Assembly (NCBI GenBank): GCA_027459705.1 | Contig: DAIDHM010000023.1 | Span: 1 to 33,134 of the forward strand | DNA length: 33,134 nt | Source: Ktedonobacteria bacterium | Lineage (GTDB): Bacteria > Chloroflexota > Ktedonobacteria > Ktedonobacterales > JACDGC01 | Direction: 5' to 3' | Part shown: piece by piece, positions 1-33,134 of the stretch | Numbering within the stretch: position 1 is the first letter of the stretch | How the letters are laid out: each line of letters opens with the position of its first letter | Made by a program: the position numbers and the translations under genes | The notes under the pieces: generated by a model | What the model saw: the letters and a program-made list of their open reading frames with translations, nothing else | Databases searched by the model: none | Told to the model about the DNA's origin: nothing

Positions 1-761
1 ACTGGTTTGAGTTTGACTACCCCATTATCAGTTGGTTGTTTTTGATACAGGATTCCAGGAAGATTAATGTCTTTTTCCCCGTTTACTAAACGTTCCAGTA
101 AAAGCGGAGCAACTGTGTCACCTTCACCCAAACACACTGCATCGATAAAGAAGAAATTTTCTAGTAAACTTGCCCCCATTGATGTTTCGCAATTTGCTCC
201 GCCGAAGACGATCTTTACATGAGGAAACCGTTTTTTGAGAAGCTTGGCTAATGAGAGAGATGGTATCTGTTGTTGAAACATAGTTGTAAAACCAATGACC
301 CGATACTGCTCCCAAGGATATGCCTTTAGCACCCAATTGAGAAAGTGCATCGTTTTTTGGCGCTGCTCGACCAAGACATGAATCTGTTGCTCTGAAATAA
401 CTCCATCATTTCCAACTTCATTTCCTGCTGGCAAGGCATTGTCATCTGGAACTTGTGTAAGTATCTCGGCTATATACTTTTCATCGGTTTTAGGCAAATA
501 TCCATAGAGAGGAAACGTAAACAGCCATTCTCCCGTCAAATCAGTGTTGTTTGGATATCCTAAAGATAGGGCACGATATAACTCAGGATCACACCACTCG
601 CCATAGGCAAGATTCAAATATAGGATATCAGATGCAAAGCCTCTATCCGTCAAGGCTGCTTTTATCAAGCTCAGCCCAATAGTTGGCATATAATGCGAAG
701 CAAAGGGCATATTCACCAATGCAATTTGTGCCAATTCTTGTTTCTGCCTCATTTTTTCCAT
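1..761 (-). CDS. RiPP maturation radical SAM enzyme, B12-binding N-terminal part (runs off left edge)
   Basis: About 253 codons are open from an ATG at 761 to the window edge with no stop. The start has an AAGGGAG ribosome site about 9 nt upstream and lies 30 nt below the permease stop. The visible part matches the N-terminus of the RiPP-maturation radical SAM family 1 (B12-binding plus radical SAM): an opening VALVNMPF-like strand (here IALVNMPFASHYMPTIGLS), then ILYLNLAYGEW, LTGEWLFTFPLYGY, GFTTMFQQQIPSLSLAKLL, and the hallmark FGGANCETSMG followed by VCLGEGD. The radical SAM CxxxCxxC segment should lie outside the window. Such enzymes modify ribosomal precursor peptides, often by C-methylation. 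It is the last visible gene of a minus-strand run with an exporter and a candidate precursor. Base composition is AT-rich compared with the rest of the window. Family assignment is confident; the exact reaction is not known. Confidence 0.85.
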   Translation of the reverse strand, partial: MEKMRQKQELAQIALVNMPFASHYMPTIGLSLIKAALTDRGFASDILYLNLAYGEWCDPELYRALSLGYPNNTDLTGEWLFTFPLYGYLPKTDEKYIAEILTQVPDDNALPAGNEVGNDGVISEQQIHVLVEQRQKTMHFLNWVLKAYPWEQYRVIGFTTMFQQQIPSLSLAKLLKKRFPHVKIVFGGANCETSMGASLLENFFFIDAVCLGEGDTVAPLLLERLVNGEKDINLPGILYQKQPTDNGVVKLKP

Positions 762-791
762 CCACTTAACTCCCTTGGCACCTTCTTTTGC

Positions 792-1568
792 TTATCCTCT
801 TTGTAAACCTGCCAAGTCCGCCCTTGGAAGAATATACTGAGCAAAGGCGTAGAGGACTGCGGCACATAAAAGTAAGATGCCTGCGTTTGCGGCCATACCT
901 CCCCAACTTCCAATATAAGCTAGCCGCAAGCTATTTGCCTGATATGTTAAAGGATTAAGCGTGCTTAATACCTTGAGAAAAGTCGGGGCATTATCAACGC
1001 TATATAAAGCGGTTGAAGAAAAAACAACAGGCAAAACAACGACACTGCTAATGAGATCCCTGGTTCCGTAGTCACGAATAAGGGTGCCAATGATAGCTCC
1101 TAGGCAAGACCAAAACAAGACACCGGGAATAGAAACTATGGCCATAATCAGGCCGGGCAGTAGAACAAACGGTCCAATCACTACTAGTCCTGTAAAGATC
1201 AGTAGAACCCATTGGGCTAACATATAAATCCAAGCGTTTACCCCTCGAGCCAGTAAATATTCTAAAGGAGACAAGCCAGTTAATACAAACAATCGATACA
1301 TACCCCACTTTACATCGTTCGAGCTTGTAAATATTAGATAGGGAAACACGCGAAAACTCTGTATGGCCACAAGCCCAGCAAACAGAAACTGTTGATACGT
1401 AAGCAAGTGGCCGTTTACTGTTTGGGATCCCACAAGCCTTGAAAATCCTGCACCAAACAGCACCAGATAGAGAACTGACTCTATCAAGATAATATAATAA
1501 GAGCGGCGCCAGTTAATAAATGACCAGATCTTTGCTTGCGTGAGCACAGCAATTTTGTTGAAGTCCAT
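792..1568 (-). CDS. ABC-2 type transporter permease
   Basis: The 258-residue product has about six hydrophobic segments, beginning near residue 24 (YYIILIESVLYLVLFGAGF) and ending near residue 245, with the conserved stretch LNPLTYQANSLRLAYIG near residue 205 that is typical of ABC-2 exporter permeases. The ATG follows the stop of the ATPase gene after one base and has a GGGGGAG ribosome site inside the end of that gene, so the two are translationally coupled. It should form the membrane channel of an exporter with the upstream ATPase. The position between a candidate precursor peptide and a RiPP maturase suggests export of, or immunity to, the modified peptide. That role is inferred from context only. 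Confidence 0.88.
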   Translation of the reverse strand: MDFNKIAVLTQAKIWSFINWRRSYYIILIESVLYLVLFGAGFSRLVGSQTVNGHLLTYQQFLFAGLVAIQSFRVFPYLIFTSSNDVKWGMYRLFVLTGLSPLEYLLARGVNAWIYMLAQWVLLIFTGLVVIGPFVLLPGLIMAIVSIPGVLFWSCLGAIIGTLIRDYGTRDLISSVVVLPVVFSSTALYSVDNAPTFLKVLSTLNPLTYQANSLRLAYIGSWGGMAANAGILLLCAAVLYAFAQYILPRADLAGLQRG

Positions 1569-1569
1569 T

Positions 1570-2508
1570 CTACTCCCCCGCTTCTTTGCTAGCCAGCTCG
1601 ACGAATGCTTGCCGTAAAGTTGGCTGTTCGACGACGAACGATGCTAAATCATAACCGTTTCCCATGAAAGGTGCCAGCAAAGACAAAAGAGTACTTCCTG
1701 CATTTACCCCGCTAATCGTTAGCGGATCTTTTTTCAATACCTTCAATCCACTTTGTTCAATATTCGCAATGAGATTAAATGGCACTGCTGTTTTTGATTG
1801 AATGATGACCCGCTCCTCTAACCGAAAATGCTGGATAGCACAAGAAACCGATCCATCAAATATTTTTCTACCCTTATTTATAAAAACTAATCGATCACAA
1901 GCGTTTTGAATTTCCTCCATAACATTCGATGCAAGAATAATTGTCATGCCATGAGACGCACAGTCTTTTAAAAAGCCTAGTACTTTATCGACACCGATAG
2001 GATCGAGACCTACAGTCGGCTCATCAACAAAAAGGATTTGAGCAGGGAACAAAAAGGCACGTGCCAATTGGACTCGACGTATTTGACCACCGGAGAGTTC
2101 TTCCATTGAATCGTTACGCTTTTCAGCCAAATCAAGCATATCAAGCAGCGCTTCCACACGCTGTGCAGCATGTGAAAGTTTAAGAAGTTTAGCAAAAACC
2201 ATCAAATTCTGTGCAACTGTTAAGGACCAGTCGATCGATTCATATTGAGGTACAAGACCTATTCTTTTTCGAATTTGAGCATTTTCTCGTAATAAATCAA
2301 AACCCAATATTTTTCCGGTTCCAGATGTTGGTCTAAACGAGGTAGTAAGGAGGTTGATAGTAGTGGTTTTCCCGCTACCATTTGGACCAATAAGACCTAC
2401 TATTTGCCCCATCACGATTTTTAGGGTCAACTCGCGTACCGCTTCAACTCCGTTTGGATAGCGCTTGCTTAGCGATTGCACGTCAATCGGATCGATTTTG
2501 ACTGTCAC
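1570..2508 (-). CDS. ABC transporter ATP-binding protein
   Basis: The 312-residue product is a DrrA/CcmA-type ATPase. Walker A GPNGSGKTT is at residues 41-49, the Q-loop VPQYE near 86-90, the signature LSGGQ at 138-142, Walker B ILFVDEPT near 158-165, and D-loop GLDP follows. A C-terminal regulatory extension of about 90 residues is usual for this group. The start is GTG at 2508, chosen because AGGAGA sits 6 nt upstream and overlaps the stop of the preceding ORF. An ATG-based alternative would lose the N-terminal strand. It pairs with the adjacent permease, and the coupling implies a two-gene exporter. The substrate is unknown; location in a RiPP-like operon suggests a peptide. Confidence 0.92.
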   Translation of the reverse strand: MTVKIDPIDVQSLSKRYPNGVEAVRELTLKIVMGQIVGLIGPNGSGKTTTINLLTTSFRPTSGTGKILGFDLLRENAQIRKRIGLVPQYESIDWSLTVAQNLMVFAKLLKLSHAAQRVEALLDMLDLAEKRNDSMEELSGGQIRRVQLARAFLFPAQILFVDEPTVGLDPIGVDKVLGFLKDCASHGMTIILASNVMEEIQNACDRLVFINKGRKIFDGSVSCAIQHFRLEERVIIQSKTAVPFNLIANIEQSGLKVLKKDPLTISGVNAGSTLLSLLAPFMGNGYDLASFVVEQPTLRQAFVELASKEAGE

Positions 2509-2518
2509 GGTTTTTCTC

Positions 2519-2860
2519 CTATTTATGCCCTATTATTTCATCGAGTTTGCAACAGGCCCAATCAAGATCACTAATATCCAATTGGTAGAACGCAATGCTC
2601 GATGTCAACTTTGTAGCGTAGTTTATCACCTGGGCCGCTTCCAAGCCTGAAGCGATAATTTGTGGCAGTAGCTGAATGAGGGCTTCTGAATTGGAAAGCA
2701 TCATCTCATTCTTCCCACTGCTCCGACAAAGCATAAAGCATGCTTTGAGGAAAACTGATGAATGATTACTATAGCAAAAAGGAAAAATATCATCAAGGTG
2801 AATGAGCCAAGTTTTCGGGCTCGTCCCATATGCTTCGAAGCATAAGGAACGTTGGAGCAA
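2519..2860 (-). CDS. Unrecognised 113-residue protein in the RiPP-like operon
   Basis: I do not recognise this protein. It ends 10 nt before the GTG of the ATPase gene, with its stop codon overlapping that gene's ribosome site, which is the main support for a real coding region. The only candidate start is TTG at 2860, preceded by a weak AGCAGGG. The same frame stays open upstream to a TGA near 2905, so the start is uncertain, and an ATG in another frame at about 2902 could mean a frameshift. The product is rich in Cys (about six), has a hydrophobic middle (QLLPQIIASGLEAAQVI) and an acidic end (DISDLDWACCKLDEIIG). Options are a RiPP accessory or immunity protein, or a decayed gene. Confidence 0.42.
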   Translation of the reverse strand: MLQRSLCFEAYGTSPKTWLIHLDDIFPFCYSNHSSVFLKACFMLCRSSGKNEMMLSNSEALIQLLPQIIASGLEAAQVINYATKLTSSIAFYQLDISDLDWACCKLDEIIGHK

Positions 2861-2944
2861 GCCCTGCTGTAATTCAGAAAATAATCGATGCCTTTTTGGA
2901 GGCTTTCATACTACGTGAACTATTGGCATTCAGATGAATCTCTG

Positions 2945-3121
2945 CTAATGGATGCGCCCGCCATGACACCCACTGGCATAAAGTGAAGATTCAATACTCA
3001 AAAGCTTTGGCCACTGTGACTGAAGTTCTGTAAGAGGAACTACTTTGATGTGCGGCTTTTCCCACTTCTGTTTGGGCTTTTGAACATCGTGCTTGCTGAT
3101 AGGTTGCGTTTCTTCTTTCAT
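2945..3121 (-). CDS. Candidate RiPP precursor peptide (58 residues)
   Basis: A short ORF begins with ATG at 3121 behind a strong AGGAAGGA ribosome site (6 nt spacing) and ends with TAG at 2945-2947. The N-terminal part looks like a RiPP leader: charged and Lys-rich, with the motif QKWEKPHIKVVPLTEL around residues 18-33, resembling the W-x-KP-x-hydrophobic leader segments seen in several RiPP classes. The C-terminus is short and distinctive, LYASGCHGGRIH, with a single Cys, two Gly-Gly-type turns and two His, a plausible modified core. It is the first gene below a good promoter and lies upstream of an exporter and a RiPP-type radical SAM enzyme. It was found by reading the sequence because it is too short for usual ORF cut-offs. 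The assignment as precursor is inference from size, leader style and context. Confidence 0.6.
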   Translation of the reverse strand: MKEETQPISKHDVQKPKQKWEKPHIKVVPLTELQSQWPKLLSIESSLYASGCHGGRIH

Positions 3122-3263
3122 GTTTGTTCCTTCCTGTGACGTATCACGTTGATAGTAGCATTACCCGCTATTTAGGTAATAAAAACTCCAATCGTGAAAA
3201 CGGACCTCAGAAGCCGATCAGGTCTAAATAAATCCATATTGCGCATTAAATACCAAGTCATGA

Positions 3264-3280
3264 GAGCATTGTAAATGCTC
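3264..3280. promoter_or_regulatory. Perfect inverted repeat in the leader of the RiPP-like operon (possible operator)
   Basis: GAGCATT and AATGCTC form perfect 7-bp arms around a 3-nt centre. The site lies about 30-47 nt downstream of the predicted transcription start, where a repressor could block the promoter. No regulator gene is visible next to it. Confidence 0.35.
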
Positions 3281-3317
3281 CCGTTCTAAATGCGAAAAGA
3301 ATTCATTCGCTGTAGCT

Positions 3318-3346
3318 AGCATACCACGGGAAGCGAGTATTGTCAA
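3318..3346 (-). promoter_or_regulatory. Sigma70-type promoter of the RiPP-like operon
   Basis: Read on the minus strand, TTGACA (3346-3341) is followed after exactly 17 nt by TATGCT (3323-3318). Transcription would start near 3311, leaving a leader of about 190 nt before the precursor ATG at 3121. It is one of the two best promoter matches in the window. Confidence 0.75.
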
Positions 3347-3360
3347 TCCTATTTCATAAG

Positions 3361-3377
3361 GAATGAGTTCAGAGTTG
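3361..3377 (+). repeat. IS66 left terminal inverted repeat
   Basis: GAATGAGTTCAGAGTTG matches 15 of 17 bases with the inverted copy at 4753-4769. It overlaps the last codons and stop of the transposase gene. Confidence 0.75.
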
Positions 3378-4721
3378 GGGTAAAGGACTTTGTAAAAGGC
3401 GTAGGATCTCGTGGTAAACGTTGTTGGCTTTGGCCTGGCAGGTCTGGACGACGGAGGCGAGGATCATGTGGGTATCGCTGCCTACCTTGGAGCGGGAGCC
3501 GCCGGAAATTTTGCGGGTGACGACCAGAGGCCGGACCATGCGTTCTGCGTGGTTGTTATCCGGCTCGACGCCTGGGGCTGTGAGAAAGACGAGGAGTTCG
3601 CCTTGGTAGCGGAGGAGCCGTTTGGCCAAGGTCTGGCAGGGATGACCCTTTTCGCCTCCATATTGCTGGCCCAGTTCGCGGATCTGCCGTTCGCCGTGTT
3701 CGCGTTGGGTACGGCGAACCGCTTCGGCATGGGGACGGATCGCCACGGCCTCGTCATAGACCTGGCGCACGGCCATAGCCCAGGCGCGGACGTCTTCGCG
3801 ATTGGGGTGCAGCTCCTTGAGCTTATGCAGATCCCGCAGCAAATGCACCCAGCAGCGCTGGTGCTTGCCGCCAGGAGTATCGTTGTACCCGGCGTAGAAA
3901 TCGGTGGTCAAGACGCCGGTGAAGTCCTCCCCGAGCAAGTCATCAATGATCTTCCCGCTCCGAGAGGCATGCCGTTCAAAGTACCAATCGCCTTCCGGGG
4001 TGCCCATGCCCCAGATGTACCCGTTGCGGCCATCTTCCCGCCACCCCGTCTCGTCGGCGTTGACCGCCGGGCTCCCGCGAACGCGGTTGCGGATCTGTTC
4101 GGCCACCGGCTTGAGGTGATGGGCCGTGCGCTGAAGCAAATCCGTGATGGCTCCCAGGCTGAGGGGCATCTGATGCATCGTCGCTAGCCAGTGCTGAATC
4201 AGACGGATGGGGAGGCGTAAGGCCATCCGCATCGTCGTGATGGTTGCCGCCAGCCGCACCCCAATACGGCCTTGGCCGACCACCTGATCGTGCAGATCGA
4301 GAGACGCTTCCCGCCATTTGCGACCATACGAACACCACCCGCGTTGGATCTGATGCTCGATGACTTCCACCGGCGGCGGCGGAGCGATCTCAATCACTTG
4401 GCGCGTGCGGCCCACCTGCACGCTACTCAAGTGCCCGTGACACTCCGGACACTCGGTGATCGGGTGGTCAACGACCTGGATGGGCGTCGCACTCCGGCGC
4501 CGGGCGTGGTTGTGCTCAGGCGCGCGTTTCTTGCGCACCGCTTTGGGCTTCTCGGGCTTGTTCGCTTTCACAAAGGGCGGCGGCGGCGTTTTCTGCCCTT
4601 CCAGTTCCTCTATGCGTTGCTGGGCTATCGCAAGGGCTGTGCTGAGTTGCACCACTTGGGTACGTAACTCGTGCATTTCCGCCTGGATTGCTTGCCATTC
4701 GTCTTCAGTGATCGTAACCAT
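3369..4721 (-). CDS. tnpC: IS66 family transposase
   Basis: The 450-residue product shows the usual IS66 layout. A coiled coil or leucine zipper lies at about residues 15-42. A zinc-finger-like region has Cys91 and Cys94 (CPEC) and Cys130, but the expected fourth Cys is replaced (CSYG), so the finger may be imperfect. The DDE catalytic residues are Asp223 in NADETGW, Asp274 in TTDFYAGY and Glu393 in NNHAERMVRP. A conserved tail follows (KISGGSRS, then the QTCQAKANN region). It catalyses transposition of the surrounding element. The reading frame is intact, so it could be active. The ATG at 4721 is the natural start; the opposite strand carries long but meaningless GC-rich open frames. Confidence 0.95.
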   Translation of the reverse strand: MVTITEDEWQAIQAEMHELRTQVVQLSTALAIAQQRIEELEGQKTPPPPFVKANKPEKPKAVRKKRAPEHNHARRRSATPIQVVDHPITECPECHGHLSSVQVGRTRQVIEIAPPPPVEVIEHQIQRGWCSYGRKWREASLDLHDQVVGQGRIGVRLAATITTMRMALRLPIRLIQHWLATMHQMPLSLGAITDLLQRTAHHLKPVAEQIRNRVRGSPAVNADETGWREDGRNGYIWGMGTPEGDWYFERHASRSGKIIDDLLGEDFTGVLTTDFYAGYNDTPGGKHQRCWVHLLRDLHKLKELHPNREDVRAWAMAVRQVYDEAVAIRPHAEAVRRTQREHGERQIRELGQQYGGEKGHPCQTLAKRLLRYQGELLVFLTAPGVEPDNNHAERMVRPLVVTRKISGGSRSKVGSDTHMILASVVQTCQAKANNVYHEILRLLQSPLPQL

Positions 4722-4752
4722 GGGAACAGTTTATCAGCTTTTTCTCAACGGT

Positions 4753-4769
4753 CAAGTCTGAACTCGTTC
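4753..4769 (-). repeat. IS66 right terminal inverted repeat
   Basis: Read inward on the minus strand it is GAACGAGTTCAGACTTG, 15 of 17 identical to the left end. It lies 32 nt upstream of the transposase start. Confidence 0.75.
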
Positions 4770-5068
4770 TAAGCATCTAAGGTATAGGCTTTTAACGTTA
4801 AGTTTTGGGAATGTCGCTTAAACGTGTTCGGACAATGTTGCGAATGTTAACAACATGCATCAAGTACAAAGTAAGCATCACCCGAAGCAACTATGAAATG
4901 GAAGACACAGTTGTATATCAACTGTGTCTTCCAAGCATCTAAGCTTACAAGAGGTGACAGATCTTCCATCGCGTACCATAAATCACACGAAGCAGTCGTG
5001 AGCAAGAACCCTCCTAAACAATGCATCTCGACTGGATCCAATGGGCTTTGGAATCAGACCGCTTGTGG
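4770..5068. other. Gene-free stretch between IS66 and the hydroxylase operon
   Basis: No convincing gene is seen. The stretch starts with AAGCATCTAAG at 4771-4781, right beside the IS66 end, and the same 11 bases recur at 4933-4943, just after a long hairpin. The 162-bp unit between the repeats is AT-rich like the left island. It could be the remnant of a small non-autonomous element or a recombination scar. Confidence 0.4.
4899..4933 (-). terminator. Long perfect hairpin, possible terminator of the hydroxylase operon
   Basis: Arms of 15 bp (TGGAAGACACAGTTG and its complement) enclose a 5-nt TATAT loop with no mismatch. It lies 136 nt past the end of the minus-strand FeS subunit gene. Only a poor T-run (ATTTCAT) follows on that strand, so termination is possible but not certain; it may instead belong to a mobile-element remnant. 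Confidence 0.4.
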
Positions 5069-5572
5069 TTATGGTATGTCATTCTCAGCTTGCTTTGGCA
5101 ATGCCGCCATCTCTGCCGCTGCGCGTTCCACGGCATTGACGATGAATTGATAGCCAGTACACCGACAGAGATTGCCGACGATTGCCTGGCGGATCTCCGC
5201 GCGGGTCGGGTGGGGATTGGTCCGCAGGAAATGCTCCGCCGTCATCAAGAAACCAGCGGTGCAAAAGCCGCATTGCAAGCCGTGCTCTTCCCAGAAGGCG
5301 CGTTGCAGTGGATGCAGATGGTCCGGCGTACCCAGGCCCTCGACGGTCGTCACCCGGTGCCCATCGACCTGGACCGCGAAGGTCAGGCAGGCGCGCACTG
5401 GCTCGCCATCGAGCTGCACGGTGCAGGCCCCACAGGTGCCATAGCCGCAACCGATATGCGTCCCCAACAGGCCAAACTCCTCGCGCAACACATCCGCCAA
5501 CAATTGGCGTGGTTCCACTTGCGCCGTCCGCCATATGCCATTGACCTCGATCGTGATCGCATGCGTTTTCAT
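5069..5572 (-). CDS. Molybdenum hydroxylase, [2Fe-2S] small subunit (CoxS-like)
   Basis: The 167-residue product has the two iron-sulfur domains of the xanthine oxidase family. The plant-type ferredoxin motif GCGYGTCGACTV is near residues 41-52, and the second cluster is formed by QCGFCTAGF and NLCRCTGYQ in the C-terminal half. It carries electrons between the molybdenum and FAD subunits of a cytoplasmic hydroxylase. The start ATG at 5572 overlaps the stop of the FAD subunit gene by 4 bp (ATGA), which indicates translational coupling. Length is typical. The order here is large, FAD, small, reading down the minus strand. Substrate cannot be told from this subunit. Confidence 0.93.
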   Translation of the reverse strand: MKTHAITIEVNGIWRTAQVEPRQLLADVLREEFGLLGTHIGCGYGTCGACTVQLDGEPVRACLTFAVQVDGHRVTTVEGLGTPDHLHPLQRAFWEEHGLQCGFCTAGFLMTAEHFLRTNPHPTRAEIRQAIVGNLCRCTGYQFIVNAVERAAAEMAALPKQAENDIP

Positions 5573-6453
5573 ACAAGCACCTCCTGGTGGCCCAACTCTA
5601 TCGCTGCTGTGATTGCCCGCGCGATGAGCGCGCCAGCCATGTGTTGCCGGAATGCGCTCTCGGCCAGTAGCGGATCCCCAGTGGCGGATCGTGTGGCAAC
5701 CCGCGCCGCCACCTGTGCGATGAGAGCAGAATTTGCCGATTGGCCTTCGAGGATCGCCTCTTCTTCCACCAGGCGCAGCGGCACAGGGCCGGTCCCCGAG
5801 ATCCCCATCCGCGTGCGCGTGGGGAGCCCACTACTCGCCTGATCAATCAGCGCGATCGCCGTGAGGACGGGCGGGCCGCTGTGCCCACGCCGAAATTCAC
5901 GGAGAGCATAGCGCCAGGTCGGAGAGCCTGGTGGCACAGTGATCTCCACCAGGAGTTCGTCCGGCATAATGGCGGTCGCTCGCGCTCCCTGGATGAGGTC
6001 CGCGATGAGCATCGTCCTCCGGCCCGATTGGCTTGCTATGGTCGCCACCGCATCCACCAGGGTCAGAAAGAGCGGCAACTGTGCTCCTGGTTCAGCATTG
6101 GCAACTGCACCACCGAGCGTCCCCCGCGACCGGATGGTGGGGAAGGCGACCGCGCCCGCGACCTCCGCCAGGGCGGGGTGGTTGGCGCGCACGAGCGGAT
6201 CATCCACCAAACGTTGCTGGCGAACCATCGCGCCGATCGTCAAACTGCCATCCGCCGTGATGGTGAGACCATCTAGTCCCGTAATGTTGTTGAGATCAAT
6301 GATGATCTCCGGGTGAGTTTGACGCATATTCATCAATGGCACCAGAGTCTGGCCGCCGGCGAGTGGGCGTGCATCAGGCGCATAGATCGCGAGCAATGCC
6401 AGCGCATCGTCCAGAGTCGTGGGTGCGTAATAATCAAAAGCTTGCGGTTTCAT
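5569..6453 (-). CDS. Molybdenum hydroxylase, FAD-binding subunit (CoxM-like)
   Basis: The 294-residue product starts with FDYYAPTTLDDALALL, then the FAD-binding stretch PLAGGQTLVPLMNMR near residues 36-50 and the second FAD motif TIRSRGTLGGAVANAEP near 107-123. The C-terminal CO dehydrogenase flavoprotein domain follows. It would accept electrons from the FeS subunit and pass them to an external acceptor. It overlaps both neighbours by 4 bp, so all three subunits are probably made in fixed proportion. Length and motif order are normal for the family. Confidence 0.93.
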   Translation of the reverse strand: MKPQAFDYYAPTTLDDALALLAIYAPDARPLAGGQTLVPLMNMRQTHPEIIIDLNNITGLDGLTITADGSLTIGAMVRQQRLVDDPLVRANHPALAEVAGAVAFPTIRSRGTLGGAVANAEPGAQLPLFLTLVDAVATIASQSGRRTMLIADLIQGARATAIMPDELLVEITVPPGSPTWRYALREFRRGHSGPPVLTAIALIDQASSGLPTRTRMGISGTGPVPLRLVEEEAILEGQSANSALIAQVAARVATRSATGDPLLAESAFRQHMAGALIARAITAAIELGHQEVLV

Positions 6454-8777
6454 GCCATCCCTCCTGCGCTCTCTCGCTGCGATTGCGCCGCGCGCACAGC
6501 TTCGAAGAGCCGCTGGGGGGTCAATGGCAGCGCGTTCAGACGGACTCCGAATGGCGCGAGCGCGTCCTCGACGGCCTGCGCGATGGCTGGTAGTGACGTG
6601 ATCGTCCCGCCTTCCCCCACCCCACGGAAGCCTTCGGCATTGGCGCGGGCCGGGAAGTGTTGCTCGATGAGCGTGTATTCTGGCGTGTCGATGCTGGCAG
6701 GCAGCACGTAGCGATGCAATGCGGTCGCCTGGGGCAAACCGGCGCTGTCATAGCGCATCTCTTCGAAGAGCACATTGCCCAATCCTTGCACCGCCGCGCC
6801 GATCGTCTGGCCATCGACAATCAGTGGATTGATGATATTACCCGCATCGTGGACGATGACATACTGTTCGATGGCCACAGTCAACAGATCAGGATCCACC
6901 GCGACAATCACACCATGACCCTGGTAGCCGAACGAGATATTGCCATCACCGCTGGCTTCCACCGCGATCCCCGCCGGGCCCAGGCTCGCCGCGACATCCC
7001 CATATGCCACGCGCCGCACGGGTGCCGCGCGCACGGTGATGTACTCGCCCCGCCAGTCCAGTGCATCAATTGGTGCATCCAATTGGCGCGCTGCCTCCGC
7101 CAGAATGCGCTGGCGCAATTGCAGAGCCGCCCGCGCGATCGCCGTGCCCGCCGCGACAGTGGCGCGGCTGGCGAAGGTGCCTGGACCCTGCGTCCCAGTC
7201 GCCGAATCACCCTCAATGACATGGATCCGTTCGAAAGGAACACCAAGTCGTTCGGCAGCGATCTGCGCATAGGTGGTGGGATGCCCCTGCCCCATCTGGG
7301 AAACTGCCGCCATGACCCAGACCGCACCCGCAGGATCGACGCGGAGAATGGCGCTATCACTCACGCCGATGCCTGACATCTCTAGACTATTCACGACGCC
7401 AATGCCCAGGTAGACGCCGCGGGCGCGAGCAGCAGCCTGACGTGCGCGAAATTCTGCGTACCCAATTGCGCCTAAGACTTGCGCGAATCCGGCTGGGTAA
7501 TCGCCTGTGTCAAAAATAATGGGGATCTGTTGGCGGCGGATGCCGGAGTCGTATGGCATCTCATCCGGGCGGATCAGGTTGCGCTGCCGAATCTCCGCGC
7601 GGTCCAGCCCCAGGCGATCCGCCGCGCGGTCCAACATGCGCTCCATCACATACGCCGCTTCGGGTCGACCAGCGCCGCGATATGGCCCCGTGGGAGTGGA
7701 ATTCGTGAGGATGATGTCGCCCGTCATCGCCAGATGGGGAATATGGTAAGGTCCATGGACGCTGACAGCAGTATTGTATACCGGCCCATCGGCAGTGATG
7801 TTGTAGGCGCCCGCGTCCTGTTGGAAGTGGTCGACAAAAGCCAGGATATGCCCGGCGCGGTCCAGCCCCATACGAATATGGTGCACCTGGGCTCGCGCCT
7901 GATTGGTAACCGTGAACTCCTCATGGCGATCGCCGACCCAGCGCATGGGCCGCCCCAGCCGCATCGCCAGGCAGGCCGCGATCGTTTCTTCGCCGTACAG
8001 ACGCGTCTTGACGCCGAAAGCTCCGCCGATATTGGGGACAATCACCCGGACTCGATCCGCGGGCAGGTCCAGGAGCGCGCAGAGCGAGCGCTGGGCCATA
8101 TTCACTGATTGCGTCGCGAAATAGACTGTCAGTTGTCGCGTCGCCTGGTCATAGACCGCCACCGCCGCGCGCGGTTCCATCGGTTGCGCGCTCAATCGAC
8201 CAATGGTCAACGTCTCTTCGATGATCACATCCGCGCCATCCAGCCCATCGGCGCCAGCGCCGGTCATGATCTGGACAGTCTGCGCCAGGTTGGATGGCCA
8301 ACCCGCATGCAGCACCGGCGTGGTGGCATCCTGCACCACCCCGATAACCGGGGGCAGCGGAGCATACTCCACCACGACTGCGTCAGCGCCATCACGCGCG
8401 GCATAGACATCCTCGGCGACGACGACCGCCACGGCTTCACCGACATAACGAACGACCTCAGCGGCCAGCGCGGTCGGTGTCACGAAACGGGCTTCTGGAG
8501 ATCGTGGCGCCCCTGGAAAAGGCTTCAGGATCTCGGGCAGATCGCGCGCGGCGAAAGCGGCGATCACCCCCGGCACCTTGAGAGCAGCGGAGGTATCGAC
8601 GCGGACAATGCGGGCATGCGGATGGGGGCTTCGGACGATGGCAAGTTCCGCCATATCGGAGAAACGCAGATCGCTGGTATACTGTCCCGCACCTACGAGC
8701 ATTGGCACATCTTCAACGCGTTTGCGGCGTTCGCCGATGAAATTGCTAGCAGGTGAGCTTGAGATGGTTTCGGGCAT
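6450..8777 (-). CDS. Molybdenum hydroxylase, molybdopterin-binding large subunit (form II CoxL-like)
   Basis: I place the start at ATG 8777 (MPETISSS), 775 residues, because GAGGAGAA lies 8 nt upstream; the frame stays open further upstream, but that part does not look like the family. The fold begins with RVEDVPMLVGAGQYTSD. The molybdopterin motif GGAFGVK is at 251-257, the active-site loop PYRGAGR at 365-371, and the catalytic Glu motif GVGEGG lies near the C-terminus. True CO dehydrogenases (form I) carry a Cys-containing AYxCSFR loop; the loop here is the form II type, so CO oxidation is unlikely and an aromatic, purine or aldehyde substrate is more plausible. No Mo-cofactor maturation genes are next to it in the window. 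Confidence 0.93.
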   Translation of the reverse strand: MPETISSSPASNFIGERRKRVEDVPMLVGAGQYTSDLRFSDMAELAIVRSPHPHARIVRVDTSAALKVPGVIAAFAARDLPEILKPFPGAPRSPEARFVTPTALAAEVVRYVGEAVAVVVAEDVYAARDGADAVVVEYAPLPPVIGVVQDATTPVLHAGWPSNLAQTVQIMTGAGADGLDGADVIIEETLTIGRLSAQPMEPRAAVAVYDQATRQLTVYFATQSVNMAQRSLCALLDLPADRVRVIVPNIGGAFGVKTRLYGEETIAACLAMRLGRPMRWVGDRHEEFTVTNQARAQVHHIRMGLDRAGHILAFVDHFQQDAGAYNITADGPVYNTAVSVHGPYHIPHLAMTGDIILTNSTPTGPYRGAGRPEAAYVMERMLDRAADRLGLDRAEIRQRNLIRPDEMPYDSGIRRQQIPIIFDTGDYPAGFAQVLGAIGYAEFRARQAAARARGVYLGIGVVNSLEMSGIGVSDSAILRVDPAGAVWVMAAVSQMGQGHPTTYAQIAAERLGVPFERIHVIEGDSATGTQGPGTFASRATVAAGTAIARAALQLRQRILAEAARQLDAPIDALDWRGEYITVRAAPVRRVAYGDVAASLGPAGIAVEASGDGNISFGYQGHGVIVAVDPDLLTVAIEQYVIVHDAGNIINPLIVDGQTIGAAVQGLGNVLFEEMRYDSAGLPQATALHRYVLPASIDTPEYTLIEQHFPARANAEGFRGVGEGGTITSLPAIAQAVEDALAPFGVRLNALPLTPQRLFEAVRAAQSQRESAGGMA

Positions 8778-8883
8778 GAGTGTTCTCCTCGCGCAAAGCG
8801 ACCACCAGAGAGGTTGTGTTCCACCTATAGCTTCGCACATGCCCAAAATCAACCATCTGCAAGCTTGCGATACGCTGACCGTA

Positions 8884-9867
8884 TCACGGCGCGGGCGGGC
8901 AGATATAGTTCCCACTGGTCGCGGTGATCTGCTTGAGCATAGTGGGCGTCTCACAATTTGTCCCACTCCACTCGCGTGCTGGAGCGAAGGTAAAGGGACC
9001 AGAGATGGGTCCCAGCGCCGTCGTATGATTCGCCAATGTCACGACGAGTTGCATTGAGACTGTGCCTGGGCTGGCAGTGTAGGCAATGTTGAGGTCGCTC
9101 AACATATATTGATGGGGCTGTAGCGTAACCGGCAACGGACCGCTTGCCGCATTCGGACTACCTATTGAATAACTGACTGGTTGGACTTGAATGGGAACCG
9201 ATGCCCCTTTGACGAGAGCCGTTGGCCAGGTGCTGGTACCGGTATAAAAAGCATTGTAGCCACCACCACAGCCACCGCCACCAAGATTTTTCGCGCCCGC
9301 ATCGAAATAAGCATTGCAAAATTGCCAGATATCAAGAGTACCAACGATCGGCGTGAAGGAGGTGATTTGCAGCGAAAGCTGCGAGATCGTCACCGATTGA
9401 TCTGACGACAAGTTGCAAACGGCAATAAAAAACGATGCAGGGTCAATGTTATAAGCTCCGGGCGGTAAACTTTGAGGTGCCTGTGTGGGTTTCAACGCAA
9501 CACCATTGGGTACCAAGGCAGAAGGATAGGCAACATTGGTATACACAATCGCATAGATAGCAAGGGGGCCAACCAATGATTCTGGTGAAGAGTTCAATAA
9601 ACTAGCGAGATCCGGCCCACAATTCGGCCCCATCGCGACGGCCGTAGCCATGGTGGTCGCGGTCGGCACCGTGGTAGCCGTTGGCGGTAACGTCGCTGTT
9701 GGCGCGGGGGTCGGAGTCTCTATCTCCGTGCTGCCCGTTGTGCCCGAAGTACTCGAAGTACCCGAAGTACCTGAAGTACCCATTGTGACGGAACTGGCGC
9801 CACAGGCTGCCAGGAGAGCTTGAATGAACATAACCAAGACCAGCACAGATCGTTGCGGATAGCGCAT
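8884..9867 (-). CDS. Predicted lipoprotein with Thr/Ser/Pro-rich linker
   Basis: The 327-residue product has a signal peptide with the lipobox LLAAC (Cys22), so it should be anchored to the outer face of the membrane. A low-complexity linker rich in Gly-Thr-Ser and Pro-Thr follows to about residue 75, then a globular domain of beta-type sequence with several Cys (CGPDL, FCNAY, GGGCGGG, NCETP, YICPPAP) that could form disulfides. I do not recognise the domain. GAGGTG at 5 nt before the ATG is a good ribosome site. It ends 106 nt before the hydroxylase operon on the same strand, so co-transcription is possible, but a functional link is not shown. Confidence 0.75.
   Translation of the reverse strand: MRYPQRSVLVLVMFIQALLAACGASSVTMGTSGTSGTSSTSGTTGSTEIETPTPAPTATLPPTATTVPTATTMATAVAMGPNCGPDLASLLNSSPESLVGPLAIYAIVYTNVAYPSALVPNGVALKPTQAPQSLPPGAYNIDPASFFIAVCNLSSDQSVTISQLSLQITSFTPIVGTLDIWQFCNAYFDAGAKNLGGGGCGGGYNAFYTGTSTWPTALVKGASVPIQVQPVSYSIGSPNAASGPLPVTLQPHQYMLSDLNIAYTASPGTVSMQLVVTLANHTTALGPISGPFTFAPAREWSGTNCETPTMLKQITATSGNYICPPAP
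9745..9780. repeat. Four 9-bp tandem repeats inside the lipoprotein gene
   Basis: Units CGAAGTACT, CGAAGTACC, CGAAGTACC and TGAAGTACC follow one another without gaps and encode the Gly/Ser-Thr-Ser triplets of the linker. Copy-number change would keep the frame and only alter linker length. Confidence 0.85.
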
Positions 9868-10323
9868 ACAAACACCTCATAATGTTGCTTTTGGCCACGC
9901 CATGTTCAAGAGATGTGGTGCGGGCCAAATTCAGCGTTGCCACAAGATACTGCGAGAGCGCACCTGCGCGTGTGCATGGCTTCGCCATCGCTTCACCACG
10001 CACACACCCTCCTGTGATAGAGACAACTTCAGATGGGGGATGTGTTTCACCTGTGATGAGAATTGACAGCGACGTGGTTGGGATCCGGCAGGTTAGTGAG
10101 AGGTCGTTATCGATCCGTATCTATGGGTCCGTTATCCGCGCTACAGCGCGAAGAGAAGGATGAGGAGCAAAGACCGTCTCACCGCAGGTCTCGGGCTTCA
10201 CGGAGGCAGTATGTTACGGTTTTTTCTGGCTCTCATCAAACATCATCGGCGGTTTGATAGGCGATGTAGATGCGCGGTTTGTCGGCACACGCAAGCACGA
10301 GTTCGCGCTCTTCAACTACCGCA
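9868..10323. other. Gene-free stretch between the lipoprotein and YvcK-like genes
   Basis: No convincing gene or RNA gene is seen. One nested hairpin is visible: GTGTGC (9970-9975) with GCACAC (10000-10005) outside and ATGGC-TTC-GCCAT (9976-9988) inside. Small open frames on the plus strand lack ribosome sites and family features. No clear T-tailed terminator follows the YvcK-like gene here. Confidence 0.4.
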
Positions 10324-11328
10324 TCAATAGGGAGCGAGGATGGACCGCACCAGCAACTCCGGATCATGCCGGACGAAATCCGCGGTGGGGACGCTCAACT
10401 TCGCGATCGTCACTTCAGGCACCAGCGCGCGGACCGCTTCAAGATCGGCCACGACGGGATATTGATCCTGCGCGGCATAATTGCGGACCAGTTCTTCGGG
10501 AAACGAGCCATCATGCAGGATAACCCGATCGACCCGGCCACCGAGATAATTATGGATCGTCGCGACATAATCTGAGGCGCGGTAGGCATCGGTTTCGCCG
10601 CGTTTGGTCATCAGATTGCAGACATACACCTTCTCCGCCTCAGACTCGCGGATCGCGTGGGTGACACCGTCGACCAGGAGGTTGGGCAGGATGCTGGTAT
10701 AGAGATCCCCAGGGCCAAGGACGATGATGTCGGCGCGTCGGATGGCGCGGAGCGCGGGAATGCAAGCTTCCGTCGTATGATCCAGGAAGACACGTTGGAT
10801 GGGCGGCAACGGGCCATCGCTATGTTTGCCGCGCAGATCGATATCCGTCTCGCCGCGGATGGTGGTGCCATCGCCAAGTTCCGCGCAGAGTGTCGTATGT
10901 TCCAGGGTCACTGGCAACACATCCCCAGCGGTCTGCAACAGCTCCTGCGCATCCTGGATAGCGCTCAACAGATCGCCACCGTTGATCTCTTGCAGCGCGG
11001 AGATAACGAGGTTGCCCAAACTATGGCCGCCAACACCATTGGTCTCGCCCTCTGAAGAACGGAACCGGAACGTAAAGACATCGCGCCAGAGGACCCCATT
11101 GCGCGAGAGCGCCACCAGGGCCTGGCGCAGATCGCCGAAAGGCAGCTGGCCGAATTCATCCATCAGCCGTCGCGAGCTACCGCCACTATCAGCCATGCTC
11201 ACGATCGCAGTGATCGCACAGCGAGTATGCTTGAGACTGGAGAGGATCGCGAATGGTCCGGTTCCCCCGCCAATGGTCACAATCCGTTTCTCCGTCTGAA
11301 TATCCTTCGCCATGCGTGAGAATCCCAT
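10324..11328 (-). CDS. yvcK: YvcK/CofD-like (gluconeogenesis factor) family protein
   Basis: The 334-residue product has the family's N-terminal nucleotide-binding signature IVTIGGGTGPFAIL (GGGTG near residues 20-24), then SMADSGGSSRRLMDEFG, the PFGDLRQALVAL segment, NGVGGHSLGNLVISAL, and ADIIVLGPGDLYTSILPNLLVDG in the C-terminal half. YvcK proteins bind UDP-sugars and are needed for cell-wall homeostasis and growth on gluconeogenic carbon sources. The start at 11328 was chosen because AGGAGG lies 8 nt upstream and the motif is N-terminal; the longer open frame up to 11646 is antisense to the next gene. The usual neighbours (rapZ, whiA) are absent, so it stands alone here. Confidence 0.9.
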   Translation of the reverse strand: MGFSRMAKDIQTEKRIVTIGGGTGPFAILSSLKHTRCAITAIVSMADSGGSSRRLMDEFGQLPFGDLRQALVALSRNGVLWRDVFTFRFRSSEGETNGVGGHSLGNLVISALQEINGGDLLSAIQDAQELLQTAGDVLPVTLEHTTLCAELGDGTTIRGETDIDLRGKHSDGPLPPIQRVFLDHTTEACIPALRAIRRADIIVLGPGDLYTSILPNLLVDGVTHAIRESEAEKVYVCNLMTKRGETDAYRASDYVATIHNYLGGRVDRVILHDGSFPEELVRNYAAQDQYPVVADLEAVRALVPEVTIAKLSVPTADFVRHDPELLVRSILAPY

Positions 11329-11565
11329 CCCAGCTACCTCCTGCTGCGCCACAATTCGCGACGCGCCCAGCTTTAACGATACAATGGTTGGACCGTGGCC
11401 ACAGTATACCATTCTCGGCATGGGCAGAGAAACAAGCACAAACGGGTCACACGGCAAGCCAGTATCTTTCTGGAGGAACCGCTCATCAGCCGAATGTCCC
11501 AGAGATGGAGCGATACGATATACTGGATGGAGCACATGCTGATGGAGCCGCAAAAGGAGAGCGCC

Positions 11566-12387
11566 ATGCGCGAGTCGCAAGGGATGGGTGATCAGCTGGA
11601 TGATCCGGCGGAACAGGTGGAAACGGCGTGGTGTGATGCCTGGCAATCATTAGCCTATGACCCAGCAACCAGGGCGACAGCATCCGCGCGCGCGTTGCAT
11701 ATTCTGACACCATCATCGCCGGACCAATTGCTCAACGCAGTGTTGCGGTTACGGATGGAACGGCCGGTGACGCTGGTGGATCTCAAGGAAGAACTCGCTC
11801 CTTTTTATGCGGCACGGCGCGCGGCACAATGGTGGCTGCGCCTGGACGCGGCGCCCAAAGGCTTGCGCGAACAGCTCTCGACTTTGGGCATGCGCCCCTG
11901 GGATCGTCCACCTGGCATGGCGCTCGCGTTAGAGAGGTGGAATCCGCCATCGACGAGCGCCTATGTGCAGGCACACCCGGTCAACGATCGCCGCGAAGCA
12001 GAAGCGGCGCTGGGGGTGATCTGCGATGTCTTTGGGGCGAATCCCGGCCCGATGCGTCATTGGAGTATCGATAATCCGGCTTTCGTCGTCTTCCTCGCTA
12101 CGATCAACCAGCAAGTCGCGGGCGCCCTGGCATATCATCTACGGGGTGGCATTATGGGTATCTTCCATGTGGCGACGACGCCAAGCTGGCGACGCCAGGG
12201 AGTGGCGTGGACGATGATGATCCGTGCGCTCATGCATGCCAGAAACGCAGGCGCTCGCGCGGCGGCGCTCACTTCCTCCACAATGGCGGAAACACTCTAC
12301 GTCACACTGGGGTTTCAACGTTGTTGTCAGTTCGAATTCTGGACCCCTGGTCCCCGGCTCCTCATGGAGATGACCGGGATCATATAA
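11566..12387 (+). CDS. GNAT family N-acetyltransferase
   Basis: The start ATG at 11566 (MRESQGMGD) has AAAAGGAGA 6 nt upstream, giving 273 residues; in-frame ATGs at 11527-11542 lack such a site. The N-terminal half is unrecognised. The C-terminal half is a GNAT fold: an FVVFLATINQQVAGALAYH strand pair, then acetyl-CoA-binding motif A in FHVATTPSWRRQGVAWTMM (the RRQGVA turn), an AALTSST strand and the closing LYVTLGFQRC. It should acetylate an amine using acetyl-CoA; the acceptor is unknown. It is divergent from the YvcK-like gene with about 237 bp between them, and no strong promoter was recognised in that gap. Confidence 0.8.
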   Translation: MRESQGMGDQLDDPAEQVETAWCDAWQSLAYDPATRATASARALHILTPSSPDQLLNAVLRLRMERPVTLVDLKEELAPFYAARRAAQWWLRLDAAPKGLREQLSTLGMRPWDRPPGMALALERWNPPSTSAYVQAHPVNDRREAEAALGVICDVFGANPGPMRHWSIDNPAFVVFLATINQQVAGALAYHLRGGIMGIFHVATTPSWRRQGVAWTMMIRALMHARNAGARAAALTSSTMAETLYVTLGFQRCCQFEFWTPGPRLLMEMTGII

Positions 12388-12424
12388 CCACAAGTACGGT
12401 GGGGGCGTAGGCCCCAGAGAGGAT

Positions 12425-12442
12425 CGAGCGCCGCGGCGCTCG
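12425..12442 (+). promoter_or_regulatory. Perfect 18-bp palindrome just before a start codon
   Basis: CGAGCGCCGCGGCGCTCG is fully self-complementary and ends 8 nt before the ATG at 12451, where a ribosome site would be expected and none is seen. A smaller hairpin, GGGGC-GTAG-GCCCC, lies about 10 nt upstream. It could terminate the acetyltransferase transcript or control translation of the next gene. Confidence 0.4.
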
Positions 12443-12450
12443 TACAACAA

Positions 12451-12783
12451 ATGGAAGATATTCGATTCGACCGACAATTTCGGACCATTGCATCCGAAGG
12501 GTACTATATTGTCCACGAGAAGACTCGCATGGGCGTGGTCGATCTGCATTTTACGTCAACCAATGTCCGCGCAACCCTGATCCTGGAACAGGAGCTTTCG
12601 CGGGAGGATCTCACCAAACTGATCGAACAGATCGATGAAGACCTCGTCCTCTCCGCCGATGTGCCGCGGGATGATCTGCTGGTGAGTGTCTACATTGGCC
12701 ATGATTCAGGATTCTTCGATGATCAAACCATGGCTGAAGAAGATGGCTTCCTGGATGATGAAGACGAAGACGAAGGGGTCTGA
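12451..12783 (+). CDS. Small acidic hypothetical protein
   Basis: The 110-residue product is unrecognised. It is likely a compact alpha/beta protein: a QFRTIASEGYYIVHEK start, a VVDLHFTSTNVRATLILE strand region, a helix with SREDLTKLIEQIDEDL, and a very acidic tail ending in DDEDEDEG. No Shine-Dalgarno site precedes the ATG; a perfect GC palindrome occupies that place. It lies between a GNAT gene and the rpsP promoter on the same strand. Coding is supported by the coherent amphipathic pattern and the lack of a better frame, but the function is unknown. Confidence 0.65.
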   Translation: MEDIRFDRQFRTIASEGYYIVHEKTRMGVVDLHFTSTNVRATLILEQELSREDLTKLIEQIDEDLVLSADVPRDDLLVSVYIGHDSGFFDDQTMAEEDGFLDDEDEDEGV

Positions 12784-12786
12784 ACA

Positions 12787-12815
12787 TTGACATTCCGCAA
12801 GGGGAATGTTATGCT
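12787..12815 (+). promoter_or_regulatory. Sigma70-type promoter of rpsP-khpA-rimM, with a palindrome in the spacer
   Basis: TTGACA (12787-12792) is followed after exactly 17 nt by TATGCT (12810-12815). The spacer region holds a 7-bp inverted repeat, ACATTCC at 12790-12796 and GGAATGT at 12803-12809, spaced 6 nt, which overlaps the end of the -35 box. Such placement suits a repressor operator. The start of transcription would be near 12822, about 60 nt before rpsP. Confidence 0.8.
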
Positions 12816-12881
12816 AAAGCTATCTTTGCAACCAAAATTGCAGGCAACATCGCTGTCAATCAGCAGGAGGAATCGCCCTAA

Positions 12882-13166
12882 GTGGTCAAAATTCGCCTGA
12901 TGCGCGTAGGGAAAAAAGGCGCGCCGCAATATCGTGTCGTTATCGCAGATGCGCGGTCTCCACGGGATGGTCGTTTTATCGAGATCATAGGGACCTACAA
13001 TCCCTTGACCCATCCATCAACCATTAAGATCGACGCCGAAAAAGTGATTAGCTGGATACATAAAGGCGCGCAACCAACCGAGAGTGTCAGTAAGCTCTTC
13101 CATACCGTTGGCATCACCGATAAAATCGCCGCGGCTAAGGCCGTTACCGCTCCAGCCGTACAATGA
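12882..13166 (+). CDS. rpsP: 30S ribosomal protein S16
   Basis: The 94-residue product has the full S16 pattern: [32 protein letters not shown] near the start, IGTYNPL, and the segment [19 protein letters not shown]. It is a small-subunit assembly protein. The start is GTG at 12882, supported by AGGAGG upstream (about 11 nt) and by the family N-terminus. It overlaps the next gene by 4 bp (ATGA), so the two are translationally coupled. It is the first gene below a textbook promoter. Confidence 0.96.
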
Positions 13167-13468
13167 CCCAGCCGCCAGCACCTGAGTGGGAGGAGGGGCA
13201 ACCCACGATGCTTCGTTTGATTGAGTATATCGCTCAAGGTTTGGTAGATTCCCCGGATGCCGTTCAGGTGGAAGAAGGTCGGAGTGATCGCTACTTCACC
13301 GCCTATCACTTGACGGTTGCTCCGGAAGATATCGGCAAAGTGATCGGCCGTCAGGGACGCGTGGCGAAGTCGATCCGTAATGTGTTGCGCGCGGCCGCCG
13401 GGCGACAGGGTCGCCATGTCGCGCTTGAGGTTCATGAGCAATCCACCGAACCCACCGCCGACGCCTGA
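13163..13468 (+). CDS. khpA: KH-domain RNA-binding protein
   Basis: The 101-residue product has a single KH domain: a [16 protein letters not shown] start, the [18 protein letters not shown] loop with the GKVIGRQG signature near residues 56-63, then [17 protein letters not shown]. KhpA (YlqC) proteins bind RNA and act in ribosome or cell-envelope related regulation, usually with KhpB. It lies between rpsP and rimM, which is the standard place in Gram-positive-like genomes. It has an N-terminal extension of about 15 residues before MLRLIEYIA; an internal ATG there (13208) is a possible alternative start. Confidence 0.9.
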
Positions 13469-14042
13469 ACGTCCGCGCCGCCGTCGACCGATTCGCTCCA
13501 CTCCACCAGATCCCGCAAAGATTACCGACTGGGTGATGGTGGGAAAAGTCGTGGCGCCTTTTGGCATTCGCGGGCAGGTTAAGGTGCAGATCGAGACTGA
13601 TTTTCCCGCGAGTTTCAGCCCCAACACGCTGCTCTATCTCGGCACGGACCATCGACCCATCCGACTATTGCTCGCACGTCCCCAGGGCAATCAGATGGTG
13701 CTTGAATTGGAAGGGATCTCGGATCGCAATGCATCCGAGACCTTGCGCGGCCAGGAAGTCTCTCTCCCAGCAGATCGGATCGCGCCTCTCGCCACAGACC
13801 AATACTTTGTGCGTGATCTCATCGGCTTGCGCGCCATTCGAGTTGATGGGGTTGAGCTTGGCCAGGTCGTCGATGTCATCACCGGCGCCATGCAAGATCT
13901 GCTGGTTATTCACTGCCCGGACCGTGAAGAGGTCACTGTGCCATTAGTGAAAGTACTCGTCCCCAGTATCGATATACCCCATGGAACTATTACGCTCCGG
14001 CCTCCCGCTGGCCTCTTCGATGACGACTACGAAGAAGCGTAG
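13434..14042 (+). CDS. rimM: Ribosome maturation factor RimM
   Basis: The product (202 residues from the ATG at 13434) has a Pro/Arg-rich N-terminal tail and then the RimM fold: WVMVGKVVAPFGIRGQVKV, the strand region LLYLGTD, LEGISDRNASETLRGQEVSLP, a linker with QYFVRDLIGLRA, and the PRC-barrel domain with GQVVDVITGAMQDLLVI and PLVKVLVPSIDI. It helps 30S maturation and binds S19. The start is uncertain: 13434 has GAGG only 4 nt away and 13416 has AGGG at 6 nt; both overlap the end of khpA. The gene expected next in this operon, trmD, is absent. Confidence 0.92.
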   Translation: MSNPPNPPPTPERPRRRRPIRSTPPDPAKITDWVMVGKVVAPFGIRGQVKVQIETDFPASFSPNTLLYLGTDHRPIRLLLARPQGNQMVLELEGISDRNASETLRGQEVSLPADRIAPLATDQYFVRDLIGLRAIRVDGVELGQVVDVITGAMQDLLVIHCPDREEVTVPLVKVLVPSIDIPHGTITLRPPAGLFDDDYEEA

Positions 14043-14435
14043 CCGCCTCTGTCTTCGGATTCCGTCACATTGCTTGTTTTTCTGATATTAGGGTGGGCAA
14101 TCACCTGCTCACGGGCGTATTTCGTCTGCTTTCTTGTCGGCGATGGGCGTCATTGGCCGTGTGAGCATACCTGGTTCCCAAGTATCTCATCCCCCTGCTT
14201 ACTTGGTATAGTACTTATAGCAGACAGGTACCCTTGCTTAGCTAGGATAAAGTTCCTAATTTCATCGTTTCCTCGTAATGATTTGCTATGCTCATGAAAT
14301 CATGAAGCTCATGTACAACAACTCGCGTGTATCAAGACTATTATCGTTTCCTTGCGGACAAATATCCCTTGATCGCGCGCCACTCCTGTGTATCTCCAAA
14401 CTGTATGCTCTCTCTTGGACAAGAAAGGATGATCT
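14043..14435. other. Gene-free stretch between rimM and the two-component genes
   Basis: The stretch is AT-richer than its neighbours and holds only short open frames without ribosome sites; a 75-codon plus-strand frame at 14070-14297 is probably chance. Several -10-like hexamers (TATAGT near 14214, TATGCT near 14287) have no good -35 partners at 17 nt, so I cannot name the promoter of the response regulator. Confidence 0.4.
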
Positions 14436-14900
14436 ATGTCAACAGCCAGGGTGCTGATTGTCGAAGATGACACAGATCTGCGCGAGTTTTTACTCGCTGC
14501 GCTCCCACATTACGGCGGTTTTCAGGTCACCTGTGCCGCCGATGGCATCCAGGGATTGATCCAGGCAGTCGAAGCACAGCCAGATTGTATGGTCATCGAT
14601 GTCAAGATGCCCGGGTTGGATGGCTATCAACTCGTGCGCGCTCTGCGCGGTGATCCGGCAACCGCCACCATCCCGTTGATCATACTCACAGCACTGGCTC
14701 AGGACCGCGATCGGTTTACTGGCATGGCATCGGGGGCGGACCGTTTCGCGCAGAAACCCATTCGTCCGCGGGAACTGGCAGACATTATTCTGGCAGTCAT
14801 GCAGATTGATGAACAGGCCAGGCACACACGGCTTCAACTGTTGCTGGATGATGAGGAACCACAAGGTGGCGAAACTCAAATCGGAGAGATGGGGGTCTAG
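14436..14900 (+). CDS. Single-domain response regulator
   Basis: The 154-residue product is one receiver domain with no output domain. Acidic pocket residues Asp11 and Asp12 lie in VEDDTDLREF, the phospho-acceptor Asp55 in MVIDVKMPGLDGYQLV, the switch Thr85 in IILTAL, and Lys107 in QKPIRP. A short acidic tail of about 30 residues follows. An AAAGGA ribosome site precedes the ATG by 6 nt. The histidine kinase gene begins 3 nt after its stop, so they are surely co-transcribed and are probable partners. Without an output domain it likely signals by protein contact or through a phosphorelay. Confidence 0.93.
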   Translation: MSTARVLIVEDDTDLREFLLAALPHYGGFQVTCAADGIQGLIQAVEAQPDCMVIDVKMPGLDGYQLVRALRGDPATATIPLIILTALAQDRDRFTGMASGADRFAQKPIRPRELADIILAVMQIDEQARHTRLQLLLDDEEPQGGETQIGEMGV

Positions 14901-14903
14901 GCC

Positions 14904-16346
14904 ATGAACGTACCAGTCCAGGAAAATGCCGCTGAGCAGGTCACGATCAATGATCTCGATACCGCCCGTGGCCTCTCGCTCGCGACCATGATCGGTTGGA
15001 TCCTGATCCTCATCGCGGCTATTGCCTTTGGGGGCAGCATCTTCGCCAATGCGCCCATCCTCGTCCTCGCCAATACCCCTGTTTTCAATACATTCTTTTT
15101 CTGCGGGATCATCAGCCTCGCAATGCTCGGTGTTGGCTTACGCCTTGCCTATGCTCAGTATTTGACCTGGGCAGGACGGCTGATTGTCGGGGGTATCGTA
15201 TGTACGTTTCTCCTCTGCCAGATGCTCTGGATCTGGGATCATGGGCTGGATGCTTTTGTCCTCACCTCACTTGCGCTGTATATCATTCCGCTCGGGCTGG
15301 CGTATGTCTTGAATGGCATCGCGCTCCTCTTCCTGACCGCTATCCTATCCAGCCTTTTGACGGGCTTATTGGTCTTTGCCTATCCACCCTTTCTGCAACA
15401 GACTGTGCTGGTGGGCGAAGTGCTCAGTAGCTGGCTGATCACCATTCTTCTGATCTGGATCATCGCCATGTTGATCTTCGCATCAGCCATTACTTATAAT
15501 CGCGCCTTGGAGAAATTAGGCTCATTAGAACTCGCTTTTAAACGCGCGCAGCAACTGGACGATCTGAAAGATCAATTCATTACGCATGTCAACCACGAAT
15601 TGCGTACCCCCATCATGACGCTGCAGGGATCTATCGACTATCTGCATGATTCATGGCAGTCGATGCGCGCCGACCAGGTGCAGAAGCTTTTTGCCCAAGC
15701 AATGCGGAGCGCCGAGCGGTTGAACGCGCACCTTGCTAGTATCCTGGATGTCCGTAATATCGAACAGTCGAGCCAGTCATGGCAGGCGACAGTAGTGGAT
15801 GTCTCCGAAGCTTTTATGGCAGCACGCTCACTCGTCGACCCATTTAGTGAATATCCGATCGTCGCCACCCTGGCAGATGAGAGCTTCATCTGGGGTGACG
15901 CCGGCTTTCTGCAACAGATTTTTGTCAACCTGTTAGGGAACGCGATAAAATATTCGCCTGACCGCGCTTTGATTACAGTCAAAGCCAGTCGCCTGGCGCT
16001 CTCTACCAGATCGCGAACAAATCAGAATCCGCCTGCGGTGATCGAAATCCAGATCCATGATCATGGTCAGGGCATCCCTCCCGATCAGATTCCTTTGCTC
16101 TTCCACCGTTTCGTGCGACTCGCCCGCGATCTCGCATCCAATATCCCTGGCAGCGGCGTAGGGTTATATACATGCAAACTCTTGACGGAACGCATGGGCG
16201 GAACGATCAACATCGAAAGCGCGGGCATCCCCGGCCAGGGAACCACCTGCATCATCCGCTTGCCCGCGGCCGATCGTCATCAACCGGAACGCCGTCAGAT
16301 TACGCGCAAACTCGCCGACCGTGATCGCCTCGCCCCCGGACGATAA
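14904..16346 (+). CDS. Membrane sensor histidine kinase
   Basis: The 480-residue product has about six membrane segments between residues 28 and 195 (for example MIGWILILIAAIAFGG and LLIWIIAMLIFASAI), a short coiled linker, then the dimerisation domain with phospho-acceptor His231 in FITHVNHELRTPIM. The ATPase domain follows, with N-box QQIFVNLLGNAIKYSP near 335, HDHGQGIPPDQIPLLFHRF, and GSGVGLYTCKLLTERMGG. It lacks an extracytoplasmic sensor domain, so it probably senses a membrane or membrane-embedded signal. It is transcribed with the single-domain regulator directly upstream. Confidence 0.93.
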   Translation: MNVPVQENAAEQVTINDLDTARGLSLATMIGWILILIAAIAFGGSIFANAPILVLANTPVFNTFFFCGIISLAMLGVGLRLAYAQYLTWAGRLIVGGIVCTFLLCQMLWIWDHGLDAFVLTSLALYIIPLGLAYVLNGIALLFLTAILSSLLTGLLVFAYPPFLQQTVLVGEVLSSWLITILLIWIIAMLIFASAITYNRALEKLGSLELAFKRAQQLDDLKDQFITHVNHELRTPIMTLQGSIDYLHDSWQSMRADQVQKLFAQAMRSAERLNAHLASILDVRNIEQSSQSWQATVVDVSEAFMAARSLVDPFSEYPIVATLADESFIWGDAGFLQQIFVNLLGNAIKYSPDRALITVKASRLALSTRSRTNQNPPAVIEIQIHDHGQGIPPDQIPLLFHRFVRLARDLASNIPGSGVGLYTCKLLTERMGGTINIESAGIPGQGTTCIIRLPAADRHQPERRQITRKLADRDRLAPGR

Positions 16347-16510
16347 TGATACAATCATGATGATGGAGTTACGCTTGCTGCGTGTGAAGTCATCCGCGCT
16401 CGCCATGACGATCCAACACCCATGTATCAACCGTGCGACTGCGACCATGATGATCCGCCAGCGACAAGATGCGTCGTTTGGCTGAGTTGGCCACTTGAGA
16501 GGAACAGATC

Positions 16511-17089
16511 ATGCTCGATCCCCACGTAAAACAAGAATATGCCCTGGCTCTTCAACAATTTCGACAACAGAAAGACGCCTTCTTTGCGCAAGCGGCAGAA
16601 TCGCCCCTCAGCGCGGATCAACGGCTGGCCTTTAATGGGTTGGCCTATTTCCCTCCCGACCTCGCCTATCGAGTGATCGCCAAGGTTGAATATGTACCAG
16701 CGGGCGACAGCATCATCATGCAGACGACGGATAATGCGACGCGTCAGTTCGAAAGATTTGCCCGTTTACATTTCACGCTGAATGATACAGAATGCACGCT
16801 GACCGGCTATCGTTCACTGGATGCAGAAGACCTGCTGATGGGTGATGAGCAGGTCCAACTCTTCGTTCCATTTCGCGACGCTCTCTCGGGAAAGCAGACC
16901 TATGCGGCAGGCCGCTATATGGATGTAGAGATAGAGCAAGGTGAAGGACTAGATCCGATCGTCATATTGGATTTTAATCTCGCCTACAATCCATACTGCG
17001 CCTATAATGACCTGTATAGCTGTCCAATCACCCCATTCGAAAATACGCTCCCAGTCTCCGTCGCCGCAGGCGAACAATCTCCGCATTGA
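16511..17089 (+). CDS. DUF1684 family protein
   Basis: The 192-residue product matches the DUF1684 pattern, with a helical start (YALALQQFRQQKDAFF), LSADQRLAFNGLAYFPPD, a beta-rich middle, and the strongly conserved end DFNLAYNPYCAYNDLYSCPITPFENTL where Cys, Tyr and Pro residues cluster. GAGAGGAA lies 7 nt before the ATG. The family is widespread but has no settled biochemical role. It stands alone on the plus strand and converges with the next gene with only 2 nt between the stops. Confidence 0.88.
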   Translation: MLDPHVKQEYALALQQFRQQKDAFFAQAAESPLSADQRLAFNGLAYFPPDLAYRVIAKVEYVPAGDSIIMQTTDNATRQFERFARLHFTLNDTECTLTGYRSLDAEDLLMGDEQVQLFVPFRDALSGKQTYAAGRYMDVEIEQGEGLDPIVILDFNLAYNPYCAYNDLYSCPITPFENTLPVSVAAGEQSPH

Positions 17090-17091
17090 CT

Positions 17092-17583
17092 TCAACGCGC
17101 ACGGATGGGGAGCGTAAAAATCGCGGTGACGGGTGAGGCGCCACTGGCACTGATAATCAGGGTCAATTGCCAACTCCCTGACATTGTTCCGACGAGCGGA
17201 ATCGCGAGGGGCGCGGCGTCGGACGGCGTCGCAATTCCCTGCGCGCCTCGCATCGCCATAGCTGGCATTGTCCATTGATAGGTGATGGTGAGGTGTGTGG
17301 GCGACATGCCTGTAACTGGTTGTATGGTGATCGTTGCGATGAAATCTTGGCCGACGCGAGGCACACTTGGGGCGAGGCGCAACTCCAGTTGATAGTTGGC
17401 AACGCGCAGCGATGAAGTGGCGGTTGCCTGTGGAGACACATACCCTGCGAGCACATCGCTCACCCAGATGGCCAGGATGAGGAGCATGACAGCGCCCACC
17501 ACCAGGAGAGCTCGGGTTCGCTGTTGCTGATTAAAATAATTGGGGTCGGTCGCGACCATCCACGACTCATCTTCATGAAACAT
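17092..17583 (-). CDS. Membrane-anchored protein with YtkA/FixH-like domain
   Basis: From the ATG at 17583 the product has 163 residues. A single membrane segment (ALLVVGAVMLLILAIWVSDVL) lies near residues 25-45, followed by an outside beta-sandwich domain with YQLELRLAPSVPRVGQDF and the diagnostic TYQWTMPAMAMRG segment, Met-rich as in YtkA-like and FixH-like domains that may handle copper. The frame stays open upstream to 17784, but that part has no family features and overlaps the gene above. No clear ribosome site precedes 17583; TATGAT about 10 nt upstream could even be a -10 box of a leaderless transcript. Function is not established. Confidence 0.65.
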   Translation of the reverse strand: MFHEDESWMVATDPNYFNQQQRTRALLVVGAVMLLILAIWVSDVLAGYVSPQATATSSLRVANYQLELRLAPSVPRVGQDFIATITIQPVTGMSPTHLTITYQWTMPAMAMRGAQGIATPSDAAPLAIPLVGTMSGSWQLTLIISASGASPVTAIFTLPIRAR

Positions 17584-17626
17584 CACATTGCCATCATACC
17601 GCGCCAGACAAGGGAATATCGCCAGA

Positions 17627-18031
17627 TCAATGCGTGAGAACAATACCAGGGAAATAGCGCGAAGTGCCTGGATGTGTGTCGGAGCGCGAATGAGGCTCAC
17701 CAAGCAGGGTACCAACACAACCCCAGATCGCAAGATAGGCATGCGCATCCTGGACGCAGACGGACGAGGGCGTCGTCGCGGCACAACCGATCACGAAAGC
17801 ATGGGATGCTCCCATGGTCCCCCCACAAATTTCTGGTATACGCGCGGCGGTGGCAGGGGGCGCAACAGTCACCAGGGAAGAGTTGGTGATCAATGTCGAA
17901 GTAGGTGTCAGCCGGTGACGCGCAAAAGCAGGCGAATCATGCAAACCAGCGGCGAAGTTGGGTATCACAGCGAGAATTGCCGCAGCCTCGATTAAGATAA
18001 GACAGGCAATGAGCAACCGTATGCGCGGCAT
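17627..18031 (-). CDS. Small secreted or anchored hypothetical protein
   Basis: The 134-residue product begins with a clear signal or anchor segment (RIRLLIACLILIEAAAILAVIP) and then has a Thr/Ser/Ala-rich region and several Cys in the C-terminal half. It is not recognised. The ATG at 18031 has a near-perfect AAGGAGG ribosome site at 7 nt spacing, which is the best evidence that it is real. It is followed after 43 nt by the YtkA-like gene on the same strand, so the two probably form a small exported-protein operon. The C-terminal sequence is of low information and may be poorly structured. Confidence 0.55.
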   Translation of the reverse strand: MPRIRLLIACLILIEAAAILAVIPNFAAGLHDSPAFARHRLTPTSTLITNSSLVTVAPPATAARIPEICGGTMGASHAFVIGCAATTPSSVCVQDAHAYLAIWGCVGTLLGEPHSRSDTHPGTSRYFPGIVLTH

Positions 18032-18152
18032 ATGATCCCCTCCTTCCTTGCGCTTGCGTCATCATACCACGCGAACGCCTACCAGACATCTCTGAGTGAT
18101 GACATTATAACATATCCAGACGAGCATAGTACCATTTGGTTGTCAAGATAAC

Positions 18153-18186
18153 CAAAAACGCGCCCTGAAAGATACTTCAGGGCGCG
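18153..18186 (-). terminator. Rho-independent terminator of the KGG-repeat gene
   Basis: Read on the minus strand, an 11-bp perfect stem of CGCGCCCTGAA and its complement encloses a 6-nt loop and is followed by TTTTTGG. It begins 22 nt after the stop of the KGG gene. Confidence 0.88.
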
Positions 18187-18208
18187 CGCGTGGAAATGGT
18201 TGCCTGGT

Positions 18209-18577
18209 TCAGACCTCGGTAGTCGTCCGGTGTCGATCCGTGCGTCGTGGTGCCTCGCCACCTTTTTTGCCGATCTGGGAATAATAATCCGGACCATGGC
18301 GCCGCTTGACTTCATCGCCGCCCTTTTTGCCGATCTGGGCGAAGAATTCAGAACCATGTTTCGCGCGGACGGTCTCTCCGCCCTTCTTACCAATCGCGGC
18401 GTAATATTCAGGCCCACGAGTTTCGGCGATCACGCGGCCGCCCTTTTTGCCAATATCCACATAGAAGGCCTGACCATATTTCTCTTTTACGCGACGTCCG
18501 CCTTTGCGACCGGCTTCTTGCACAGTGGTGGGCTTCTTCTCTGGTGTTCCCTGGTTACTGGTCGTTTCCTGCGCCAT
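18209..18577 (-). CDS. KGG-repeat stress-induced protein
   Basis: The 122-residue product is hydrophilic and built of five repeats of about 21 residues, each centred on GKKGG or GRKGG and continuing with a helix ending in a YG/HG-x-E/D-[FY][FY] pattern (for example IGKKGGETVRAKHGSEFFAQ). This is the KGG or general-stress repeat family, related in style to Bacillus GsiB and plant Em/LEA proteins, thought to protect cells in drought or starvation. The start at 18577 (MAQETTSN) was chosen because AGGAGG lies about 10 nt upstream; upstream frame lacks repeats. A strong terminator follows, so it is a single-gene transcript. Confidence 0.92.
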   Translation of the reverse strand: MAQETTSNQGTPEKKPTTVQEAGRKGGRRVKEKYGQAFYVDIGKKGGRVIAETRGPEYYAAIGKKGGETVRAKHGSEFFAQIGKKGGDEVKRRHGPDYYSQIGKKGGEAPRRTDRHRTTTEV

Positions 18578-18914
18578 GTGGGTGATCCCTCCTGAATTGG
18601 CTCGCTCATCATGAGCGAGATGCACATCCTGAAGACGCTGCTTCAGCAAACGCCCTCCGCTGGGTGATCCGGAAAGCCGCCTTCTCTGCGGCTCTCTCCC
18701 AGTATACTGAGCACTGGAAGAGGAGACCTCTCGTGGTCTCGGATTCCATCCGGGCGTCCAGCGTTGCTGCCTCATCTATTCGCACGGTCCATGCCAAACT
18801 TATCAGGACCCAATGGCTTGTGCGTCCGATTCGTGGAAATGCGGCATCTCCCAAACTATCATGGCCCTTCTTCTTGATCATCAGAAGAAGGGCCATGAGG
18901 CGCATAGCGGCGAA
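18578..18914. other. Gene-free stretch between the KGG gene and rplI
   Basis: No convincing gene is seen. It must hold the promoter of the KGG gene; TATACT (minus strand, near 18700) is a fair -10 box but lacks a good -35 partner. A long hairpin next to the rplI end is listed separately. Confidence 0.4.
18860..18897 (-). terminator. 15-bp hairpin after rplI
   Basis: CATGGCCCTTCTTCT and its perfect complement enclose an 8-nt loop, starting 18 nt past the rplI stop on the minus strand. No T-run follows, so it may stabilise the transcript end or terminate weakly. Confidence 0.55.
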
Positions 18915-19373
18915 CTATTCTGCCGAAGGAGTCAGATTCACAGTCACATGCGGCTCAAATCCGTGACCCAGACGCACCGACACCTTGGCTTCACCCAGGT
19001 GGCGTAAGGGTTCGGAAAGAACAACAGCCCGGCGGTCAACGATAATGCCTTCTTGCTCGCGTAAAGCTTCTACGATGTTCTGGCTGGTAACGGATCCATA
19101 GAGGCGATTCTGTCCACCAACGCGGACCGCAAAGGTGAGAGTGGTAGCGTTCAATCGCTCTGTCAGGGCACTGAGATCAGCGCGCATTTTCTCCTGGCGT
19201 GCCTGCTCGGCGGCGACGCGCTGTTGCAAATGAGATATCGCCTTGGGGGTTGCGGGCTCAACCATCTGGCGTGGGAGCAGATAGTTGCGGGCATAGCCAT
19301 CGGCGACGACTTTTACATCGCCTGGCTTCCCGAGATTCGGTACTTCTTGCAGTAAAATTACTTTCATCGGCAT
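18915..19373 (-). CDS. rplI: 50S ribosomal protein L9
   Basis: The product (152 residues from ATG 19373) has the L9 N-terminal domain MKVILLQEVPNLGKPGDVKVVADGYARNYLLPRQMVEPA, the long connecting helix (about residues 50-80), and the C-terminal domain with LYGSVTSQNIVEAL and HVTVNLTPSAE. It binds 23S rRNA. The start is uncertain: the family normally begins at the second ATG (19367), AAGGA is about 14 nt before 19373, and a TTG at 19385 sits too close to it. The usual partners rpsF, ssb and rpsR are absent, so rplI is transcribed alone, downstream of a possible structured RNA. Confidence 0.95.
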   Translation of the reverse strand: MPMKVILLQEVPNLGKPGDVKVVADGYARNYLLPRQMVEPATPKAISHLQQRVAAEQARQEKMRADLSALTERLNATTLTFAVRVGGQNRLYGSVTSQNIVEALREQEGIIVDRRAVVLSEPLRHLGEAKVSVRLGHGFEPHVTVNLTPSAE

Positions 19374-19497
19374 GGGAATTGACAAGGTCCTTTCTGGTGG
19401 CTTGGGTATGAAACAGGGGTCTGCCGAGCTATTCTCCTCGGTACCTGTTCCGCCATAGTTACCACTGACATGGACATTTCTGCCCTTTAGTGATTCC

Positions 19498-19726
19498 GTA
19501 GGGCATGCCTACCGGGTGAACTACCACACCCGCTCTCCCCTTGCCAAAGGCATCGGGGACCACTTTGCAACGTGGGAGTCCTGAACATGATGCACTCGCC
19601 ATGCCTTCCTTGTTTCTCAGGTTTTTAGGACCTATGGGAAACGCCCTGCCGTAGCCTGAGGTGGGTTGCACACACCAGCACGGGTCATTGTGTCTTAGAC
19701 TCACGCCATAAGTTTAGCATGCCCAC
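19498..19726 (-). ncRNA. Possible structured RNA upstream of rplI
   Basis: On the minus strand, GGGCATGC (19724-19717) can pair with GCATGCCC (19508-19501), extended by two pairs after a bulge, closing a domain of about 208 nt. Inside lie several good local helices: CCCC-GA-TGCC-TTT-GGCA-A-GGGG (19558-19537), CGGGTG with CACCCG (19532-19513), AGGT with ACCT near 19630 and CCAC with GTGG near 19565. The nested architecture suggests a folded RNA, such as an rplI leader or a stand-alone relative of the IscB-associated omega/HEARO RNAs that are abundant in Ktedonobacter. An 81-codon frame runs through it but has no ribosome site and no recognisable fold. Identity is a guess; only the pairing is seen. 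Confidence 0.35.
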
Positions 19727-19921
19727 AGCATGAAATCAACGTTAGAGAGGTCAACTTCATATCCCACCTGGGGCTATTATGTTGCCGTGGCCGTATACGC
19801 TCAAAGTGAGCGTTATCGACAAGGCAGTACCATGTCAATCGGAAGCACGGCCAGGCACGACCGAACCCTCGCTACCTGAAGAGAGAATTGCAGCAACTTC
19901 TCTCCCAGTTTTCCCCTTGTA
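19727..19921. other. Gene-free stretch upstream of the possible RNA
   Basis: On the minus strand TTGACA (19838-19833) lies 17 nt before TAACGC, a weak promoter candidate for the RNA or rplI. A small hairpin CGCTCA-AAG-TGAGCG (19799-19813) overlaps that -10 position. A GAGAGAA/TTCTCTC hairpin near 19881-19904 follows the oxidoreductase gene but lacks a proper T-run. Confidence 0.35.
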
Positions 19922-20938
19922 TTAGGGCACCAGGACGACCTTGCCTACCGCCGCCCGGCTATGCAGATAAGCATGCGCGGCAGCGGCTTCTGTGAACGCG
20001 AAGGTGCGGTCGACATGCGGCGCAATCTGGCCTTCTGCATACCAGCGCAACAGTTGATCTGCCCATTTGCGGATCTTCTCTGGGCGATCCCAGAGATGGC
20101 CAACATTCACGCCCAGGACACCCTTGTTCGCGGACATCAGTTGGAGGGGGGTGAAGCGAGGAATGGCAAGGCTGACACGGGCGAAAGCGCTGAGCGAACG
20201 CTGCGTGCCGGGCGTGAGCGTGCTCACCCCGAAGGCCATAAGGCGACCCGTAGGCGCCAGGATGTGATAGTTCTTCCGCCAGGCTGGTCCGCCCTGTGAA
20301 TCAAGCACCAGCTCGACGCCTTGCCCCGCGGTCTGGCGCTGAACCACTTCTACGAAATCTTCGTTGCGATAATCAATCGGATGGTCGAGTCCACGGTCAC
20401 GCAGCCAGGCGTGTTTGGTGGCGGACGCAGTGCCGAAGGTCTCTGCGCCATAGATCTTGCAGATCTCCAATGCCGCCAGGCCCACGCCACCCGCAGCACT
20501 GTGGATCAACACCCGATCACCGCGCGCTAGCGAACCCATCACCACCAGGAGTTGGTACGCGGTTAGATAATTCACTAGCAATGCCGCGCCAACGACCGCG
20601 CTCATGCCTGTAGGACGGACGAAGGCATTGCTTACCGGCACCACGACGACATCCGCGTATCCGCCGAAACGGACCAGCGCGATGACTTCCTGTCCGGCGT
20701 GGAACTCGGTCACCCCTGCGCCGACCGCGTCGATGGTGCCCCCAACTTCATAGCCGACGACACAGGGGATTTTGGGTGCATCAGGATAGACCCCCATGCG
20801 CGCCATCAGATCGGCAAAATTAATGCCACTGGCCGCCACTCGGATGCGTACCTGTCCTGCCGCTGGTTCAGGATCCGGTGCCTCGCGTAGCTGTAATACT
20901 GCCGGCGGCCCCGCGCGCGTGATCCATATTTGCCGCAT
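19922..20938 (-). CDS. Zinc-free medium-chain oxidoreductase, VAT-1/quinone reductase type
   Basis: The start ATG at 20938 (MRQIWITRAG) has AAGGAG close upstream, giving 338 residues. The GroES-like catalytic domain includes VAASGINFADLMARMGVYPDAP and PCVVGYEVGGTIDAVG; the Rossmann nucleotide motif SAAGGVGLAALEI starts near residue 147. The Cys/His set that binds zinc in alcohol dehydrogenases is missing, as in quinone reductases. The tail (NKGVLGVNVGHLWDRPEKI, then FAFTEAAAAHAYLHSRAAVGKVVL) is like VAT-1 homologues. It probably reduces quinones or enones with NADPH. It is a single gene; the MFS gene on the same strand ends about 107 nt upstream. Confidence 0.9.
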   Translation of the reverse strand: MRQIWITRAGPPAVLQLREAPDPEPAAGQVRIRVAASGINFADLMARMGVYPDAPKIPCVVGYEVGGTIDAVGAGVTEFHAGQEVIALVRFGGYADVVVVPVSNAFVRPTGMSAVVGAALLVNYLTAYQLLVVMGSLARGDRVLIHSAAGGVGLAALEICKIYGAETFGTASATKHAWLRDRGLDHPIDYRNEDFVEVVQRQTAGQGVELVLDSQGGPAWRKNYHILAPTGRLMAFGVSTLTPGTQRSLSAFARVSLAIPRFTPLQLMSANKGVLGVNVGHLWDRPEKIRKWADQLLRWYAEGQIAPHVDRTFAFTEAAAAHAYLHSRAAVGKVVLVP

Positions 20939-21045
20939 ACTGCTCCTTCTCGCTGCACCCATGCGCCGCGCTTCCAGGCAGAGTATAACACGCAAACATA
21001 CCATGATCAATCGACCAACTTGGAAAATTCGGTTCGATGAAAACC

Positions 21046-22299
21046 TCAGCTGCGCGCCAGAGTGGTGCGCGGTCCTTGTGCCCAGAGCAGTGCCCCCGCT
21101 GTCAGAATGCAGATCAGCAATGTGCCGAGAACAATGGCGTGCCAGCCACCCCAGGCCCAGACAGGACCAAAGATCCAGGCACCGACTGCGCCACCGCCAT
21201 ACCAGTTGCAGAGATAGAGCGCCGCGGCGCTACCGCGGCGGCCAGGCGCGTTATCACTGACATAGGCGTTGGTGATGGCGTACGCTGAGAGGAGTCCTAA
21301 TATGAGCACACCAATTCCCAGTATCACGATCGGTAAAGAATGGCTCAGGGTGATCAACAATCCCACTACCATAATCCCCAAACAGATCGCGATGACCGGA
21401 CGTCGCCCGATCCGTGAGGAGAGTTGCCCAAATACAGGGGCCAGCATCCCCAGGATATAAAGTATGAAGATCAGAGCCAGGGCGGAGGTTGGCAGATTGA
21501 ATGGGGGATCCGAAAGATAATAGCTCACGTAGGTGAAGAAACCTAACAAAATCACGCCCAGCAGAAAGCCAACGATATACCCGCCGACTAACACACGCGA
21601 CCGCAATGTCGCCACCATCGCAGCGAACGCCACGCGGACTCCCGTCGTCGGGCGGAAGCCTCGCGCGGTGGGTAGCAGGACCGCCAGGGTCAGCGAGCCA
21701 ACGAGCGAGAGGGCAGCTAATACAATGAACATCGTCCGCCAGCCATCGATGCCAGCGATCAATCCGCCACCGACGCGCCCTACCAGCGCTGATCCACTCA
21801 GTGCGGAAGTATACCAGCCAATGGCGCTCCCACGCTGCGCAGCTGGAAATTCATCGCCGATGTAAGCGATGCAGATTGCGCCGATTCCCGCTGCCAGCAC
21901 ACCCTGCCCGGCCCGCGCCACCAACAACAGCCCGTAAGTCGGGGCAAGGGCCGCCAGCAACGTTGGGATGACGATCAGAATGCTGACCCCGATGATAATC
22001 GGGCGGCGTCCGACACGATCGGAGATCGGGCCGGTGACCAGCACGGCAAGTGCCAGCGCGAGATCGAAAACTGCCAGCGTCAACCCTGCCTCACCCGCGC
22101 TGATCCTAAAATCATGGCTCAGCAACGGCAACACGGGCTGGGTCGCGTAGACAGCAGGCATGAGGGTTAGAGTGCCAATACAGAGCGCGAAGAGCGCTCG
22201 TCGTCGCGGAAAAGAAGTCGATACTGGTGGTAAGGTCAGGCTATGCGCCTGATCAATGGGTAGCGCGGACTTCACGCTGGACATGTTTGTTCGCTCCAT
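21046..22299 (-). CDS. MFS transporter, YnfM-like
   Basis: The 417-residue product has twelve predicted membrane segments. The MFS signature between helices 2 and 3 is GPISDRVGRRPIIIG (near residue 92), repeated as FGQLSSRIGRRPVIAI in the second half. The opening LCIGTLTLMPAVYATQPVLPLL followed by ISAGEAGLTLAVFDLALAL is close to the YnfM/arabinose-efflux-like group of drug:H+ antiporters. It is divergent from a LysR-type regulator gene, the same arrangement as ynfL-ynfM in E. coli, with a dyad between them, so the regulator probably controls it. Substrate is unknown. Confidence 0.9.
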   Translation of the reverse strand: MERTNMSSVKSALPIDQAHSLTLPPVSTSFPRRRALFALCIGTLTLMPAVYATQPVLPLLSHDFRISAGEAGLTLAVFDLALALAVLVTGPISDRVGRRPIIIGVSILIVIPTLLAALAPTYGLLLVARAGQGVLAAGIGAICIAYIGDEFPAAQRGSAIGWYTSALSGSALVGRVGGGLIAGIDGWRTMFIVLAALSLVGSLTLAVLLPTARGFRPTTGVRVAFAAMVATLRSRVLVGGYIVGFLLGVILLGFFTYVSYYLSDPPFNLPTSALALIFILYILGMLAPVFGQLSSRIGRRPVIAICLGIMVVGLLITLSHSLPIVILGIGVLILGLLSAYAITNAYVSDNAPGRRGSAAALYLCNWYGGGAVGAWIFGPVWAWGGWHAIVLGTLLICILTAGALLWAQGPRTTLARS

Positions 22300-22356
22300 G
22301 CGCGCCAGAATAGGTATACCGTCATATCGTAGCGCGCCTGAAGTGATATGTCTAAT

Positions 22357-22391
22357 ATATATTTTATCGCTTTTCTATAGATATAATATAT
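22357..22391. promoter_or_regulatory. AT-rich dyad between MFS and LysR genes (probable regulator site)
   Basis: ATATATTTTATC (22357-22368) and GATATAATATAT (22380-22391) are inverted copies with one mismatch, 11 nt apart. The site is in an otherwise GC-rich divergent gap, the usual place for LysR-type operators that also overlap the target promoter. Confidence 0.5.
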
Positions 22392-22545
22392 GGGACACAG
22401 GCAAGAGCTCACTCTGAAATGTCTGCTACCTGGCCTGTGGGCAGGGTGGCGCTGAATCGCGCGGCTGAAGCTCTGAGAGCAAGCGCTAAGGTGACAACCT
22501 TATGGCCAAGAGCAGGAAGAGCTCGTGCGAAAGGAACTTCGTGGT

Positions 22546-23487
22546 ATGGAACTCCGGCATCTGCGCTATTTCCTGGCAGTGGCGCGGCATCGCAACTTCA
22601 CGCGTGCCGCCCAGGAACTCCATCTGGCTCAGCCGCCGCTCTCGCAACAGATACAGCAATTGGAGCACGAACTGGGCGTGCAATTATTTGACCGTAGCGG
22701 CCGGCAGGTGCGCCTGACCCCCGCCGGCGAAGAATTGCAGCGGCGAGCGACTGGCGTTCTTGAGCAAGTAGACGATCTGATGGTAGCAACACGGGATATC
22801 GCGGCGGCACGTGCCGGTACCGTAACACTGGGTGTCATTCCCACCGCGGCTGGGGTGATGGTCCCACACATTGCCGCGCGCCTGCGCGCGCTCTTCCCTG
22901 GAGTGGAATTGATCATCCAGGAAGCAGGGTCAACGACGATCGCCGCGTTGGTGGCTGACCGCCAGGCGGATGTGGGCTTAGCCCGGCTACCGCTGGGAGA
23001 CACGACCATTGCCGACCACATTGAGAGTGAGACGCTCCTGGTGGAATCGCTCGTGCTCGCTGTGCCGCGCAACCATCGCTTCGCCACCCGAACTGCAGGG
23101 GTAGCGATTGCGGAGTTACGCGACGAACCTTTGATGCTCGTGCGACGCGACCAGGGCACTCTCTCTGATCTCGTCCTGGACGCTTGCGCGGCGGCAGGCT
23201 TCGCGCCGCGGCTCGTCTGTGAAGGCGCGGAGATCGATACCTTACTTCGGTTAGTTGCTGCGGGGGTCGGGTGTACCATCGTCCCAGCCACTGGACCACA
23301 GATGATGCCACATCTGGCCGCGGACATTCAGAGCGTTCCCCTCGGTGACATGCCGGGCGAACCCGCGCTCCGTTTGACGCTTGGCTTGATCTGGCGTCGT
23401 CACGGCTATCGGTCGCACGCGGCCAGCGCCCTGGGATCGATCATCCGCGAGGTCGCAAGCCATTCTGCCGCGGCCAACTTGGCCTGA
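22546..23487 (+). CDS. LysR-type transcriptional regulator, YnfL-like
   Basis: From ATG 22546 the product has 313 residues and begins with the canonical MELRHLRYFLAVARHRNFTRAAQ, the winged helix-turn-helix with HLAQPPLSQQIQQLEHELG and LFDRSGRQVRLTPAG. The effector-binding domain starts with GTVTLGVIPTAAG near residue 92. A GTG at 22525 would add seven residues but departs from the family start; AGGAA about 10 nt upstream supports 22546. It is divergent from the MFS gene and likely regulates it and itself. Confidence 0.93.
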   Translation: MELRHLRYFLAVARHRNFTRAAQELHLAQPPLSQQIQQLEHELGVQLFDRSGRQVRLTPAGEELQRRATGVLEQVDDLMVATRDIAAARAGTVTLGVIPTAAGVMVPHIAARLRALFPGVELIIQEAGSTTIAALVADRQADVGLARLPLGDTTIADHIESETLLVESLVLAVPRNHRFATRTAGVAIAELRDEPLMLVRRDQGTLSDLVLDACAAAGFAPRLVCEGAEIDTLLRLVAAGVGCTIVPATGPQMMPHLAADIQSVPLGDMPGEPALRLTLGLIWRRHGYRSHAASALGSIIREVASHSAAANLA

Positions 23488-23505
23488 TATCTCGGCAATG
23501 ACCGC

Positions 23506-24294
23506 TCATTCGATAATCGTCCGTGGCGATTCCAGCAGCAGCAGGTGGCCATCAGGATCGAGCAGGGCATCGATCTGCACATAGTCCGGTCGGCTGGCGC
23601 TCATCTGGGCGCCGCCCCAGAAGCCGCGGCCCCGCAGTGCCAGCGGGTAGCCGACGCGGATCATGTCGCGAATCGCCAGCGTCTGTTCACCGGAAAAGCG
23701 GCATTCAATCGCCAGGTTCCGCGAGGCAACATCCAGCGTCAGCATATTGCGCTTGAAGGATAATTCACTTACCACCCCATGCAATTCGATCAGGTCGCCG
23801 AAATAGCCAATCGTAAGGGGTTGGAGCCGCTGATAATCATGTGGAGTCGCACTGAAATGGATTCCGCTGGCTTCTAACTGGATCTGCATGCCTCCACGCG
23901 CCGCTGATTCTGTCAAGCGGAGTAAACCCCGCAGGGTCACGGCATCGATCGGACTCTGCGCTGCCGGTTTGCCGAGCAGCCGATGCAGACGATCTAGCAG
24001 CGGTTGAACGGCGATCTCGCCTACTGATTTGGCGACTGTATCAAGGGCGGAGTGAGCGACAACGCCCAAAATCAACCAGAGGTTGCTGTGATGGGCATCC
24101 ACGACAATCAGTTGCAGATCGCGTTCTTGAGCTGGGGTGAGCTGATCGCGTCCCAGCGATGCAGCCGCGCTCAAAAGGACCAATCGTTGGATCTCGCGCA
24201 AGCTGTGTTGGAGATCCACGATACTCAACGGACCCGCGGATGCCTCAGGAATGAAGCCTACATCCAGCGCATGGGTCACTGGCGTGGGTTGCAT
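23506..24294 (-). CDS. Hypothetical protein, 262 residues
   Basis: I do not recognise this protein. The N-terminal half is helical (LQHSLREIQRLVLLSAAASLGRDQLTPAQERDL), contains a moderately hydrophobic stretch (NLWLILGVVAHSALDTVAK) and a Leu-rich LLDRLHRLLGK segment. The C-terminal half is beta-rich, with IELHGVVSELSFKRNMLTLDV and RFSGEQTLAIRDMIRVGYPLALRG, suggesting a small beta-barrel domain. GAGAGGAA precedes the ATG by 8 nt, so it is very likely a real gene. It converges with the LysR gene and is divergent from the pseudo-receiver gene. No functional assignment is possible from the sequence. Confidence 0.7.
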   Translation of the reverse strand: MQPTPVTHALDVGFIPEASAGPLSIVDLQHSLREIQRLVLLSAAASLGRDQLTPAQERDLQLIVVDAHHSNLWLILGVVAHSALDTVAKSVGEIAVQPLLDRLHRLLGKPAAQSPIDAVTLRGLLRLTESAARGGMQIQLEASGIHFSATPHDYQRLQPLTIGYFGDLIELHGVVSELSFKRNMLTLDVASRNLAIECRFSGEQTLAIRDMIRVGYPLALRGRGFWGGAQMSASRPDYVQIDALLDPDGHLLLLESPRTIIE

Positions 24295-24539
24295 ACTTCT
24301 TTTCCTCTCACTTGGGCGAAATACCCAGATGGAATGTGCTGCAAATCTCTTGGTTGATCAGCAAATGGCATCATACCACATCGAGCAAAGAAAAGATTGT
24401 GAACAAATTGATAGATTTTACCGTATCAGTGAGTGTAGTATGTGAGATATTGACTATATCATTGCCACGAAGTTGTCTCTATGAGCGGTTGGGCAACCGC
24501 AATAATGGCAACATCGCCATGTGATACAAAGGAGCATCT

Positions 24540-25001
24540 ATGTCGTGGCTGCCAGTGATGGTCGCTGATGTTGATTGGTATCAGCGCGCGCGATTTCGAC
24601 TTTATCTGGACGATTGCGGTTACGCCACAGCAGAGTTCGCCGATGGCGCCCTACTCACACGGTTGATGCACCTGCATCTCCACCCATTAATTATTATCAG
24701 CGCGGTGCATCTGCCTATCTCGCAAGATCAGACCTTCCTGACCATGATCCAGGCTAACCCCGCCCTGGCGCGCCGCCACGGAATCCTTATGATTGGTGAG
24801 GAAGCCTGCCTCGCAAATATGCCATACATCGTCGCACTCCCCACCACAGTGGATCGCGCGACCTTCACGCACGCCGTGTCGCAGGTCGCTCTGCGACTGT
24901 CACTTTCGCCTCACTTGTGCCTGCCGACGTTAGCTTGCAAACGGGAAGATGCCGTGTGGCATGAGTCGAATGGAGACTCGCCGACTTGTTTGCTGCCATA
25001 A
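24540..25001 (+). CDS. Degenerate receiver-like (pseudo-receiver) protein
   Basis: The 153-residue product has the alternating strand-helix pattern of a response-regulator receiver: VMVADVDWYQRARFRLYLDDCGY, then a strand LIIISAVHLPI, a helix QTFLTMIQANPALA, and the strands ILMIGEE and YIVALPTTVDRATF. The acidic pair survives partly (Asp10, Asp12), but the phospho-acceptor position is Ser54 in IIIS instead of Asp, and the switch and Lys positions are not conserved (a Pro follows as in KP motifs). It should therefore not be phosphorylated in the normal way. AAGGAG lies 5 nt before the ATG. The fold assignment is by eye. Confidence 0.6.
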   Translation: MSWLPVMVADVDWYQRARFRLYLDDCGYATAEFADGALLTRLMHLHLHPLIIISAVHLPISQDQTFLTMIQANPALARRHGILMIGEEACLANMPYIVALPTTVDRATFTHAVSQVALRLSLSPHLCLPTLACKREDAVWHESNGDSPTCLLP

Positions 25002-25014
25002 TGACGGTTGCCCT

Positions 25015-25617
25015 TTATGTTTCGGTCATAGCTGCCAGAATCATCGCCGTAGTCGGCTGATCGGCCGTGCGCAATGAACGATGGATAAAGCGGATCGTTC
25101 CAGAGGAATCGACGCCAAAGACCCCACCGAGTTGCAGCATATCTTGATCGGTGGCGGCCACACCATAGCGTGGGAGGCGGCTGAGCGTCTTGATGACCGA
25201 ATCTGGGCTGGTAACCTCACGCAGCACATTCAACCGATAGACCAGTCCATAGGCCTGGTAAGATGCTCGACTGGGATCTGCCAGCACCGTGAAAGGCAGA
25301 TCGAATTCCGCGCGAAATTGACGGGCACGCTCCGGCTCGCCCAATCCGATCATGATCACCTGGACTTTGGCGCGTTGAAAACGTTGGCGATCGCGGCGCA
25401 ACTGCACCGCCTGTGCGCGGCAATGCATTCACCCAAAATGGCGCAAGAAGACAAACGCGGTTGGCATCTGTTGCCAGCATTGCGAAAACGCGACCACCTC
25501 ACCATCTTGATTTGGCAAAGTGAGATCCGGCGCTGGATCGCCGAGGTTCAACGTCATGTCTGCGATCTCCATGGTATTCATTGGACAAGTTCTCTCTTTG
25601 TTATCTTGCCGGTTCAT
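25015..25617 (-). CDS. Peroxiredoxin-like protein with in-frame TGA (candidate selenoprotein)
   Basis: Two open frames, 25617-25429 and 25428-25015, are one gene in one frame split only by TGA at 25431-25429. The text reads VFLRHFG-(TGA)-MHCRAQAVQLRRD, while AhpC/TSA-like relatives have FLRHFGC-x-x-C there, so TGA stands exactly at the first Cys of the CxxC site. Selenocysteine would give UxxC. The rest is well kept: NLGDPAPDLTLPNQDG at the start, VQVIMIGLGEPERA, FDLPFTVLADPSRASYQAYGL, and QLGGVFGVDSSGTIRFIHRS. A bacterial SECIS-like hairpin follows (separate entry). The ATG at 25617 overlaps the MeaB stop (ATGA); ATG 25581 is an alternative. If Sec is not inserted it is a pseudogene by one nonsense mutation. 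selA/B/C/D are not in the window. Confidence 0.6.
25397..25431 (-). promoter_or_regulatory. Candidate bacterial SECIS element after the in-frame TGA
   Basis: After TGA (25431-25429) come 16 nt, then the loop AGGCG (25412-25408) closed by GCAC/GTGC, with CGC/GCG below after a 4-nt bulge on the 3' side. The E. coli fdhF element has a similar spacing (17 nt) and an AGGU-type loop. It meets the usual bacterial rule of a G within the first two loop bases, 16-37 nt from UGA. Confidence 0.5.
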
Positions 25618-26576
25618 GGCAAGCCGATTGTCCGCAAAATTTCATCGGTCGCGGCGTAGGGATCGCTACCACGCGCAGCTACTTCCGCGATCAACGCGGC
25701 GAGTCTATCGGGTCCCACCCGCGTATCGACACGTCGCATCAACTCCTGGTAGAGCAAGGCCTGAATCTCACTGCGCGCCTGGCGCTCGCCTCGGGCTACA
25801 ATCTGTCCCGTTTGGCGTAAGAACGCCAGATGTTCCGCCAGTGCGTCCACCAGTTCCGCTACGCCGCTGCCCTGCATGGCGACGGTTTTGACGATCGGTG
25901 GTCGCCAGTCGTTTGGACCACGCTGGGCATCAAGACTCAAGAGAATGCGCAGCTCAGCCGCCGCCTGATCCGCGCCGGGGCGATCGGCTTTGTTGACGCA
26001 AAAAACATCGGCGATCTCCAGGATGCCCGCTTTGAGCGCCTGAATGTCGTCACCCATCCCTGGCACTGTCACAACCACGATGCTCTGTGCCGCCCGCACG
26101 ATCTCCACCTCGGCCTGGCCGGCGCCAACCGTCTCGATGATGATCTGGTCGAAGTGCGCGGCGTCCAGGGCCCGCGCGACATCGCGCGTCGTGCTGGCAA
26201 GGCCACCGACGCTGCCGCGACTGGCCATCGATCGTATATACACATTGGAATCACCAGCCAGATCTTGCATGCGAATACGGTCACCTAAAATCGCCCCGCC
26301 CGTGAACGGACTCGTGGGATCCACGGCAATGATCGCGACCCGCTGGCAGCGCTGGCGCAGGACGCGCGCGAGTTGCGTGACCAGGGTTGATTTGCCAGCG
26401 CCAGGCGAACCGGTGACGCCGATCACATGCGCATGTCCACCCAGGCGGTGCAACGCCGCCAGCGCCGGACGGGCATCCGGCGCGCCATTCTCGATCAGAC
26501 TGATGAGTCGCGCCAACGCCCGGCGATCGCCATTCGTGACTCGCGCGACCAGATCCATCGTCAGGTCCGCGTTCAC
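25614..26576 (-). CDS. meaB: MeaB/ArgK-type G3E GTPase, methylmalonyl-CoA mutase chaperone
   Basis: The 320-residue product has Walker [10 protein letters not shown] at 56-64, [23 protein letters not shown] near 81-103, the [39 protein letters not shown] block (split here into its halves: [12 protein letters not shown] and [15 protein letters not shown]), Walker B-like [24 protein letters not shown] and the base motif NKAD at 195-198. Such proteins guard and reload the B12 cofactor of acyl-CoA mutases. The start is GTG at 26576, overlapping the stop of the B12-subunit gene by 4 bp; ATG 26558 is an alternative. Its stop overlaps the next gene's ATG. It forms a coupled operon with the mutase subunit. 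Confidence 0.93.
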
Positions 26577-27103
26577 GCCTCTGACCCCGTTCCTGGCTCC
26601 GCACTCGAAGCATCCTCACGAGCCAGCGGTGCCAGCGGATGACTCAGTCTTTCTGCCGCGACGTGATCGCGAACAAATTGAATGATTGTCTGAGTGCTGG
26701 TCCCCGGCCCGAAGTTGCCTTTGATGCCCATCGCCGCAATCGCCGGAATATCCTCATCGGGAATGATGCCGCCCGCGACGACCAGAATATCTGACATCCC
26801 ATTGGTCCGCAACAGTTCCATAATCTTCGGGAAGATCGCCATGTGGGCACCCGAGAGGATACTCAGTAAGATCGCATCGACATCTTCCTGGATCGCGGCT
26901 TCAACGATCATCGACGGTGTCTGACGAATACCAGTATAAATGACTTCCATACCCGCATCACGCAAAGCCCGCGCGATAACCTTCGCGCCGCGATCATGTC
27001 CATCGAGTCCTGGCTTGGCAACCAGGACCCGCAGGCGGCGTTCGCCCGTACCAGGGTGCGCCTGGGGTGTCGCATCTAGAGCGGTAGGTGGTTGGTCTGT
27101 CAT
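26573..27103 (-). CDS. B12-binding small subunit of an acyl-CoA (methylmalonyl-CoA type) mutase
   Basis: From ATG 27103 the product has 176 residues: a short disordered start, then [33 protein letters not shown] with the cobalamin-binding DGHDRG motif, [20 protein letters not shown], and [22 protein letters not shown]. The tail is an unusual 30-residue extension. It binds the lower-ligand-off form of adenosylcobalamin and completes a two-part mutase. The frame is open to an ATG at 27181, which could add 26 residues. The large catalytic subunit that should sit upstream is not there: an ISKra4 remnant begins 45 nt above 27181. MeaB follows with overlap. Confidence 0.88.
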
Positions 27104-27225
27104 TGTCCAGCGGATCCCCGCAACCTTGGCAGCGCGGCGGATCCTGCCCTCCTTCACGCGAATCTGTGCAATCGTTCGCATTGTACCCCGCAGATGGGGG
27201 AATGGGCAAGGCTTGCCAATCCGAT

Positions 27226-27251
27226 GGGTGCATGCTAAAGGGGGGGACTTC
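27226..27251 (+). repeat. Left terminal inverted repeat of the ISKra4-like remnant
   Basis: It differs from the right end at four of 26 positions (9, 21, 25 and 26). It carries a run of seven G. Confidence 0.75.
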
Positions 27252-28092
27252 TAAGCAACCAGCAAGAGTGAAGGCCAACGACCATTGAGGACGAGCGCGC
27301 GGAGGATGGCCAGATAATGAGCTCCCGTCACGCTCCAGCGCATACCCGTGCCATAGCATACGATCGGTGCCAAAGCGTTTGCAGGTACTCTCCGCCACGC
27401 CGCTGGCGAACTGATAGTGGGGATCGATGAAATCCAGAGCATCGATGTGTGCCGCTCCGCCGTCTTGTCCCGCGTGCAATACCGGACGCCATCCGCGCTC
27501 ACATATTGGTGGGTGGTGGTTGCCGGCAGGGGATCGGGCAGGGTTTGGAGGTCCGTGTACGCCTGCTGCTGGGCAACCTCTTCCGCAGCCCTGCCCGTTC
27601 GACCGCCTGCCAAATTTGGCTGGGGCTGACCGTGCCGTCGGTGAGATACCCCAATACCTGGCTGGCCTGGGCATACGGTACCAAAGTGGCCAGATAGGCG
27701 CACTGTTCCTGTACCAGAGCACTCATCTGCTGGTGTGCTCGCAATTAAAGTCGTTCATCGATTGGGTAACTGTACTGCTGACACTGCGCCCAGGAATAGC
27801 GCGCCCGTGGCGCCAGCTGCATCCGGCCCACCCGGGTCTGTACGTTGCGGCCATGCGGACGACTCTCGTAGGCCCGGCGCCCGCCACACGGACACTCCAG
27901 GTCCGGCGCGGCGGGCCGGGCTACCTCTACCGCAAGACTGCTCTGCAGCAGGAAGGCTCCAATTTGCTGGAGCACCCTCAACAGAAGATGCTCGCGCGTC
28001 TAGAGTGGCTGATCGGCAGCCGTGGTCCAATAGGTGGTGACGAGGTCCAGGATCTGCGCTGTACTCTGGCAATGCGTCTCATCTTGAGGCAT
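27251..28092 (-). pseudogene. ISKra4-family transposase, broken
   Basis: The gene starts at ATG 28092 with GAGGAG 8 nt upstream. It is interrupted by an in-frame TAG near codon 32 and TAA at 27745-27747, then shifts frame near 27550 into the frame that ends at 27251. Recognisable parts are the zinc-ribbon-like PDLECPCGGRRA with NVQTRVGRMQLAPRARY, the LATLVPYAQASQVLGYLTDG-SPSQIWQAVERAGL segment, VSADGVRYC, and the C-terminal CYGTGMRWSVTGA-ALVLNGRW of the family. At about 280 codons it is far shorter than intact members (about 400-500), so there is also an internal deletion. It cannot make a working transposase. Confidence 0.75.
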
Positions 28093-28150
28093 GCTGATTG
28101 CTCCTCTGGTTTGATATTTACCCCAGAATAGAGCAATCAGCCTTTTTTAT

Positions 28151-28176
28151 CCAGTTCCCCCCTTTAGAATGCACCC
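28151..28176 (-). repeat. Right terminal inverted repeat of the ISKra4-like remnant
   Basis: Mate of the left end; the junction to Hint sequence follows directly, at CGCCGTGACC. Confidence 0.75.
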
Positions 28177-28585
28177 CGCCGTGACCACACCCAGGCTGCC
28201 ATCGCCGCGCACCACCTGCTCGCCGACCCGCAGCGTCTGCGCTGCCACGAAGCCGCGATCCTCCGTGAGGAAGGGGTGCTCCGTCGTGGTGTGCAGCGTC
28301 TCCGGTGCACCCAACGCGCTGGGCGGGGGGCGCGGCGCGTGGTTGGCCGCAACGGACTCGGTTGCTGTGGTGCGCGTGTCGCTGGCAGCGGTCGTGGGAG
28401 CGGGCTGCTTCAGGGGCGCGATCGTCACATCCAGCACATTGGTATCGTGGTGGATGAAGACGTGCTGCACGGTCTTGGCTTGCGTCCGGCACCGGACCAT
28501 CCGGTTCCTCGTGGCCGTGTTGTACGCCAGCACCTGGTCGCCCACGTGCAAGGTCCCGATGGCTTGCTCGCCGTGCGGTGATCCA
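28177..28585 (-). pseudogene. Hint module copy A (cut at both ends)
   Basis: This is a Hint (hedgehog/intein) autoprocessing module. The N-terminal part begins at PHGEQAIGTLHVGDQVLAYNTAT; the residues before PHGEQ do not match the intact copy, so the nucleophile segment is lost. It continues with VQHVFIHHDTNVLDVTIAPL, the catalytic TEHPF block, and GFVAAQTLRVGEQVVRGDGSLGVVTA. It then runs straight into the ISKra4 end, so the second half with the HN cleavage site is gone. A 12-18 nt insertion (RNRMVRCR) compared with copy C is also seen. It is a dead relic of a polymorphic-toxin cassette. Confidence 0.8.
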
Positions 28586-28689
28586 AGATGTACTCGTTGG
28601 CGCGCTGGCCTTGTTCTGCCAGCTGAAGGCATCAGAGTTGGGACCCGAATCCAGCCTCATTGCCCCTGTACTCCAGTCCTACTCATCTC

Positions 28690-29112
28690 TTAATGGATTA
28701 CATCATGGTGGCTAGCAATGATCGCCCGTCGTTCATCCACACGGATCGGGGCATTGAATACCAGTAGCCTGACCGTTGCTCTTCCTGGTCCAGTGAGCGG
28801 CTGAATGATGGCTCCCATCAATCGGAAATGCCGATTCCACCGTTGGGTTCGTGGATGAAATAATGGAACGATCTTCCCGGTCTCTGGATCTATTGAAGAG
28901 ATATTAGGTCCTTTATAGTGATTGCATGCAAAGCAAGACCAGGCAAGGTTCTCAATCTCCGTGAGTCCACCATGTTGTTCAGCGATAATATGATCCGCTT
29001 CATGAGAGAGCAGTACCATATCATCCGGTAACAGGCAATATTCGCACCGTCCTTGGGCACGTTCTCGTACCTGGATTCGCAGGCGTTCAGGAATGGTTTT
29101 CCTGCTTGCCAT
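28690..29112 (-). CDS. HNH endonuclease
   Basis: The 140-residue product is an intact HNH protein: a basic helical start (PERLRIQVRERAQGRCEYC), zinc Cys pair CEYC near residues 23-26 and CFAC near 60-63, the catalytic EADHIIAEQHGG block, ENLAWSCFACNHYKG, then a C-terminal domain with LFHPRTQRWNRHFR. It should cut DNA non-specifically or at sites. The ATG at 29112 follows the stop of the 82-residue gene after one base, so the two are translationally coupled. It sits inside the Hint-cassette region, and could be a free-standing nuclease toxin; no Hint is fused to it. Confidence 0.9.
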   Translation of the reverse strand: MASRKTIPERLRIQVRERAQGRCEYCLLPDDMVLLSHEADHIIAEQHGGLTEIENLAWSCFACNHYKGPNISSIDPETGKIVPLFHPRTQRWNRHFRLMGAIIQPLTGPGRATVRLLVFNAPIRVDERRAIIASHHDVIH

Positions 29113-29113
29113 A

Positions 29114-29362
29114 TTACGAGGCTCGCTGATGCAGTTTACGATGCGCTTCGGCCTTCGCTAAAATCATGATATGTTGGACAAGCAGATAGGTCTCGATCTC
29201 TTGTCGTTCTGCCTCGGTGAGAGCGCGTTCACGTTCCGCGTCGATTAAGGCATAGGCACGTTCGTTCGCGGCATCGGATGCTGTGAATGCCAGGATCTGT
29301 TCAGCAGTGGGCTGGCTGGCGATAAAGAGTGCGAGGTCACGAGTGAGTTGTACATCCAGCAT
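29114..29362 (-). CDS. Small helical protein paired with the HNH gene
   Basis: The 82-residue product is almost wholly helical and charged (LALFIASQPTAEQILAFTAS, then ERAYALIDAERERALTEAERQEIETYLLVQHI). Pairs of such a small helical gene and an HNH nuclease gene are common in cyanobacteria and Chloroflexota. It may serve as antitoxin or control protein for the nuclease, but this has not been shown for it. GGAAGGGTGG precedes the ATG. It ends one base before the HNH start, a sign of coupled production. Confidence 0.72.
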   Translation of the reverse strand: MLDVQLTRDLALFIASQPTAEQILAFTASDAANERAYALIDAERERALTEAERQEIETYLLVQHIMILAKAEAHRKLHQRAS

Positions 29363-29423
29363 AGGCCACCCTTCCTTTCGTTGGATGAGATGGAGCGAGA
29401 CGTATGAGATCGCGCAAAGACGG

Positions 29424-29565
29424 TCAGAATCTGATGAATCGCCATTTCTCCTCGACCCACTGATCGCCGCCGACCAGGTAGGTGTGCAGATCCTGCACGG
29501 TGAGATTATACCGCACCGCCGCGCCGGGGGTCACCCCGACCGCCGTGACCACGCCCAGGCTACCA
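29424..29565 (-). pseudogene. Hint module copy B (C-terminal fragment)
   Basis: Only the end of the module remains: GSLGVVTAVGVTPGAAVRYNLTV, DLHTYLVGGDQWV. Instead of the normal VVHN cleavage site it runs into EEKWRFIRF and stops at TGA 29426-29424. The first residues overlap the last ones of copy A, but the bases differ slightly, so A and B are not two halves of one copy. It has no own start. Confidence 0.75.
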
Positions 29566-29592
29566 AATCAACCTAGCTCGAACTCATGTTAT

Positions 29593-29970
29593 TTATGCAA
29601 TTTCTGTAGGCTCACCATACTTACTAAATTTTGCCATCCAGCCATCCTCAGTGAATAGTTCTCCATGCATGCCATCGCTCAAAGCAATGATATTTACATT
29701 ATCGATATTAATCTGAATATTTCCAGTATTTTCATAATATTCTTGTAGTGTGAACAAAAAATCATGAACCGCTGCATCAATTGAAGCAATAATACAACGC
29801 TTGATTAATGAAATTTGCTGTTCATCTAATTTCGATAAGTCTTCTTGTAAGAATTTTACCCTTGAAGAGATTATAGCTCCTTTGGCAAGAAGCTCAAAAT
29901 ACCCTATTCCCTGATCTCTGCAATGGACCATGAGAAGTTTTCCAAATGTATCTAGCAGGTTTTTATCCAT
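29593..29970 (-). CDS. Probable orphan immunity protein
   Basis: The 125-residue product is encoded by strikingly AT-rich DNA (about one-third GC), unlike the flanks, as is usual for imported toxin-immunity genes. It starts with a helix-rich half (LLDTFGKLLMVHCRDQGIGYFELLAKG), has IISSRVKFLQEDLSKLDEQ, and ends with strands VNIIALSDGMHGELFTEDGWMAKFSKYGEP. GAGGAAG lies 5 nt before the ATG. It sits between Hint copies in the cassette array with no toxin gene directly upstream, so the toxin has been lost or lies outside. The role is inferred from size, composition and position. Confidence 0.6.
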   Translation of the reverse strand: MDKNLLDTFGKLLMVHCRDQGIGYFELLAKGAIISSRVKFLQEDLSKLDEQQISLIKRCIIASIDAAVHDFLFTLQEYYENTGNIQINIDNVNIIALSDGMHGELFTEDGWMAKFSKYGEPTEIA

Positions 29971-30731
29971 TTTTTCTTCCTCGTTTATTTGCTTCGAACA
30001 TCCTCAAGATTCATCAGGGATTCTTTTCCCAATTCATGAAGACGGATTTCTACCAGTCATTGTGTGTTGAGAGTTCCCACAACCTCCTCACTTGTGGACG
30101 TTGGGAAGGTATTTCAATTGCTTACCTTCTTCGCCATTTCACAAGGAAACGCGCTAACATGAACCATATTTCAGGTAAGTCTCTGACTTGAGTGAACTCC
30201 TATGATAATTGTGACGCATTGGCTCTCCCCAGTCGAGGAGCGGGTATACTTGGATCAACCAGAGGATGTAACGAAAATGATGTACACCATCCAGCCAGCG
30301 ACCCCACCGGCCCCAAGTGTGTACTTAATGCATGGCCAAGCTGTTTCGGTCTGCCCGACCATACAGAAAGTCAATCTGCTCATGAAATTGGTTCCATGAG
30401 GAAAGAATTGCACTGGCTGACGCCTCGCTTCGCTACACTTCACCGCCAGTATAGCATAAGCATACACGAACGTCATGAGCACTCGTATCGCTACCAGGGC
30501 CTTTTCAAAGTCGCAGATCAGATGGAATCTGGCAGAGAACTGTCTGACCAGTGATCGCGCTAACGCTGGCCAAACGTCACATAGCCAGCTTCTGTTTCTC
30601 GTCTAAGCAAGTTCAAAACGGACTTTGAAAACCCCCTGGTGTCGCTACAGTAATGACGTTTGCTTCCATCATTTCAAATACCAGGATGTATCGCGCCTAT
30701 TTAATGAAAACTTGGTGACGAGGTAAATGCA
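29971..30731. other. 761-bp stretch without a convincing gene
   Basis: Small open frames on both strands (for example plus 30192-30554) have no ribosome site and no family features. The position, between a toxin stop and an orphan immunity gene, is where the toxin C immunity gene would be expected; decayed remains may lie here, but I cannot read them. Confidence 0.4.
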
Positions 30732-31652
30732 TCAACCCCAAGGTATTCTTGTTGGACCATATACCCCCATAGCTTGTAGGTTCCTCAAGGAACGATCCAC
30801 TAAATCTTGAGCTTCCTGTGCTGGAACATTCCCAGCCAATAACGCCTCATAGGCTATAGCATTATGTTCCGCCATAGTATTTGTCCTAATCCCATTGCTG
30901 ACATCGTCTGAAAGTTGGCGGAAAAGCTTCCTTTGAGTGTTTGTTATTGCTTGATGGTCGATTGGTCCACCGGTCCTCGTTAAATCACCATCCCCAATTG
31001 CAATCGCCTCTCGAGGATTATAGTTCGGATCCCCAACAAAAGCAGATTGGGCATGAATGTGATGTCCTCCTACATCTTTGTATGCCCCAACGTTTTGACA
31101 AATGGTATTATGCACGACCCACTGGTCGGCGCCGACCAGGTAGGTGTGCAGGTCCTGCACGGTGAGATTATACCGCACCGCCGCGCCGGGCACCACCCCG
31201 ACCGCCGTGACCACACCCTCGCTGACGTCGCCCCGCACCACCTGCTCGCCCACCCGCAGCGTCTGCGCCGCCACGAAGCCACGATCCGCCGTGAGGAACG
31301 GGTGCTCCGTCGTCGTGTGCAGCGTCTCGGGCATGCCCAGCGCGCTGGGGGGAGGCCGCGGCGCGTGGTTGGCCGCGATGGCTTCGGATGCCGTCGTGCG
31401 CGTGTTGCTGGCAGCAGTCGTGGGAGCGGGCTGCTTCAGGGGCGCGATCGTCACATCCAGCAGGTTCGTATCGTGGTTGATGAAGACGTGCTGCACCGTC
31501 TTGGCTTGCGTCTTCCCTGTGGCCGTGTTGTACGCCAGCACCTGGTCGCCCACGTGCAAGGTCCCGATGGCTTGCTCGCCGTGCGGGGTCGCCACCAGCG
31601 TTGCTGGAGCGAAGCTATTGCCACACTGAATGGTTGAATCCGCCAGACTCCG
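30732..31652 (-). CDS. Hint module copy C fused to a HHxH-type toxin domain (5'-truncated cassette)
   Basis: The frame is open from a TAG at 31655-31653 to 30732. GTG 31595 is the only usual start, and no N-terminal delivery module is attached, so this looks like a silent C-terminal cassette. The Hint active site is whole: Ser of NSFAPATLV stands where Cys1 is usual, TEHP at about residues 96-99 (numbered from 31595), and the HN cleavage site at 162-163 (WVVHN). The toxin starts right after HN with GGHHIHAQSAF (176-186), NPREAIAIGDGDL, HQAITNTQRKLFRQL, TMAEHNAIAYEAL and SLRNLQAMGVYGPTRIPW. This pattern occurs as a C-terminal toxin of Rhs and related proteins; nuclease activity is likely but not proven. 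Confidence 0.78.
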   Translation of the reverse strand, partial: RSLADSTIQCGNSFAPATLVATPHGEQAIGTLHVGDQVLAYNTATGKTQAKTVQHVFINHDTNLLDVTIAPLKQPAPTTAASNTRTTASEAIAANHAPRPPPSALGMPETLHTTTEHPFLTADRGFVAAQTLRVGEQVVRGDVSEGVVTAVGVVPGAAVRYNLTVQDLHTYLVGADQWVVHNTICQNVGAYKDVGGHHIHAQSAFVGDPNYNPREAIAIGDGDLTRTGGPIDHQAITNTQRKLFRQLSDDVSNGIRTNTMAEHNAIAYEALLAGNVPAQEAQDLVDRSLRNLQAMGVYGPTRIPWG

Positions 31653-31695
31653 CTACTTTCCCTACTCGAATCTGGCGACACATGCTCGTCCAATT

Positions 31696-32394
31696 CTAAT
31701 GGAGGGCAAAGACGATAGAATCTGGATTGATATACCAGGTGATATATCCTTCTGCTTTCCCTTCGAGCACGGAATAGTAGATTTTTGCCCAGTGTATACT
31801 GTTTGTTACGTCTGGCAGACGATGTGCCCGGCGATCACCTCCTGTATAGGGGGCTATAGGGATCGGATGGTGGTAATACTGCCAGGCACGGTTATCGAGT
31901 TCCATGGATAGACAAGCGGTTATGATTTCGGAGAAGAGGAGTTGGTACAAGGGTGTATGCTCATCAAATGCACGCAACGTTGCCGCATACTGTTCGATAT
32001 GCTCGATTTCTCTCGAAGGAATCGTCTCACCTGGAGGTATCCCCTCAGCCAAAATACGTTCATAAAAATCGAGCACTCTCCTCATCTCCCCGAAGAGTAT
32101 CACCTCTGCATCTGCAAATTCGTCGACGAAATTCTGGAAGACGTAGAGACGATGGGGAACACGTCGTTCCCCTTGTAATTCTTGTCGCAGTTCGTGGAGA
32201 AATTCGGTATCGGTATAGAACACACTATCGCTCAGCATGGAAAAAAATCCACTCCATATAAAAGCAAGTATCGTTTGCTCATCTAAGTGGTTTTTATACA
32301 CTGCTAACTGCTCCATCACCTGGTCATGGATCGCTTCACCACCTTGTAATAGGGCCGCAATCGCAGCTAAGATGGGTTGACGCATGTTCATCAT
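31696..32394 (-). CDS. Probable immunity protein for toxin D
   Basis: The 232-residue product starts at ATG 32394 behind GGAGGA, 19 nt after the stop of the toxin D frame, the usual place of a cognate immunity gene. It is helix-rich, with QPILAAIAALLQGGEAIHDQVMEQLAVYKN, then ILAFIWSGFFSMLSDSVFY, YVFQNFVDEFADAEVILFG, and an aromatic, Tyr/Trp-rich tail (AWQYYHHPIPIAPYTGGD, YITWYINPDS). It is not a family I can name. Composition is near 45% GC, lower than the Hint copies. It is probably bound to the toxin before delivery and neutralises it. Confidence 0.65.
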   Translation of the reverse strand: MMNMRQPILAAIAALLQGGEAIHDQVMEQLAVYKNHLDEQTILAFIWSGFFSMLSDSVFYTDTEFLHELRQELQGERRVPHRLYVFQNFVDEFADAEVILFGEMRRVLDFYERILAEGIPPGETIPSREIEHIEQYAATLRAFDEHTPLYQLLFSEIITACLSMELDNRAWQYYHHPIPIAPYTGGDRRAHRLPDVTNSIHWAKIYYSVLEGKAEGYITWYINPDSIVFALH

Positions 32395-32413
32395 TCTTGT
32401 TTCCTCCTCCGCA

Positions 32414-32797
32414 TCAATGATGATGATACGATTGTCCAGTCCATTTGTTCCACCAGTAATGGTTCTCTACATCAGTTTCCCCAGGCTTAACCCAGGTCTC
32501 CATGGCATATTCCCAATCACTCGGTGATTGTCCCAAGACATCTCGAACGAACTGCGGAAATTCTCCACGCCCAATTTTTAATGGGCCTGGAGGTTGTCGA
32601 TTGCGAATACTCCACCCATTCCTGCTCATCTGATCGGTATCATACCGCTGGCCTTCGTACAAGTTGTTGTGGCCGCTGACTTGGGAATTCGGATCACCAT
32701 GCGTAGATCCTCGGGGCGATTCCTGTGCCGGATCAATGCCGCAGTTATGCACCACCCACTGATCGCCGCCGATCAGATAGGTGTGCAGATCCTGCAC
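32414..32797 (-). CDS. Toxin D C-terminal domain with end of Hint copy D
   Basis: The frame starts after a TAG at 32809-32807 and GTG 32797 gives 127 residues. Residues 1-18 are the end of the Hint module (QDLHTYLIGGDQWVVHN, HN intact). The toxin part follows: CGIDPAQESPRGSTHGDP, GHNNLYEGQRYDTDQMSRNGW, LKIGRGEFPQFVRDVLGQ, and the end DVENHYWWNKWTGQSYHHH. I do not recognise the domain; the aromatic NHYWWNKWTG and terminal His cluster are distinctive. The probable immunity gene follows 19 nt later. The Hint part in front is broken, so normal synthesis as one chain is not possible here. Confidence 0.65.
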   Translation of the reverse strand: MQDLHTYLIGGDQWVVHNCGIDPAQESPRGSTHGDPNSQVSGHNNLYEGQRYDTDQMSRNGWSIRNRQPPGPLKIGRGEFPQFVRDVLGQSPSDWEYAMETWVKPGETDVENHYWWNKWTGQSYHHH

Positions 32798-32806
32798 GGT
32801 GAGATT

Positions 32807-33134
32807 CTACCGCACCGCCGCGCCGGGGGTCACGGTCACCGCCGTGACCACACCCGCGCTGCACCTGCTCGCCGATCCGCAGTGTCTGCGCCGCCACGAA
32901 GCCGCGATCCGCCGTGAGGAACGGGTGCTCCGTCGTCGTGTGCAGCGTCTCCGGTGCACCCAGCGCGCTGGGCGGGGGACGCGGCGCGTGGTTAGCCGCG
33001 ATGGCTTCGGTCGCTGTGGTGCGCGTGTCGCTGGCAGCGGTCGTGGGAGCGGGCTGCTTCAGGGGCGCGATCGTCACATCCAGCAGGTTCGTATCGTGGT
33101 TGATGAAGACGTGCTGCACCGTCTTGGCTTGCGT
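32807..33134 (-). pseudogene. Hint module copy D, frameshifted (runs off right edge)
   Basis: The module continues beyond the window. It reads VQHVFINHDTNLLDVTIAPL, TEHPFLTADRG, AQTLRIGEQV and then shifts frame because 14 bases present in copy C (around 32858-32865) are missing. Downstream, the Tyr codon TAT of RYNL is changed to TAG (32809-32807). Two independent lesions show the N-terminal part is dead while the toxin behind it stays open. Confidence 0.82.

Follow-up and report, generated by a model that had tools for sequence, protein, structure and literature searches.

What does the AT-rich block at the left end of this contig make, and what is the substrate of its central enzyme? The window, by which we mean the whole stretch of 33,134 nucleotides analysed here, comes from a member of the Ktedonobacteria; its base 1 is the end of the contig (C142), and a gene for a B12-binding radical SAM enzyme is cut there. 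We favour, at a probability of about 0.65, a horizontally acquired RiPP operon in which a 58-residue precursor would be methylated by this enzyme, altered in a redox step by a short-chain dehydrogenase (SDR) and exported by a DrrAB-type pair (Table 1).

Table 1. Features of the island and its borders (positions refer to the window unless contig C69 is named).
Feature	Position	Strand	Support or remark
B12-binding radical SAM C-methyltransferase, N-terminal half	1..761 (gene 3-761)	-	TIGR03975 model 1-218
DrrB-type ABC-2 permease	792..1568	-	PF01061 over cut-off
DrrA-type ABC exporter ATPase	1570..2508	-	PF00005 over cut-off
61-aa small protein, C-terminal part of 113-aa ORF	2519..2704	-	ATG 2704, GGAAG upstream
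Hairpin within the 240-bp gap after the 58-aa ORF	2822..2851	-	15-nt inverted repeat, 87% complementary
58-aa candidate RiPP precursor, MKEETQPISKHDVQKPKQKWEKPHIKVVPLTELQSQWPKLLSIESSLYASGCHGGRIH	2945..3121	-	Shine–Dalgarno AGGAAGG before ATG
Candidate promoter, TTGACA-17-TATGCT, extended -10 (TG before -10)	3318..3346	-	consensus match only
IS66-type insertion sequence	3361..4769	-	transposase 3369-4721, PF03050 E=1.2e-45
171-bp repeat R, outer left island boundary	4773..4943	+	second copy C69:4067-4237
Short-chain dehydrogenase (SDR)	C69:2077-2808		PF13561 E=1.3e-50

A search of the genome itself with the TIGR03975 model returned two places, the left end of the window and the very start of contig C69, which belongs to the same assembly. 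The missing half of the gene occupies C69:1-1203 and alone matches model positions 233-606 at 432 bits, over the cut-off. The reverse complement of window positions 1-14 is identical to C69 1-14 (aaactcaaaccagt), an exact 14-bp overlap across which the reading frame is unbroken, and the halves match successive parts of a single TIGR03975 model. With some 490 contig ends, a coincidence of this length would not be expected, but assembly overlaps are usually longer than 14 bp. Once joined, the protein has 652 residues and scores 615.9 bits (curated cut-off, 281.85) over model positions 1-606 of 606.

TIGR03975 (rSAM_ocin_1) is a family of RiPP maturation radical SAM C-methyltransferases, and the first-pass annotation had named this class from the N-terminus alone. 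The profiles bear it out: the runner-up family is ApyD at 73 bits, all other B12-radical SAM families score 73 bits or less, and those outside RiPP biosynthesis 71 bits or less, with weak similarity to HpnJ and BchE. The N-terminal domain is of B12-binding type by profile (PF02310, 39 bits; cut-off, 32.1). Of the proposed hallmarks LTGEWLF and FGGANCE, GEW.F and FGGA occupy columns that hardly vary among family members, and the near-invariant columns are kept in this protein. The radical SAM domain predicted beyond the left edge is indeed there, on C69, with a cysteine motif of the form CX7CX2C (CWWGAKLHCTFCGL, CWWGAKLHCTFCGLN) instead of the anticipated CxxxCxxC; the spacing is identical in 17 of 17 aligned relatives, and the surrounding CWWG....CTFCGLN is conserved among them. 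Two findings had been named as fatal to the RiPP reading, a missing radical SAM domain and a best match outside the RiPP families; both were looked into and neither was found.

The enzyme is a TIGR03975 member with a motif of PoyB/PoyC type. This unconventional motif has been reported for PoyB, PoyC and the bottromycin methyltransferases, and PoyC has been shown to methylate a peptide at the C-beta of valine (PMC11285071, PMC5682303). The likeness to the two polytheonamide C-beta methyltransferases is one of architecture (B12-binding plus radical SAM) and motif (PMC11285071, PMC5682303); their system differs from the present operon, which has neither an NHLP precursor nor an epimerase partner. 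From the family and the motif we infer that the enzyme methylates a peptide, which applies to both reaction and substrate; it would add one or more methyl groups to unactivated peptide carbons.

In the direction of transcription, the operon comprises the 58-residue open reading frame (ORF), the 61-residue ORF, the ATPase, the permease and the radical SAM gene, and then the SDR gene on C69. The order from the short ORF to the radical SAM gene is that first described, with exporter and radical SAM genes tightly spaced on the minus strand (1 bp separates the ATPase stop from the permease gene); the operon had been taken to end at the radical SAM gene, and the SDR gene now extends it. The promoter that had been placed ahead of the block has a candidate at 3346-3318, the top score of the region (10/12). 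That it is the single one is less clear, given a second, weak promoter-like site ahead of the 61-residue ORF (2796-2768); the region holds 10 promoter-like sites, and 6.7 are expected in shuffles. The 240-bp gap between the two small ORFs folds with z = -2.1, and its hairpin is possibly an mRNA stabiliser or processing site. Rfam gave no match inside the island, and no RRE domain, leader peptidase or immunity gene was recognised in the operon.

Scored for codon use against the sure genes of the island, the 58-residue ORF is matched or beaten by 1.1% of wrong-frame and 98% of true-frame stretches, an intermediate result that favours a gene only moderately. The encoded peptide has a charged N-terminal part, a W-x-x-P-x-I stretch, which we liken to the bound segment of lasso-peptide leaders, and a short Gly/Cys-rich C-terminal end, SSLYASGCHGGRIH. 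Because of these three features, and because its ORF comes first in the operon and has the best Shine–Dalgarno sequence, it is most likely the substrate of the radical SAM enzyme; the first-pass annotation had likewise proposed the short leading ORF as precursor, a role that its position and layout continue to suggest. The leader would comprise the first 35-45 residues, W-x-x-P-x-I included, and the core the C-terminal stretch ending SSLYASGCHGGRIH.

Neither Pfam nor NCBIfam matches the peptide at E ≤ 1, and it has no recognised leader (NHLP, Nif11, Os1348, lasso and others), an absence that does not exclude a RiPP. No homologue was found among 400 Chloroflexota genomes. For the 58- and 61-residue ORFs together, Pfam and NCBIfam gave no hits, PHROGs returned nothing under E = 0.19, and PDB sequences, plasmids and 300-400 Chloroflexota genomes returned nothing beyond noise. 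Weak matches in Cupriavidus and in genome G007 appeared to be chance, one being an unannotated high-GC frame and the other a frame with a stop.

The RiPP operon could be real and the 58-residue peptide not its substrate, the precursor being instead the 61-residue protein or a product encoded elsewhere in the genome; we regard this as rather unlikely. The 61-residue protein is what remains of the 113-residue protein annotated at first. The TTG start of the longer ORF lacks support, and the first 52 residues have a codon score below 99.9% of true-frame stretches, so the protein probably begins at the internal ATG; the 61-residue end scores inside the range of true genes (11% of true-frame stretches are as low). 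This codon score is more island-like than that of the 58-residue ORF, and homologues are lacking for both (among 301 genomes for the 61-residue protein). Moreover, the precursors of related enzymes carry leaders of NHLP, Nif11 or pheganomycin type, and the 58-residue peptide has none. Against this stand the place of the 58-residue ORF directly after the promoter, its ribosome-binding site and its charged, leader-like part followed by the Gly/Cys-rich end, whereas the 61-residue protein looks compact and helical, without a core-like tail, in a low-confidence single-sequence prediction (three helices; pLDDT, 67) that is too weak for a fold search.

If the 58-residue peptide is the precursor, it may tentatively be viewed as a new precursor type for PoyB/PoyC-like methyltransferases, with a W-x-x-P-x-I leader and a Gly/Cys/His-rich C terminus (GCHGGRIH) that would be methylated and then processed by the SDR, without an NHLP or Nif11 leader or a known leader-binding domain. 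At this locus the enzyme family is known and the combination of genes unfamiliar, and the presumed peptide substrate matches nothing in the sets searched. In this family, precursors with recognised leaders are easily found, and those without are missed by annotation. Methylation of the 58-residue peptide would make the peptide, the methyltransferase and the SDR a very small system for studying radical methylation of unactivated carbons, and would add a leader type for which other genomes could be searched.

Between the radical SAM gene and the SDR gene lies an insertion of the IS5 family, with a transposase matching NF033580, terminal repeats at C69:1201-1223 and 2042-2064, and CTAG on both sides. 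With the flanks joined at CTAG, the radical SAM protein ends ENLILGG-stop, and an AGGAGG just before the stop lies 8 nt before the GTG of the SDR gene. Because the joined flanks place the ribosome-binding site of the SDR at the radical SAM stop, the two genes appear to have been directly coupled before the insertion. The best NCBIfam matches of the SDR, to the glucose 1-dehydrogenase and FabG types, are below cut-off; our guess for its role is a redox reaction on the peptide. An SDR two genes past a radical SAM gene in Pyxidicoccus is 28% identical, which we judge to be coincidental.

The insertion swaps the last two radical SAM codons for 15 others read from the element and may reduce expression of the SDR, and the operon may therefore be decaying. 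That it is already a non-functional remnant is, in our view, unlikely: three insertion elements do lie within about 9 kb, one of them at the 3' end of the radical SAM gene, from which it splits off the SDR, but no stop or frameshift interrupts the ATPase, permease, joined radical SAM or SDR gene. The radical SAM enzyme may still work, because the change falls after the last family-model position (residue 630 of 652).

For a working RiPP operon built around the 58-residue peptide, export would fall to the ABC pair. It shares with the daunorubicin-type DrrAB exporters the arrangement of an ATPase gene and an ABC-2 permease gene, and differs from them in scoring under both NCBIfam cut-offs: the ATPase, which starts at a GTG with AGGAG, reaches 222.1 bits with TIGR01188 (cut-off, 312.45), and the permease 60 bits with TIGR01247 (cut-off, 223.05). 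The pair probably works like DrrAB, although it is not filed as such by score; it would export the product and may give self-protection. An ABC pair on a Planococcus plasmid (35% identity in the permease), also in a small-protein-plus-ABC order, was set aside for its unrelated small protein and the lack of a radical SAM gene nearby.

The neighbourhoods of related enzymes bear on the general role. Relatives lie beside a pheganomycin-family precursor and a PGM1-type peptide ligase, an Os1348/NHLP peptide, Nif11 precursors and an epimerase, and a RiPP with cysteine at every fifth position; in other Chloroflexota, including genome G137, NHLP-type peptides lie beside radical SAM genes. Since these relatives adjoin RiPP precursors, the RiPP reading of the operon appears well supported, with peptide methylation as the probable general role. 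It is very improbable that the substrate is instead a small molecule or lipid and the operon a resistance or lipid cassette with a linked exporter, for although DrrAB-type exporters and FabG-like SDRs are also known in non-peptide pathways and HpnJ and BchE are weakly similar, TIGR03975 stands at 616 bits, against 73 at most for the other B12-radical SAM families, and the annotated relatives adjoin RiPP precursors.

A search of 400 sampled Chloroflexota genomes and a plasmid collection turned up no second instance of this gene set. The TIGR03975 members compared are 26-40% identical to the window enzyme, and those examined in detail lack its neighbourhood; a single-protein scan of genome contigs returned only four distant radical SAM proteins. 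The closest enzyme found overall (40% identity) is on a plasmid of Niallia sp. XMNu-256 (NZ_CP137637.1), where a 56-residue peptide of another type follows and no DrrAB or SDR gene is annotated adjacent. A pheganomycin-type cluster on a Streptomyces globosus plasmid also has a TIGR03975 gene beside a very short precursor, and differs in its PGM1-related ligase, amidinotransferase and Dpg genes, none of which the window operon has. The comparison with other Ktedonobacteria proposed at first yielded TIGR03975 enzymes in three Ktedonobacterales genomes (G030, G043 and G045; 33-35% identity) and not this gene set; their clusters have tandem peptides of 60-76 residues with GHGV-type cores, an M16-type peptidase half, an HTH gene and an MFS-like gene.

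These tandem peptides, two or three after the radical SAM gene (L015 11933-13157 in G045, L016 12217-12877 in G043 and L018 11591-12109 in G030; for example, ...ITLDPSKFTISEDGKVILTAPEFADALRAAADDDENSGHGVGVAVIW), are without a match in Pfam, and the one run against NCBIfam gave none there either; they look like a precursor family not yet curated, whose leader differs from that of the window peptide. Genome G317 has a similar set with one 55-residue peptide (L036 5582-8920). The Niallia 56-residue peptide (L039 9923-10093, VKRKVEIKLTSDDFYITPRGEVVINN...), directly after its radical SAM gene, resembles the leader part of the Ktedonobacterales peptides and has a counterpart in G317, a small frame just after the radical SAM gene (L036 9398-9493; 40% over 35 residues).

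On both contigs the operon genes have about 38-46% GC (about 42% across the island, 42-43% in its window part), against roughly 54-63% (about 58%) in neighbouring host genes, so that the block is AT-rich as first noted. The IS66 copy reported at its edge is present, upstream of the promoter and outside the precursor end, with 17-nt terminal inverted repeats (3361-3377/4753-4769); another element, presumably of ISAs1 type to judge from its ends and transposase sequence, lies outside the SDR end (C69 about 2868-4065). At an E ≤ 1e-60, TIGR03975 matches occur in 10 of 400 Chloroflexota genomes, our own included; the host's family has five other genomes, all without such a match. In a tree of 18 sequences, a small sample in which it has a long branch, the window enzyme pairs with the Niallia (Bacillota) plasmid protein (support, 95/91), and the Ktedonobacterales copies form a separate branch. 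Composition, insertion elements, absence from the family's other genomes and this grouping together support acquisition, as the first-pass annotation held, and an origin outside the host's family is well supported.

The two 171-bp repeats are 98% identical, lie directly outside both insertion elements and are inverted in the joined map; a search of the assembly and of 60 relatives turned up no further full copy. Each has a terminal hairpin of 15-16 bp, the arms of which differ between the copies by a matched change, and GCATCTAAG at both ends; the repeat is perhaps a MITE-like element. A cut-short IS5-type transposase frame starts just outside the second copy (C69 4238-4400), which suggests that the downstream flank on C69 was struck by several insertions. 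Further along C69 (5460-5628), a match to Rfam RF02819 (V_AS7) below the gathering score, antisense in an oxidoreductase gene, is probably shared coding sequence and not RNA.

The host encodes a cobalamin adenosyltransferase, and window positions 25614-27181 hold genes whose translations look like MeaB and a B12-binding mutase subunit; for these reasons the host likely uses B12. Two related genes with pretoxin HINT domains (PF07591; 28147-28632 and 30732-31595) look like polymorphic-toxin ends and surround an AT-richer stretch at about 29000-31000.
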